64,000 nt of DNA from a virus. Below the pieces are notes generated by a model that was not told the origin of the DNA, did not search any database, and saw nothing but the letters and a program-made list of their open reading frames with translations. Below, one piece after another: positions 1-64,000 of the stretch. Position 1 is the stretch's first letter; each line of letters opens with the position of its first letter. The translations under genes and the position numbers were made by a program. Location of the stretch: positions 62,001 to 126,000 of IMG/VR virus record IMGVR_UViG_3300031722_000008. One strand, given 5' to 3'.

Positions 1-236
1 TTTTTAATAGCATCTATCCCACCTTTTTGGAAACATCTGGTAGATACAACAACGATTTTATAATCTTGCCTTAATTTATCTATAGCTTCTTTTATTCCCT
101 CTACTGGTTTATCAGGTATATTGGTTGTTCCTTTCCAACCACTAATATAGGAGTGAATCACTCCGTCAAAATCAAACACTATGGTTTTTTTAGCGCTTGC
201 TATTTTTTCTATTAATTTCTTATAATTCAACATCAT
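1..236 (-). CDS. HAD-superfamily phosphatase, N-terminal part (3' end outside window)
   Basis: The first 78 codons of a minus-strand gene are visible; the ATG at 236-234 follows a GGAGG box. Residues 21-26 read FDFDGV, the DxD nucleophile motif of HAD hydrolases, and residues 61-67 (IVVVSTR) fit HAD motif II, a hydrophobic strand ending in Ser/Thr. The IPDKPVEGIKEAIDKLR stretch between them is typical of small phage HAD phosphatases acting on nucleotides or polynucleotide ends. Substrate cannot be told because motifs III and IV lie beyond the window edge. It diverges from the 375-1924 group. Confidence 0.75.
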   Translation of the reverse strand, partial: MMLNYKKLIEKIASAKKTIVFDFDGVIHSYISGWKGTTNIPDKPVEGIKEAIDKLRQDYKIVVVSTRCFQKGGIDAIK

Positions 237-306
237 CAACTCCCTTCCTCCTTAGTATAAAATAAAAATAAGAAATAAGAAAGCTAATAAACTTTCGAAA
301 TTTATG

Positions 307-322
307 GTATAAGATATTAAAG
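307..322 (+). promoter_or_regulatory. Phage promoter motif, copy 1
   Basis: Matches GTATAAGATATTAAAG exactly. Fifteen copies of GTATAAGAYATTAAAG occur in the window, always just upstream of a gene or RNA on the same strand. No conserved -35 box is visible upstream; TATAAG could be the -10 element and TTAAAG the start region. This copy drives 375-1924 through a hairpin leader. Promoter activity is inferred from position and repetition. Confidence 0.75.
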
Positions 323-323
323 C

Positions 324-351
324 AGAAGAGCAACGATATCGTTGCTCTTCT
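324..351 (+). promoter_or_regulatory. 28-bp perfect palindrome in the 5' leader
   Basis: Arms AGAAGAGCAACGAT and its exact complement, with no spacer, begin two bases after the promoter motif and end 10 bases before the GGAGG of the first gene. There is no good T-tract, so a 5'-stabilising or protein-binding hairpin is more likely than a terminator. Confidence 0.65.
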
Positions 352-374
352 CTAATTTTATGGAGGTATTAAAA

Positions 375-764
375 ATGGAGAGAGTATCATTCAAAGAAGC
401 AATAATAGAAAGTGCAAAAGATATGATTACAGATTTTACAGTGGACGGTGAGTGCTCAAATTGTGGTAATTGCTGTACTAATTTACTACCAATGAGCAAG
501 GAAGAAATAAAGAGAGTCCAAAAGTATGTCACAGATAATAATATAAAGGAGCAGTCCAATATCAATCCATTAGAAAAATATCCACCAATAGATATGGTAT
601 GTCCTTTCAGAAACAATAAGAATAAGTCTTGCAATATCCATGATGTTAGACCAAAAGTATGTAGAAAATTTATCTGCAACAAACCAGTAGAAGCTAAGAA
701 AAATAGAGATTTATTCAGCAGAACATTACAGATAATTAATTGCAGAGCTACATTTTTTAAGTAG
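375..764 (+). CDS. YkgJ-type cysteine-cluster protein
   Basis: 129 aa. Residues 27-34 form CxxCxxCC, the signature of the YkgJ family (putative Zn- or Fe-chelating domain), followed by further Cys in CPF (about 77), SCNIHD, VCRKFIC and IINC, as in the family. The biochemical role of the family is not established; an Fe-S or zinc site is likely. Start chosen at ATG 375, which has GGAGG at 362-366; an upstream in-frame ATG falls in the leader palindrome. First gene of the unit behind promoter copy 1. Confidence 0.8.
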   Translation: MERVSFKEAIIESAKDMITDFTVDGECSNCGNCCTNLLPMSKEEIKRVQKYVTDNNIKEQSNINPLEKYPPIDMVCPFRNNKNKSCNIHDVRPKVCRKFICNKPVEAKKNRDLFSRTLQIINCRATFFK

Positions 765-776
765 GGGGAATTAAAT

Positions 777-968
777 ATGAAATTTGTAGGAATTATAAAA
801 TTGAAAAATGGACACAATATACCAGTAAAAATAGATGCTGATAATGAAATTAAAGCGAAAGATGAAATTAAGGAAAACATTAGTCAAGTTACTAACCAAG
901 AAGTAGAAGATATTATTTGTGCGAGTTTAAATTTTGGATTCAATATTATCACAAGGGGGCATCAATAG
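777..968 (+). CDS. Hypothetical protein, 63 aa
   Basis: Small protein, N-terminal strand-rich half (FVGIIKLKNGHNIPVKI) and charged helical C-terminal half. RBS GGGGG lies at 763-767. Its stop is 3 bases before the next start, so it is co-transcribed with the HNH endonuclease. No family recognised. Confidence 0.75.
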   Translation: MKFVGIIKLKNGHNIPVKIDADNEIKAKDEIKENISQVTNQEVEDIICASLNFGFNIITRGHQ

Positions 969-970
969 AA

Positions 971-1657
971 ATGCAATTATATTTATATGATCCAATGAAC
1001 AATGTTAAAACGCCAACCAGCTACAAATTATTATCAGGAATAACAGGAATGAACAAAGGAGATTTAGCAGTCTATAAGTCTAGACGTAATAAGCTTGGAG
1101 CTCTACATCGCTACATTGTTGATGAAAAAACAACCAAAGAAGAACTCTATGAATTAATGCTTAAAGAGAAACCTAAAGATGAAATATGGAAGAATGTTGA
1201 GAATGAATATCAAATAAGTAATTATGGTAGATTCAGAAGATTGTATAAATCTAAAGGACCAAGACTTCTGATGCCATACAGGAAGAAAAATAAGTGGCTA
1301 GTAGTAAAGATACATGGTAAGGAAGTAGAGATTCATAAGTTAGTTGCCCATGCATTCTTAGAAGTTCCTGAGGGCAAATGTATATATCATAAGAATGAAA
1401 ATATTTGGTACAACCATGTAAGTAATATAGGTTTTGCAACAAGAAAAGAACTTGGCGAAATGTTTGGTGGTAGTAGTTCAAAAGGAATCCCTGTATCAAA
1501 GATAGATTTAGATACAGGCGAAGTCTTAGATGAATATGATAACATGGCTGTCGCAGGTAGAGAAAATTATATGAGTAGAGAAGCTATAAGATTGGCCATT
1601 GAGGAAAATAGACCATCTTGTGGATTCGGTTGGAAGAAATGTGCTAATTGGGACTAA
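971..1657 (+). CDS. HNH homing-type endonuclease with NUMOD4 and NUMOD1-like domains
   Basis: 228 aa from ATG 971, preceded by a G5 box. Residues about 71-90 (EIWKNVENEYQISNYGRF) match NUMOD4; about 112-150 give the HNH core, with IHKLVAHAFL, then YHKNEN and NHVSNI supplying His/Asn; about 175-225 (SKIDLDTGEVLDEYDNM, then the SREAIRLAIEENRPSCGFGWKK region) match NUMOD1. This is the domain order of free-standing phage nicking/homing endonucleases such as the I-HmuI type. No intron is evident around it, so it is probably a free-standing mobile gene inserted in an operon. Confidence 0.85.
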   Translation: MQLYLYDPMNNVKTPTSYKLLSGITGMNKGDLAVYKSRRNKLGALHRYIVDEKTTKEELYELMLKEKPKDEIWKNVENEYQISNYGRFRRLYKSKGPRLLMPYRKKNKWLVVKIHGKEVEIHKLVAHAFLEVPEGKCIYHKNENIWYNHVSNIGFATRKELGEMFGGSSSKGIPVSKIDLDTGEVLDEYDNMAVAGRENYMSREAIRLAIEENRPSCGFGWKKCANWD

Positions 1658-1681
1658 GTACCTAGTAAGGAGGAATTAATT

Positions 1682-1924
1682 ATGAAAAAAGATAAAATGT
1701 ATTGTGGTAAGGTATATATTGACGAGGAATTAAAAAATGTTCTGATTGAATATGGGGTAATAATATTAGGTATCTATGACAAGAAACTTAAATGTTATGA
1801 AAATTGTTTGATGTCAATCCCAGTCTTTAATAAGCTAATGTTATTAGCGAAGAAAGGTGCATTATATTTCGACGGTTCTTTAATGGCCAATGTAGATGAG
1901 TTACAAAAACATATTTCTTTATAG
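1682..1924 (+). CDS. Hypothetical protein, 80 aa
   Basis: Short mixed alpha/beta protein with GGAGG RBS at 1671-1675. No recognised family. Its stop codon overlaps the first base of promoter copy 2, so it closes the first transcription unit. Confidence 0.7.
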   Translation: MKKDKMYCGKVYIDEELKNVLIEYGVIILGIYDKKLKCYENCLMSIPVFNKLMLLAKKGALYFDGSLMANVDELQKHISL

Positions 1925-1939
1925 TATAAGATATTAAAT
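1924..1939 (+). promoter_or_regulatory. Phage promoter motif, copy 2
   Basis: GTATAAGATATTAAAT, one mismatch at the last base. It starts on the upstream stop codon and sits 27 bases before the start of the membrane protein gene at 1967. Confidence 0.7.
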
Positions 1940-1966
1940 AAAAATGAGGAAGAGAGTGTGGTAAAC

Positions 1967-2428
1967 ATGAAAAAAGAAATAATGATAGTAATAGGAATGG
2001 GAGTAACAGCAGTAGCAGGAACAATAACAACAGGAATTATAATGATGAACAGATTAAATAAAAATAATGAAGAATGGAGAGAAATTGTAATCAAAATAGA
2101 AAATGAATTAAAAGAGAAATTAAGTGATAAAGATATATCAGTAAAGGAATTAAGTGAAACAATAACTAGAAAGGAAAAAGTAATAAGAAACAGAAATGAA
2201 AAAATAAAACAACTAGAAGAAGATTTCAGAGATATAAATCATGAATTAGAAGAAGATTTAGAATTAAAGCATAGTACAATAGGTAGTTTAGAGAAGGAAG
2301 TTAAAAAATTAGAAGATGAATTAGATGATTCAATGAAAATAATATTAGAAAGGAATAATGAAATAAAGGAATTAAAAGATAGTATAGAAGAAACAAAGAA
2401 CATTAAAAATAATGAAGGGGATAAATAA
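1967..2428 (+). CDS. Single-pass membrane protein with coiled-coil tail
   Basis: 153 aa. Residues 4-28 form one hydrophobic Gly/Ala/Thr-rich helix (IMIVIGMGVTAVAGTITTGII); the rest is a long, highly charged Glu/Lys coiled coil. The tail is probably cytoplasmic. ATG 1967 is preceded by the purine-rich leader AGGAAGAGAGTG. Codons end overwhelmingly in A (ATA, GCA, ACA, GGA, TTA), unlike ordinary neighbours. It forms its own cassette, promoter copy 2 to the terminator at 2431, and belongs to a set of similar small membrane proteins in this window. Function unknown. Confidence 0.85.
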   Translation: MKKEIMIVIGMGVTAVAGTITTGIIMMNRLNKNNEEWREIVIKIENELKEKLSDKDISVKELSETITRKEKVIRNRNEKIKQLEEDFRDINHELEEDLELKHSTIGSLEKEVKKLEDELDDSMKIILERNNEIKELKDSIEETKNIKNNEGDK

Positions 2429-2430
2429 AA

Positions 2431-2460
2431 AGGAGGGCGAAAGCCCTCAAAATCTTTTTA
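2431..2460. terminator. Rho-independent terminator, GAGGGC/GCCCTC
   Basis: GAGGGC-GAAA-GCCCTC hairpin at 2433-2448 followed by AAAATCTTTTT. It lies between converging genes and may serve both. Near-identical hairpins recur at 6386, 6820, 7081 and 7531. Confidence 0.85.
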
Positions 2461-2781
2461 CATCTTTTCAAAAGCTTCATCAACTATATCACTAGCTGTC
2501 TTTTGATTAGAAGCATATGCACCTCCAGCAGTTAATGCTCCAACACCTGCTCCTGTCCCAATCCTAGCTTTGTTTGTTGCTGACTTCGTAGCTTTCATAG
2601 CTTTCTCTGCATTCATTCTTTGTTCTGTAGCTCTATCAACTATAGCTGAACTTTTTAAATCTCCAGTCATATGCCTACCTTGTAAATAAGCATGATTTTT
2701 ACTTGTAGCTTCAAAAAGCCCCTCTGCCTCTTTTAATGATTTTCCATTGATTAAGTTCTTATAGGCGTTAAGTTTTCCCAT
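2458..2781 (-). CDS. Hypothetical Ala/Gly-rich protein with KTAS motif
   Basis: 107 aa on the minus strand with AGGAGG upstream of its ATG. N-terminal two thirds are helical and basic; residues about 73-90 (IGTGAGVGALTAGGAYAS) are glycine/alanine-rich and could be a weak membrane or membrane-active segment. The QKTASDIVDEAFEKM end shares a [EDQ]KTAS motif with the 1082-aa minus-strand protein at 7569-10817, so the two may be made together. No family recognised. Confidence 0.75.
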   Translation of the reverse strand: MGKLNAYKNLINGKSLKEAEGLFEATSKNHAYLQGRHMTGDLKSSAIVDRATEQRMNAEKAMKATKSATNKARIGTGAGVGALTAGGAYASNQKTASDIVDEAFEKM

Positions 2782-2814
2782 ATTGATTCCTCCTTATTTT
2801 TTGATCTATTCTTA

Positions 2815-2830
2815 GTATAAGACATTAAAG
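2815..2830 (+). promoter_or_regulatory. Phage promoter motif, copy 3
   Basis: GTATAAGACATTAAAG, perfect match to the consensus, 25 bases before ATG 2856, with the leader AAAAATAAGAAAGAGAGTGATAA. Confidence 0.75.
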
Positions 2831-2855
2831 AAAAATAAGAAAGAGAGTGATAAAA

Positions 2856-3197
2856 ATGAATGAACAAATATTAACATTAATAAACGAATTAGGAGAAGAA
2901 AGAGCAATTAGAGCTTTAGATAGAGAAATTAAATTAATAAAGAGAATTGAGAAGAATAAGCAACAAGAAATAGAAGATAGTAAGAAAATAAAACATATAG
3001 ACTTAGAAAAGGCTAGAATAGAAGAACTAGATTTACCAGGAGCAATATATATGGGATTACTTAACATAAAAGTATTTAACGTAAAAGATTTAATTAAATA
3101 TACAAGAGAAGAATTATTGAAAGTAAAAAGGTTAACTGAATATAGAGTAAGTAAAATAGAAGAACAATTAAAGAAATTTGGATTGAAATTAAAGTAA
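2856..3197 (+). CDS. Free-standing RNA polymerase alpha-CTD-like protein
   Basis: 113 aa. Residues 55-113 align by eye with the C-terminal domain of bacterial RpoA: IEELDLPGAIYMGLL, then NVKDLIKYTREELLKV, RLTEYRVSKIEEQL and a GLKLK end correspond to IEELDLS..., TVGDL...EDLLKV, ...SLEEVKEKL and GL.LK of RpoA. That domain is a helix-hairpin-helix fold that binds UP-element DNA, sigma and activators. Residues 1-54 are a charged helix in place of the alpha N-terminal dimerisation domain. It could divert host polymerase or act as an adaptor at phage promoters. Monocistronic behind promoter copy 3; codons strongly A-ended. Confidence 0.7.
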   Translation: MNEQILTLINELGEERAIRALDREIKLIKRIEKNKQQEIEDSKKIKHIDLEKARIEELDLPGAIYMGLLNIKVFNVKDLIKYTREELLKVKRLTEYRVSKIEEQLKKFGLKLK

Positions 3198-3198
3198 G

Positions 3199-3223
3199 AA
3201 TAAAGCGAGAGCCTTATTTTTAT
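3199..3223 (+). terminator. Weak terminator hairpin
   Basis: AATAAAGC-GAGA-GCCTTATT with one mismatch, then TTTTATT. It follows the alpha-CTD-like gene directly. Confidence 0.5.
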
Positions 3224-3239
3224 TAGTTCTTTTTTCTTA

Positions 3240-3255
3240 GTATAAGACATTAAAG
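3240..3255 (+). promoter_or_regulatory. Phage promoter motif, copy 4
   Basis: GTATAAGACATTAAAG, perfect; leader AATAAAAGAAAGAGAGTGATAA to ATG 3280. The same leader recurs almost base for base behind copies 5, 6 and 10. Confidence 0.78.
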
Positions 3256-3279
3256 AATAAAAGAAAGAGAGTGATAATT

Positions 3280-3450
3280 ATGAAAATAACAGATGGAATA
3301 GTGGCAGGAGCAGCAATAGGTTTAGGAATAGCAACAACAACAGTAATATTATTGGTAACAACAATAGGTATTGGAGCAGCAATGAAAGCAAATGAAGAAA
3401 AGATAAATGAGATAGCAGGCATAAACAAAAATGAAAGCGAGGTAAAATAA
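3280..3450 (+). CDS. Small membrane protein, 56 aa
   Basis: ATG 3280 gives a protein that is mostly one or two short hydrophobic helices rich in Gly, Ala, Ile and Thr (residues about 6-38), with a short charged tail (MKANEEKINEIAG). The RBS is the GAAAGAGAGTGA leader. Almost every codon ends in A. It ends one base before the next cassette gene. Same type as 1967-2428; function unknown. Confidence 0.8.
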   Translation: MKITDGIVAGAAIGLGIATTTVILLVTTIGIGAAMKANEEKINEIAGINKNESEVK

Positions 3451-3451
3451 T

Positions 3452-3736
3452 ATGAAAAAAGGATTAGTAGGAGCAGTAATGATAACATTAGGATTAGGAG
3501 TGACAGCAGCAATAGCAAATAAAAGCATAGACAAGGAATTAAATGAAACAGATTTTAAGGAACAACCAATAAAAAAAGGTTTAAAGATTATGGGAAAGAA
3601 AGCAGCAGTAGTAGCAACAGAAATAATGGCAATAACAATGGGACTAGCAGTGATAATAACAGCAGTAGCAAAAGATGATGATGAAGATTTTAATGAAGAA
3701 TTAGAAGAAGAAAAAGTAGAAACAATAGAAGAGTAA
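3452..3736 (+). CDS. Small membrane protein, 94 aa
   Basis: Two hydrophobic helices: residues about 3-20 (GLVGAVMITLGLGVTAAI) and about 49-70 (AAVVATEIMAITMGLAVIITAV), separated by a charged loop; the C-terminus is very acidic (DDDEDFNEELEEE). GAGG of the upstream gene end serves as RBS. Partner of the 56-aa gene in one cassette closed by the terminator at 3735. Confidence 0.82.
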   Translation: MKKGLVGAVMITLGLGVTAAIANKSIDKELNETDFKEQPIKKGLKIMGKKAAVVATEIMAITMGLAVIITAVAKDDDEDFNEELEEEKVETIEE

Positions 3737-3772
3737 AAAGAACAAAGTGGCGTAAAGTCACCTGTTCTTTTT
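3735..3772 (+). terminator. Terminator hairpin
   Basis: AAAAAGAACA pairs with TGTTCTTTTT around an 18-base loop; A- and T-tracts are part of the stem. It closes the 3280-3736 cassette. Confidence 0.7.
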
Positions 3773-3806
3773 ACTTATATTTTAAATTTGAAAGGAAGTA
3801 ATTGAT

Positions 3807-4220
3807 ATGGAATATTCTGAAATGAAAAAGTTTTTAAAAGATAACAACACTACCGAGGAAGAAATGCAAGAGATGTGGGATTATTGTTTAGAAAGTGATC
3901 ACAAATTAATTGTTCAATTAGATAGGTGTGGAAAGTCATGGAGTGATATGAATACTCAAGCTTTATCAACATTAAGAACTGAATATGGGAAATTAAAACA
4001 CAAACTAAAGATTGGGTTTGTAGTGCCTGTATGGAGAAATAAGCCATTCGATGAATTTTCTGATGAAGAGTTATTAGAGTATTGGTTCAGATTAAGATTA
4101 GTAGCTAAAGTAAATGGGTGTGAAGTTATCACTAAAGATAGTTCCAGCGCAGATATGTATGTTGCTGAACTACAAAACCAAATATTAGGAAGAATGAGTA
4201 AAGATAAAGGAGCTGAATAG
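3807..4220 (+). CDS. Hypothetical protein, 137 aa
   Basis: Mostly helical, soluble; no family recognised. RBS AAAGGAAG at about 3791-3798. Codon use is mixed, unlike the A-ended cassette genes just upstream, so it probably belongs to a different gene class. No promoter motif precedes it; it may rely on readthrough. Confidence 0.8.
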   Translation: MEYSEMKKFLKDNNTTEEEMQEMWDYCLESDHKLIVQLDRCGKSWSDMNTQALSTLRTEYGKLKHKLKIGFVVPVWRNKPFDEFSDEELLEYWFRLRLVAKVNGCEVITKDSSSADMYVAELQNQILGRMSKDKGAE

Positions 4221-4223
4221 TAT

Positions 4224-4337
4224 ATGTTTATCTTGAGATTACTGTTTGTATATTTTGTAGTGTTCATTGCATATGCAGTTAAAGGAGTATTTTATGTTTT
4301 AAATACTCCTTTTCGCCTATTCAAAAATAATAGATAA
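4224..4337 (+). CDS. Possible small membrane protein, 37 aa
   Basis: ATG 4224 with AAGGAG 11 bases upstream opens a 37-aa ORF dominated by one hydrophobic helix (residues 2-19) and a basic end (FRLFKNNR). A terminator-like hairpin (4281-4312) lies inside it, so it may be chance. No family recognised. Confidence 0.45.
   Translation: MFILRLLFVYFVVFIAYAVKGVFYVLNTPFRLFKNNR
4281..4312 (+). terminator. Hairpin with 12-bp arms
   Basis: AAAGGAGTATTT pairs perfectly with AAATACTCCTTT around an 8-base loop, then TTCGCC. The A/T ends make it terminator-like, possibly attenuating transcription between 4220 and 4352. Confidence 0.6.
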
Positions 4338-4351
4338 GAGGGAGAAGTGTT

Positions 4352-4540
4352 ATGAATAATATCGGATTAGTTAATAGATTAAACGATGCTAAGGGGCAAA
4401 TAGGAGCAGACAAAATAGTTCATGATTTAATGACTTTTTGTGATTCAGATTTTATAGAATTATTTGTAGAGTTCTTGGAAGAAGAAAATGAAATAAGTAC
4501 AAGTAAAGAGGGGGATAGTTATGGGAGAAAAAGTAATTAG
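4352..4540 (+). CDS. Hypothetical protein, 62 aa
   Basis: Small acidic protein with GGGAG RBS. Its 3' end overlaps the next gene by 20 bases, indicating translational coupling. No family recognised. Confidence 0.75.
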   Translation: MNNIGLVNRLNDAKGQIGADKIVHDLMTFCDSDFIELFVEFLEEENEISTSKEGDSYGRKSN

Positions 4541-4841
4541 AAAATTTTCTCAAGATTCAGCAACATATTCAGGAAGAATGGCAATAGAAGAAAATGATTA
4601 TGAAGATGAGATAACCATTATGCTTTATGATGAGAAAACTAATCTCATTGGAGAAATTACAGTACAATGGGTGTTATCTGATGCCCAAGTAATACCTAAA
4701 ATGACTGTGTTTAACGATGCATGGAAAGCATTATCTAAGTGTTATGACTTAATAGGTTTACTAAGTCAACATGATAATGAGAAAACAAGTCCTGAACAGT
4801 TCCGTAAATATTTAATAGATCTTGGATTCGAAGAATCATAA
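4521..4841 (+). CDS. Hypothetical protein, 106 aa
   Basis: Predicted beta-rich N-terminal half (DEITIMLYDEKTNLIGEITV) and helical C-terminal half. RBS GAGGGGG lies inside the preceding gene. No recognised family. Confidence 0.8.
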   Translation: MGEKVIRKFSQDSATYSGRMAIEENDYEDEITIMLYDEKTNLIGEITVQWVLSDAQVIPKMTVFNDAWKALSKCYDLIGLLSQHDNEKTSPEQFRKYLIDLGFEES

Positions 4842-4856
4842 GGAGGAGAGATAGTT

Positions 4857-5063
4857 ATGTTTAGGTATTCCATTAAGTATTTAAATCATTCAATTAAAAA
4901 TAAGAGATTGGGGTTAATAGCAGGTGTTCCAGATGAAAGTACTCGCAAAATAAAGTTATTTTGGGAGGAATCTCGCAAGGACAGACAATATAGATTAAGA
5001 AAATCTATAGGTAAAGATAAGTATGATAAAAAGCAAATAAGGAGAGATATGTTATGCAAATAA
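4857..5063 (+). CDS. Hypothetical basic protein, 68 aa
   Basis: Very basic (many Lys/Arg, ending KKQIRRDMLCK), which would suit nucleic-acid binding, though no motif is recognisable. RBS AGGAGGAG. Overlaps the start of the next gene by 10 bases. Confidence 0.75.
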   Translation: MFRYSIKYLNHSIKNKRLGLIAGVPDESTRKIKLFWEESRKDRQYRLRKSIGKDKYDKKQIRRDMLCK

Positions 5064-6382
5064 TATTAAGCAAACAAGAATATGACAAGCTATCAGAGGG
5101 TGGCAAGAATAATTTAATACCAGGAATTAAAGATATGAGAACTAAGGAGATAAAGAAAAAGAAGAAAGAAAGCCAATATGTAGTTACTCTTGATGGTAAT
5201 GATAGAGATGTTTTATATACACTTCAAACGTTATTAGCTGTTCAAGGAGCAAGAGATACTTTAGATACATTAACCAATTATACTAGCAAGATCAAGAGGA
5301 TAAACTTAGAGAATTTCAGTATTACCAAGCCATTGGAATTTATTGATTATACTGAAGGATGGAAAGACTCATTAGGTAATGACGATGAAGTTAAAGTTGT
5401 AACTGGGTTTTTTCATGATCCCAATCCATCGGATAATTCAGCGTATCAAGTAAAACTTGGATTACCTCGTAAATTTAGGCAAGGATTTTTAACGTCTAAC
5501 CCATTGGATCGTATGCATGATGATGAATTTCAGCAATTTTTGAAACGAGTAGGTATGTCAGATAGACCTAGAATTTCTGACATGCAAAATAAACAAGATG
5601 AAACCATAGAGCAATGGACAGCTAAACAAGTGTCCGAATCTATGATTCCTGAAATTCTTAGAAAAGAGGAGTTAGAGAGACTTCAAAGATTCATGTGTCC
5701 AGACAAGCATAGAGTACCTGATGTTGATTACTTTGATATGCCATTCCAATTTAGTAAAGATATTCAGATTGAAATGAATCAGCTCCTGAATCGATATCCT
5801 CGAACTTGTTGCGATTACATGAAAAATAAGAACGATGATGTCAAAATAATTTGGGAAAAAGATACTTTTATTAATAGGCACTGGATTGAACGTTCAGAAG
5901 TTATTTCAGAGAATCGCAGAGATTGGACAGTAACTGTCAACGGAAAATATACTATTGTTTTCTCCAGAAATATCAATATTACAAAAAGAGATTTAGAGAA
6001 TGAATTGGTTGAGTGCAAGACTATGGGTGAATTATATAAGATGTGGCTTGATAGAGATGGCAAAAAAAGAGATGAATCCACACTAACTAGTTACTTCGAT
6101 GATTCTTTGTTCGATGAGACCAAGCCAAACAAATATAATAAAGCTTGGGACAGAAATACAATCATCAACGAATATGAAGTGACAGGCGAACCCCATATCA
6201 CTAACAATAATAGTATATGGAAAATTATAGTAAATAAAAAATATGAAATCATATTGATGAGAAAAAATGATGAGACTAAGGAAAATCTAGAAAGAGCTAT
6301 TAGTACATGCTCTAAGTTTCAGGATTTACTTAGAGTTACTCGTACTGTATTCATGCCAGTTAATGAAATAAAGGAAAAATAG
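5054..6382 (+). CDS. Hypothetical protein, 442 aa
   Basis: Soluble, no transmembrane segment. The C-terminal 200 residues contain two similar segments, around HWIERSEVISENRRDWTVTV and NTIINEYEVTGEPHITNNN, each followed by a strand pair ending KYTIVF/KYEIIL and a helix (KRDLENELVECKTMGELYKM; KENLERAISTCSKFQDLLRV). That is an internal duplication. No family recognised. Last gene of the 4352-6382 run, followed by a terminator. Confidence 0.82.
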   Translation: MQIILSKQEYDKLSEGGKNNLIPGIKDMRTKEIKKKKKESQYVVTLDGNDRDVLYTLQTLLAVQGARDTLDTLTNYTSKIKRINLENFSITKPLEFIDYTEGWKDSLGNDDEVKVVTGFFHDPNPSDNSAYQVKLGLPRKFRQGFLTSNPLDRMHDDEFQQFLKRVGMSDRPRISDMQNKQDETIEQWTAKQVSESMIPEILRKEELERLQRFMCPDKHRVPDVDYFDMPFQFSKDIQIEMNQLLNRYPRTCCDYMKNKNDDVKIIWEKDTFINRHWIERSEVISENRRDWTVTVNGKYTIVFSRNINITKRDLENELVECKTMGELYKMWLDRDGKKRDESTLTSYFDDSLFDETKPNKYNKAWDRNTIINEYEVTGEPHITNNNSIWKIIVNKKYEIILMRKNDETKENLERAISTCSKFQDLLRVTRTVFMPVNEIKEK

Positions 6383-6385
6383 AAT

Positions 6386-6408
6386 GAGGGCGAAAGCCCT
6401 CAAAATCT
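6386..6408 (+). terminator. Terminator, GAGGGC-GAAA-GCCCTC type
   Basis: Hairpin 6386-6401 followed by AAAATCTTTGCTATTTT; promoter copy 5 starts 20 bases later. Confidence 0.85.
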
Positions 6409-6421
6409 TTGCTATTTTCTT

Positions 6422-6437
6422 GTATAAGACATTAAAG
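6422..6437 (+). promoter_or_regulatory. Phage promoter motif, copy 5
   Basis: GTATAAGACATTAAAG, perfect; standard leader AATAAAAGAAAGAGAGTGAT to ATG 6462. Confidence 0.78.
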
Positions 6438-6461
6438 AATAAAAGAAAGAGAGTGATTAAT

Positions 6462-6677
6462 ATGAAAAAAGATAAAATGATAATTGGATATGTAGTAGGA
6501 GTAGTAGCGGTGATAACAGCACAAAAAGTAAGTGAACATATAATAAAAAATAAGACAAATGAAGGTGTAAAAGCAGTATTATATTTAGCAGTACATGCAG
6601 GGATAGGATTAGCAGCAGGATTAGTAATGAGAGCATTAGATACAAACAATAATGAAATTGAAGGCGAGGTAGAATAA
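6462..6677 (+). CDS. Small membrane protein, 71 aa
   Basis: Two hydrophobic helices, about residues 6-22 (MIIGYVVGVVAVITAQK) and 38-58 (AVLYLAVHAGIGLAAGLVM), with a basic loop and an acidic end. Start chosen at the ATG following the AAAGAGAGTGA leader rather than at an upstream in-frame ATG that lies in the terminator. A-ended codons throughout. Confidence 0.82.
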   Translation: MKKDKMIIGYVVGVVAVITAQKVSEHIIKNKTNEGVKAVLYLAVHAGIGLAAGLVMRALDTNNNEIEGEVE

Positions 6678-6678
6678 T

Positions 6679-6816
6679 ATGAAAAAAGATATAATATTAG
6701 CAATAGGAATATCAGCAATAGTTGGGTTCGTAGCAGGAACAATAGTAACAATACAAGATGTAAGAGGTGATGTAGATAAATTAAGAGGAAAAATTAAAGA
6801 TTATGAAAATAAATAA
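6679..6816 (+). CDS. Small membrane protein, 45 aa
   Basis: One base after the preceding stop; GAGG in the upstream gene end is the RBS. One hydrophobic helix at residues 5-26 (IILAIGISAIVGFVAGTIVT) and a charged helical tail. Same class and codon bias as its neighbour, with which it forms one two-gene cassette, as seen also at 3280-3736. Confidence 0.75.
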   Translation: MKKDIILAIGISAIVGFVAGTIVTIQDVRGDVDKLRGKIKDYENK

Positions 6817-6819
6817 AAA

Positions 6820-6842
6820 GAGGGCGAAAGCCCTCAAAATCT
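6820..6842 (+). terminator. Terminator, GAGGGC-GAAA-GCCCTC type
   Basis: Hairpin 6820-6835, then AAAATCTTCGCTTATTT; closes the 6462-6816 cassette. Confidence 0.85.
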
Positions 6843-6855
6843 TCGCTTATTTATA

Positions 6856-6871
6856 GTATAAGACATTAAAG
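6856..6871 (+). promoter_or_regulatory. Phage promoter motif, copy 6
   Basis: GTATAAGACATTAAAG, perfect; standard purine-rich leader to ATG 6896. Confidence 0.78.
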
Positions 6872-6895
6872 AATAAAAGAAAGAGAGTGATAGAT

Positions 6896-7075
6896 ATGAG
6901 TAGATTAGAACAAATAAATGCAGAGATTAGTAGAATAGATAGTAAAGTTAAAGTGATAACAGAAAGACCGTTCAGAAGTGAAAAAGATGAAGAAAGTAGA
7001 GAATTAGCAGTAAATGGATTAATGGATGAAAGAGATGAATTATTTAAAGAAAAAACAAAATTAGAAGCAAAATAA
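6896..7075 (+). CDS. Small coiled-coil protein, 59 aa
   Basis: No membrane helix; two charged heptad-like helices (LEQINAEISRIDSKVKVI and NGLMDERDELFKEKTKLEAK). Unlike other cassette genes it is soluble, so it might pair with the coiled-coil tails of the membrane proteins encoded on either side. A GTG nine bases upstream is an alternative start. Confidence 0.78.
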   Translation: MSRLEQINAEISRIDSKVKVITERPFRSEKDEESRELAVNGLMDERDELFKEKTKLEAK

Positions 7076-7080
7076 AAAAG

Positions 7081-7103
7081 GAGGGCGAAAGCCCTCAAAA
7101 TCT
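7081..7103 (+). terminator. Terminator, GAGGGC-GAAA-GCCCTC type
   Basis: Hairpin 7081-7096 then AAAATCTTTGCTAT. The block from here to ATG 7169 repeats the blocks at 6386-6462 and 6820-6896. Confidence 0.85.
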
Positions 7104-7116
7104 TTGCTATCTTGTG

Positions 7117-7132
7117 GTATAAGAAATTAAAG
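7117..7132 (+). promoter_or_regulatory. Phage promoter motif, copy 7
   Basis: GTATAAGAAATTAAAG, with A at the variable position (others have T or C). The leader carries a 15-base insertion relative to its relatives before AAAGAAAGAGAGTGATAA. Confidence 0.72.
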
Positions 7133-7168
7133 AATACGTAATAAATAAAAAGAAAGAGAGTGATAAAT

Positions 7169-7525
7169 ATGAAAGATAAGATAATATTAGCAGTAGTAGC
7201 AGGGGTAACAGTATTAGGAGGAATAGTAGCAACAGCATTATTAATATCAAATACAAAAGCAAATAAAGAGCGAATGGAATTGGATAAGGCAACAGAAGAA
7301 TTAGATAGGTCAACAGAAGAATCAATAGATAGAGTAACTGAAATTATAGTTAAAGAAGTAGGAGTAGATGCATTAGATCAATGTAAAAATGAAATAGTAA
7401 GAAGTTATATTAAGAGCATAGCAAAAAATGATAGCAGGATACTAACAATTGAAGAGCAGAAAATAGTAGAAGATGAAATTACAAAATCAATAGACAGAAT
7501 GAAACAAAAATATAAAGCAATATAA
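7169..7525 (+). CDS. Single-pass membrane protein, 118 aa
   Basis: Residues 5-28 form a hydrophobic helix (IILAVVAGVTVLGGIVATAL); the remaining 90 residues are charged and helical (LDKATEELDRSTEESIDRV). Same plan as 1967-2428: short N-terminus, one helix, long coiled-coil tail, A-ended codons, own promoter and terminator. Function unknown. Confidence 0.85.
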   Translation: MKDKIILAVVAGVTVLGGIVATALLISNTKANKERMELDKATEELDRSTEESIDRVTEIIVKEVGVDALDQCKNEIVRSYIKSIAKNDSRILTIEEQKIVEDEITKSIDRMKQKYKAI

Positions 7526-7530
7526 AAAAG

Positions 7531-7560
7531 GAGGGCTTTCGCCCTCAATATCTTTTTTTC
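7531..7560. terminator. Terminator, GAGGGC-TTTC-GCCCTC type
   Basis: Same stem as the other cassette terminators but with a TTTC loop, so it reads GAAA on the minus strand. AAAAAAGG precedes and AATATCTTTTTTTC follows: suited to stop both the plus-strand cassette and the converging 7569-10817 gene. Confidence 0.85.
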
Positions 7561-7568
7561 TTTTATAT

Positions 7569-10500
7569 TTACATTGCACCGCCATTGTTTACGTTTGGTT
7601 GAGGTATTGTAGATAATGTGCCTGCTGCTCCATTCACATTTTTAACTGCTTTAGAAGCTGCATCAGTAGTTGCTCCGAACATTGTATCTGTCCCTGCTTC
7701 TTTTTCTTCTTTATCTTTATCTGATTTCTTGCTAAAGTCTAACTTATCTTTATCAATAGATTCATCTAAGCATTTAGCTATCTTATAGATGTTATCGATA
7801 GTTGCTACAGCACGATTAATATCATTCTTATCAACACCTGTATCGATATTGTGATAAGTTCCATTAACCTTGAGTGCAGTTAAATCATAAGCTATCTTTT
7901 CTAATACTGGTCTTGCAAGGCTTATATCAGATACAACTTCTTTGATGTTTGGATATAAATTATTGTTATCCTCAATTATAGTTGCAAGCTTTTCAGATAA
8001 ATTATATCCGATACCTAATATTCTAGCTACATCTAAGTATTCTTCTGACTCATGTGTTTGAGCATACTTTTCAAACTTAGGTGATAACTCTGCAGTTTCA
8101 TTAGCTAATTTACCTAGAATATTTCCAGCCTTAAATACAGCACCACCTGGTGTAGCCATATTAACAACAGATTTGGTAATCATAGCTCCCATAACTGTCG
8201 AAGCCAATGTCTTAGCAATATCTAGTGGGTTTACATATTTTTGAACAATATTCTTAACTGCTCGAGTAGATACATTTGTCATTGCTCCACCTTGAAGTTT
8301 TTGAATATCTTGTGCAGTACATTCAGCTGGTATTGGGTAACTAGCTCTTGGTTCATTCTTAGCTTTGTATATAATTTCATTTAGCTTATTTCCTTGGAAT
8401 CTAAGTATTCTAAGAACAGCACGAACTTTACCCTCTTTAATTCTATTGAAGTTTTGATTTCTTAGATTAAAGAATCTTTGATTAGTATCCTTATAATCAA
8501 CAAAGACGTTGTATATGCCTACTCTTCTATCAACACATTCAACAACTACAGTGTTAAGAGCAAAGGCAACCTTTTCTACATCATAACCTGCATCATGTAA
8601 TTGATTCTTTGTATCAAACTCATTTTGGTCCTTAAAGTTAGTTGTTATAATTCCAGCAATTTTAATTACTTTTGAATGAGGATCTGCAACAACTACTTCT
8701 TTTTGAGTTCTACCTGAATAACTCATTAGTGAATTGATGATATCTTCCGATAACCCTGATTCCTTTGCTTTCGCAGTTAAGAAATCTTCATGTGATACTT
8801 GTTCAAACTTGTGTTCATCTAGAGTATAGATATCTGTGCTGTCTGAGTTCACAGTCTTTCCACTAAATAAACTGTTTGTATATCCTGAATTGATTGGCTT
8901 ACAGTTATAGTAATAACCAACAGTACTTATCTTATTTTCTCCTATTGAATTTCCATAAGATAAATTACCTATAAATCCAATGTTTAATGGGATTGTAACC
9001 TTATCGCCATTAAGTGCAAAGAAGTTATCATTATTTTGTAGAGCCCTAAGTTCTGTAGTTACAAGTTTGAAAGCTGAATCTACTTTCTTACATAAGAATG
9101 CATCTTTTTCTAAGATTTTAATTCTTCCATCGTTCGCACATACAAACTTAAACCCAGCAGTTTTTCCACTCATGAATGATGTATCAAGGTTAGATAAAAC
9201 TATTCCTGGTGTCATAGAAACTTGACCATCTTTTATTTCAGGGAATACAATAAATGTTCCATGATCGAAATGTCTTGCATCTTCAAATTTAAACTTGACC
9301 ATTTTTTCAGCATTGTCCAGGTCTTTTCTAGTAGGTGTTTGCTTTTCTTCATCAGCTGCTAATTTTTCAAGTTCATCTCTAGTATTCATGGCTGCTCTTT
9401 TATTTAAAACAAATGCAATAGTATTCATTTCTTCTTCTGTCATAGGTTTTAAACTGGCAACTTTTTCCATGATTGCATTTAAATCAGTAACGACGAAAGT
9501 TTCACCTGCATGTTTCTTGAATTGATTTCTAAGAGAGCCTAATTCTTCTAAGCCTTCGTTAGAGTGTGGTTTCTTTGTGAAATTACCAAATATTGCCTTG
9601 AAGTTATTTTTACCATCCTCAACGAAACGCTTCATGTGATCACTAGCTTCTTTATCTATATTTCCATTATCAAGTTTCATTCCGGATTCTCTTAGTATTG
9701 TTTTGACTGCATCTTCCCCATCCATTGGTGCTGGTACTGTTGACTTTTCTCTTTCAACATCTTGAAGTGCCTTATCGAATCCATCAGCTAAATCTTTTCT
9801 ATGAGAACTCCAACCAAGTCCCATAGCATCATATTCATCAGCAGATTTTTCTAATAATCCAGCTGGTGTAGGATTAGAGTTACCAATAAATTCTATTTCA
9901 CCTAACATATTTTCTGATGCAGTCTTATCTGTACCATCAGCTAAATCTTTCTTTAGATTTTCATAAAACTCATGAGTTGAAGATTTCTTTTCAGCTTTAT
10001 TTTTTGCTTGGCATTGTTCATGGAACTCTGCTTCTTTAATTAAATCGTCCAAGGTTTCGCTTGCTGACTTCAATTGAGAATGAGTATCGAATGATAAATC
10101 TCCATCTTTATTGAGAACACTTATCATTTGGTCAGTTGTTAAATCTTGGATATTCTTTTCACTGTAGTTACTAGCAGTCTTCTCTAGTTCTGTGAACTCT
10201 GATGACGCAGTGACGTATCTGCCTGACCCTGGAGTGTAACTTTGAGAATCTCTAATAGACAGCACATCTCCCATGAATCCGGGTGCTGTTGATGGATTGG
10301 TATAATCTGCCAATCCTTGGTATGGTGAGCCATCGCTTTCGCCTGACTGTTCTTTCTCAAGCTGTCTGTCTAGGTTGATTATAATTTTTTGCAGATTTTC
10401 CCTAGAATATGGAACTCTTTGGTTGTCCATTTGAATGACATCAAAAGGCTCTAAATCACCTCCATGAATCATAAAGGGAAGTTCCACTATTTTGCTTCTA

Positions 10501-10817
10501 ACCTTGACTTGTACGGCACCTGTGCCATCTTCTACGAGGTTTTTTCGCACCTTGTCAAAACTAGAGGGTATAAAGGATACACCCACTTCCAGAACTCTTG
10601 GAAAGAAAGTAAGTTCATTATACATGTATTTTCTAATAAAGTCTTCTATATTTTCTTGAGTAGGGTTATCAATATAGATTCCAGCTATCTTTTCTAAACA
10701 AGTATTTTGAACTGAACTGGCTACCTTATCTATCTTTTCGTGATCTACTGTTTCATAATCAGAAGTTAGTGCTAATGAAGCCATCATAGCTTCACTCACG
10801 TTAATTGCTCTTTTCAT
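7569..10817 (-). CDS. Large protein of unknown function, possibly virion-associated, 1082 aa
   Basis: Longest minus-strand gene of the window; AGGAGG precedes the ATG and a sigma-A-like promoter lies upstream. Soluble and acidic, with a low-complexity Ser/Gly/Tyr stretch at about 160-205, a helical middle with many EK[ILV]A and [ED]KTAS elements, a central beta-rich part (about 490-680), and a Gly/Pro/Asn-rich C-terminus (QPNVNNGGAM). A hydrophobic segment near 880-900 (LASTVMGAMITKSVVNMAT) might touch membrane. No enzyme motif was found. Size, lone position and opposite strand fit a structural or injected protein, but this is inference. Confidence 0.8.
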   Translation of the reverse strand: MKRAINVSEAMMASLALTSDYETVDHEKIDKVASSVQNTCLEKIAGIYIDNPTQENIEDFIRKYMYNELTFFPRVLEVGVSFIPSSFDKVRKNLVEDGTGAVQVKVRSKIVELPFMIHGGDLEPFDVIQMDNQRVPYSRENLQKIIINLDRQLEKEQSGESDGSPYQGLADYTNPSTAPGFMGDVLSIRDSQSYTPGSGRYVTASSEFTELEKTASNYSEKNIQDLTTDQMISVLNKDGDLSFDTHSQLKSASETLDDLIKEAEFHEQCQAKNKAEKKSSTHEFYENLKKDLADGTDKTASENMLGEIEFIGNSNPTPAGLLEKSADEYDAMGLGWSSHRKDLADGFDKALQDVEREKSTVPAPMDGEDAVKTILRESGMKLDNGNIDKEASDHMKRFVEDGKNNFKAIFGNFTKKPHSNEGLEELGSLRNQFKKHAGETFVVTDLNAIMEKVASLKPMTEEEMNTIAFVLNKRAAMNTRDELEKLAADEEKQTPTRKDLDNAEKMVKFKFEDARHFDHGTFIVFPEIKDGQVSMTPGIVLSNLDTSFMSGKTAGFKFVCANDGRIKILEKDAFLCKKVDSAFKLVTTELRALQNNDNFFALNGDKVTIPLNIGFIGNLSYGNSIGENKISTVGYYYNCKPINSGYTNSLFSGKTVNSDSTDIYTLDEHKFEQVSHEDFLTAKAKESGLSEDIINSLMSYSGRTQKEVVVADPHSKVIKIAGIITTNFKDQNEFDTKNQLHDAGYDVEKVAFALNTVVVECVDRRVGIYNVFVDYKDTNQRFFNLRNQNFNRIKEGKVRAVLRILRFQGNKLNEIIYKAKNEPRASYPIPAECTAQDIQKLQGGAMTNVSTRAVKNIVQKYVNPLDIAKTLASTVMGAMITKSVVNMATPGGAVFKAGNILGKLANETAELSPKFEKYAQTHESEEYLDVARILGIGYNLSEKLATIIEDNNNLYPNIKEVVSDISLARPVLEKIAYDLTALKVNGTYHNIDTGVDKNDINRAVATIDNIYKIAKCLDESIDKDKLDFSKKSDKDKEEKEAGTDTMFGATTDAASKAVKNVNGAAGTLSTIPQPNVNNGGAM

Positions 10818-10849
10818 AATCTTTTCTACCTCCTTTAATTTCTATCTTT

Positions 10850-10878
10850 ATTTTAGATTAAAAAGAGGTTTGTTACAA
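10850..10878 (-). promoter_or_regulatory. Sigma-A-like promoter for the 1082-aa gene
   Basis: On the minus strand, TTGTAA (10878-10873) and TAAAAT (10855-10850) are separated by 17 bp, close to the host TTGACA-N17-TATAAT pattern, 33 bases before the ATG. It points away from phage promoter copy 8, so this gene may use host sigma factor. Confidence 0.5.
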
Positions 10879-10905
10879 GTTATTATATATTATCTATTAA
10901 ATCTT

Positions 10906-10921
10906 GTATAAGATATTAAAG
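10906..10921 (+). promoter_or_regulatory. Phage promoter motif, copy 8
   Basis: GTATAAGATATTAAAG, perfect, divergent from the sigma-A-like site at 10850-10878. Confidence 0.75.
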
Positions 10922-10940
10922 AAAATGATATATCATTTTC
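10921..10940 (+). promoter_or_regulatory. 20-bp palindrome in the leader
   Basis: GAAAATGATATATCATTTTC reads the same on both strands and starts on the last base of the promoter motif; a second small stem (CGAAA/TTTCG) follows before GGGAGG. Another promoter-proximal hairpin like that at 324-351. Confidence 0.6.
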
Positions 10941-10966
10941 GAAATTACTTTCGGGAGGAATTAAAT

Positions 10967-11731
10967 ATGAAGACAAAACGTATCGAAGGATTGGTGAGAA
11001 AAGCTATGTTATCAAAAACAAAGGATGAGTCAGCAAGAAAAGTGGTTTACTCTGATGGAGGTAGGCTTGAAAAAACTTTAGTTAAATCAGGAATAACTAT
11101 AATTGAAGAGCATCCAGTAATTAAAAGTGAACTACAAAAAGAAAATGAGGATCTAAAAAAAGAGAATGAAGAACTTACAGAGAGTGAAGCTAATTGGTCG
11201 AAGAAATATAATGAATTACTAGGAAAATTTAATGAAAGAGGAAGAGAAGTTAGAAGTTTACTTAATAGAAATACCAATCTAGTACATGAACTTGATAGAA
11301 AAACTAAGGTAGCTAATGAGTTTGAAAGTGCATATGAGAAAAAACTTGATGAACTTGTAAGAAAAACTAAAGTAGCTAATAATCTTAATTCAAATTATAA
11401 TAAATCAATAGAGGAAGTTCATGAATTAAAGATATATAATAAACAATTAAATCTCACTAATTCTTCACTTAATTCTCAGCTAGCAAAAGCTAATAAATCT
11501 ATGCCTATTGAACTAGTAATTAAAGATGTACGTGATTTTCTACGTAATTCTACTAAAGAAGGATTGTTCAGTGTTTCTTGTGAAGGTTTGTATGAATATT
11601 ATAAAACATCTAGAAATCATATGTACTATCTTCCTGAATTAGAAACTTTCGATGCTATTATGCTACAATTTGGCTATTGCACAGTAGTTGATGATGATAA
11701 TTCATGGTTTGGATTGACTGTCGTACAATAA
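10967..11731 (+). CDS. Coiled-coil protein next to the candidate origin, 254 aa
   Basis: Start ATG 10967 with GGGAGG seven bases upstream. Residues about 45-170 are a long coiled coil with an internal repeat: ELDRKTKVANEFESAYEKK is followed by ELVRKTKVANNLNSNYNKS. The last 75 residues form a compact predicted domain (IKDVRDFLRNST, then the EGLYEYYK and YYLPELETFDAIM regions) that could be winged-helix-like. It is the last gene before the GGACAC-box array, so it is a candidate array-binding protein, but no motif proves DNA binding. Confidence 0.8.
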   Translation: MKTKRIEGLVRKAMLSKTKDESARKVVYSDGGRLEKTLVKSGITIIEEHPVIKSELQKENEDLKKENEELTESEANWSKKYNELLGKFNERGREVRSLLNRNTNLVHELDRKTKVANEFESAYEKKLDELVRKTKVANNLNSNYNKSIEEVHELKIYNKQLNLTNSSLNSQLAKANKSMPIELVIKDVRDFLRNSTKEGLFSVSCEGLYEYYKTSRNHMYYLPELETFDAIMLQFGYCTVVDDDNSWFGLTVVQ

Positions 11732-11749
11732 AATTCATTTGAATACCGA

Positions 11750-11776
11750 TTGGAGGGCAATTGCCCTCCAATTTTT
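11750..11776 (+). terminator. Strong terminator
   Basis: TTGGAGGGCAA and its exact complement form a 22-bp palindrome (11750-11771), followed by ATTTTTC. Separates the coiled-coil gene from the gene-free region. Confidence 0.85.
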
Positions 11777-11825
11777 CATTTTAGGTTCAAAATCATCAAC
11801 TAATTGATAATCATTTCTAATTGAC

Positions 11826-12344
11826 AATGGACACTTTTAAAATCAAAGTGTCCATTTTGGACTTTTCATATAATTGAGAAATTTCTAGTCCAGGAAAAGA
11901 AAAATAAAAAGTGGACAGATGGAAATAAATGGGTGTCCACAAAGTGTCCAAGCTTTTTTCTTGTCCCAAAAAGGATTCTCACTAAAAATGATGAATTTGG
12001 ACACTTTTTAGCTAAGGGTATCCCCCTTTATGTAAAAATTCTTTAAAAAAATCTTAAAATAAGAGAGAATTTAAAGGAAAAGGAGTGAATTAAAAAATTA
12101 CCCCTATATAGTTTATCTTAAAGTGTCCTAATATATATATATTATTATATTATATTATATATATATAACCTATAAGTAAGTGTCCATAAGGGTTTCCCCA
12201 AAAATGATTTACCAAATATTATCATTACTGGTGGACACTTACTGGACACTTGAGGACACCCTTATTTTTCCAAAGCAATTATTTCCTTTCAGAGAGCCAC
12301 GCCCACCATGTCCACAAGGACACTTACAGAAATTGTAAGTGTCC
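11826..12344. other. Candidate replication origin: array of GGACAC/GTGTCC boxes
   Basis: The gene-free region 11777-12505 (about 730 bp) holds twelve exact GGACAC or GTGTCC hexamers, beginning at 11829, 11848, 11933, 11944, 11999, 12123, 12180, 12233, 12244, 12254, 12318 and 12339, plus near matches at 11911 and 12309. The fuller consensus is about TAAGTGTCCA. Some pairs are 10-11 bp apart, one helical turn. Two pairs form inverted repeats: AATGGACACTTT/AAAGTGTCCATT (11826-11856) and GGACACTTAC/GTAAGTGTCC (12318-12344). A pure AT tract lies in the middle. This is the build of an iteron origin; a partition site or large operator is the alternative. Confidence 0.6.
12129..12170. other. AT-only tract, candidate DNA unwinding element
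   Basis: About 40 bases of uninterrupted A and T, largely alternating TA and ATT, between GTGTCC boxes at 12123 and 12180. Such tracts melt easily and are found in replication origins. Homopolymer-like slippage may make its exact length uncertain. Confidence 0.55.
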
Positions 12345-12363
12345 ACATTATAGTTTTTTATTA

Positions 12364-12421
12364 TACTGATGAGTACAAATTATCAGAGTATTCTATGTTT
12401 TTGTACTGACGAGTATAAATT
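12364..12421. repeat. Two 18-bp direct repeats 40 bp apart
   Basis: TACTGATGAGTACAAATT (12364-12381) and TACTGACGAGTATAAATT (12404-12421) differ at two positions and are offset by exactly 40 bp, about four helical turns. Each contains a TACT-N4-AGTA dyad. Likely a regulator-binding pair between the box array and the gene at 12506. Confidence 0.55.
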
Positions 12422-12505
12422 GCGCTCAATTTTGCATTTTAGTATATTTTCCACGCAAGCCATGACATAGATGATACAATATAAAACAGAACGGAGGTGT
12501 AAGCC

Positions 12506-12604
12506 ATGAAAACTGTAGTAATAGGAATCATCATTTATATAGTATTGCTGATTATCACGCTAGCATTTGTGCGAGGTGCAAGTGGCAAGGAGAGCAAGGA
12601 ATGA
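12506..12604 (+). CDS. Small membrane peptide, 32 aa
   Basis: ATG 12506 with CGGAGG eight bases upstream. Residues 2-23 (KTVVIGIIIYIVLLIITLAF) form one hydrophobic helix, followed by a short charged tail (RGASGKESKE). Isolated between the candidate origin and promoter copy 9. No family recognised. Confidence 0.65.
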   Translation: MKTVVIGIIIYIVLLIITLAFVRGASGKESKE

Positions 12605-12630
12605 AATTCATCAAAGTCTTGGATTAATTA

Positions 12631-12646
12631 GTATAAGACATTAAAG
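12631..12646 (+). promoter_or_regulatory. Phage promoter motif, copy 9
   Basis: GTATAAGACATTAAAG, perfect. Head of the long small-gene run that extends to about 19839. Confidence 0.75.
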
Positions 12647-12683
12647 AAGAAAGAGCTTAAGACTAAGTTTATTTCTTCTTTAA
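12641..12683 (+). promoter_or_regulatory. Leader hairpin built from the promoter's own 3' end
   Basis: TTAAAGAAGAAA (12641-12652, overlapping the motif) pairs perfectly with TTTCTTCTTTAA (12672-12683); CTTA/TAAG pair inside the loop. TATTTTGTTTT follows, so it may attenuate or protect the operon transcript. Confidence 0.6.
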
Positions 12684-12694
12684 TATTTTGTTTT

Positions 12695-12916
12695 ATGATT
12701 GGAGGGATTTGTATAAAATGTTGTGTCGAGGGTTGCGAGAACGAAGCAATCAAAACTATTCCTTTTGTTTGTACTAATTCAAGTTTAGATTTAAGGCTCC
12801 ATGATGGTGAAACCTTTAATTTGTCTGTATGTGCGAAGCATGAGGAGAAAATAATAATACCAACAGAAATAAGTTATGAAATCAAATGGGAGGGAGAAAA
12901 TCATGAGTCAATATAA
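12695..12916 (+). CDS. Small zinc-binding-type protein (start codon unclear)
   Basis: The frame encodes CxxCCxxxC near the N-terminus (CIKCCVEGC), then VC, then VCAKHE, a probable Cys/His zinc site. The only in-frame ATG (12695) has no RBS before it, while a good GGAGGG (12701-12706) lies inside the ORF; the ATG correctly spaced from that box (12718) is out of frame. Translation may start at a non-standard ATT or ATA codon (12707, 12713), or a base may be wrong. Overlaps the next gene by 14 bases. Confidence 0.6.
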   Translation: MIGGICIKCCVEGCENEAIKTIPFVCTNSSLDLRLHDGETFNLSVCAKHEEKIIIPTEISYEIKWEGENHESI

Positions 12917-13397
12917 ATATTCTATAGATTTTAAAGTAATGAATCCAGAAAGTGTAGAGCTTATAAACAAAGGATTCAACATGAATCAATCATCAATGAT
13001 AAATTCAGCAGTAGTGGAATCAATCACTACTGCTTTGAATTTAAAACAAACAGCTTTTATTATAACAGATTCTCAATTAATTAAGGATGATACAGTAATC
13101 GGAATAGAAGACAGAAATGAGCCACGAATGATAGAAGATTTAGTAAGTATTAATAATCTTCTTGCTGTAATTGATTTGAGTGATGAGTTTAATGATCATG
13201 TATTTGAATTGGAAAGATTATACAACAAAAAGATGGAAGGTCGAATAGGTTTTATGACATGGCTAAATTATTATATAAAAATTGATTACAGTTCCGTTGG
13301 ATTTAAAGACAAAGCAATAGCAGCTATAAGAAAAGCTGATGAATTGATAGGAAAAAATAAAATCAAATGGGAGGGCGAAAATAGTGAGAATAAGTGA
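12903..13397 (+). CDS. Hypothetical protein, 164 aa
   Basis: Starts at ATG 12903 after GGGAGGGAG. Predicted soluble alpha/beta protein; MNQSSMINSAVVESITTALNLKQ is a conspicuous helix. No family recognised. Its end AAATGGGAGGGCGAAAAT duplicates the RBS block that precedes it (AAATGGGAGGGAGAAAAT), a sign of local duplication of ribosome sites. Confidence 0.8.
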   Translation: MSQYKYSIDFKVMNPESVELINKGFNMNQSSMINSAVVESITTALNLKQTAFIITDSQLIKDDTVIGIEDRNEPRMIEDLVSINNLLAVIDLSDEFNDHVFELERLYNKKMEGRIGFMTWLNYYIKIDYSSVGFKDKAIAAIRKADELIGKNKIKWEGENSENK

Positions 13398-13680
13398 TGA
13401 TAAAATGAATGAAATAGTTAAGGAAGTGGTAGGTGAAGTCACTTCAAACTACGAAATCGGAGAAATATGGAATGGACTTGATGAGCCATATAAAGAAGAT
13501 GTTGAGAATAAAGTATTTGGAATAATTAAAAATGGAATTAATAATGAAGAATTTGGAAGTATATCCGATGAAGAACTTAGTGAGTGGGGATTCACTGAAA
13601 ATCAAAAAGAGATTATTAAAAAGATGTATGCAACTCATAAGAAAGGAACTTTTCCAAACCCTAGATGTGCACTGTATTAA
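13384..13680 (+). CDS. Hypothetical protein, 98 aa
   Basis: GTG start overlapping the upstream gene by 14 bases, with GGGAGGG eight bases before it. Acidic helical protein (SISDEELSEWGFTENQKEII). No family recognised. Confidence 0.78.
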   Translation: MRISDDKMNEIVKEVVGEVTSNYEIGEIWNGLDEPYKEDVENKVFGIIKNGINNEEFGSISDEELSEWGFTENQKEIIKKMYATHKKGTFPNPRCALY

Positions 13681-13692
13681 GGAGGCAAATTA

Positions 13693-13998
13693 ATGAAATC
13701 AACAGAATTAATAAAAAGATCAGATGCTGATATTTTACCAATTAAAACAGGTGTTCCTTATACAAAGGAAGTTTTATGGGATTATATCAAAGAAAATGAA
13801 AATCAAAAGAAAGAAGATGTCTTTATCGATAAAGGAGAAAAAACCAGTTATCTATGTCATTTATCGCTAGAAACTTTCAGTCTTTGTTTTTTACTCAATG
13901 CAAGTAAATTAAAAGAAACAGATAAAATAATAGTAACCTTAGACGGAAATAGGTTAAGTATAAAAGAGATTGAAGGTGACAGTAATGGTTCAATGTAA
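13693..13998 (+). CDS. Hypothetical protein, 101 aa
   Basis: AAGGAGG precedes the ATG. Small soluble protein with no recognised family; overlaps the Cys-rich gene 13985-14140 by 14 bases. Confidence 0.78.
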   Translation: MKSTELIKRSDADILPIKTGVPYTKEVLWDYIKENENQKKEDVFIDKGEKTSYLCHLSLETFSLCFLLNASKLKETDKIIVTLDGNRLSIKEIEGDSNGSM

Positions 13999-14140
13999 AA
14001 TATCAATAAATAATGAAGAGGGTTGCATCAACTGCTGTGATTTCTGTACTTCACAGTGTGAGAAGAAATGTATTTTTACTAAAAGAGGATTGGCTTGCGA
14101 CAATAAACTGATTGGCAAGGAGAGTGAGAACGATGAGTGA
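13985..14140 (+). CDS. Cys-rich mini-protein, 51 aa
   Basis: ATG 13985 inside the end of the previous gene. Cys at residues 4, 14, 17, 18, 21, 25, 29 and 38 (including GCINCCDFC and SQCEKKC), as expected for a zinc- or Fe-S-binding mini-domain. Overlaps the next start by 8 bases. Coupled translation on both sides supports it as a real gene. Confidence 0.7.
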   Translation: MVQCKISINNEEGCINCCDFCTSQCEKKCIFTKRGLACDNKLIGKESENDE

Positions 14141-14390
14141 AGCTGCTAAAAAAATAGCCTTGATAGTAACTTTAACTAATGGGAAAAGATATGCTATTGC
14201 ATCTGATACATCACCATTAGTTTTTATTGCATCACTGAATGGTGATGGATTTAAATATTATGAATTATATACAGATCAAATGGATTATAATGTCCATTGT
14301 AAACTCAATAGAGTTGCTATCAATGCTAGGGATATATCTTCAGTAGAATATTATGAAAAGACAGGTGATGAAGATGGAGTTAAAGAGTAG
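14133..14390 (+). CDS. Hypothetical protein, 85 aa
   Basis: ATG 14133 with AAGGAG upstream. Predicted all-beta (ALIVTLTNGKRYAIASDT...), resembling small PH- or OB-like phage proteins only in secondary structure. No family recognised. Confidence 0.75.
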   Translation: MSEAAKKIALIVTLTNGKRYAIASDTSPLVFIASLNGDGFKYYELYTDQMDYNVHCKLNRVAINARDISSVEYYEKTGDEDGVKE

Positions 14391-14805
14391 CGAAGAATTA
14401 TATCCTGGATGGGAAGATGCTAACAAAACTATAGATAAGATAAATAATATGTTTGCAGTATCAATACAATGTGGAGGTTGTACTGATATAAGTTTCTTTC
14501 CACAAGGAATAGATTCAATAGTTCCAATGAAATATCAGTATCAAGTTCATAATAGAACTTTAGCTTTTAATAAGTGGCTTATTATGCAATTAAAGATTGG
14601 ACACTTTTGGCATCTTCCTAATTTAGGATATTCCGGTGCAGTAGCTAAAATAATATTAAATAAGATTAAGTCATATGAGAAAGAAAATCATTTAGATATA
14701 AGCAAACTTTACAAAACAGTTATGGGAGTATGGAGTGGTCCTGATTTTGTTCCACTTCCTGAGTCACTAACACGTTTCATTAAATTATATGAGATAGAGA
14801 GGTAG
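14374..14805 (+). CDS. Hypothetical protein, 143 aa
   Basis: Start at ATG 14374 fits AGGTGA seven bases upstream; ATGs at 14353 and 14368 are possible. Aromatic-rich, one CGGC element near residue 28, no membrane helix. No family recognised. Confidence 0.78.
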   Translation: MELKSSEELYPGWEDANKTIDKINNMFAVSIQCGGCTDISFFPQGIDSIVPMKYQYQVHNRTLAFNKWLIMQLKIGHFWHLPNLGYSGAVAKIILNKIKSYEKENHLDISKLYKTVMGVWSGPDFVPLPESLTRFIKLYEIER

Positions 14806-14813
14806 GAAATAAT

Positions 14814-15362
14814 ATGAAGATATGTTTTACAGGCCATCGTCCAGATAAACTTGGAGGGTACAATAGAGATTCTGATAAAAATCTAAGAATAAAAGAAAAA
14901 ATAAAAAATACGGTGCTTGAAATAATTAAAGATCAATACAACGTATGCACTGTAATCGTTGGTGGAGCGCTTGGTACTGACCAAATGGCTTTCGACGCGT
15001 GCCATGAAATAAAGTGGCCACTAACTATTGAAATAGCAATACCATTTGGTCAGCAGTATATAAAATGGACACCAAAACAACAAGAATATTATCTAGAACA
15101 ACTCAAACTAGCAGATGAAGTTACCGCAGTAGATTATGTAGAGGGGTATGAAGTAAAAGGAATCGATAAAGATATTTACCATCCAGGCAAAATGGATAAG
15201 AGAAATAGATACATGGTAGATAACGCTGACATTGTTATCGCTGTATGGAATGGTGACGAGAAAAGTAAAAGTGGCACTTGGAACTGCATTAAATATGCAA
15301 GAAAAAAAGGTAAGAAGATCATTTATATAGATCCTAATAATTTGGAGGAGGCAGCAAGATGA
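14814..15362 (+). CDS. SLOG-superfamily protein (DUF1273/YpsA-like)
   Basis: 182 aa. N-terminus MKICFTGHRPDKLGGY, then VIVGGALGTDQMAFDAC, AIPFGQQYIKW and NADIVIAVWNG are hallmarks of the DUF1273/YpsA group of the SLOG (DprA/LOG Rossmann) superfamily, thought to bind nucleotides or ADP-ribose-like ligands. Phages often carry such proteins; their ligand and target are not settled. Sits in the long small-gene run; overlaps the following Cys-rich gene by 4 bases (ATGA). Confidence 0.85.
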   Translation: MKICFTGHRPDKLGGYNRDSDKNLRIKEKIKNTVLEIIKDQYNVCTVIVGGALGTDQMAFDACHEIKWPLTIEIAIPFGQQYIKWTPKQQEYYLEQLKLADEVTAVDYVEGYEVKGIDKDIYHPGKMDKRNRYMVDNADIVIAVWNGDEKSKSGTWNCIKYARKKGKKIIYIDPNNLEEAAR

Positions 15363-15529
15363 GTAAAGAAATTGATAATGCAGTAAAATTACTAAGGGAT
15401 AATGGGTATGCAGTTAAAAAATTAACCAATTCAATGAAAAAAGATAGCCAAAAATGTGCAGAGTTAAGTGCTAAAGGAAAAGAAATGGAGTGCTTTGGAT
15501 GCGCTTGTAGTATCTGTATAGCTCAATAA
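15359..15529 (+). CDS. Cys-rich mini-protein, 56 aa
   Basis: ATGA overlap with the SLOG gene and GGAGG eight bases upstream. The C-terminal third carries QKCAEL, ECFGCACSICIAQ: a five-Cys cluster fit for metal binding. Translational coupling to the SLOG gene suggests joint use. Confidence 0.7.
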   Translation: MSKEIDNAVKLLRDNGYAVKKLTNSMKKDSQKCAELSAKGKEMECFGCACSICIAQ

Positions 15530-15549
15530 ATAGGAGGAGGAAAATTAAG

Positions 15550-15675
15550 ATGAAATTAAGAGATAAATACGGATGGCCGATAGAAACAGTTAAAGGAAAC
15601 CATGTAGTAAATTTCTTCAGAACACTATTTCTTATAAATTTAAGAAAAACCTATAATAAAAGGAATGATAAATAA
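15550..15675 (+). CDS. Small basic protein, 41 aa
   Basis: AGGAGGAGG lies upstream of ATG 15550. Short, basic, with one marginally hydrophobic patch (VVNFFRTLFLINL) that could lie at a membrane surface. No family recognised. Confidence 0.6.
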   Translation: MKLRDKYGWPIETVKGNHVVNFFRTLFLINLRKTYNKRNDK

Positions 15676-15698
15676 TTTAGAAAGCGAGGAATAATAAA

Positions 15699-16574
15699 AT
15701 GGCAATGAAAGATGGAATATTTCTACATGATTACCTTCATGTAGAAACAGATAGTTTTGGAAATCAAGATGAAGAACAAGTAAAAGTAGGGTTAGTTAAT
15801 TTTGGTAGTGAGGGCAAAAGACACTACTCTTTTGATGAAGTAAAGGAAATGATTGAGAGTGGTGAACTAAAAGATGATAATATCAAAATAAATGAAAAGG
15901 GTGAAGTTCAGCTACGCGGTCACTACTTAACTTATTGCAAAGCATTCAATGTTGTTTGCGGCAGACCAATTAATGTTAAAAATGAGGAAGATAGTAAGAA
16001 AATTATAGAATATGGAAGAAAGATAGGTATAATCCATGATGATTTTGTTCCTATGGAAGGTTGGTTTGGAACAAAAGAAGTAAAGGAAGATTTAATTATT
16101 GTAGATTACAATGAAGAAGAGCCTGAAAAAACTTTTACAATCACATATACCTTTAAGAACAAGGAATTAGATGATAATTTTGCAGAGGATATTTGTATTG
16201 GTGCGATAAAGAAGTTAGCTGGCCACAGAGTTACAGTTCATAGAGGTGAACCTGAACCAGACATAGAAAAGATATTTGAATGTTCAGATGTATGGTTTAA
16301 TAAGGAAGAGAAGAAACTTATAATTAGTGGAGTCAAAGCACAGTGGATGACAAAGCACATTGAGTTCGCAATTAAGAATTTGGATTTAGAATTATGGATG
16401 TTATTTAATCCTAATAAATTATGGAATAGATTCTTCTACGCAGCAACGCAAGCAGTGAGAGATAGAAATCAAGAGCATTGGTTCAACGATTTGATCCAAC
16501 CAAAGAGTGAAACTAAGAGAAATACTGAATGGAAAGATAAAAAGCTTGGAAAAACATGGGAGGGCAAGGAATAA
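15699..16574 (+). CDS. Hypothetical protein, 291 aa
   Basis: Largest gene of this run; soluble, aromatic-rich, with a Trp-rich C-terminal end (NKLWNRFFYAATQAV, EHWFNDLIQ). No enzyme motif seen. An 11-bp perfect inverted repeat (TTTCTACATGA/TCATGTAGAAA, 15720-15747) lies just after the start codon and could form a hairpin near the ribosome site. RBS GCGAGG. Confidence 0.8.
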   Translation: MAMKDGIFLHDYLHVETDSFGNQDEEQVKVGLVNFGSEGKRHYSFDEVKEMIESGELKDDNIKINEKGEVQLRGHYLTYCKAFNVVCGRPINVKNEEDSKKIIEYGRKIGIIHDDFVPMEGWFGTKEVKEDLIIVDYNEEEPEKTFTITYTFKNKELDDNFAEDICIGAIKKLAGHRVTVHRGEPEPDIEKIFECSDVWFNKEEKKLIISGVKAQWMTKHIEFAIKNLDLELWMLFNPNKLWNRFFYAATQAVRDRNQEHWFNDLIQPKSETKRNTEWKDKKLGKTWEGKE

Positions 16575-16576
16575 TT

Positions 16577-16870
16577 ATGGATAGTGTAAAATGGGCGCTC
16601 GCATCTTCACTGAATACAAGTCCAGATAAGACTGTAGTGAAATCAACATCCAATTCAATTAGTGTCAAGAACAAAGGTTGCAAAGGCACAATGAGGAAAA
16701 GGAGTCAATGTACTACATGCGGTAGGAAAGGCACTTATCAAATGGGAATATTTGCATGGGGAGCTTGTTGCAATAGAGATGATGGTTGGAGAAGACTTGA
16801 GGGCGAATTAAAAAAGGATAAGCCATGTGAATTCTATATAATAAAGGAGAGTAAGGAAGATGTTAGATAG
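16577..16870 (+). CDS. Zinc-ribbon-like protein, 97 aa
   Basis: ATG 16577 follows GGGAGGGCAAGG. CTTCGRKG and GACC form a CxxC...CC pattern around residues 48-70, suggesting a zinc site on a basic protein. No specific family recognised. Overlaps the next gene by 11 bases. Confidence 0.75.
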   Translation: MDSVKWALASSLNTSPDKTVVKSTSNSISVKNKGCKGTMRKRSQCTTCGRKGTYQMGIFAWGACCNRDDGWRRLEGELKKDKPCEFYIIKESKEDVR

Positions 16871-17051
16871 AGGCGAAAATGGAAAATTAAAATTAGATAC
16901 GAATAGCTTAGCATTATTTATAAATGAATTGTATAGCCAATGTAAAACCCAAGAAGAAGTAGACTTTCTAAAAGAAAATCTAGTAAGTGTATCTGAATGT
17001 GAAGCAGAAACAAGAGAAGAGGAGATAGAAGATGGTAAGGACAATAATTAA
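16860..17051 (+). CDS. Hypothetical acidic protein, 63 aa
   Basis: Helical, ending in an acidic run (EAETREEEIEDGKD). RBS AAGGAG upstream; overlaps the next gene by 20 bases. No family recognised. Confidence 0.75.
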   Translation: MLDRGENGKLKLDTNSLALFINELYSQCKTQEEVDFLKENLVSVSECEAETREEEIEDGKDNN

Positions 17052-17277
17052 TTCAACAAAAACAAGAAGACAACCAATGCCAAATCAATGTGAAATATGC
17101 GGTAATTATAAAGCAGAAAAGAAAGAAAACAGAGATATTACTGATAGCACTAAAAATAAATGTTTCAAACAATGGGAAAGAGGAAACAATAAGTATGCAC
17201 CATTCACTAACAGTAAAAGAGAAATAGAGCTTACATGTAATGAATTTAGTCATATGAGAGTATTAAAAGCATGGTAG
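17032..17277 (+). CDS. Small zinc-finger-type protein, 81 aa
   Basis: Residues about 20-23 are CEIC and further Cys follow at NKCF and LTCNEF, giving a C2-C-C arrangement on a strongly basic protein (RRQPMPNQ..., KKENRD). Likely nucleic-acid-binding, but no family recognised. Confidence 0.75.
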   Translation: MVRTIINSTKTRRQPMPNQCEICGNYKAEKKENRDITDSTKNKCFKQWERGNNKYAPFTNSKREIELTCNEFSHMRVLKAW

Positions 17278-17289
17278 GAGGAATTAATT

Positions 17290-17913
17290 ATGCCAAAAAT
17301 TAAAAATCAAAGAGAAACCGAAAGAGCAGTAAGTGAAATATCTTCACTTGTAGGATATATTAAAGTTGCCGATGAGTTCATCACTAAAAAGTTCAGTGGA
17401 GATGAGTATTCAGTAGGCTTTTCTATTCCAGTTCCAGGTGATTATTCTGATAAATTTGAATCTGCAATGATTTGCAAAAATAAAAGAATTATAAATTCAA
17501 TGGTAAGGCAATACAAGAATGAATCAAGAGCAAAGATTATAAGTATACTGGAGAAACACCCAGAAATAGAATTAGATGATGAAGAAATGAGTCTAGTATA
17601 CGTAAAGAAAGATAATAAACTGTTATATGCGATTTGGGTAGACGAAAACAATCCATTCTTAATAGGATCTATTTATATACTGCAAGACCTAGATAATGAA
17701 TGTTACTATGTTAAACAGGGAAATTGCGATGCTGTAGCTAAGGATTCTGTCACATTAATATCAAAAGAATTTTATGAATTATTATTTCAATCACAACAAA
17801 GTATTTACAATAACATTAAACTAATGGACTTACTTCCTGTAGCAAAAGAGCATTTAACTGGAATATGTAAATTGAAAAATGTACACAGAAAGGATGATGA
17901 TAGTGAAAGATAA
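17290..17913 (+). CDS. Hypothetical protein, 207 aa
   Basis: Soluble alpha/beta protein, AGGAGG RBS at 17276. A central strand-rich part (LVYVKKDNKLLYAIWVDE, FLIGSIYIL) is flanked by helices. No family recognised. Confidence 0.8.
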   Translation: MPKIKNQRETERAVSEISSLVGYIKVADEFITKKFSGDEYSVGFSIPVPGDYSDKFESAMICKNKRIINSMVRQYKNESRAKIISILEKHPEIELDDEEMSLVYVKKDNKLLYAIWVDENNPFLIGSIYILQDLDNECYYVKQGNCDAVAKDSVTLISKEFYELLFQSQQSIYNNIKLMDLLPVAKEHLTGICKLKNVHRKDDDSER

Positions 17914-18058
17914 AAGAGCAGAGCTATTAGAGAGATGGGGCAAGTTGGGAGTTATTTGTGTGCGTGGAGTAAACCCCTACTCTCACCCACTAGATAAATT
18001 AGAAGAAGTAATTGATTGGCTAGAAAAGAAGAAGGCGAAAGATGAGGCGAATAAATAA
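17897..18058 (+). CDS. Hypothetical protein, 53 aa
   Basis: Overlaps the end of 17290-17913 and ends on the A of the next ATG (TAATG). Start may be ATG 17894/17897 or GTG 17903; AAAGG at 17889-17893 favours the latter two. Helical and basic (DKLEEVIDWLEKKKAKDEANK). Confidence 0.65.
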   Translation: MIVKDKRAELLERWGKLGVICVRGVNPYSHPLDKLEEVIDWLEKKKAKDEANK

Positions 18059-18501
18059 TGGGTATCGATAGATGCAAAATAGTATGCAGTAGAGATGGAG
18101 GACCAAACACAATAACTTTTGGACAAGTGTATGAAGCGGTTTTTGCTAATATGCTAGAAGACCGCTCAAAATGCACACAATACTTTATTATTAATGATAA
18201 AAATGAAGGGGAAATAGTCAGTGGATTTAATTTTTTATACTATACTGAATCTAGAAGTTTTGATAGCGCAATAAAATGGTTTAGTGATAGCGATATAGAT
18301 AAAGTACTTTTTGTTCCGGGTAAAATAAGAATTTATAAAGAAAAAGTAAAAGAAGACAGTATTTTCAATCTTAATTATATGGTCAGTTGTGAAACCGGAG
18401 GAACTAAGAAGTTTGAAGATATTGATGATATTGAACTTAAATTATCTCTATTAAAAGAAGATTGGATGATATGTAGATTGAATCCACTTTCTCACGCATA
18501 G
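18058..18501 (+). CDS. Hypothetical protein, 147 aa
   Basis: TAATG coupling with the previous gene. CKIVCSRDGGPNTI opening and alternating strands suggest a small alpha/beta domain. No family recognised. Confidence 0.78.
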   Translation: MGIDRCKIVCSRDGGPNTITFGQVYEAVFANMLEDRSKCTQYFIINDKNEGEIVSGFNFLYYTESRSFDSAIKWFSDSDIDKVLFVPGKIRIYKEKVKEDSIFNLNYMVSCETGGTKKFEDIDDIELKLSLLKEDWMICRLNPLSHA

Positions 18502-18510
18502 GAGGAAATT

Positions 18511-18738
18511 ATGAAAATAGTATTAGTTAAAGAGCAAGGAACAGTTAGAATACTAGAGGGTAAAGGTAAAGTAGATGGCAATGCGCTAGCATTGAGGTCT
18601 AAGTTTGCTGGTGGAGATTTGAAATACTATGAGTTAGATTATGAAGAGAGAGAAGGGTGTCCATTAGAGGGATATATAGTGGTATTGAATGAGCATCCTA
18701 ACCTGCTTAACACATCTAAGATGATAAGGGAGTTGTAA
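18511..18738 (+). CDS. Hypothetical protein, 75 aa
   Basis: AGGAGG RBS. Strand-rich N-terminus (KIVLVKEQGTVRILEGKGKV). No family recognised. Confidence 0.75.
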   Translation: MKIVLVKEQGTVRILEGKGKVDGNALALRSKFAGGDLKYYELDYEEREGCPLEGYIVVLNEHPNLLNTSKMIREL

Positions 18739-18743
18739 TATCT

Positions 18744-19091
18744 ATGGGGGTATGCAAAATTGAATTATTAAAAAATATAATCAAAGAAAGTATCAGTAAC
18801 AAGTGTAAACTACTAGAGGATAGAAAATTAAAAAATCTTCATAAAAGAATGAGAGAAGAGTTAAGCACATTAAATACTTTAAATAGTATAATAACAGATA
18901 TTGATAGTGAATGTTTCTATACTATTACGAATGGTGATAAATATTTAAACTCAAGTATCACAAAGAAAGATACAGGGGATATATGTGAAGCCATGAGATT
19001 CAGAGAAGAAGATGGAGCAAAAAGATTTAGTTCAACATTAACTGATGATTATAAACCAGTAAAGGTAAGTTTTATTATCAGTGATATTTAA
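18744..19091 (+). CDS. Hypothetical protein, 115 aa
   Basis: Helical and basic N-terminal half, mixed C-terminal half. The RBS is weak (AAGGGAG inside the upstream gene end). No family recognised. Confidence 0.75.
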   Translation: MGVCKIELLKNIIKESISNKCKLLEDRKLKNLHKRMREELSTLNTLNSIITDIDSECFYTITNGDKYLNSSITKKDTGDICEAMRFREEDGAKRFSSTLTDDYKPVKVSFIISDI

Positions 19092-19109
19092 AGAAAGGTG
19101 GCAAATAAT

Positions 19110-19508
19110 ATGATATCAACAAAAAGAGTAGCTGAAATTTTAAGCGATTGTTTCTTAAAGAAAGAGGAAATTGTAGATGATAAACCAATCATTGAACCTA
19201 TTTATGTAGAGAGTATTAAAATAACATTTGGACTTCATCCAGAAAGAATCAAGGCACACGCAGAAGAAATTGGTACTATGGTAAATGAACTTCCAGATAA
19301 ATTTAAGGAGGGGAGTTCATTCTTAGATATGTGCATAACGAAAGATGGTAAGCTCTGGACAGGCTTTCAACAACAAATGGAACAATTAATGATACTTGGT
19401 GTTGCTGCTGGAAAGTTAGAATATTGCGCTCCTAAAAAGGATTGGTATGCACTTCCTGGTGGTATGCCATATGTAAGGATTACTAAGGAGAGTAAAGATG
19501 AAGAATAG
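19110..19508 (+). CDS. Hypothetical protein, 132 aa
   Basis: ATG 19110 with GAAAGGTGG eight bases before is preferred to GTG 19098. Soluble; contains a Trp-containing segment (DGKLWTGFQQQMEQLM). No family recognised; overlaps the next gene by 11 bases. Confidence 0.77.
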   Translation: MISTKRVAEILSDCFLKKEEIVDDKPIIEPIYVESIKITFGLHPERIKAHAEEIGTMVNELPDKFKEGSSFLDMCITKDGKLWTGFQQQMEQLMILGVAAGKLEYCAPKKDWYALPGGMPYVRITKESKDEE

Positions 19509-19839
19509 GGTACCAATAGAAAAATTCTTTGAATTGACTGATGAGCAAATATTTGGGCTTTTTAAAACTATGTCATTTATCTCCTTGAATTTAAAAACAC
19601 CCGAAGATATAGGTAAAGCAAGAAGAGTTTTTGTAAATATGGGAGTAACTCATACTGCAATAGATGCATTACACCATGGATTAAATATGACAACTATTTT
19701 AGATATCCTTACTAAAAATCATACAGTTAAAGCAATGGAGCAACAATGTATTATTCATAATGAACCAGACTACGGATTCAAATGGTATATAGAATTATTC
19801 CACGACATCGACGTTCCCCTTGTAACTGCAGAAGATTAA
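19498..19839 (+). CDS. Hypothetical protein, 113 aa
   Basis: Helical; RBS AAGGAG lies inside the preceding gene. Last gene of the run that begins behind promoter copy 9. Confidence 0.77.
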   Translation: MKNRVPIEKFFELTDEQIFGLFKTMSFISLNLKTPEDIGKARRVFVNMGVTHTAIDALHHGLNMTTILDILTKNHTVKAMEQQCIIHNEPDYGFKWYIELFHDIDVPLVTAED

Positions 19840-19863
19840 GAATTAATATATGCTTTATGGGAG

Positions 19864-19904
19864 TTGTTAAAGAAAGTATATATAGTATAATTATATTATT
19901 ATAC
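19864..19904 (+). promoter_or_regulatory. Sigma-A-like promoter with overlapping dyad
   Basis: TTGTTA (19864-19869) and TATAAT (19886-19891) are 16 bp apart, 30 bases before ATG 19921. GTATAAT (19885-19891) and ATTATAC (19898-19904) form an inverted repeat that covers the -10 box, a possible repressor site. This unit lacks the phage motif, so host polymerase may read it early. Confidence 0.55.
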
Positions 19905-19920
19905 ACAAAGGAGTGAACTT

Positions 19921-20337
19921 ATGGATAACAATAACAATATTAATATTGATCAAGCAATGAATGGGTTAACATTGTGGCATGGAGAAATCTCTAGCTTCGA
20001 CAACAACGTAAGAGATGAAACGGATAATCTTAGGATAGTATGTTTAAATCTGCAAATGGAAGGCAGTAGATATCAAATACCAACAATAGAACCAATAGCA
20101 AAAAACCTTGCTGCTACTATTGTAAAATTAAATACCCAATGCAATCTATTAATAAATAAAGGTAGAAAAGAATTGGGGGAATTTACTAAATTCATATTTG
20201 ATTATATAAAAGAATGTCAAAAAGAAATACAATTATTAAAGACAGAAATAAACAGCTCATATGAAAGAAATGAATTACTGGCTAAGGAAAATGCAGAGCT
20301 TAAAAAAGAAATAGAGGAATTAAAGAATAGACAATAA
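19921..20337 (+). CDS. Coiled-coil protein, 138 aa
   Basis: AAGGAG RBS. N-terminus Asn-rich; residues 95-138 are a strong coiled coil (ELLAKENAELKKEIEELKN). Single-gene unit between a sigma-A-like promoter and a strong terminator. No family recognised. Confidence 0.8.
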   Translation: MDNNNNINIDQAMNGLTLWHGEISSFDNNVRDETDNLRIVCLNLQMEGSRYQIPTIEPIAKNLAATIVKLNTQCNLLINKGRKELGEFTKFIFDYIKECQKEIQLLKTEINSSYERNELLAKENAELKKEIEELKNRQ

Positions 20338-20370
20338 TAACGTGGGCCATATGGCCCACGTTATTATTTT
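20336..20370. terminator. Strong terminator, 30-bp palindrome
   Basis: AATAACGTGGGCCAT and its exact complement abut (20336-20365), then ATTTTGCCC. The stem has six consecutive G/C pairs. Confidence 0.85.
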
Positions 20371-20382
20371 GCCCTTTATATC

Positions 20383-20398
20383 GTATAAGATATTAAAG
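20383..20398 (+). promoter_or_regulatory. Phage promoter motif, copy 10
   Basis: GTATAAGATATTAAAG, perfect; standard leader AATAAAAGAAAGAGAGTGATAA to ATG 20423, identical to that at 3240, 13 kb away. Confidence 0.78.
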
Positions 20399-20422
20399 AA
20401 TAAAAGAAAGAGAGTGATAAAT

Positions 20423-20782
20423 ATGAATTTTGAAGAAAAATTAAAAATGTTCGGTATAGGAGCAATAGTAACAAGTTTAACAGGAATAATATGTACAGCA
20501 ATAATAACAGGAAATGCAAAAGAAAAGGAGCAAATAATAAAGGATAATGATTTAGAAAGAGTTGAAATAGAAAGACAAAAGAATGATTTGAGTTTAAGTT
20601 ATATAAAGTGTAAAGAAACAAAAGAGAAGTTAGAAAAGAGAGAATTAGATTTAAAGAGTAAAGAAGTAGATTTAAAAGAAAGAGAGAACCATGTAAAAGT
20701 GTGTGAGCAGAATTTAGAGTGTTCAATTAGGGATATGAAAAATTATATAAAATATGAATTGAAAGAGAAAAAAGAAGAATAA
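20423..20782 (+). CDS. Single-pass membrane protein with coiled-coil tail, 119 aa
   Basis: Hydrophobic helix at residues 9-31 (MFGIGAIVTSLTGIICTAII), then about 85 charged helical residues (EKLEKRELDLKSKEVDLKER). Same architecture, leader and A-ended codons as the 2-7.5 kb cassettes, showing that the family is dispersed across the genome. Confidence 0.85.
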   Translation: MNFEEKLKMFGIGAIVTSLTGIICTAIITGNAKEKEQIIKDNDLERVEIERQKNDLSLSYIKCKETKEKLEKRELDLKSKEVDLKERENHVKVCEQNLECSIRDMKNYIKYELKEKKEE

Positions 20783-20783
20783 A

Positions 20784-20812
20784 AAAAGAAGGCGATGAGC
20801 CTTCTTTTAATT
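20784..20812 (+). terminator. Terminator
   Basis: AAAAGAAGGC-GATGA-GCCTTCTTTT, then AATTT; closes the membrane-protein cassette. Confidence 0.85.
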
Positions 20813-20898
20813 TAGGGGGCATTGTAACGAGAACAATAACATATGGACAATTTCATTATAACACGAGATTTTGTTTTTTTCAAAATATAGTTTTTCTT

Positions 20899-20914
20899 GT
20901 ATAAGATATTAAAT
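20899..20914 (+). promoter_or_regulatory. Phage promoter motif, copy 11
   Basis: GTATAAGATATTAAAT, same last-base variant as copy 2. Confidence 0.72.
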
Positions 20915-20954
20915 AAAGAAGAGTTAGGAAAATTCTATCTTTATTTAATTTTTT
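20909..20954 (+). promoter_or_regulatory. Promoter-proximal hairpin with T-tract, possible attenuator
   Basis: TTAAATAAAG (20909-20918, part of the motif) pairs exactly with CTTTATTTAA (20939-20948) and is followed by TTTTTT. It lies before the first gene, so transcripts may stop after about 45 bases unless the hairpin is prevented. Confidence 0.6.
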
Positions 20955-20976
20955 GCTTTAGAAAGGAATGAGATTG

Positions 20977-21183
20977 ATGATTAAAGTCTGTATTTGTTGC
21001 GCAGTGATAGGTGTTACACTAGAAATAGGTAACAGATTCTGTATCGCACGCAACGAAAAAAATCCTAGCAGTAAATATCGATTAATACAGAAAGGTATTA
21101 ATGGTACGCTAAAATATCTTAAAATGGGCGTTGGTTCCTATGCAGTTGTAAAAACTGGAATAAATTTAATGAAGGAGAGATAA
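20977..21183 (+). CDS. Small protein with hydrophobic N-terminus, 68 aa
   Basis: ATG 20977 is preferred to 20968 because AGAAAGGA is then nine bases upstream. Residues 1-17 (MIKVCICCAVIGVTLEIG) are hydrophobic with three Cys; the rest is basic with a second weak helix (GVGSYAVVKTGINLM). Possibly membrane-attached. No family recognised. Confidence 0.7.
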   Translation: MIKVCICCAVIGVTLEIGNRFCIARNEKNPSSKYRLIQKGINGTLKYLKMGVGSYAVVKTGINLMKER

Positions 21184-21185
21184 TT

Positions 21186-21770
21186 ATGATTTTTGTAGCA
21201 TTAACAGGGTTATTAATAGGTTCAGTTGGAGGTTCAGTCATTGGGAATGGAATAAAAGTAAATGATGAAAACAAATTAAGAGTTGATTTCAAGAAAGGCT
21301 GGGCAGAATCAAATAGATATGGTCTTTTATCTGAATTATTAGTTACAGCAGCTTTTTGTGCGCTAAGTGGAGCAGGAGAAGTTGTTAATGAAGCATTTGA
21401 TGATACTAAGAAAGAATTATACGAAAGAAAAGATGAGATAGCAGGGAAAGTAGCTGATACTAGACTTGAAAAAGAAAAAAGCAGTATATTAAAGACTTAC
21501 AGTAGAATTTATAATGCTCAAGATCCCAATAATGAAATCAATTCAATATCTGAAGAACAAGGTATTGATAAGTTCAAACTTTATGGAATTAAATCATTAG
21601 AAGAGGGAGACATATGCAATATAATTGATGAGAAGAAAGAGGATTTAAAATCACTAGAGAACTTAACACTTGCTTATAGCTTTAATCATGCAATGAACTT
21701 TGATGATTTAGAAAGAATACAAAGAAGTTATAATTACGCAGAGGAAGAATACAACAAAATAAATAGATAA
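21186..21770 (+). CDS. Membrane-anchored protein, 194 aa
   Basis: Residues 1-22 (IFVALTGLLIGSVGGSVIG) form a Gly-rich membrane helix; a second hydrophobic patch lies at about 51-64 (LLVTAAFCALSGAG). The remainder is charged and helical. Starts three bases after the preceding stop. No family recognised. Confidence 0.78.
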   Translation: MIFVALTGLLIGSVGGSVIGNGIKVNDENKLRVDFKKGWAESNRYGLLSELLVTAAFCALSGAGEVVNEAFDDTKKELYERKDEIAGKVADTRLEKEKSSILKTYSRIYNAQDPNNEINSISEEQGIDKFKLYGIKSLEEGDICNIIDEKKEDLKSLENLTLAYSFNHAMNFDDLERIQRSYNYAEEEYNKINR

Positions 21771-21795
21771 GATGACATTCAGGGGGATGAGTATT

Positions 21796-22248
21796 ATGCA
21801 ATTTATATCAGATAAAGAATTCAAAGAAGCAGAAAAAATAGTTCAAGAGGAATTGGAAGATGCGTGGGAATTTAATGTCGGCGACTTATATATGTTAAAG
21901 AGTGATTTGGAAACAAATCCAGAGCATGCAAATATATATGCAGTTAGTCTAATCCAAAAAGAATTATTAGAAAAAGACTTTCCTCACTTAAAAAAAGAGA
22001 AGATGTTCCACCTTTGGACAGAAGGTGAACTTAGAACCTATATAGAAAAGAAAACAGGTAATTCGGTAGACCTTGATTATTTCGCTAATAACATTAAGTA
22101 TTCTAATGATGGATATAAGATAAGAAGATTTAATATTGAGAATGAGAAAACAAAATGTTATCCAAATTTAGGTCACAGCGCAATCCATGCTTATTGGCAA
22201 GTAACACAAAAAGTAGCAAGGATGGGAGGTGCGAATAATGGAAAATGA
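21796..22248 (+). CDS. Hypothetical protein, 150 aa
   Basis: ATG 21796 with AGGGGGATGAG upstream. Soluble, helical N-terminus, C-terminal HSAIHAYWQVTQKVARM. No family recognised. Confidence 0.78.
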   Translation: MQFISDKEFKEAEKIVQEELEDAWEFNVGDLYMLKSDLETNPEHANIYAVSLIQKELLEKDFPHLKKEKMFHLWTEGELRTYIEKKTGNSVDLDYFANNIKYSNDGYKIRRFNIENEKTKCYPNLGHSAIHAYWQVTQKVARMGGANNGK

Positions 22249-22468
22249 TAATCCTATATATATAGTTACTATAGTAGCTTATGAAAAGATCACTAATCTT
22301 CAACCTTTTTCAAGTCCTAGTCTTGCAGTAAATTTCCTAAATTCATGTATAAATACTCAATTTGAGACTCAGGATTTAACAGAGTATAAAATAAGAGATA
22401 AGCTTGCAACAACAGAATTTCGAGGAACAGATATCTTTATAAGGTTTATTAATGAGAATGCTAGTTAG
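22238..22468 (+). CDS. Hypothetical protein, 76 aa
   Basis: GGGAGGTGCGAATA precedes ATG 22238; overlaps the previous gene by 11 bases. Small alpha/beta protein, no family recognised. Confidence 0.76.
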   Translation: MENDNPIYIVTIVAYEKITNLQPFSSPSLAVNFLNSCINTQFETQDLTEYKIRDKLATTEFRGTDIFIRFINENAS

Positions 22469-22481
22469 GTCGTGATTCATA

Positions 22482-22916
22482 ATGAGGGGTACAGTTTTAT
22501 TTTTCAATAAGACTTATGGATTTATAAGGGCTGACAACAATGAACTAGAAGAAGATATTTTTTTTAGATATAAAGATATAATTACTGAGACTTCATTTAA
22601 GCAAGCTTCTCAAGGAGATATAGTTGAATTCGAAATAGAATTAGAGAAAGAGAGGCTCAAAGCTAAAGATGTTAAAATCATGGAAGAAATAATAAATGGA
22701 AAGAAAGTAATAAGGGTTTGTATATATCCAATCAAGGACAACACATTCCCTCTTTTTTCTTTCTATGAACAAGTGATATCTAAAACAGCAGTAGGACTAA
22801 AGCATGCCTTTATATTTAACGACAAAATTATCGCTACATCTGAAAAGATAGATAAGAATATGGCGATGGACATAATTAATAATAAAAATGATGATTATAT
22901 ATTTAAATTTATATAA
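22482..22916 (+). CDS. Cold-shock-domain protein with extra C-terminal domain
   Basis: Residues 1-65 read as a cold-shock domain: GTVLFFNKTYGFIRA corresponds to GxVKWFNxxKGFGFI, and DIFFRYKDI to DVFVHxSxI, with GDIVEFEIE as the fourth strand. Such OB folds bind single-stranded RNA or DNA. Residues 70-144 are an unrecognised alpha/beta extension not found in classical CspA (about 66 aa). The ribosome site is weak. Might act as RNA chaperone. Confidence 0.75.
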   Translation: MRGTVLFFNKTYGFIRADNNELEEDIFFRYKDIITETSFKQASQGDIVEFEIELEKERLKAKDVKIMEEIINGKKVIRVCIYPIKDNTFPLFSFYEQVISKTAVGLKHAFIFNDKIIATSEKIDKNMAMDIINNKNDDYIFKFI

Positions 22917-22933
22917 AAGGAGGAACTGATGAT

Positions 22934-23242
22934 ATGGCAATAGCAAAAAAAGAAAGATTCGAAAATAAAGGAATAAAACAAAAGCTAAATATTCCAGGAG
23001 CTAATTTTCCACCAGATAAAATAACTTATGGTGATATGAAGCTAACATTTTTAGGTACCTCAAATAAAGAAGATTTATTTCCACCAAGTACTCAAGATGC
23101 TGATTTAATAAATCCAATAATGGAGGGTAATATCGGACAGTATATTTATTCGGCACCAAATGCAGACCTATATGATTTACTTATCTATAAGGATGAAGTT
23201 GATCAAATATTCTTGCATAGCATAAAAACTAGACTGCAATAA
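22934..23242 (+). CDS. Hypothetical protein, 102 aa
   Basis: AGGAGG RBS. Soluble, with Pro/Asn-rich loops and no recognised family. Confidence 0.77.
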   Translation: MAIAKKERFENKGIKQKLNIPGANFPPDKITYGDMKLTFLGTSNKEDLFPPSTQDADLINPIMEGNIGQYIYSAPNADLYDLLIYKDEVDQIFLHSIKTRLQ

Positions 23243-23255
23243 GGAGGCGGAGAAA

Positions 23256-24041
23256 TTGCCAAAAAAAATGACAGAACTTGAAAAGCGCAGGCAACGCACA
23301 CAAGAATTCCTAAATGAGCTTGGAGTAAAAATGCCAATCGTTAAATTCTCAACTCCAACGAAAGAGGCTGACCTAATTAACAACAAAAATTTCATTAGTG
23401 TAGCGAGTGAGATTATTTTTGATAAAGTAATGGATTCAGCAATGAACGAACCTAAACTGCACACAGCTGTATTTAAAAATTCATTCAAGAGGAAGTTTCT
23501 ATGTAAGACATGGGCAAAAACAAAACTTCCAATGATAACAAATAGTATTTATGCTGAAGTAATAAATACTCTGCAAGATACCATTATTGTTGATTCATTG
23601 GAAGGAGAAGAAAAAGAGTGGCTAGATGTAGACTATCCTCTTTACATGGTATGTGACAGTAAATACTTTCAATCAAACTTTTGGGAGTTCAGAGACCAAG
23701 AATTAAAAAGTATAGAAGTTGCTGCACAGGATTTTATTGATTATACATCACTACTTGTATGTAAATACATCTTTTCTTTTACAAGAGATTTAGATGATTC
23801 ATCTAAAGAGCAGATACTTGGGAATATAGGTGGACTTGATGACATAAGGAATGCTGTAAAAATAACATTCCTCGGTAAGCTACTATCATACAGTAGTGTC
23901 CTTGCATGGTATGATTCCTTTCTAAAACATTACGAAGTCTGTATACTGTTAGGGAAAGATGAATTTGAGAAAGGAGTTAGTAAGATTGAGGAAATGCCAA
24001 GAAGTAGAAGTAGAAATAGAAAGGAGAAAATAGTTAAATGA
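23256..24041 (+). CDS. Hypothetical protein, 261 aa
   Basis: TTG 23256 (alternative ATG 23268) after GGAGGCGGAG. Largely helical, basic ends (KKMTELEKRRQRTQ; RSRSRNRKEK). No motif recognised. The last four bases overlap the next start (ATGA). Confidence 0.78.
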   Translation: MPKKMTELEKRRQRTQEFLNELGVKMPIVKFSTPTKEADLINNKNFISVASEIIFDKVMDSAMNEPKLHTAVFKNSFKRKFLCKTWAKTKLPMITNSIYAEVINTLQDTIIVDSLEGEEKEWLDVDYPLYMVCDSKYFQSNFWEFRDQELKSIEVAAQDFIDYTSLLVCKYIFSFTRDLDDSSKEQILGNIGGLDDIRNAVKITFLGKLLSYSSVLAWYDSFLKHYEVCILLGKDEFEKGVSKIEEMPRSRSRNRKEKIVK

Positions 24042-24412
24042 GTAAAGTAGATTTAATAATAACTGAGAAACCAGTTCAAGATGTTGCGGTATATCCAGGA
24101 GGCGTTATTTATGGAGAAATAATTGTGGATGGTGAAATAAGAGATATAAATGATCCTACAATAATAATAACACCTGCAGTAAAAAAGAATAAGAGCCTCT
24201 TTATAGTTTCTTATGAACTTGGAGAGAAATTCATTCTTGTTGATTTAGAAGATAACATTGGTAATTTAGATGATAATGAATTAATTAGGGCAACACCTAA
24301 CATACTTATGTTTTCAGAAATAGTTACTGAATTAGTAAAATTATATCCTGGCTCTATATGGAAATATGCATCACATACAGATGTATCTATAGATTTAAAT
24401 ATATTGGTCTAA
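24038..24412 (+). CDS. Hypothetical protein, 124 aa
   Basis: Strand-rich protein coupled by ATGA overlap to the preceding gene; followed by a strong terminator, so it ends the operon from promoter copy 11. Confidence 0.78.
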   Translation: MSKVDLIITEKPVQDVAVYPGGVIYGEIIVDGEIRDINDPTIIITPAVKKNKSLFIVSYELGEKFILVDLEDNIGNLDDNELIRATPNILMFSEIVTELVKLYPGSIWKYASHTDVSIDLNILV

Positions 24413-24413
24413 T

Positions 24414-24448
24414 AAAACAGGATTACATTGCGTAATCCTGTTTTATTT
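24414..24448 (+). terminator. Strong terminator
   Basis: AAAACAGGATTAC pairs perfectly with GTAATCCTGTTTT around a 5-base loop, then ATTTAT. Confidence 0.85.
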
Positions 24449-24467
24449 ATAAAAGGAGGGACTAATC

Positions 24468-24773
24468 TTGAGTAGAAAGCAATTAGATTTCAGTAGTGAC
24501 GAAGTAATTATTGATGTGCTTGGATGTGCGAATGGAGTTTATGGAGGTGGTATAGCTGTTCCAATAGATGGAGGACATCCATGTGGATGGGAATGGATAG
24601 ATTTCAAAGACGTTGAAGATATATTAGAGCATAAATTTGAAGATTGTGAAATAAGTGATGGTTGCAGCAATGGAGATTTCACAGATAAAACATTAAAAGA
24701 AATATTAAAAATAACAGAAGGCAAATTCGCATTCGAGGTAAATAGAAATTCTATAGATTGGGAAACAGATTAA
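24468..24773 (+). CDS. Hypothetical protein, 101 aa
   Basis: TTG start after GGAGGG. Small protein with Gly/Cys-rich first half (LGCANGVYGGGIAVPIDGG). No promoter motif before it, so readthrough or an unrecognised promoter must be assumed. Confidence 0.75.
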   Translation: MSRKQLDFSSDEVIIDVLGCANGVYGGGIAVPIDGGHPCGWEWIDFKDVEDILEHKFEDCEISDGCSNGDFTDKTLKEILKITEGKFAFEVNRNSIDWETD

Positions 24774-24799
24774 TATTATAAAGAAATGGGGTACCAAAA

Positions 24800-25270
24800 A
24801 TGAAAATGCAAGAAGTAGGAACAATAATATTTACAAGTTTAGCTGTTGCGGAAAAAAATCTAAGAGATTTATTAGAATCAACAGAAGCTATTAAGGAAAT
24901 GAAAAATATTCTTTCTCATATGACAGAGAAGGAACAGGATGAGTTTTTATTAGACCCATCTAAGGTTAAAAAGGTTGAGCAAGCATTAGAGTATGCTTTT
25001 GGGAATCCTTCTGAAGATAAATTTATAGAGGCTATTAGTTCTTCCGCTGAATTGATCTCGGTTGACAATGCGCTAAATGAAATGATGCATAATTTCACCA
25101 AGGAGAAACGCATTCCAAACCCAAAAGCTATAGCAAGATTATCAAAATCTTTTGTCACATATATAGAGATACTCAATGATTTTTATGATAAGACACTAGG
25201 CGATAATAAAATCAACGCTATTAAAGAAGAATTCCTTAAAATGTTAATAGTTACCACAATAGAACTTTAG
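24800..25270 (+). CDS. Hypothetical helical protein, 156 aa
   Basis: Almost entirely alpha-helical and soluble; ATGGGG upstream gives a modest RBS. It precedes the Mre11-like gene by 9 bases and may be co-translated with it. No family recognised. Confidence 0.78.
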   Translation: MKMQEVGTIIFTSLAVAEKNLRDLLESTEAIKEMKNILSHMTEKEQDEFLLDPSKVKKVEQALEYAFGNPSEDKFIEAISSSAELISVDNALNEMMHNFTKEKRIPNPKAIARLSKSFVTYIEILNDFYDKTLGDNKINAIKEEFLKMLIVTTIEL

Positions 25271-25279
25271 GAGGGCATT

Positions 25280-26305
25280 ATGAAGATAATATATTTTACA
25301 GATCCACATGGAAAAGCAGGTAATCCATCAGTCCGTTTAGATAACTTTTCTGAAACAATTCTCAATAAATTCAAATATGTTGGGAAGTATGCTGAACAGA
25401 TTAAAGCAGCAGCTATACTTATTGGTGGAGATTTACTTGATACTCCCGATGTATCTCAAAACTTTATCAGTGAACTTTCTTATATAATACAGAATTATCC
25501 ATGTGAAACAGATGTGATACTCGGAAACCACGACATCTATGGATACAATCCCGAAACTTTCTTAAGAACATCATTGAACATTTCTAATAAATTAAATGCT
25601 TTTAATCGATTGGGTAAGGAACCTAAAGTTGTACAAAATATGCTTGAAGGTCCAATAGCTGCCATAACAGGTCAAGACAGCTACGTTCACTTAGATAAAC
25701 CTGAGAACATTGGAGATTATGCAGACTCAAAGGTAATTGATGGAGCAGTTAACATTCATATGGTACATGGAATGCTTGTAGAAAAAGTATGGCCACAGGT
25801 TAAGTATTGCACTACACTTGAGCAAGTTATGGAGGCTAATCCTAATGCAGATATAATACTAAGTGGACATGAACACACTGGCTATGGAATTAAAATATTT
25901 TACAGATCAGATGGAAGAAAAGTTATCTTCTGTAATCCAGGAAGTCTTGCAAGAGTTACATCTAGTACTGGAGACTTGCGTAAAGATGTAAGAATGGCTG
26001 TTATAACTATTGAGAATGGCGAATATGATATCGAGTTAGTAAATCTACCTCTTGATATTGCAAGACCTGCTAATGAGGTTATAGATTGGGAAAGAGTAGC
26101 TCTAGAAAAAGCTAATAAAGAAAAGTTACAGAACTTACTTACAAATATAAGTAAACCAGAATTAGCTACTGACCTAAATTACTTTGAAGCCCTAAATCAG
26201 TTAGTCGAAAGAAGTGAAGTTCCTATCGATGAAAGAGTTATAGCTGAATGTATAAAACAACTACAAGCAGCAGAAGAAGCATTAAAAATGGATAAAGAGG
26301 ACTAG
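25280..26305 (+). CDS. Mre11/SbcD-like metallophosphoesterase
   Basis: 341 aa. All calcineurin-like phosphoesterase motifs are present in order: FTDPHGK (about 5-12), GGDLLD (49-54), GNHDIYG (82-88), HGM (about 161) and SGHEHTG (about 195-201), followed by NPGS. The C-terminal 90 residues are helical. With the two-part Rad50-like ATPase at 33865-35142 and 39912-40514 it would give an SbcCD/gp46-gp47-type nuclease for end processing and recombination-dependent replication. Phages usually keep these genes adjacent; here they are 7.5 kb apart. A Mn-dependent nuclease role is inferred. Confidence 0.82.
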   Translation: MKIIYFTDPHGKAGNPSVRLDNFSETILNKFKYVGKYAEQIKAAAILIGGDLLDTPDVSQNFISELSYIIQNYPCETDVILGNHDIYGYNPETFLRTSLNISNKLNAFNRLGKEPKVVQNMLEGPIAAITGQDSYVHLDKPENIGDYADSKVIDGAVNIHMVHGMLVEKVWPQVKYCTTLEQVMEANPNADIILSGHEHTGYGIKIFYRSDGRKVIFCNPGSLARVTSSTGDLRKDVRMAVITIENGEYDIELVNLPLDIARPANEVIDWERVALEKANKEKLQNLLTNISKPELATDLNYFEALNQLVERSEVPIDERVIAECIKQLQAAEEALKMDKED

Positions 26306-26336
26306 TATAAATTTTAAAAAGACTAGACAAAATGTA

Positions 26337-26352
26337 GTATAAGATATTTGTA
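26337..26352 (+). promoter_or_regulatory. Phage promoter motif, copy 12 (divergent)
   Basis: GTATAAGATATTTGTA matches the first 12 bases of the consensus but not the TTAAAG end. A shorter GTATAAA-type match lies at 26305 next to the upstream stop codon. Confidence 0.6.
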
Positions 26353-26392
26353 AGAGGAACAAACTATATAATAAAAAATGGAGGAATGAAGG

Positions 26393-26638
26393 ATGAAAGC
26401 AACAGGAATAGTAAGAAAGATCGATGAATTAGGAAGGGTAGTAATACCAATGGAATTAAGAAGGACTTTAGGAATTAAAGAAAAAGATGGAATGGAAATT
26501 ATGGTAGATGGAGAGAGTATTGTACTTAGAAAGTATGAACCAGCATGTATATTCTGCGCAGAAGCAGGAGACACAATAAACTATAAAGGAAAAAATATAT
26601 GTAATAAATGTTTTGAAGAAATTAAAAAACAAAAATAA
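26393..26638 (+). CDS. AbrB/SpoVT-family transcriptional regulator with C-terminal zinc ribbon
   Basis: 81 aa. Residues 1-47 are a swapped-hairpin AbrB domain (GIVRKIDELGRVVIPMELR, then MEIMVDG), nearly the family consensus. Residues 48-81 add a zinc ribbon with C52/C55 and C70/C73, a combination known from clostridial AbrB proteins. AbrB and SpoVT repress transition-state and sporulation genes in hosts. AATGGAGG gives a strong RBS. Own promoter and terminator make it a single-gene unit, so dose is likely set separately. Confidence 0.88.
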   Translation: MKATGIVRKIDELGRVVIPMELRRTLGIKEKDGMEIMVDGESIVLRKYEPACIFCAEAGDTINYKGKNICNKCFEEIKKQK

Positions 26639-26658
26639 AACAAATAGGAAGAAATATT

Positions 26659-26690
26659 AAGGTGGAGTAAAATCCACCTTATTAACTTTG
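26659..26690 (+). terminator. Terminator
   Basis: AAGGTGGA-GTAAAA-TCCACCTT at 26659-26680, then ATTAACTTTG. Confidence 0.75.
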
Positions 26691-26719
26691 CTAAAATTTT
26701 TTGATGGGGGAATGTAAAA

Positions 26720-27457
26720 ATGAAACAAATGCAATTTAGAAGTAAAAGTGTAGCAGCACCAAAGGGACCACAAATGATAGGTAATAATGCTCTTAAAACT
26801 CAATTATTTAAGAGTGCAAGCGGTAAAGTAGTAAGTATGGACACTAAAAGAAAACTAAATACAAAATTAGATTTAAAAGCAAAGATGGCAAACAATAAAC
26901 CAGTATTTGAGACAGGAGATAATTGCAAAAACAGAACAGTGAAGAGAGGTTATTTAGGTTCTGATGAAGTTAATATTTTCATGAATATGTTTGCTTGTGT
27001 TCAATTGGTTGAGGGCGTTAGGAATTTAGAATATAAGGAATCTTCAGAAGCATGGGGTATATGGAAAGAAAAAGGCATTATAACTCCAGAGCAACAAAAG
27101 AACTTAAAGTTGTTTGTGACTTATGGAGCTAAATTTTTGAATGATGTTTTTAATAATAATCTTGATTCAGGAACAAAAGATTCTCTTAGTAAGAAATTAT
27201 TAAATTATGATTATAGAATTACTGACGATTATACATTAAGAAAAGTATATGCAATGTTTGAAGGTGATAAAGAATATAGCATATCGAAAGATAATTTCTT
27301 TGACATGGTTGAATCTAAGATGATAACTGATTGTAAGGGTTGCACTAAATGTAGAGATAATTGCGATACTTTTAAATTGTTCGATGATTATTTAGTTCCA
27401 CCAGTATCAGAAAATAGCGCTTGTACTCAACCTAACTGTGAGTATGCTTATGTATAA
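26720..27457 (+). CDS. Hypothetical Cys-rich protein, 245 aa
   Basis: Basic N-terminus (MKQMQFRSKSVAAPKGPQ), helical middle, and a Cys cluster near the end: CKGCTKCRDNC, then ACTQPNC. The pattern resembles phage proteins with a C-terminal Cys-rich domain of unknown function; a zinc site is likely. GGGGG precedes the ATG. The last 8 bases overlap the next gene. Confidence 0.8.
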   Translation: MKQMQFRSKSVAAPKGPQMIGNNALKTQLFKSASGKVVSMDTKRKLNTKLDLKAKMANNKPVFETGDNCKNRTVKRGYLGSDEVNIFMNMFACVQLVEGVRNLEYKESSEAWGIWKEKGIITPEQQKNLKLFVTYGAKFLNDVFNNNLDSGTKDSLSKKLLNYDYRITDDYTLRKVYAMFEGDKEYSISKDNFFDMVESKMITDCKGCTKCRDNCDTFKLFDDYLVPPVSENSACTQPNCEYAYV

Positions 27458-27809
27458 CGAAGAATGGGAGCAATCAATACAAATAGCAAGAGAGGCTGTA
27501 TGTAGGAACCCAGAATTTTACGAGATGTTTATGAAAGATCCTTTGTTTCGTAATGCTATGCAATTTCTTAATAGAAATAAAGTTAAGGAATCTGAATTAA
27601 TAAAATTAATCTATGATTTGTGTAAGAGTAACGAAGAGCTTACTCGCAAATTGATTGAGATTGATATAAAGAAACCAAGAGTATATATAATAGACAAAGA
27701 AATGTTTGTACCTTATAAGGGGGAATTAAATGAAAACAACGATAGAGGAAGTAGTAGCGAGAGCATTGAGACCCAAGAACAACTTAAAAGAGATACTTTC
27801 AAAGATTAA
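27450..27809 (+). CDS. Hypothetical helical protein, about 119 aa
   Basis: Start uncertain: GTG 27438, ATG 27444 or ATG 27450, none with a clear RBS, suggesting translational coupling to the upstream gene. Its last 80 bases overlap the following gene in another frame, an unusually long overlap. Confidence 0.7.
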   Translation: MYNEEWEQSIQIAREAVCRNPEFYEMFMKDPLFRNAMQFLNRNKVKESELIKLIYDLCKSNEELTRKLIEIDIKKPRVYIIDKEMFVPYKGELNENNDRGSSSESIETQEQLKRDTFKD

Positions 27810-28068
27810 TCCTGAAACAATAATCGATGTAAAAATACCAAGAACAATAAATGGCTATGAGGTGTTTTTTTCATATATAACTATAAGAGGAAATAAAAAA
27901 GAAAACAAAAGGAAAGTACTCTTAGTAGAACATGATTTTTATCCTGGTCATTTAGAGAAAAAGTTTTATGAGTGGATAGATAAATACAATAAAGAACATG
28001 AGGGTAGGCCATATCTAAAGGTAAAGTTTCTTAGATATGAGTTCCTTGGTTCTATGATAGAAGATTAA
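27730..28068 (+). CDS. Hypothetical protein, 112 aa
   Basis: AAGGGGG RBS is inside the preceding gene. Mixed alpha/beta, basic. Its final codons form the left arm of a terminator-like hairpin. Confidence 0.77.
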   Translation: MKTTIEEVVARALRPKNNLKEILSKINPETIIDVKIPRTINGYEVFFSYITIRGNKKENKRKVLLVEHDFYPGHLEKKFYEWIDKYNKEHEGRPYLKVKFLRYEFLGSMIED

Positions 28069-28090
28069 TATCTTCTATCATCATTTCCTT
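28054..28090 (+). terminator. Hairpin over the stop codon
   Basis: ATGATAGAAGAT (28054-28065) pairs perfectly with ATCTTCTATCAT (28070-28081); the loop TAAT contains the stop. CATTTCCTT follows, so termination is probable but not certain. Confidence 0.6.
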
Positions 28091-28092
28091 CT

Positions 28093-28282
28093 GATACCTC
28101 GGAGCTGAGGGTTGGTTTAGTGAAATAGATATTAACCAGTATCTATTTCACGTATATCTTGGCATAAACCGTAGAATGGATTCGCCTATGTATTTTGAAA
28201 GTAATATATCGAATTGCTCGAGAAAGTTTTAAAATCAAGTAAATCTTTTTTCCTTACTTAATTGGTAATAAATTAAGTAAGG
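28093..28282 (+). promoter_or_regulatory. Structured leader of the PAPS-reductase-like gene, candidate riboswitch
   Basis: The 222-base gap before 28291 folds readily. CCTC/GAGG (28097-28110), then GGTTTA/TAAACC (28114-28119 with 28165-28170) enclosing a perfect 12-bp stem GTGAAATAGATA/TATCTATTTCAC (28120-28131, 28140-28151). Downstream, CCTTACTTAATT/AATTAAGTAAGG (28252-28263, 28271-28282) forms another perfect 12-bp stem whose 3' arm holds the AAGG ribosome site. Aptamer-like fold plus RBS-sequestering hairpin suggests ligand or protein control of translation. No Rfam family was recognised by eye. Confidence 0.5.
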
Positions 28283-28290
28283 TGAAGGAA

Positions 28291-29313
28291 ATGAAAAAAA
28301 TCGAACTACAAATGTTACAAGCATTACCACTAGAAATAAAGATAGCAAAAACCATAAGACGGATTATTGAATGGGTTGAATTTTACGGAGAAGAACACTG
28401 CTATATAAGTTTCAGTGGAGGAAAAGACTCTGTAGTATTAACTCATTTAGTTAGAAAATTATATCCAAACATTCCTCTTGTATTCGCTGATACTGGACTT
28501 GAGTATCCCGAAATAAGAGATTTTGTAAAGAAACAAAGTAATGTAACTATGGTTAAACCTAAAATGACCATATCAGAAGTTATCACTAGATATGGATTTC
28601 CAGTTGTAAGTAAGGCAGTATCAGGAAATATATATAAAGTAAGATTTCAAAATCTATGTGCAAGATTTAAGAACTATTTATTGAATGGTGATGAGAGAGG
28701 AAAATTTGGAACAATACCAAAGAAGTGGCAATTTCTTTTAAATGTAGATTTCAAAATAGGTAATGGATGTTGTAATGCCATGAAGAAAGCTCCAATTAAA
28801 CGGTATGAAAAGAAGAGCGGAAGATATGCTATGTTTACAGGAGAAACAGCAGATGAGAGCAGAGATAGAGAGAAAACTTATCTTAAATGGGGCTGTAATG
28901 CATTTTCTAGAAAGTCAGGTCCCAAAAGCACACCAATTGGATTTTGGACAAATAATGATGTACTCGAATATATACATAGAAATCACTTGGAGATTTCAGA
29001 AATATATGGAGATATAATCATTAAAGATTACAGAACACTCCCTGACGAAAGTAAGTATCCTATTTATGATACAACAGGAGAGAAAAGGACAGGATGTATG
29101 TTTTGTTTGTATGGCATTCATATGGAAGATAGTCCTCATAGAATAGATAGAATGCTTACTACTCATCCAAGAATAAGAGATTATTGTTTGAGGGGTGGAA
29201 AATATAATGATGAGGGATTATGGGTACCACATCAAGGATTAGGCTTTGCTCATGTATTGGAAGTTTTAAAAATACCATTTATAAAGATAGGAGAGATTAT
29301 TAATGGAAAATAA
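28291..29313 (+). CDS. PAPS-reductase/DndC-like PP-loop protein with Cys cluster
   Basis: 340 aa. SGGKDS at residues 42-47 is the PP-loop of the adenine-nucleotide alpha-hydrolase group; LVFADTGLEYPEI follows as in phosphoadenosine-phosphosulfate reductase-like proteins. Cys in GCCNAMKK, WGCNAF and GCMFC could bind an Fe-S cluster, as in DndC-type enzymes. The family handles sulfur transfer or adenylated intermediates; here DNA sulfur modification, tRNA thiolation or cysteine supply are all possible. No other dnd gene is in the window. Start ATG 28291 (GTG 28282 possible). Overlaps the next gene by 11 bases. Confidence 0.82.
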   Translation: MKKIELQMLQALPLEIKIAKTIRRIIEWVEFYGEEHCYISFSGGKDSVVLTHLVRKLYPNIPLVFADTGLEYPEIRDFVKKQSNVTMVKPKMTISEVITRYGFPVVSKAVSGNIYKVRFQNLCARFKNYLLNGDERGKFGTIPKKWQFLLNVDFKIGNGCCNAMKKAPIKRYEKKSGRYAMFTGETADESRDREKTYLKWGCNAFSRKSGPKSTPIGFWTNNDVLEYIHRNHLEISEIYGDIIIKDYRTLPDESKYPIYDTTGEKRTGCMFCLYGIHMEDSPHRIDRMLTTHPRIRDYCLRGGKYNDEGLWVPHQGLGFAHVLEVLKIPFIKIGEIINGK

Positions 29314-29737
29314 AATAAGAATCTTAGGAAAACCAATAGATGTTGAGAAAATGGAACATGCATTATCGGAGTTAGATATGTCTAAAAAGGAAAGTGAATT
29401 AAGACTAGAAATTCAAGATATAATCGATAACAATAAATTAAATGTGAAAGTTTTATGTAACGGAAATGGTATAGTGTCTTACAAAAGAACAATCAAAGAA
29501 TATGAGAAATATAAGAAAGCAGGCACACTAGATAGGCTTTCTGATCATTTCTATAAATTTCTAACATTAGATTGTAATGATATAGCTCATTACAATAAGC
29601 TTGGATATATTGATTACTATGATAATGACTTTAATCTTGTCCAAAAAGAGGTTATTGATAGGACTCTTGCACCTAGATGGAAAACAGATGTAATAAAAAT
29701 ACTAAATGAAATTCAATCGAAAGTGAGGGTATGGTAA
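29303..29737 (+). CDS. Hypothetical partner of the PAPS-reductase-like gene, 144 aa
   Basis: Begins inside the PP-loop gene, so the two are translationally coupled. Soluble, helical, with VLCNGNGIVSYKRTIKEY and YIDYYDNDFNLVQKEV segments. No family recognised; likely linked in function with its upstream neighbour. Confidence 0.78.
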   Translation: MENKIRILGKPIDVEKMEHALSELDMSKKESELRLEIQDIIDNNKLNVKVLCNGNGIVSYKRTIKEYEKYKKAGTLDRLSDHFYKFLTLDCNDIAHYNKLGYIDYYDNDFNLVQKEVIDRTLAPRWKTDVIKILNEIQSKVRVW

Positions 29738-29913
29738 TGACAATAGATGATGCGAAAAATAATATAGGAAATAAGGTTATCTATGAGCGCGCTCATTGCA
29801 AGGCAGAATATGGAGTAATTACATCAGTAAATAGCAGGACTGTTTTTGTTAGATATGGTACTAATGTAAATTCTCAAGGTACTGATCCCGAAGACTTAAC
29901 ATTAGATAAATAA
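29737..29913 (+). CDS. Hypothetical protein, 58 aa
   Basis: ATG 29737 after GAGGG. Strand-rich SH3-like small protein (NKVIYERAHCKAEYGVITSV...TVFVRYG), resembling small KOW/Tudor-like barrels only in outline. Confidence 0.72.
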   Translation: MTIDDAKNNIGNKVIYERAHCKAEYGVITSVNSRTVFVRYGTNVNSQGTDPEDLTLDK

Positions 29914-29925
29914 GGGGATGATGGC

Positions 29926-30174
29926 ATGGATTTGATGAATGAGGAAATAATAGGAGTACTACCATTAAGTAATGTCATGGCTATCATGATAGCCATGACA
30001 GAAGAAGAAGATTATATTTATTATCAATGGTCAGATGAAAATGAAGCTATTAAAACTGATTTATTTTGTGATGGTGATGGACAAGCTTATTTTGAAGTAG
30101 AGGGTGGAGACAAATATTATACAAGAGATTTTGTAAAAATAGATAAGAGGGTGAGAGAGTTATGTCAGAAGTAA
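29926..30174 (+). CDS. Hypothetical protein, 82 aa
   Basis: Acidic, strand-rich. The RBS is a GGGGATGATGG run. A perfect 28-bp palindrome (29973-30000) lies within it and encodes the repetitive VMAIMIAMT. Overlaps the next gene by 13 bases. Confidence 0.75.
   Translation: MDLMNEEIIGVLPLSNVMAIMIAMTEEEDYIYYQWSDENEAIKTDLFCDGDGQAYFEVEGGDKYYTRDFVKIDKRVRELCQK
29973..30000. repeat. 28-bp perfect palindrome inside a CDS
   Basis: TGTCATGGCTATCA followed directly by its exact complement. It is far longer than expected by chance and not at a gene boundary. Confidence 0.8.
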
Positions 30175-30746
30175 TAATAATAGATGGTATTCCTTATACA
30201 AAATCAAATAAGAGAATGAGATATAATCCTGAATTTTGCGAAAATCATGGAGAGCCATATACTGATGATGATTTAATATATATCTGTTCTGTTAGCGAAG
30301 GCATGAAAAAAGGGGATATAGCTATGGCCATTGGGAAAACTCATGGTTCAATATTGAATAAACTTTATTTATTAAAACATCGCTATTTCAATAAAGAAAA
30401 AGAAATAACAATGTTTGATTATTATAAAGGAGTGGCAGATGGTAAATATGAGCAAATTGATTTGAAGAGAAGATATCGATCAGATTTACCAAATAACGGA
30501 AAAGCTTATAAAACTGAAGAATTAATATATATGTGTTTTAATTATGATAAATTATCAAAAAATGAAATAGCCATTGAAATAGGAAAAACTCAAGTAGGGA
30601 TAAGAGGTAAGGTTGGCAAATTAAAACATGAATATTTCAATAAAGAAAAGAAAATAACAATGTTCGATTATTATAAAGATTTGGGGGATAAAAAATATGG
30701 CAAAGAAAAAGATAATGATTCAGATACCATTGATAAAGTATCTTAA
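30162..30746 (+). CDS. Two-repeat helix-turn-helix (Myb/SANT-like) protein
   Basis: 194 aa. Two copies of one domain, about residues 30-88 and 115-175: YTDDDLIYICSVSEGMKKGD / YKTEELIYMCFNYDKLSKNE, then IAMAIGKTHGSILNKL / IAIEIGKTQVGIRGKV, each ending in YFNKEKxITMFDYYK. The GKT...I.NKL helix looks like the recognition helix of Myb/SANT-type folds, so this is a probable DNA-binding protein. The duplication is recent enough to be obvious. Confidence 0.72.
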   Translation: MSEVIIIDGIPYTKSNKRMRYNPEFCENHGEPYTDDDLIYICSVSEGMKKGDIAMAIGKTHGSILNKLYLLKHRYFNKEKEITMFDYYKGVADGKYEQIDLKRRYRSDLPNNGKAYKTEELIYMCFNYDKLSKNEIAIEIGKTQVGIRGKVGKLKHEYFNKEKKITMFDYYKDLGDKKYGKEKDNDSDTIDKVS

Positions 30747-31005
30747 AGAGATAACAAAAGATTGGGGAAAATCAGAGCAAATATTTGTAACAAAAACTTA
30801 CGGTGGCTGGGTAATAATATCTGATGAAGAACCACCAACATTAGATAAGGCAGAGGGACCTAATCATTATGAGTTTGATAATTGTATGGCATGGATGAAG
30901 TTACCTAGAGAAATACATGAGCATATCGATTTGAAGCGTGGCGAAAATAAGACATTAGATAAAGTACTTTATGAATTAGATGAGAAAGAAAAGAATTTGA
31001 AATAG
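30697..31005 (+). CDS. Hypothetical protein, 102 aa
   Basis: Starts inside the preceding gene (50-base overlap) with TTGGGGGAT as RBS. Basic N-terminus, Trp-containing middle. No family recognised. Confidence 0.77.
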   Translation: MAKKKIMIQIPLIKYLKEITKDWGKSEQIFVTKTYGGWVIISDEEPPTLDKAEGPNHYEFDNCMAWMKLPREIHEHIDLKRGENKTLDKVLYELDEKEKNLK

Positions 31006-31013
31006 AGGTGCTT

Positions 31014-31553
31014 ATGGAAGAAAAATATATACACATCGATGATTTAAATGTTCATGCAGCAATCACTATGTTTTTACTTAAAAATATAAAAGAAGCAATG
31101 AAGTTGGAAAAGGATATTTTTATCTGTGCCTATGCAATAGATAAAAATATAGGTGATTCGGTTGGTCCACTCGTGGGATATAAAATAAGGAACATGAATC
31201 AAAATAAAATGATTGTTTGTGGTTCACTTGAGAATACATTTCAAGCTCTAAATATTGAAACTGTCCACAATACTATATCCAATAGTTTTGATAATTTATA
31301 TATAATAGCTATAGATGCTTGTTTAGGTGATTATAGGGATATAGGAAAAATACTTTTAAAATATGGCTCGGTACGACCTGGTGCAGGTGTTAATAAAAAA
31401 ATTCCTCCAGTAGGCGATATAAGTATAAAAGCTATTGTTGATGATTCTGATGATTATGAATTCTTTCCTCATAAACCTATGAGATTAAATTTCATAATGA
31501 GATTTGCTGATATTATCTCGGAGGCTATACTGAAAGTGAATAGTATCATATAA
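31014..31553 (+). CDS. YyaC-like (DUF1256) sporulation-type protein
   Basis: 179 aa from ATG 31014 (GAGGTG six bases upstream). NIGDSVGPLVGYKI, AIDACLG (about 99-105), and GSVRPGAGVNKKIPPVGDISI (about 118-138) match the family of YyaC, a Bacillus/Clostridium sporulation protein related to germination-protease-type hydrolases. Its activity is not settled. Presence on a phage is unusual and points to a spore-forming host. Nearby AbrB-like gene gives the same hint. Confidence 0.83.
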   Translation: MEEKYIHIDDLNVHAAITMFLLKNIKEAMKLEKDIFICAYAIDKNIGDSVGPLVGYKIRNMNQNKMIVCGSLENTFQALNIETVHNTISNSFDNLYIIAIDACLGDYRDIGKILLKYGSVRPGAGVNKKIPPVGDISIKAIVDDSDDYEFFPHKPMRLNFIMRFADIISEAILKVNSII

Positions 31554-31630
31554 TATCTGTACGGGACTACAATTTGGTGGTAAACTTAATGTCATGCGGG
31601 TGGGAATGATAAGAATTGAGGTGAAAAGTG

Positions 31631-31825
31631 ATGGAAAAATACGCAGTAGATTCAGCAATGATAGTAGCATCAGATGACCAATTATCAACAATTAAACAGT
31701 TAGTTAACGTAGTTGGTTCAGATGAAGCAGGTGATATCACAGTAAAAACAGCTAGCCAAGCAGAAAAGGTAATCAAAGATTTAGAAAGTAAAGTAAGGAG
31801 ATGTCAAAATGGCAGAAACAAATAG
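31631..31825 (+). CDS. Hypothetical protein, 64 aa
   Basis: ATG 31631 with GAGGTGA upstream; helical, ends 17 bases inside the next gene. No family recognised. Confidence 0.75.
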   Translation: MEKYAVDSAMIVASDDQLSTIKQLVNVVGSDEAGDITVKTASQAEKVIKDLESKVRRCQNGRNK

Positions 31826-32078
31826 GAATCTTTTCAATGCATTTCCTACATTAGAACAATATGAAGCAGATGAACATTATTGCGTTAATGACAGAGACTT
31901 AAATAAATGCACAGGTAAACAGAGAGCCTACATTCATGGACTATTAGATAAAGCTCATATGGACGAAGAAGAACTTTTCCAAAGCTTAGGTATTGATGCT
32001 GAAACACTGAAAGACTTTACTATTGAAAATGCAGGAGAAGCAATAGATTATCTTAAAAGTGAATTAGGTTGGAATTAA
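31809..32078 (+). CDS. Hypothetical protein, 89 aa
   Basis: Soluble helical protein (GKQRAYIHGLLDKAHMDEEEL, ENAGEAIDYLKSEL). The KQxxYIxxLLxKA helix with AxxxIDxL end recalls small phage single-strand-annealing or DUF3072-type helical domains, but this is only a resemblance. RBS AAGGAG. Confidence 0.77.
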   Translation: MAETNRNLFNAFPTLEQYEADEHYCVNDRDLNKCTGKQRAYIHGLLDKAHMDEEELFQSLGIDAETLKDFTIENAGEAIDYLKSELGWN

Positions 32079-32097
32079 ATTCGAGGGGGGAACTTAA

Positions 32098-32379
32098 GTG
32101 TCAATAGAAATTACAAGAGGATCAGAAAGTAAAACTAAAATCATTCAAGATGCTATAGACTTACTAAGTAAAGCTATCTTAAATGGAGATTTAGTAATAA
32201 ATGTTAAAAATAACTTAAATCAAGATATAGTACTCTACGTTAAAGAAGTATCTAATAGAACAGTAAATCTAGAGATACTTGAACCAAATACCAAGATGCA
32301 CATTCAATGCGAAAATGTTGAAAAACTTACATTATTGGATAGCAATATTCAACTATCAATTAAAATAGTTTTAAATTAA
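32098..32379 (+). CDS. Hypothetical protein, 93 aa
   Basis: GTG start after GAGGGGGG. Predicted beta-sandwich-like second half (VKNNLNQDIVLYVKEVSNRTVNLEIL). No family recognised. Confidence 0.76.
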   Translation: MSIEITRGSESKTKIIQDAIDLLSKAILNGDLVINVKNNLNQDIVLYVKEVSNRTVNLEILEPNTKMHIQCENVEKLTLLDSNIQLSIKIVLN

Positions 32380-32396
32380 ATTTGAGGGGGATAACT

Positions 32397-33302
32397 ATGA
32401 ATATCAATGAATTATTAACAAAGACAACAGGAGAACAAGTAACATTTAAGGCTGTATTAACTAAGAAGGATTTAGCTCCAAAGAATGGTGGAGGGAACTT
32501 TTTAAATATCGGACTTACAGATGCCGATAAAAGATTTACTTTTCCTATATTCGATGAAGTTGAAAAATATGATAAAGGGTTAGTGCAAGGCGTAGCTTAT
32601 TTAGTTGCTGGAACAGTTAATATATGGAACGGTAATCTTCAATTGAAAAATGTGAGATTTAGATCATTAAAGCAAGACGAATATACTGCTGGTGAATTTA
32701 TATCTAGTTATGAAGTTTCTGATGCACTTATCCAAAACTTCAAAAATACAATCAATGATCTTTGTGAGCCTTATAAGACAATTGCTGAACATGCATTTGG
32801 ATTAAAGGGTGATGCAGAAAGATGGACAAAATTCATGACTTGCCCATCAGCAGAAAGTAAACATGGAAATAAAATTGCTGGTCTATTTCTTCATTCAATG
32901 GGTGTTCTAGGAAATATAGTCAATATGAGAAAAATGTACGAAAAGTTAGATATGTACGGAAATGTAGATCAAGCAATTAACTGGGATAGATTAAAACTTA
33001 AAGCTATGATTCATGATTATAAGAAAGTTGATGAATATGAGTATGACACATATATAAGAAGAATACCTAGTGTTGTTGGACATATTTATGATGGAGTAGC
33101 TTATATAGATGAGATAAACAAGGAATGTGATAATATCTTATCTAGAGAAGAGTTAGAAAATATTAAGACAGCTATACTTTCTCATCATGGACAATATGGA
33201 CCTCAACAACCTAAGAGTGAAGAAGACATGTTACTTCACTTATCAGACATGATAGATTCAAGAATAGTTGGTAGAATGGAAGACTGTTCCTTAGAACAAT
33301 AA
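32397..33302 (+). CDS. YhaM-like 3'-5' exoribonuclease (OB + HD domains)
   Basis: 301 aa, close to YhaM size. Residues about 10-95 fit an N-terminal OB fold (KAVLTKKDLAPKNGGG, FLNIGLTD, YLVAGTVNIWNGNLQL). The HD part shows FLHSMGVL (about 163), MIHDYKK (about 204), VGHIYDG, ILSHHGQYG (about 260-268) and HLSDMIDS. YhaM degrades RNA and DNA from 3' ends with metal ions; in the phage it might process RNA ends or Okazaki-type fragments. Closed by a terminator. Confidence 0.8.
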   Translation: MNINELLTKTTGEQVTFKAVLTKKDLAPKNGGGNFLNIGLTDADKRFTFPIFDEVEKYDKGLVQGVAYLVAGTVNIWNGNLQLKNVRFRSLKQDEYTAGEFISSYEVSDALIQNFKNTINDLCEPYKTIAEHAFGLKGDAERWTKFMTCPSAESKHGNKIAGLFLHSMGVLGNIVNMRKMYEKLDMYGNVDQAINWDRLKLKAMIHDYKKVDEYEYDTYIRRIPSVVGHIYDGVAYIDEINKECDNILSREELENIKTAILSHHGQYGPQQPKSEEDMLLHLSDMIDSRIVGRMEDCSLEQ

Positions 33303-33348
33303 AAAAATATGGGGTTGCGATAATCGCAACTCCATATTAATAAAAAAA
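33303..33348 (+). terminator. Strong terminator
   Basis: ATATGGGGTTGCGA-TAA-TCGCAACTCCATAT (one mismatch) between A- and T/A-rich runs. The 90 bases after it hold an orphan AAAGGAGGAAC ribosome-site-like sequence with no start codon, and no gene. Confidence 0.8.
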
Positions 33349-33434
33349 GGAGGAACTCAAAAAATAACACTTAGTAAGAAGACCTTATATTCATTTTAGA
33401 CCTATATTACACATAAAGCAAGGAGGCGATTAGT

Positions 33435-33701
33435 GTGGATGAAAATAAAGTTGAAAACACTAATGAAGTTGCAGACAGTAATGAAGAAATCCAATATATG
33501 GACGAGGCAACGTTCAAGGAACATTTAAAGCAAACCTTTGGTGAAGTATATACATTGAAGGGTTTAAAAAAGAAATATGTTATTGAAAGCGTGGCATATG
33601 GAGGAGTGTTATGTACCAATAAAAAAACAGGATCCATGTGTATATTTATGGACGTAAAATCTGAGACAACACAGTATTTTTATAAATCTGGGGGATTATA
33701 A
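33435..33701 (+). CDS. Hypothetical acidic protein, 88 aa
   Basis: GTG start with AAGGAGG upstream. Acidic N-terminal 30 residues, then a strand-rich part. Ends at the base before the next ATG. No family recognised. Confidence 0.76.
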   Translation: MDENKVENTNEVADSNEEIQYMDEATFKEHLKQTFGEVYTLKGLKKKYVIESVAYGGVLCTNKKTGSMCIFMDVKSETTQYFYKSGGL

Positions 33702-33845
33702 ATGTTTTTAATTGCAACATTAGTTTTAACTGTATTAAGTTGTTTTAATTTTGCTATCGCTAAAAAGAAAAATGGTATAGCGATTTTCGCAGGAATAGGA
33801 TGCTTACTTTTAGCAGTATTAGTATTAATAATTGGGACTATGTAA
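33702..33845 (+). CDS. Small two-helix membrane protein, 47 aa
   Basis: ATG 33702 follows TGGGGGATTATAA. Residues 2-17 (FLIATLVLTVLSCFNF) and 25-46 (IAIFAGIGCLLLAVLVLII) are hydrophobic, separated by AKKKNG, so a helical hairpin in the membrane is likely. Immediately precedes the Rad50-like gene. No family recognised. Confidence 0.7.
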   Translation: MFLIATLVLTVLSCFNFAIAKKKNGIAIFAGIGCLLLAVLVLIIGTM

Positions 33846-33864
33846 ATCGAGGGAGAGGATAATA

Positions 33865-35142
33865 TTGAAATCAATTATAAGAGTGACATATATCAATTTC
33901 AAATGTCACAAGTATCTAGTTTTAGACTTCTCTAAATTAACCTGTTTAGTTGGCGCTTCGGACAAAGGTAAGTCAGCTAGTATCAAGGGAATTAAATGGT
34001 GTCTTTTTAATAAGTATTCAGGTAGTATTATTAATTTTGATGCCACACAAGCTACGGTAATAGTAGAATTTGATGATGGGACTATAATAAAAAGAAGCAT
34101 AGGTTCTGAAGATAATACTTATAATATAACTTATAGTGATGGCAGAGAACTTGAAATGAAAGACTTTGGTGCAGGAACTATAAAAGAAGTAGCAGAAGCT
34201 CATGGTATGCTGGACTCTGATTTTTTCAGAAATATAGGAAACCAATTAGACAAAGCATTCTTTTTAGGAGAAACTCCAACAAATAAAGGTGCGTTAATTG
34301 GTAAGTTAGCACAAACAGATGTTATTGATTTATCCATCAGTAATACTGGTAGTGAAATCAGAGCCAAGAATGCAAAACATAAGGAATATAAAAAAGACTT
34401 AAAAGAAACTAAGGCAAGTTTAGCTGACTTGAAAGGTCTTCCTTCTATGGAAAAAGCTATCGAGTATGCTGAGAAAAGACAAGAGAAGATATTATATTTA
34501 GAAAACAAATTAAAAAATATCAACAGTGCAGTTAAGAAATTAGGTGAATATAAATCCAAAAAAGAGCAAATGGAGAAAGTGGCATCATGTACCGATGTAT
34601 CCGAAGAAGCTATAAAATTACTTGATGAAGCTATTGATATTAATGAAAAAATAAGCACAATTAAGAAAACATTAGATTCTCTTAATTCTTATAAAAAGAA
34701 GTCTGCATCAGCTAAAGAAATAATTGACAGGGTAAGCATAGAAGATATTAGTGTTGCTATTGAGCAAATCGATGAGATTATATTATTGACAACTAATATT
34801 AAAAATATGAAAGATAGAAATGCCCGATTGAAAGAACTACTCAAAAAGAAATTTGAATTAGAGGAATTACCAAAAAGCGAAGATATTGATTCAGTTATTG
34901 AAAATTTAGATAAAGGAATAGAAATTCTAGAATCTCTATCTAGAATAAAACCTGTTAATGATAAATATAAGAAAGAAATTTTAAGAAAAGAAAATGGAGA
35001 AAAGGTTATTGAAGATTTAGACAAAAAACATGATGACGTAGTTGAAGAATACAAAAATGGATTACGTGAGTCAAAACGTTGCGAAGTATGTATGTCCGTA
35101 ATGACAGAAGAACATATTCACAATATAGAAGAATATATGTAG
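33865..35142 (+). CDS. Rad50/SbcC-like ATPase, N-terminal half ending at the zinc hook
   Basis: 425 aa from TTG 33865 after GAGGGAGAGG. Residues about 30-42 hold Walker A (GASDKGKS) within a Rad50-type N-lobe (IRVTYINFKCHKYLVLDFSKL). From about 150 on it is coiled coil. The last 20 residues contain CEVC, the CxxC of a Rad50 zinc hook, and then the gene stops. Walker B, signature and the return coil are missing here; the former two are in 39912-40514. A complete SbcC/gp46 function would need both products. Confidence 0.82.
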   Translation: MKSIIRVTYINFKCHKYLVLDFSKLTCLVGASDKGKSASIKGIKWCLFNKYSGSIINFDATQATVIVEFDDGTIIKRSIGSEDNTYNITYSDGRELEMKDFGAGTIKEVAEAHGMLDSDFFRNIGNQLDKAFFLGETPTNKGALIGKLAQTDVIDLSISNTGSEIRAKNAKHKEYKKDLKETKASLADLKGLPSMEKAIEYAEKRQEKILYLENKLKNINSAVKKLGEYKSKKEQMEKVASCTDVSEEAIKLLDEAIDINEKISTIKKTLDSLNSYKKKSASAKEIIDRVSIEDISVAIEQIDEIILLTTNIKNMKDRNARLKELLKKKFELEELPKSEDIDSVIENLDKGIEILESLSRIKPVNDKYKKEILRKENGEKVIEDLDKKHDDVVEEYKNGLRESKRCEVCMSVMTEEHIHNIEEYM

Positions 35143-35153
35143 GAGGGTCAATT

Positions 35154-38100
35154 ATGGCATGCAAATTTTATCAGTTACACGATCATACAGAGAAAAGCTT
35201 AAATGATGGTATGATTAAAGTTAAAAAGCTTGCAAAGAAATTAAAAGAACAGGGCGTAGATAAATTTGCTGTTACTGAACATGGAGAAATGATGGATATG
35301 CCCGCAGCGTATTTAGCGCTTAAAGATGAAGATATCGAACTTATCGTTGGAATGGAAACATATGTTGCTCCAAGAAAAAGAAGTGATAAGGAAAAAAGCG
35401 AAGGTGATGATGCTAATTATCATCTAGTACTTCTTGCGGAAAACAACGAAGGCTATGATAACCTTAAAATCCTTGCATCTGAAGCTGCACTGAACGGATT
35501 TTACTATAAGCCTAGAGTAGATAAGGAACTTCTTAGACAATACCATAAGGGCATCATAGCATCAAGTGCTTGTCTTGGAGGAAGTATAAATCAATTCCTT
35601 TTAGAAGATAAATATGAAGAAGCTAAATTAGAGGCTCTTGAATATTTAGATATATTTGGTGAAGGGAATTTCTTCTTAGAACTTCAAAGGCATGGACTTA
35701 GAGAACAAGAGCAGATTGAGCCTATGATTCTTAGATTAAGTAGAGAAACTGGAATACCACTCATAGCAACTAATGATTGTCATTACCTAAATAAAGAAGA
35801 TTGGGAAGCTCACGATATACTTATGGCAATTCAAGCAGGAACAACTATTGATGATACTAAGAGAAAAATTTATACTTCTCATGAGTTTTATGTAAAGTCT
35901 CCCGAAGAAATGATTCATCTGTTTCGTGACGTACCCGAAGCTATAGAAAACACCGTAAGAATAGCAGATAGGTGTCACGTTGAATTAGAATTTGGAGTTA
36001 ATAAAATACCACCATTCAAACTTCCAAATGGATACAAAGGCACGGAGAATGATTTTTTAAGGGAAATAGTTGAAGGCAATGCTAAAATAAAATATTCAGG
36101 AATATCAGAAGAAGTTCAAGAAAGAATAGATTTTGAACTTGAAGTAATTGAAAGAATGGGATATGTAAACTACTTCCTTATTAATTGGGACTTCTTTAGA
36201 TTCTGTAGAGAGGGTACTTATGAAATAGAAGATGCTCCAAATACTGATTGGGACCCAATACTAACAGGTCCTGGTAGAGGTTCGGGAGCTGGATCAATAG
36301 TTGCTTATTGTACTGATATTACTAAAATTGAACCACTCCAGTTCAATTTATTATTTGAAAGATTCTTATCGCCGGAAAGAGTATCAATGCCGGATATCGA
36401 TAGTGATTTCGAAGATACTCGAAGACAAGAAGTTATTGATTATGTTGTATATAAATATGGAAGAGAATGTATATCTCAAATAATAACTTTTGGAACACTA
36501 GCAGCGAGAGCAGTAATAAGAAGAGTGGGGAAAGCATTGGATTATCCATACGCAGTATGTGACAAAATAGCAAAATCTATACCTGCAGAAGTTGGAATAA
36601 CAATAGAAAAGGCACTGGCAGTAAATCAGTCACTTAGAAAAGCATATGATACTGATAAGAGTATAAAGCGCTTATTGGACTTCTCTATGCAATTAGAAGG
36701 TTTAGTTACTAGTTGTAGTACTCATGCGGCAGGAGTACTAATAACTGATAAGAAAGGTGTTACAGCCCATGTTCCTTTATGGGAAAATAAAGGTGGAATT
36801 GTTGCTCAATTCTCTAAGGATTATATTGAGATGCTAGGACTTCTTAAGATGGATTTCTTAGGACTTGGTACATTAGGTATTCTTGGTGATGCAAAAAGAA
36901 TGATTAGAGCAAATCATGGAGTTAATATTGATTTTGATGAATTATATAAACTACCAACAATGGAACCACTACAACTTATAAGGGATGGAAAGACTGAATG
37001 CTTATTCCAATTAAATGGAGCAGGTATGACAGCATTTATGAAAGAATTAAAGCCAAACAGTATAGAAGATATAATTCTAGGTATCTCTATGTACAGACCA
37101 GGACCTATGGCTGAAATACCAAAACTTCTATATAGTAAAAGAAATCCTAATAGTATCACATATGAGGTTGATGGACTTAAATATATTCTTGACCCTACTT
37201 ATGGAAGTATTGTATATCAGGAACAATGTATGCAAATAGTTGTTGCGATAGCAGGATTCTCTAAGGCAGACAGCGATAACTTTAGGCGTATTATATCTAA
37301 GAAGAAATTAAAAGAAATGCCAAAACAACGTGAATGGTTCGTTCATGGAAGAAAGAAAGATGATTATGATTATGAAGGGCATCTTAGGCACTACAAAGCA
37401 GATATACTAGGAGGAGTAGCTTTAGGTCATAGCGAAGAGGCACTGAATAAGTTATTCGATAAGATGGTTGACTTCGCCGCTTATGCTTTCAATAAATCCC
37501 ATGCTGCTGCTTATGCTTTTGTTGGATATTTAACTGCATGGTTTATGAAATATTATCCTGTAGAATTTATGGCTGCTAATCTTAATGCTGTTCAAAAGAA
37601 TAGAGCCAAGATTGCGCGGTATATGAATTATGCAAGGAAAGAATTGAATCTCGAAATTTTAGAGCCTGATATAAATGAATCAGTAGAAAGATTTAAAGCT
37701 ACAAAAGATGGAAAGATAATGTATACTCTATCAATAAAAGGAGCATCTATTGATTGTTTAAAGAGAATAGTCGAAGAAAGAGAAACTAATGGTAAATTCG
37801 AGAATCTTATCGATTTTATAGCTAGAACGAGAAATTTCCTAGATAAAAAGACTTATGAGGGATTAATAGGATCAGGAGCATTAAAATGTTTTGGAATAAT
37901 AAAATCTCAACATTTAGCAGCACTTGATGATTTCTGGGATGGATGCCTTAAGAAAACTAAAGATTCCGAAAAGAATGCTTTAAAGAAAAACAAAGACTTT
38001 AATTTCGAAGAAATATTGCTAGGAAAAATAGATGGATTATTACCAAATATAAATGAATATCCTAAAGATATAGATTTAAGACTTGAAAAAGAGTTCCTAG

Positions 38101-38705
38101 GAATGTATCTTACTGATAATCCATTATACAGATATGCATATACTATCAAGACTAGCAATAATTTTGAGTTATCTGATGTTGATTATGAAGTTGATGAAGA
38201 GACTGGAATTATAATGATGTCGAATGATTCAGTGAGAGATAGACAGAAAGTTAGATTTGTAACCATACTAAATGATGTAGCTGAATTAACAACAAAGAAA
38301 AAGACTTTAATGGCAAGGCTAGAATTAGAGGATTTAACAGGAATAGCTGGAGCTTTAATTTGGCCATCAACGTATGATTCAATCAAAAGTAAATTAAAGA
38401 AAAATGAAATCTACATGTGTCATGGCTACTTAATGGTATCATCAGATGAAGCACCAACCATTGTCGTTGAGGATATGGAACTTATGGAAGAAATGGTTAC
38501 AGAAAGAGCAATCATTTCAGTTGATAGTAAAGAAGATGCTGTTGATATCATTAATTACATTAACGATACTGATATGGCAAAAGGTATGACTCCGGTTTAT
38601 CTAGTTTACAATAATCTCCAAACATTACTAACTAGGAATTATTGGATAAACTTAAATCATATGAATCAAAAATATGAAAATAAAATTAAAATAAAGATTT
38701 GGTAG
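35154..38705 (+). CDS. dnaE: C-family DNA polymerase III alpha subunit (DnaE type)
   Basis: 1183 aa from ATG 35154 (GGAGGG upstream), near DnaE length. Order: PHP domain (QLHDHTEKS, VTEHGEMMDM, CHY near 215); polymerase core with GPGRGSGAGS (about 380), PDIDSDF (about 412, two catalytic Asp) and MDFLGL (about 566, third Asp); helix-hairpin region; OB fold about 1028-1110 (VRFVTILNDVAELTTKKKT). No exonuclease domain is fused. The internal clamp-binding motif usual before EKEFLGMYLT in DnaE is not obvious. It lies between the two Rad50-like half genes. Confidence 0.93.
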   Translation: MACKFYQLHDHTEKSLNDGMIKVKKLAKKLKEQGVDKFAVTEHGEMMDMPAAYLALKDEDIELIVGMETYVAPRKRSDKEKSEGDDANYHLVLLAENNEGYDNLKILASEAALNGFYYKPRVDKELLRQYHKGIIASSACLGGSINQFLLEDKYEEAKLEALEYLDIFGEGNFFLELQRHGLREQEQIEPMILRLSRETGIPLIATNDCHYLNKEDWEAHDILMAIQAGTTIDDTKRKIYTSHEFYVKSPEEMIHLFRDVPEAIENTVRIADRCHVELEFGVNKIPPFKLPNGYKGTENDFLREIVEGNAKIKYSGISEEVQERIDFELEVIERMGYVNYFLINWDFFRFCREGTYEIEDAPNTDWDPILTGPGRGSGAGSIVAYCTDITKIEPLQFNLLFERFLSPERVSMPDIDSDFEDTRRQEVIDYVVYKYGRECISQIITFGTLAARAVIRRVGKALDYPYAVCDKIAKSIPAEVGITIEKALAVNQSLRKAYDTDKSIKRLLDFSMQLEGLVTSCSTHAAGVLITDKKGVTAHVPLWENKGGIVAQFSKDYIEMLGLLKMDFLGLGTLGILGDAKRMIRANHGVNIDFDELYKLPTMEPLQLIRDGKTECLFQLNGAGMTAFMKELKPNSIEDIILGISMYRPGPMAEIPKLLYSKRNPNSITYEVDGLKYILDPTYGSIVYQEQCMQIVVAIAGFSKADSDNFRRIISKKKLKEMPKQREWFVHGRKKDDYDYEGHLRHYKADILGGVALGHSEEALNKLFDKMVDFAAYAFNKSHAAAYAFVGYLTAWFMKYYPVEFMAANLNAVQKNRAKIARYMNYARKELNLEILEPDINESVERFKATKDGKIMYTLSIKGASIDCLKRIVEERETNGKFENLIDFIARTRNFLDKKTYEGLIGSGALKCFGIIKSQHLAALDDFWDGCLKKTKDSEKNALKKNKDFNFEEILLGKIDGLLPNINEYPKDIDLRLEKEFLGMYLTDNPLYRYAYTIKTSNNFELSDVDYEVDEETGIIMMSNDSVRDRQKVRFVTILNDVAELTTKKKTLMARLELEDLTGIAGALIWPSTYDSIKSKLKKNEIYMCHGYLMVSSDEAPTIVVEDMELMEEMVTERAIISVDSKEDAVDIINYINDTDMAKGMTPVYLVYNNLQTLLTRNYWINLNHMNQKYENKIKIKIW

Positions 38706-38718
38706 GGGGATTTTAAAA

Positions 38719-38958
38719 ATGAAAACAATGGTAGAATTAACAAATTTAAAGAAAAAGGCAAGTGACTTAAGGGATCAATCAATTCAAGCAAAGGCAACAA
38801 TGAAAGAAGTAGATATCAATATTGAGAATGAAGAGAAAGAATTGAAGTCACTAGGGATAAAAGACATAGAAAAAGCTGATGAGGAAATTGAGGGATTTGA
38901 AAAGCAAGCAGAAGATTTATACAATGAAGCCTACAGTAAAATAGAAAAGTGGATTTAA
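38719..38958 (+). CDS. Small coiled-coil protein, 79 aa
   Basis: GGGGG RBS. Entirely charged helix (EVDINIENEEKELKSLGI). Lies between dnaE and the C-half of the Rad50-like ATPase, so it could supply coil missing from that half; this is speculation. Ends before a terminator. Confidence 0.77.
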   Translation: MKTMVELTNLKKKASDLRDQSIQAKATMKEVDINIENEEKELKSLGIKDIEKADEEIEGFEKQAEDLYNEAYSKIEKWI

Positions 38959-38963
38959 CTTTC

Positions 38964-39000
38964 TAATAAAAAGGGTGTATTATGCGCCCTTTTTATTAAT
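38964..39000 (+). terminator. Terminator
   Basis: TAATAAAAAGGG pairs perfectly with CCCTTTTTATTA around an 11-base loop (38964-38998). Confidence 0.8.
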
Positions 39001-39025
39001 TATGATATGAGTGGGGGGTATATAA

Positions 39026-39934
39026 ATGAAAAGAGGATGGAGTGATTTACAAGAAGAAATATTAAGAGATATATGTGATATAGATTTTCTAGTTCCAATG
39101 ACTGTTATATGTTTTTTGGTTCGAAAATCAGAAACATCTATCAGATTAAAATTGAAAGAGTTAGGACTTAAACGAGCAATATCAGTATGGTCAAAATCAG
39201 ATGATAAATATATAGTTGAAAATTATCCAAATAAAAATATAATGCTAGGAACTATGAGTATTAAGCTTGGCATGTCAGAGAATGCTATTCATATAAGAGC
39301 TTCAAGATTAGGAATTAAGAGGGGAATATCAGATTTAGATCAGTATCTGATAGATAATTATGGAAAGGAAGATTGTATTCCTAAGGAAATTGCTAGTAAA
39401 TTTTGCGTGTCATTATCTCATGTTTATAATCGAGCAGCGGAGTTGAAATTAGTAACACCTCATGAATATGGAGAAACAACTACATCAAAGTATAATGAAA
39501 TCACCCAAAGATATAGCAAGGATAATACAGTAGCCCTTGCTATATCTTTGGGTGTATCTGAATATACAGTAAGAAGGATTGCAAGTAAAGAAAAAATAAG
39601 AAAAGCAAAGAAAATTAAGAAACAAAACAAAAAACCTAAAGTTAAACCTAGATGGACAAAAGAACAAGAACTTTTTCTTAAAGAAAATTATTACAAAATG
39701 ACATCTAATGATATGATGTCAATATTTCATAAATCATCTTCATCAATAAATAGTAAACTTAGGCATATGGGATTGCGAGATGGTAGCCTAAAAATATATT
39801 GTATTGGATCCATTAAGTTTACTTATATTACCGAGGAAGAAAAAAGAAGAAAATATGAATATGTTACAATGTATCTACAATTATTAAATCAAAACAAAAG
39901 GGGAGATTATTATGTCATCAGAAAAGCTAGCTAA
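39026..39934 (+). CDS. Multi-repeat Myb/SANT-like DNA-binding protein, 302 aa
   Basis: At least four helix-turn-helix-like repeats: the WSDLQEEILRDIC block, WSKSDDKYIVENYPNKN with NAIHIRASRLGIKR, the DLDQYLIDNYGKED block with VSLSHVYNRAAELKL, and WTKEQELFLKENYYKM with SSINSKLRHMGL; another turn lies at LGVSEYTVRRIAS. Each resembles a Myb/SANT three-helix unit. A Lys-rich linker (KAKKIKKQNKKPKVKPR) precedes the last. Such arrays could bind repeated DNA sites. The gene holds a 20-bp inverted repeat (39502-39554). Confidence 0.75.
   Translation: MKRGWSDLQEEILRDICDIDFLVPMTVICFLVRKSETSIRLKLKELGLKRAISVWSKSDDKYIVENYPNKNIMLGTMSIKLGMSENAIHIRASRLGIKRGISDLDQYLIDNYGKEDCIPKEIASKFCVSLSHVYNRAAELKLVTPHEYGETTTSKYNEITQRYSKDNTVALAISLGVSEYTVRRIASKEKIRKAKKIKKQNKKPKVKPRWTKEQELFLKENYYKMTSNDMMSIFHKSSSSINSKLRHMGLRDGSLKIYCIGSIKFTYITEEEKRRKYEYVTMYLQLLNQNKRGDYYVIRKAS
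39502..39554. repeat. 20-bp perfect inverted repeat, 13-base loop, inside a CDS
   Basis: CACCCAAAGATATAGCAAGG (39502-39521) and its exact complement (39535-39554) lie in the middle of the multi-repeat DNA-binding gene. No T-tract follows. Confidence 0.85.
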
Positions 39935-40514
39935 ATATATAAGTGATATGAGAACTGATTTAGCAATAAAACAAAGCAAAAAATCAGAATTAGAAAAGAA
40001 ACAAGTAGGTATAGAGCTTAATATAAAAAATTTAAATATAGACGTTCTAGAAGAAACTGTAATAGTGTTAAAGAAGTTATCTAAAACTCAGCGTGATTCC
40101 GCGAAACTAAGATTAGAGGAGTTAGCTACAGAAGCATTGCAATATTCTATGAATGATACAAGAAGAGTAGAAATAAGGATAAATGATACATTAAAAAGAC
40201 AACAAGCTTATGTATGGCTAGTTGATGATGTAACAGGGCATGAAACAGACCCATATGAAGATAATGGTGGTGGAGTTATAGATATTTTAGGTATTGGATT
40301 ACTTATAATATCTCTACAATCAGCTGAACCACCAATAGACGGACCAGTACTTATCGATGAACCTTTTAAAATGGTATCCGAGGAATTTATTCCTGCTCTA
40401 GCAAACTTTATCAGAAAAATTTCTGATGATTTTGGAAGACAAATAATAGTAGTAACTCATAATAAATATCTAGCAAATACTTTTGATACAAAGATTGATT
40501 TCAATCTAATATAA
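39912..40514 (+). CDS. Rad50/SbcC-like ATPase, C-terminal half
   Basis: 200 aa. After a short coiled coil (1-75) come a signature-like NGGGVIDILGIGLL (about 117-130), Walker B GPVLIDEPF (about 146-154) and the H-loop IVVTHN (about 178-183): the C-lobe elements of a Rad50 ATPase. Walker A is absent here and present in 33865-35142. AAAGGGGAG RBS inside the upstream gene; overlaps it by 23 bases. The coil is far shorter than that of the N-half. Confidence 0.82.
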   Translation: MSSEKLAKYISDMRTDLAIKQSKKSELEKKQVGIELNIKNLNIDVLEETVIVLKKLSKTQRDSAKLRLEELATEALQYSMNDTRRVEIRINDTLKRQQAYVWLVDDVTGHETDPYEDNGGGVIDILGIGLLIISLQSAEPPIDGPVLIDEPFKMVSEEFIPALANFIRKISDDFGRQIIVVTHNKYLANTFDTKIDFNLI

Positions 40515-40531
40515 TAACTGGAGGTATACTT

Positions 40532-48365: not shown

Positions 48366-49011
48366 TATAGATAAAAGTGATGTTGTATTTAAATCTCTGT
48401 CATGTTTTAAATCCATGTTAAAATATGACAGAGTTAATCCCCAAATATTTCTTCATAATAAATCAGCTTATATGCTCGGAGAAAAAACGAAAGGAAAGAT
48501 AGAATTTTTAAATAGGAGCTTTGAAACTTTAGTGGGTATACCATTCAATAAAGGTTTCGAGTATTCAGAAAATATAACAAACAAGATTTTAAGTGAGAAT
48601 ATCAATATAATTAATAAGTTAGCCAGGACTTATTGCGAAACTCTATTTTATATTGATAAGGTAAAGTTAATTAAATTCATTGACGATAATTATAATTCTT
48701 TAGCAAAGTTAAATAAAATGAAATTAACTATAACAACTGTGCCTCATATAAGGTTTAATTTTAAGCCTATAAAAAAATCTACTTCAGTGTTTGAGAGTGA
48801 ATATATTATTTCAGAACCTGTAAGAGTGAGTCCAAACTTTAGAGTAAAAGATGAAGAGATTGTTTTAAATTCTCTTCTTTTTTATGAAGTTATAAATAAT
48901 GAACTTTTTTCACAAATAATAAAAATGGAGATAAACAAAGAAAAGAAATTTATAAGATTAGCTTGTGTTAATGATAATGTAAAAGTTAAGTTTATAATTA
49001 ACCAAAGATAA
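48358..49011 (+). CDS. Hypothetical protein after the QxxMF array, 217 aa
   Basis: Basic, unlike the acidic array proteins, and without a QxxMF motif. Helical first half, strand-rich second half (KLTITTVPHIRFNFKPIKK). No family recognised. Coupled to protein 7 and followed by the primase-helicase. Confidence 0.76.
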   Translation: MSDIDKSDVVFKSLSCFKSMLKYDRVNPQIFLHNKSAYMLGEKTKGKIEFLNRSFETLVGIPFNKGFEYSENITNKILSENINIINKLARTYCETLFYIDKVKLIKFIDDNYNSLAKLNKMKLTITTVPHIRFNFKPIKKSTSVFESEYIISEPVRVSPNFRVKDEEIVLNSLLFYEVINNELFSQIIKMEINKEKKFIRLACVNDNVKVKFIINQR

Positions 49012-49092
49012 AGTCTAGAAATTGCTTAACGTGTTCGGCAAATAATGGTATCATTAACATTGAACACTAAAAAGAGATGGGGGATTGGCACA

Positions 49093-52000
49093 ATGGATAA
49101 ACTAGAATGGTACGAGAGCGTTGAAAATAAGATCAATGAAGATATTGATTTGTTTTATGGTGAGTTTTATAGCGGAGCAAAACCTAAAAAGATAGGACCT
49201 GATAGCTATAGAATTAATCCATGTCCAGTATGTGGACATTCTAATAGTTGCACATTAACAGGAAATACTGTTCATTGTTTCAGTGGTGAATGTGGATGGA
49301 AAGGAACACATATTACGGCATGGTATGAATATGCAAAAGAAAAGCTCAATTTGTCACTTTACGAGGCGGTGGCGAAGTTAGAAAAATTCACAGGATATAA
49401 GTTTCCAGCTGGAACAAAAGAAGAAATAGAAGCTTATGAGAAGCATCAGAAACAACAAGCAATTTTGAGAATTTCAGAAGATTTTTACCACAAACAGCTT
49501 TTAATATGTAATTTGACTTTTCCTTTCAAAGATAAGAGATACACACCACTTGATTATATGTTACAAGTAAGAAAAAGAAAGATAGAAACCTTGAAGGATT
49601 TTAAAGTTGGATTTGCTATTAATTACTTTGGATTAAGAAGTGAATTATTGGAACAAGGATTTACGAAAGAAGAAATTAAAGAAGGAAAAGCATGGCAACC
49701 AGAAGGAACTTTTGTGTTCTTCTATAGGCATCCATTAACAAAGGATATTGTAAGGACAAATATTAAAAATCCATTTGGGTCAAAATCTAAAGAAAAAAAT
49801 GAGTTAGGTCAAAGTATAGATGGCGATGTTATTGTTGGATATTCTACTGGAAGTAAGTTTATGTATTTTCCTCCGAATTTCTCCTTCGATAAAGATATTA
49901 CTATAGTTGAAGGGGAGCATGATGTATTTGCTGCCTATGAAAATGGATTTAATGTAGCTGGTGTTGGAGGACAAATAGAAAGAGAATACCAATTATCTGT
50001 ATTGGATAAGGCAAAAGAAAATATAACCTTTCATACGATGTATGATAATGATGATGCTGGAAGTAAATATACTGAATTCACTAATGAATATTTTGCTGAC
50101 AGGCCAGTAAAGAAAATAAAATATGATGAAGCATTCAATGATCCTGATGAATATTTCAGAGAGTGCGAAAATCACAAATCCCTTGAAGAATTATTTGAAT
50201 TTGCAGAAACATTAACTACTGACAAATATAAGATTCGCAGACAAGGTAACTTATGGACTGTAGCAACGAGAGAAAGAAAACTTGAATTTACCATGAAAGG
50301 CAAAAATGATAAAGGTTCTTTCAGTGGAAATGCTGTATATTATTATAATGGTCTATTAAGCGATAGAGATGATAATATACAACTCGTAAAATGCAAAGCT
50401 AAGATAAAGCCATTAAACTTTTATTTATATGACCATATAGAAGAGTATTTTAATAGTAATTTAGATAAGAAAAGCATCGATGAATTAATATTGATATATT
50501 CAATGTCAGCGAAGAAAGATGAGATAATTAAAAGATTAGCCGAAATGTTATTTGAGTCAGAAAATGATGAGTCTATTATAAATAACATGAAAGTTCAATT
50601 AAGTAAGCATGTAACGAATCATGAGAATGTTGTTGATGAAATACTTAAAGAGGTTAATGATATACAGAATAAGGCTAATACAACATCGTTATCGAACATA
50701 CCTAAAATGCGTGTTGGACAATACTACAATGTGAGAAACGGTGATGCTTATATGTATTTTACTTATGTAAAAATCGATGGTGATATAAAAAGAAAATTAC
50801 CTTTCCTGCTTAGGAATGATGGAACACTAATAAGACTCGATCTATTAAAAAGAAAGGATTCTCAATGCTTGCTTCTTATTGATAATAAGTATGAACTTCC
50901 ATGGGAAATAAATGATGCTATTCTAGAACTTAATGAGTGTTGCTTGACTCAAGAATGGGTAGAGAAATATAAAGATGGCAAAATATCAGATAGTGAATTA
51001 GAACCTTCAATACTTATAAAGAGAATAGAGGGTTATATTAGGAAATTTTATTATACTAATGATTCAAATATCTACAAGGTGCTATCTCTCTATATATATT
51101 CAACCTACTCATATGAATTATTTGCACAAATACCATATCTTTATTTAAATGGTTCTAAGGGTTCAGGTAAGTCAATTCTAGATGAATGCATTAGATTATT
51201 ATCCTTTAATTCAAAGATGGCTGTAGACATAACTGAAGCAGCATTATTCAGAACACTATCTGTTGAAGGAGGAGTATTAATACTTGATGAGCAGGAAAAC
51301 TTAAATTCTAAAAATGCGAGAACTACTGATAGTGGTATGGCAGCAATACTGAAAGGTGGCTACGCAAGAAGTGGTGCAGTATATAGAGTTAACAATGAAA
51401 AAGGGGGCATAGTAGAGAAATATACTATCTACGGACCTAAGGTTATATCCAACATAATGGGAATGGATGATGTAATTGAGGATAGATGTATAATAATTGA
51501 AACATATGCCCTTAAATTGACTAAAGAAACTAAAATGGAAGATCCTAAATATTACGCGGAAGAAAGATTAGATGAAATAAGAGAACTCACAAGTAAATGT
51601 GCGATCTCTGCCCTGAAAAATTTCAAGACGCTATATGATATATATAATGGTAACTTATTCGAAACAGGGAATGCACGTTTATCGCAAATACTAACTCCTA
51701 TATTAGCTGTAGCTAAATTGGTTGATTTGAGAGAAAAAGAAAATGCATTATCTACTAATCCAGATATAAAAGATTATATCGGAGAATATGAAAGATCATT
51801 AATGGATTATTTTGTTATACTGAATGAGCTTAAAAAGAATACTGCTCAAAGTACTCCAGAGGGTATAATAAAATCTTCTGTATCTACAGTTGCAAAAGAA
51901 CTCTGGGGATTAGTTCCACCTCACAATATAGAATTTATAGATTCGTCATCACATAAATATACCGAAGCTATAAAATGCGATAAGGAGCAAGGCTGGTTCG

Positions 52001-52305
52001 AAATCAATGTACTTCACTTTAAATGTTTCATCGAAGAAGTTAAACCTGGAGAAACAGCTTATGCTAGATATATTCCTAAATGGATTAAGACTGTTTTCAA
52101 AATCGATGCATGCGATATAAAAAGAAAAGCTGTGCATATTGAAAATGAAGATTTGATGAAAGAATTTAAAGGTAATGTAAAACCTAAGGTAAACTTTTAT
52201 AGGTTTTATTTTAAAGACTATATAAACATGGATGAAGCATTTTTCGGCAACAGCAAAGAAAATGATTCAGCTATTAAGACCGATAAAGGGGCAGAACTAT
52301 TTTAG
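49093..52305 (+). CDS. Primase-helicase fusion (zinc finger, TOPRIM, AAA+ helicase)
   Basis: 1070 aa from ATG 49093 (GGGGG upstream). CPVC (about 44) and C...C (about 62-68) give a CHC2 primase zinc finger; a TOPRIM domain at about 268-330 has IVEGEHD and YDNDDAG; the C-terminal part has Walker A NGSKGSGKS (about 688) and Walker B LILDEQEN (about 733), followed by an arginine-bearing SNIMGMDDVIEDR end as in SF3/DUF927-like phage helicases. One protein can thus unwind DNA and lay RNA primers for dnaE. Last gene of the operon from promoter copy 14. Confidence 0.88.
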   Translation: MDKLEWYESVENKINEDIDLFYGEFYSGAKPKKIGPDSYRINPCPVCGHSNSCTLTGNTVHCFSGECGWKGTHITAWYEYAKEKLNLSLYEAVAKLEKFTGYKFPAGTKEEIEAYEKHQKQQAILRISEDFYHKQLLICNLTFPFKDKRYTPLDYMLQVRKRKIETLKDFKVGFAINYFGLRSELLEQGFTKEEIKEGKAWQPEGTFVFFYRHPLTKDIVRTNIKNPFGSKSKEKNELGQSIDGDVIVGYSTGSKFMYFPPNFSFDKDITIVEGEHDVFAAYENGFNVAGVGGQIEREYQLSVLDKAKENITFHTMYDNDDAGSKYTEFTNEYFADRPVKKIKYDEAFNDPDEYFRECENHKSLEELFEFAETLTTDKYKIRRQGNLWTVATRERKLEFTMKGKNDKGSFSGNAVYYYNGLLSDRDDNIQLVKCKAKIKPLNFYLYDHIEEYFNSNLDKKSIDELILIYSMSAKKDEIIKRLAEMLFESENDESIINNMKVQLSKHVTNHENVVDEILKEVNDIQNKANTTSLSNIPKMRVGQYYNVRNGDAYMYFTYVKIDGDIKRKLPFLLRNDGTLIRLDLLKRKDSQCLLLIDNKYELPWEINDAILELNECCLTQEWVEKYKDGKISDSELEPSILIKRIEGYIRKFYYTNDSNIYKVLSLYIYSTYSYELFAQIPYLYLNGSKGSGKSILDECIRLLSFNSKMAVDITEAALFRTLSVEGGVLILDEQENLNSKNARTTDSGMAAILKGGYARSGAVYRVNNEKGGIVEKYTIYGPKVISNIMGMDDVIEDRCIIIETYALKLTKETKMEDPKYYAEERLDEIRELTSKCAISALKNFKTLYDIYNGNLFETGNARLSQILTPILAVAKLVDLREKENALSTNPDIKDYIGEYERSLMDYFVILNELKKNTAQSTPEGIIKSSVSTVAKELWGLVPPHNIEFIDSSSHKYTEAIKCDKEQGWFEINVLHFKCFIEEVKPGETAYARYIPKWIKTVFKIDACDIKRKAVHIENEDLMKEFKGNVKPKVNFYRFYFKDYINMDEAFFGNSKENDSAIKTDKGAELF

Positions 52306-52320
52306 TCTGTCCCTTTTATT
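52284..52320 (+). terminator. Terminator overlapping the end of the primase-helicase gene
   Basis: AAAGGGGCAGA pairs with TCTGTCCCTTT (one G-T pair) around a 10-base loop containing the stop codon; TTATTG follows. Confidence 0.75.
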
Positions 52321-52340
52321 GTCTTTAGGTAGATAACTTG

Positions 52341-52356
52341 GTATAAGATATTAAAG
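52341..52356 (+). promoter_or_regulatory. Phage promoter motif, copy 15
   Basis: GTATAAGATATTAAAG, perfect; cassette-type leader TAAAAGAAAGAGAGGAAAAATAAT to ATG 52381. Confidence 0.78.
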
Positions 52357-52380
52357 TAAAAGAAAGAGAGGAAAAATAAT

Positions 52381-52608
52381 ATGAAAATAATAAGTAAATT
52401 AATAACACTAGGACTAGGAGGAATTATAGGAATAGGAGCAATTGCAGCACAAGGAGCAATAAGCAGAAAAAAGATTAGGTTAGAAAAAAATGAAACAAAA
52501 TCTTCAAAGGAAGAAGAAAAAGTGATAGAGGAAGAAATATCAGCAGAAGAAGAAATTAATAACAACGAGAATAATATCAATATTGATGATTCAGACATAA
52601 AAGCTTAA
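52381..52608 (+). CDS. Single-pass membrane protein with acidic tail, 75 aa
   Basis: Residues 3-27 (ISKLITLGLGGIIGIGAIAAQG) form one Gly-rich helix, followed by basic then strongly acidic sequence (KEEEKVIEEEISAEEEINNN). Another member of the A-ended cassette class, 45 kb from the main cluster. Confidence 0.82.
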   Translation: MKIISKLITLGLGGIIGIGAIAAQGAISRKKIRLEKNETKSSKEEEKVIEEEISAEEEINNNENNINIDDSDIKA

Positions 52609-52661
52609 ATAACATTAAGATGTAAAGTGGAAAAAATAAGATGATAAAGTGAGGAATTAAG

Positions 52662-52871
52662 ATGAATAGTTTATTTTTAAAGAAAATTGGAAAGATAGCA
52701 ATTGAAGGTGGAAAAATAATAATAATCGAAGGGATAATAAGTTTAGTTAGTCAAAGACTAAGAGAAACAAGTAGAACAAATTACAACAATGTAAAAGACA
52801 GCACAAGACAAGGAATAAATTTAACAAAGAATGAATTGACAGGAGCAAGTCCAGAAGATTGGGATTTATAG
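52662..52871 (+). CDS. Small protein with amphipathic/hydrophobic N-terminus, 69 aa
   Basis: GAGGAATTAAG precedes the ATG. Residues 8-31 (IGKIAIEGGKIIIIEGIISLV) are hydrophobic with charges; the tail is polar (RETSRTNYNNVKDS). Ends before a strong terminator, so it shares the cassette of 52381-52608. Confidence 0.76.
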   Translation: MNSLFLKKIGKIAIEGGKIIIIEGIISLVSQRLRETSRTNYNNVKDSTRQGINLTKNELTGASPEDWDL

Positions 52872-52880
52872 TAAAACATA

Positions 52881-52910
52881 AAACAGGAACGGTAAACGTT
52901 CCTGTTTTTC
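52881..52910 (+). terminator. Strong terminator
   Basis: AAACAGGAACG-GTAAA-CGTTCCTGTTT, then TTCATT. Confidence 0.87.
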
Positions 52911-52938
52911 ATTATTTAAAAATGGGAGGAAGATTAGT

Positions 52939-53745
52939 ATGCTAATGATGTTTGGCTCTGCTTTAAGGAGGGCACCATTTGAAAGAGCAATGCCTTTCAA
53001 TGACAGCGATTTGATGATACTTGTAAATCCAGATTATGGATTTAGATTGTGTAATATTACTACTGAAGATGGCGAAAAATTTGGGATTAAAAATTTCATG
53101 ATATCAGAAACTGAGGTTTCTGGACAAAAGCCAAAAGATATATTTGGGAAAAAGCCATTCGAAGAAAGAGTTAAAGAATTTGGTGAAATCTTTAATGGGA
53201 GAGTTGAAAGATTTTTTGAAACTGAGAAGAGCGACTATATCTTCTTTGATTTAGAGGAACAAAAATATCTAAGAAAATTAATGTCCAAAAAAGGATTGAG
53301 TTGCTCTGTTGAGATATATAAGTATCATAAAAATAAACCACCAGAAAAAATAGAGTATCTTGATTTGCCTTATGAAGAAGCAATCATGATAACTAAATTT
53401 TTATCATCGTGCAAAGTTAGAACTGTTTTAAATTGCAGAGATTATTATTATATGAACAAGGCCAATCATGAAAAAAGTAGGGAAAGGCGTTCAAAATATA
53501 GTAATTTTAATAATAAAAGGGATAGTGAAATGGAAATTCTATTCAATAGGTACAAGCAGTTAAGGGATTTGACAAGCAAAGAAAGAGTTGATAAGTATTT
53601 CAAGGCACTTACTGTTAAGTATCATCCTGACAGAGAGGGAGGTGACGCAGAAATATGCGCAACCATCAGAGAAGATTTTGGAAATATTAAGGAAGGCAGA
53701 TGGTATATAAATCTTAAGGATAAAGAGGATGGGGGCGAAAAATAA
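52939..53745 (+). CDS. J-domain-containing protein, 268 aa
   Basis: GGGAGG RBS. Residues about 215-260 hold a J-domain core: KALTVKYHPDREGGDAE has the invariant HPD between helices II and III, and IREDFGNI continues helix III. J-domains call on DnaK-type chaperones. The N-terminal 190 residues are unrecognised. Position of the domain at the C-terminus is atypical for DnaJ but common in phage and T-antigen-like adaptors. Its stop overlaps the next start by one base (TAATG). Confidence 0.78.
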   Translation: MLMMFGSALRRAPFERAMPFNDSDLMILVNPDYGFRLCNITTEDGEKFGIKNFMISETEVSGQKPKDIFGKKPFEERVKEFGEIFNGRVERFFETEKSDYIFFDLEEQKYLRKLMSKKGLSCSVEIYKYHKNKPPEKIEYLDLPYEEAIMITKFLSSCKVRTVLNCRDYYYMNKANHEKSRERRSKYSNFNNKRDSEMEILFNRYKQLRDLTSKERVDKYFKALTVKYHPDREGGDAEICATIREDFGNIKEGRWYINLKDKEDGGEK

Positions 53746-54377
53746 TGAATATGGACGACATGATTAATCAGCTGAATCAGCAATATGAGGAAGTTGATTC
53801 CAAGGAAACTGTTAAAGAAGAGAAGATAGATCTCAATGAAATATTAAAAGCTAATGAAATTACCGAGAAATGGTTGGATGAAGAAAGAGAGTTCCAAAAG
53901 AATTCTAAGGATGATAATTTCAGTAAAGATGCATTTACTAAGAAAAGAAGTTCTTCTTATGAGAAGAAAGAGGAAAAGAAAGAGGAGAAACGAAGTTCGT
54001 ATGGTTATTATAAGAGCAGTGAAGACGAAAAGAAATCCTCATATAGCAGCAAGTACAGTTCTTCATCTTCTTCAAAGAAGAGTTCTGACGATATTTTCTA
54101 TGAGAAAGTGGAAAATGCATTTATTGAAAAAGTAAATAAAATGGTGGATGGATTATTCGATAAGAATCTAAATAAAATAGAACATGAAGGCGAGTGGGAT
54201 ATGCTAGACCTTCAATATGAACTTAACAGAAAAAGGATTACTGATAGGGATTATGAGGATAAAATCATCACAAAAGAATTTAATAAAGCTATGGAAAAGC
54301 ATAGCAATAGTTGTTCAAGAAAAGTTGATATAGCCGAATTAATGATACTATTAAAAGTTAATCCACATAGATATTAA
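53745..54377 (+). CDS. Protein with Ser/Lys-rich low-complexity centre, 210 aa
   Basis: Acidic N-terminal helix, then about residues 65-125 of almost only Ser, Lys, Glu and Tyr (KKEEKRSSYGYYKSSEDE..., SSKYSSSSSSKKSS), then a folded-looking helical end. The middle is surely disordered. Coupled to the J-domain gene, so the pair may form a chaperone adaptor and client, though this is a guess. Confidence 0.78.
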   Translation: MNMDDMINQLNQQYEEVDSKETVKEEKIDLNEILKANEITEKWLDEEREFQKNSKDDNFSKDAFTKKRSSSYEKKEEKKEEKRSSYGYYKSSEDEKKSSYSSKYSSSSSSKKSSDDIFYEKVENAFIEKVNKMVDGLFDKNLNKIEHEGEWDMLDLQYELNRKRITDRDYEDKIITKEFNKAMEKHSNSCSRKVDIAELMILLKVNPHRY

Positions 54378-54398
54378 TAAAATTTAGGAGGAATTGTA

Positions 54399-54692
54399 AT
54401 GGGTTTTTTAAAGAAGATAGGTAAAAGAATAACAGGCAATGTAAAAAAAGATATTGATTATTTGAGAGGTGAGGGGGCTGATGAAAAGGCTGACCTAGTT
54501 TATGACAGAATCAAATCTTTCCTTTCAGGTGGATGGAATATAATGATAGACAAGATAGTTAATTTATTGTTAAAATCAGCAGAGAAAGATGTTAGAATAA
54601 TAATATCAGAATGTAAGGCTCATGGTGTTGATCCATATGAACGTTTTCCAGCAAATTTAAGAGATAAATTGAAAAAGAATTACGCAATGTAA
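54399..54692 (+). CDS. Hypothetical basic protein, 97 aa
   Basis: AGGAGG RBS. Amphipathic N-terminus (GFLKKIGKRITGNVKKDI) and a helix WNIMIDKIVNLLLKS. Its last codons form the left arm of a 15-bp hairpin. Confidence 0.77.
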   Translation: MGFLKKIGKRITGNVKKDIDYLRGEGADEKADLVYDRIKSFLSGGWNIMIDKIVNLLLKSAEKDVRIIISECKAHGVDPYERFPANLRDKLKKNYAM

Positions 54693-54703
54693 TTCTTTTT
54701 CAA
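54669..54703 (+). terminator. 15-bp hairpin over the stop codon
   Basis: TTGAAAAAGAATTAC and its exact complement flank GCAAT; the right arm contains TTCTTTTTC. Stem strength is moderate because of A/T content. Confidence 0.65.
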
Positions 54704-54725
54704 TGAGGGGTGGGGTGTTTAGTAA

Positions 54726-54911
54726 GTGACAAAAGAGAACAGCAATGACAACAAAATTATCCCCAAAGATATTACCTCAAAACTATTAAGCATAATCCTA
54801 ATAGCAATAGGAAATGTTCTCATCATTGTAGGGGAAAACTTAATAGAAAAAGGTAAGGGGAATCTAAATCTGGATCGATACAGTGATGATTTTCTTTCAG
54901 ACAATAAATAG
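54726..54911 (+). CDS. Small membrane protein, 61 aa
   Basis: GTG start after GGGGTGGGG. One hydrophobic helix at about residues 19-37 (LLSIILIAIGNVLIIVG) between polar ends. Codons are mixed, so it is not of the A-ended cassette class. Confidence 0.7.
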   Translation: MTKENSNDNKIIPKDITSKLLSIILIAIGNVLIIVGENLIEKGKGNLNLDRYSDDFLSDNK

Positions 54912-54928
54912 TTAGAGGAGGAGAAATT

Positions 54929-56911
54929 TTGTTAGTACTTAAAGTCGAGGGGAAATTCAAGATACTGAAAATAGAATGCTCAGCTGGCATGGCCAGCGAC
55001 GTTCTATTTTCGCTTTCTGAAATCCCAAAAGAAGTTGATACAACAAATAACAATGTCTGTACAATACTTATCGACATGAAATATATCGATAAGTGTAACA
55101 CTACTCTTAATAAATATAAGGGCAGTGTGAAATTTGATAGTAGTTTTCTTGAATGGAAGAAAAAATTCCATAAGAAAACACCAATACTAATCAGAAGCGC
55201 AGTTATAAATACCAAAATATATAGAAGTCCTGATTTCGAAGTACCACATCAAGCAATAGAAGATGCAACGAAATACTTTTTTAAACCTGCAGTAAATATG
55301 AAATCTTATAAAGACAAGAAGTGGGATGGATATGTAAAATTATACGAGAGAAGATTCTATAAGTTCCCAACAGGACTAATAGACAGAGTTTTAGAGGTAT
55401 TTGATAAAGAAGAAATACCATATACATTAGAACATGTGCATGATGAGAGTCCACCTAAAGAATTTGATTGGGAACCAAAAGAACTATTTGTTCCATCGGA
55501 AGACCAATTAGAAGCTGTTGATATTTGCATGAAATATGGAAGAGGAGTAGTTAAGGCAGCCACAGGATTTGGTAAAACTGCAATGCTTGCGAGATACTTA
55601 ACTGCAAGTCATGGTGTTCCTACCCTCTTTATAGCCAATAAGAAGATACTTTTAGATGATGCAGCCAATGACTTTAGAAATGGAATAGAGGGTCTCCTTG
55701 AGGGTGATATAGCTCAAATTAAGGATGGTAAGTTTGGTGATATTAATTTGAGAAAGAAAGAAAGTTTTACTCAATATGATTTAGATAATGCACTGTCAGA
55801 TAAAAAGATAATCGTAGCAACAATACAAAGTCTACATGCAAGAGTGGAGGATACAAAAACTAGGGGTGCATTAATTCATTGGCTTCATAATACTTGTAAG
55901 TTTGTGATGATTGATGAGAGCCAAGCTATCAATGATAAGCAATGGCAAGATGTATTGAATGAAGTAAGAGCGCCATATAGAATTGCCCTATCTGCTACAC
56001 CAAGACGTACAGATGGAGCTACATTACTCATAGCAGCACAATCAGGACCACTAATATATGAAACTACTGCTGATGAACAAATAAGAAAAGGTAGACTCTG
56101 TGATTTAAAAATTGATTGTTGGCCATTCGATCATAAGCTATATAACGACAATGACAAGGAACTTAACTATGCAGAAGTGTATACTCAATGTATAGTTGAG
56201 AATGAAGAGAGAAATAGATTCTTAATTGAGAGAACTTTAGAAATGTTAGATGAGGAAAGGCAAGTATTAATGTTAGTCCTTAGGATAGAACATGGACATA
56301 TACTAAAAGAAATGCTACTAGAGAAAGGATTGAGTTTAGATGAAGTTAACTTCGTATGGGGGGATACACCAGATAAGGTTAGAACAAAAGCCGTTGAAGA
56401 CTTTAGAAAAGGGAAATACAAAATACTTATCGGAAGCACCGTTGCTGATGCCGGACTCAATATCCCCTCCATCTCTGGAGTCATACTCTGCGGAGCTGGA
56501 AATTCTGACATCACGCATATACAACGGATTGGGCGTGGATCAAGAACTTTTGACTACCTCAAAAACTGGGGCTTCGAACCTAAATTTATCCATGATGCAA
56601 ATGGAGAAAAGATTACGAGAATCATTGATCCAATTGATATTAACATCGCCTTTTTTAAGAAGCAATCTAAAAATAGATACTATAATGCCTGTGAAGAGTT
56701 CGGAGCCGATAGAGTCCATCTGATAGGTGTTGACGCGTCTATATTTAGATACAGAAGTAAAAAGACGGAAAGCAAAAAAGATATCGATGACCAAAAAGCA
56801 TTAGAAGATATGTTTAATGCATTCAGTGGCGTAGATAATGAGGAAACCGAGGAAAATACTATGAGTCAAAATGATGCAGTTGATAATTTCATAAGTATAT
56901 TCAAAAGGTAG
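54929..56911 (+). CDS. SF2 DNA helicase, UvsW-like
   Basis: 660 aa from TTG after GAGGAGGAG. Motif I AATGFGKTA (about 211), motif II MIDESQ (about 329), motif III SATPRR (about 353), IGSTVADAGLN (motif V, about 505) and QRIGRGSR (motif VI, about 531) are in order, with a 190-residue N-terminal DNA-binding part before motif I. The arrangement fits T4 UvsW and XPB-like helicases that remodel forks and recombination intermediates. Two hairpins lie in its first 170 bases. Confidence 0.88.
   Translation: MLVLKVEGKFKILKIECSAGMASDVLFSLSEIPKEVDTTNNNVCTILIDMKYIDKCNTTLNKYKGSVKFDSSFLEWKKKFHKKTPILIRSAVINTKIYRSPDFEVPHQAIEDATKYFFKPAVNMKSYKDKKWDGYVKLYERRFYKFPTGLIDRVLEVFDKEEIPYTLEHVHDESPPKEFDWEPKELFVPSEDQLEAVDICMKYGRGVVKAATGFGKTAMLARYLTASHGVPTLFIANKKILLDDAANDFRNGIEGLLEGDIAQIKDGKFGDINLRKKESFTQYDLDNALSDKKIIVATIQSLHARVEDTKTRGALIHWLHNTCKFVMIDESQAINDKQWQDVLNEVRAPYRIALSATPRRTDGATLLIAAQSGPLIYETTADEQIRKGRLCDLKIDCWPFDHKLYNDNDKELNYAEVYTQCIVENEERNRFLIERTLEMLDEERQVLMLVLRIEHGHILKEMLLEKGLSLDEVNFVWGDTPDKVRTKAVEDFRKGKYKILIGSTVADAGLNIPSISGVILCGAGNSDITHIQRIGRGSRTFDYLKNWGFEPKFIHDANGEKITRIIDPIDINIAFFKKQSKNRYYNACEEFGADRVHLIGVDASIFRYRSKKTESKKDIDDQKALEDMFNAFSGVDNEETEENTMSQNDAVDNFISIFKR
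54967..55011 (+). repeat. Two-tier hairpin near the helicase start
   Basis: GAAAATAGAA/TTCTATTTTC (54967-54976, 55002-55011) encloses GCTGGC-ATG-GCCAGC (54983-54997). A second stem, ACTTATCGA/TCGATAAGT, lies at 55066-55094. Both sit in coding sequence and might control translation elongation or early transcription. Confidence 0.65.
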
Positions 56912-56922
56912 GAGGGATTAAT

Positions 56923-57150
56923 TTGAGTAAAGTATGTCTTCATTCAATATGGAAATGTATAGATAATGATGATGAGATGTATGAAAGATATTGCATTGTA
57001 AAAAGTATAGATGATGATCCTGATTATAATGGAGAAGGAACCATAGAATTATTATATGCTAATAATATCAGGAGTTATGGTAAGGTGCGTAGATTCATGC
57101 CGGGCATAACTCATAGATTTATAAAGATGTACGAGGGTAGGAGGGATTAA
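56923..57150 (+). CDS. Hypothetical protein, 75 aa
   Basis: TTG start after AGGAGGG. Strand-rich, acidic first half and basic end. No family recognised. Confidence 0.75.
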   Translation: MSKVCLHSIWKCIDNDDEMYERYCIVKSIDDDPDYNGEGTIELLYANNIRSYGKVRRFMPGITHRFIKMYEGRRD

Positions 57151-57151
57151 T

Positions 57152-64000: not shown

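Follow-up and report, generated by a model that had tools for sequence, protein, structure and literature searches.

To our knowledge, replication origins have seldom been mapped in large tailed phages. The lambdoid phage origin is single and lies inside the O gene, with O iterons on one side only of the A/T-rich unwinding tract that they adjoin. In herpes simplex virus (oriS and oriL) and in archaeal oriC regions with inverted ORBs, initiator boxes flank an A/T tract and there are several origins per genome. Bacillus phage SPP1 possesses two origins, oriL and oriR, each of which combines repeats with an A/T-rich DNA unwinding element (DUE), and both of which use one initiator, gp38 (PMC6316719). 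One proposal for the second SPP1 origin is that bound initiator stalls forks there and starts concatemer synthesis (PMC6316719). Here we describe an array of GGACAC boxes in a 64,000-nucleotide stretch of phage DNA, the whole of which we refer to as the window. We consider it likely that this array is one of two paired iteron/DUE replication origins in a large phage with a circular map, and an arrangement resembling that of SPP1 oriL and oriR would be the best explanation of the pair.

The first-pass annotation of the window claimed twelve exact GGACAC/GTGTCC boxes in approximately 520 bp, some of them spaced by one helical turn and two pairs arranged as inverted repeats, around an A/T tract in a gene-free region. 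Each of these features was borne out (Table 1), and no ORF-free gap in the genome is larger than the one around the array (964 bp at a 60-aa cut-off). In the window, GGACAC occurs 21 times on both strands compared to 7.5 expected per 64 kb, a count reached in 0 of 100 shuffles. Among hexamers with at least three G/C it is the most locally dense genome-wide, with 12 copies in 520 bp, whereas order-1 resamplings of the window gave at most 2 GGACAC per 520 bp, and at most 6 of any hexamer in this class. A cluster of twelve exact boxes within such a length far exceeds what chance would give. A 32-aa ORF just right of the array (window 12506-12604) encodes a putative membrane peptide and is preceded by a GGAGGT ribosome-binding site. 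The second-largest ORF-free gap (genome 51224-52012, 788 bp) is without a GGACAC array. A structured RNA at the array was considered and rejected, there being no Rfam match.

Table 1. Array 2 and its flanking genes in window coordinates.
Feature	Position	Strand
Gene for 1082-aa protein	7569-10817	-
254-aa coiled-coil protein	10967-11731	+
Array, twelve exact GGACAC/GTGTCC boxes	11829-12344	
Left palindromic box pair, GGACACTT-N9-AAGTGTCC	11829-11853	
Degenerate GGACAG box and two GTGTCC boxes 11 bp apart (11933, 11944)	11913-11949	
Left box of central inverted pair, GGACACTT	11999-12006	+
Central core: A-rich DNA, G/C runs GGGTATCCCCC (12017-12027) and TACCCC (12099-12104)	12010-12122	
Right box of central inverted pair, abuts A/T tract	12123-12128	-
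Pure A/T tract, 40 bp, presumed DNA unwinding element	12129-12168	
Box right of A/T tract	12180-12185	-
Direct triple box (12233, 12244, 12254), spacing 11 + 10 bp	12233-12259	+
Right palindromic box pair, GGACACTT-N11-AAGTGTCC	12318-12344	

The window comprises bases 62001-126000 of a 160,540-base record (G000), the ends of which have 92 bases in common and so join into a circular map of about 160,448 bases. Terminal bases are also held in common in two relatives, 123 in G001 and 127 in G007, and all three overlaps may be nothing more than an assembly effect of a circularly permuted genome. The TerL protein of G000 is approximately 30% identical to those of Bacillus phages and its major capsid protein (MCP) shares 27% identity with the MCP of Bacillus phage G. 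A genome-wide search for AAGTGTCC revealed a second array outside the window, at genome 2743-3243 and 71 kb from the one in the window; we refer to the two as array 1 and array 2, respectively. They are 74% identical over 456 bp, making them the strongest dispersed repeat of the genome, and outside them the 19 remaining GGACAC copies never exceed 2 per 520 bp. Both arrays present the same elements in the same order, namely a palindromic pair, a box pair, a central box, G/C runs around A-rich DNA, a box, the A/T tract, a box, a direct triple (11 + 10 bp) and a palindromic pair, and other contigs of this phage carry both arrays unchanged. The first-pass annotation had held that equally dense boxes elsewhere in the genome would count against an origin. 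In form a second dense array does exist, but in substance it duplicates the entire element as a paralog, which strengthens the case for an origin rather than refuting it. The duplication also bears on whether the arrays serve packaging initiation, recombination or fork stalling instead of initiation, which we regard as very improbable: one of the pair could act as proposed for the second origin of SPP1 (PMC6316719), but both copies carry the full origin anatomy, and a packaging site would not be expected to be conserved as two entire elements.

The first-pass annotation named the same array in related phages as a check on its reading. We found G001 (152,620 bases) by its palindrome pattern, and G007 (166,758 bases), G008 (168,244 bases) and others via alignment of the 785-aa gene that adjoins array 1. 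Four complete or near-complete genomes, G000, G001, G007 and G008, were compared, together with the fragments G005 and G006; G008 has no terminal repeat and its ends may therefore be incomplete. The MCPs of the four genomes are 62-72% identical, shared proteins overall approximately 22-72%, and most proteins other than MCP approximately 25-67%. Despite this distance, each of the three relatives carries exactly two arrays and no third, so that all four genomes possess the two similarly organized arrays expected of an SPP1-type origin pair. Array 1 invariably lies upstream of the 785-aa gene, the product of which is head maturation protease-like, and array 2 invariably lies upstream of the 1082-aa gene, an ortholog of which is found beside array 2 in all four. 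Fragment G005 also carries an array at the first site, while the partial contig G006 has none there. The left palindromic pair recurs at the left edge of G000 array 1 and of both G001 arrays, the direct triple in array 1 of both G000 and G001, and G/C runs flank A-rich DNA in the arrays of the relatives as well. The protease-gene loci of phage G, Vibrio phage D69 and Salmonella phage Arash are continuous runs of genes with no comparable gap. Beside array 1 of G001 lies a gene for a SpoIIID homolog (PF12116, 68 bits; L122:5863-6132, G001 83863-84132) that is absent from G000 and hints at a possibly endospore-forming host.

At 40 bp, in keeping with the length claimed for it at first pass, the tract of array 2 exceeds every other pure A/T run of the genome. 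In 60 resamplings of the window, the longest A/T run averaged 27 bp with a maximum of 40, and by itself a 40-bp run stands out only mildly in DNA this rich in A/T and is not beyond chance; its position inside the array, in both G000 copies and in the relatives, is beyond chance. In each of G000, G001, G007 and G008, the two array tracts rank first and second genome-wide for low stability of 40- and 50-bp windows, and do so even at the 46% GC of G008. Array 1 of G001 contains another A-rich run that is longer than its A/T tract but more stable. All four genomes thus have the adjacent A/T-rich, presumed unwinding element expected of an iteron/DUE theta-type origin. A gene-free region of this kind, which combines iterons with the least stable duplex in the genome, has the anatomy of an initiator-dependent origin. 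The same tracts weigh on a different function, in which the boxes would recruit a partition or bridging protein, with the two sites serving to tether or segregate the genome. Paired arrays of inverted and direct boxes could be parS-like, and a 527-aa protein at genome 42008-43591 has an N-terminal sequence that we recognized by eye as ParB-like. Nonetheless, a centromere needs no A/T tract, whereas here the tract is the least stable DNA in every complete genome, and we consider such a centromere-like or DNA-organizing role improbable.

Across nine arrays, the distances between same-direction neighboring boxes cluster at 10, 11, 20 and 21 bp (n=39, Rayleigh R 0.85; because spacings within one array are not independent, the Rayleigh p is indicative only), and the box clusters therefore have the direct copies at helical-turn spacing expected of an iteron/DUE theta-type origin. 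The box itself varies by genome, being GGACAC(TT) in G000 and G001, ATGGACAT in G007 and TTGGACA at 20-21-bp spacing in G005. Both arrays of G008 instead carry TTGGCA, in 12 and 10 copies and with no third cluster; the TTGGCAC form would correspond to TTGGACAC minus one A. Despite the different G008 boxes, the central inverted pair is 120-125 bp apart in the arrays of G000, G001 and G008. That a box change is common to two copies approximately 78 kb apart points to one trans-acting reader, encoded by the phage or by its host.

The main rival to replication from these sites is control of divergent transcription, in which a phage or host regulator would occupy the boxes, the A/T tract would be a promoter or UP-element, and both divergent gene blocks would be switched on together. 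Both arrays do lie between divergently transcribed genes. In G001 each array is followed by a promoter-like GTATAAGATAT motif, as is array 1 in G000 and G008. Moreover, the fused beta-beta' RNA polymerase encoded by G000 would require its own promoters. This protein is a single chain of 2328 aa (genome 18354-25340, L012:2354-9340, minus strand) in which beta domains precede beta' domains (Pfam Rpb2 and Rpb1). It is conserved at 38-45% identity in those relatives whose sequence covers the gene, and Vibrio phages D181, D148 and D69 are the sole named records that match it over most of its length. Against this, array 2 of G001 is inverted relative to its neighbor, meaning that orientation to the gene is not fixed, GTATAAGATAT occurs at 19 other G000 places without arrays, a sigma-70-type scan found fewer promoter-like sites at the array than in shuffles, and a 500-bp layout of 8-15 boxes around the least stable DNA exceeds what a promoter needs. 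On balance, we judge transcriptional control unlikely. The GTATAAGATAT motif, which is perhaps a phage promoter, occurs in G000 20 times on the plus strand and 0 times on the minus strand (reversed control: 1), also within leftward gene blocks, with window positions 10906, 20383, 20899, 26337, 42704, 43411 and 52341; in G008, whose map runs the other way, 4 of 4 copies are on the minus strand.

The coiled-coil protein encoded beside array 2, which had been put forward as the binder, has no homolog in relatives carrying the same boxes and no match in named phages. Pfam searches for RepA_N, Rep_3 and the DnaA C-terminal domain gave no match, leaving no initiator of a Rep_3 or RepA_N plasmid-type replicon, and Phage_rep_org_N, a Firmicute-phage initiator family, had no match over the cut-off. 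The array contains no exact DnaA box (TTATNCACA), its sole one-mismatch match being a GTGTCC box, and hence no DnaA box cluster of the kind that marks a DnaA-dependent origin. Gene families common to the four genomes number 52, none of them recognized as an initiator. Comparison of conserved unknown proteins with DNA-binding families gave no convincing match, nor did profile searches of three conserved unknown families against PDB sequences. The first candidate, by position only, is a Zn-finger family (genome 3772-4575) that adjoins array 1, or the corresponding site, in all six phages, among them G006, which lacks an array there. Further candidate families are one of 102 aa (window 22934-23242), one of 418 aa (genome 36788-38044) and a J-domain-like one (window 52939-53745). 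Alternatively, the binder may be host-encoded. SpoIIID was rejected as a binder as it is present in G001 only and not in G000, and the host factor WhiA, which has a GACAC motif (PMC3781837), would be a poor candidate, GACAC being missing from the G008 boxes. HU-like DNA-binding proteins are encoded approximately 3 kb from array 1 in G000 (L009:5887-6255) and 2 kb from it in G001 (L122:6866-7141). Outside this group, three unrelated phage contigs have GGACACTT box arrays of their own (L025:6786-7100, L043:656-1000 and L066:4750-5000), the one in L066 immediately preceding a 1310-aa gene that belongs to a replication-like gene set. By phmmer, L025/L043 and L066 have no protein in common with G000, and L043 has one weak helicase-like match to G001; these arrays possibly reflect convergence or a shared binder. 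Palindromes of GGACACTT in Streptococcus matches are sparse, and the one examined, beside a transposase-like gene, resembles the ends of an insertion sequence, so these were set aside.

Collectively, the comparative data support the replication origin proposed at first pass, through paired arrays, a kept layout, A/T tracts that rank first and second as unwinding elements, helical phasing and a concerted box change, while the binder proposed with it did not hold. From this anatomy we infer initiator binding, strand opening, use as origins and one initiator for both copies. A trans-acting initiator would bind GGACAC half-sites on one helix face on both sides of the 40-bp A/T tract, bend or wrap the region of approximately 500 bp, and melt the tract, which would allow loading of the phage helicase/primase and DnaE-type polymerase; the same initiator would read both arrays. 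G000 and its relatives encode a conserved protein, recognized by eye, that we take to be a DnaE-like polymerase, as well as a Toprim primase-like protein, indicating that these phages run at least part of their own replication. The arrays are approximately 71-78 kb apart, or 0.443, 0.487, 0.429 and 0.461 of the map in the four genomes (43-49%), and two origins so placed would shorten the distance per fork. Between 69 and 88% of coding sequence would be co-directional with forks from both sites, which only 1-2.6% of rotations equal; the location of the arrays at junctions between divergent genes in itself produces part of this agreement. GC skew, another check named at first pass, gave no consistent fork signal in the four genomes when measured at fourfold-degenerate third positions and corrected for gene strand. 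More tentatively, and with slightly less than even confidence, we suggest that this lineage of 150-170-kb phages replicates from two nearly opposite origins through an initiator of an unrecognized family, the specificity of which shifted in step with both origins, from GGACAC to TTGGCA. A single sequence criterion, that of two box arrays which each enclose the least stable duplex in the genome, finds the same two places in distant uncultured phages and turns into a directly testable question, namely whether such a phage fires two origins, and by which initiator. The box change shared by both G008 arrays offers a natural specificity swap for finding the binder among the conserved gene families.

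Among known systems, the arrays would most resemble SPP1 in having two similarly organized, here putative, origins of repeats and an A/T element in one phage genome. SPP1 differs in its size of 44 kb, in origins approximately 13 kb apart and in an oriL that lies inside the initiator gene, whereas the present arrays are several times farther apart and both intergenic, their direct and inverted boxes surround a central 120-bp core, and no initiator was recognized. As at the lambdoid origin (a related paper is PMC7466680), iterons adjoin an A/T-rich tract, but there are two arrays, both are intergenic and boxes stand on both sides. Iteron plasmid origins (Rep_3, RepA_N, RK2 TrfA) likewise place helical-turn repeats beside an A/T-rich region, and differ in that Rep_3 and RepA_N initiators and DnaA boxes are absent here and each replicon has two copies. 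The resemblance to herpes simplex oriS/oriL and to archaeal oriC would be one of layout only, the viruses and initiators being unrelated.
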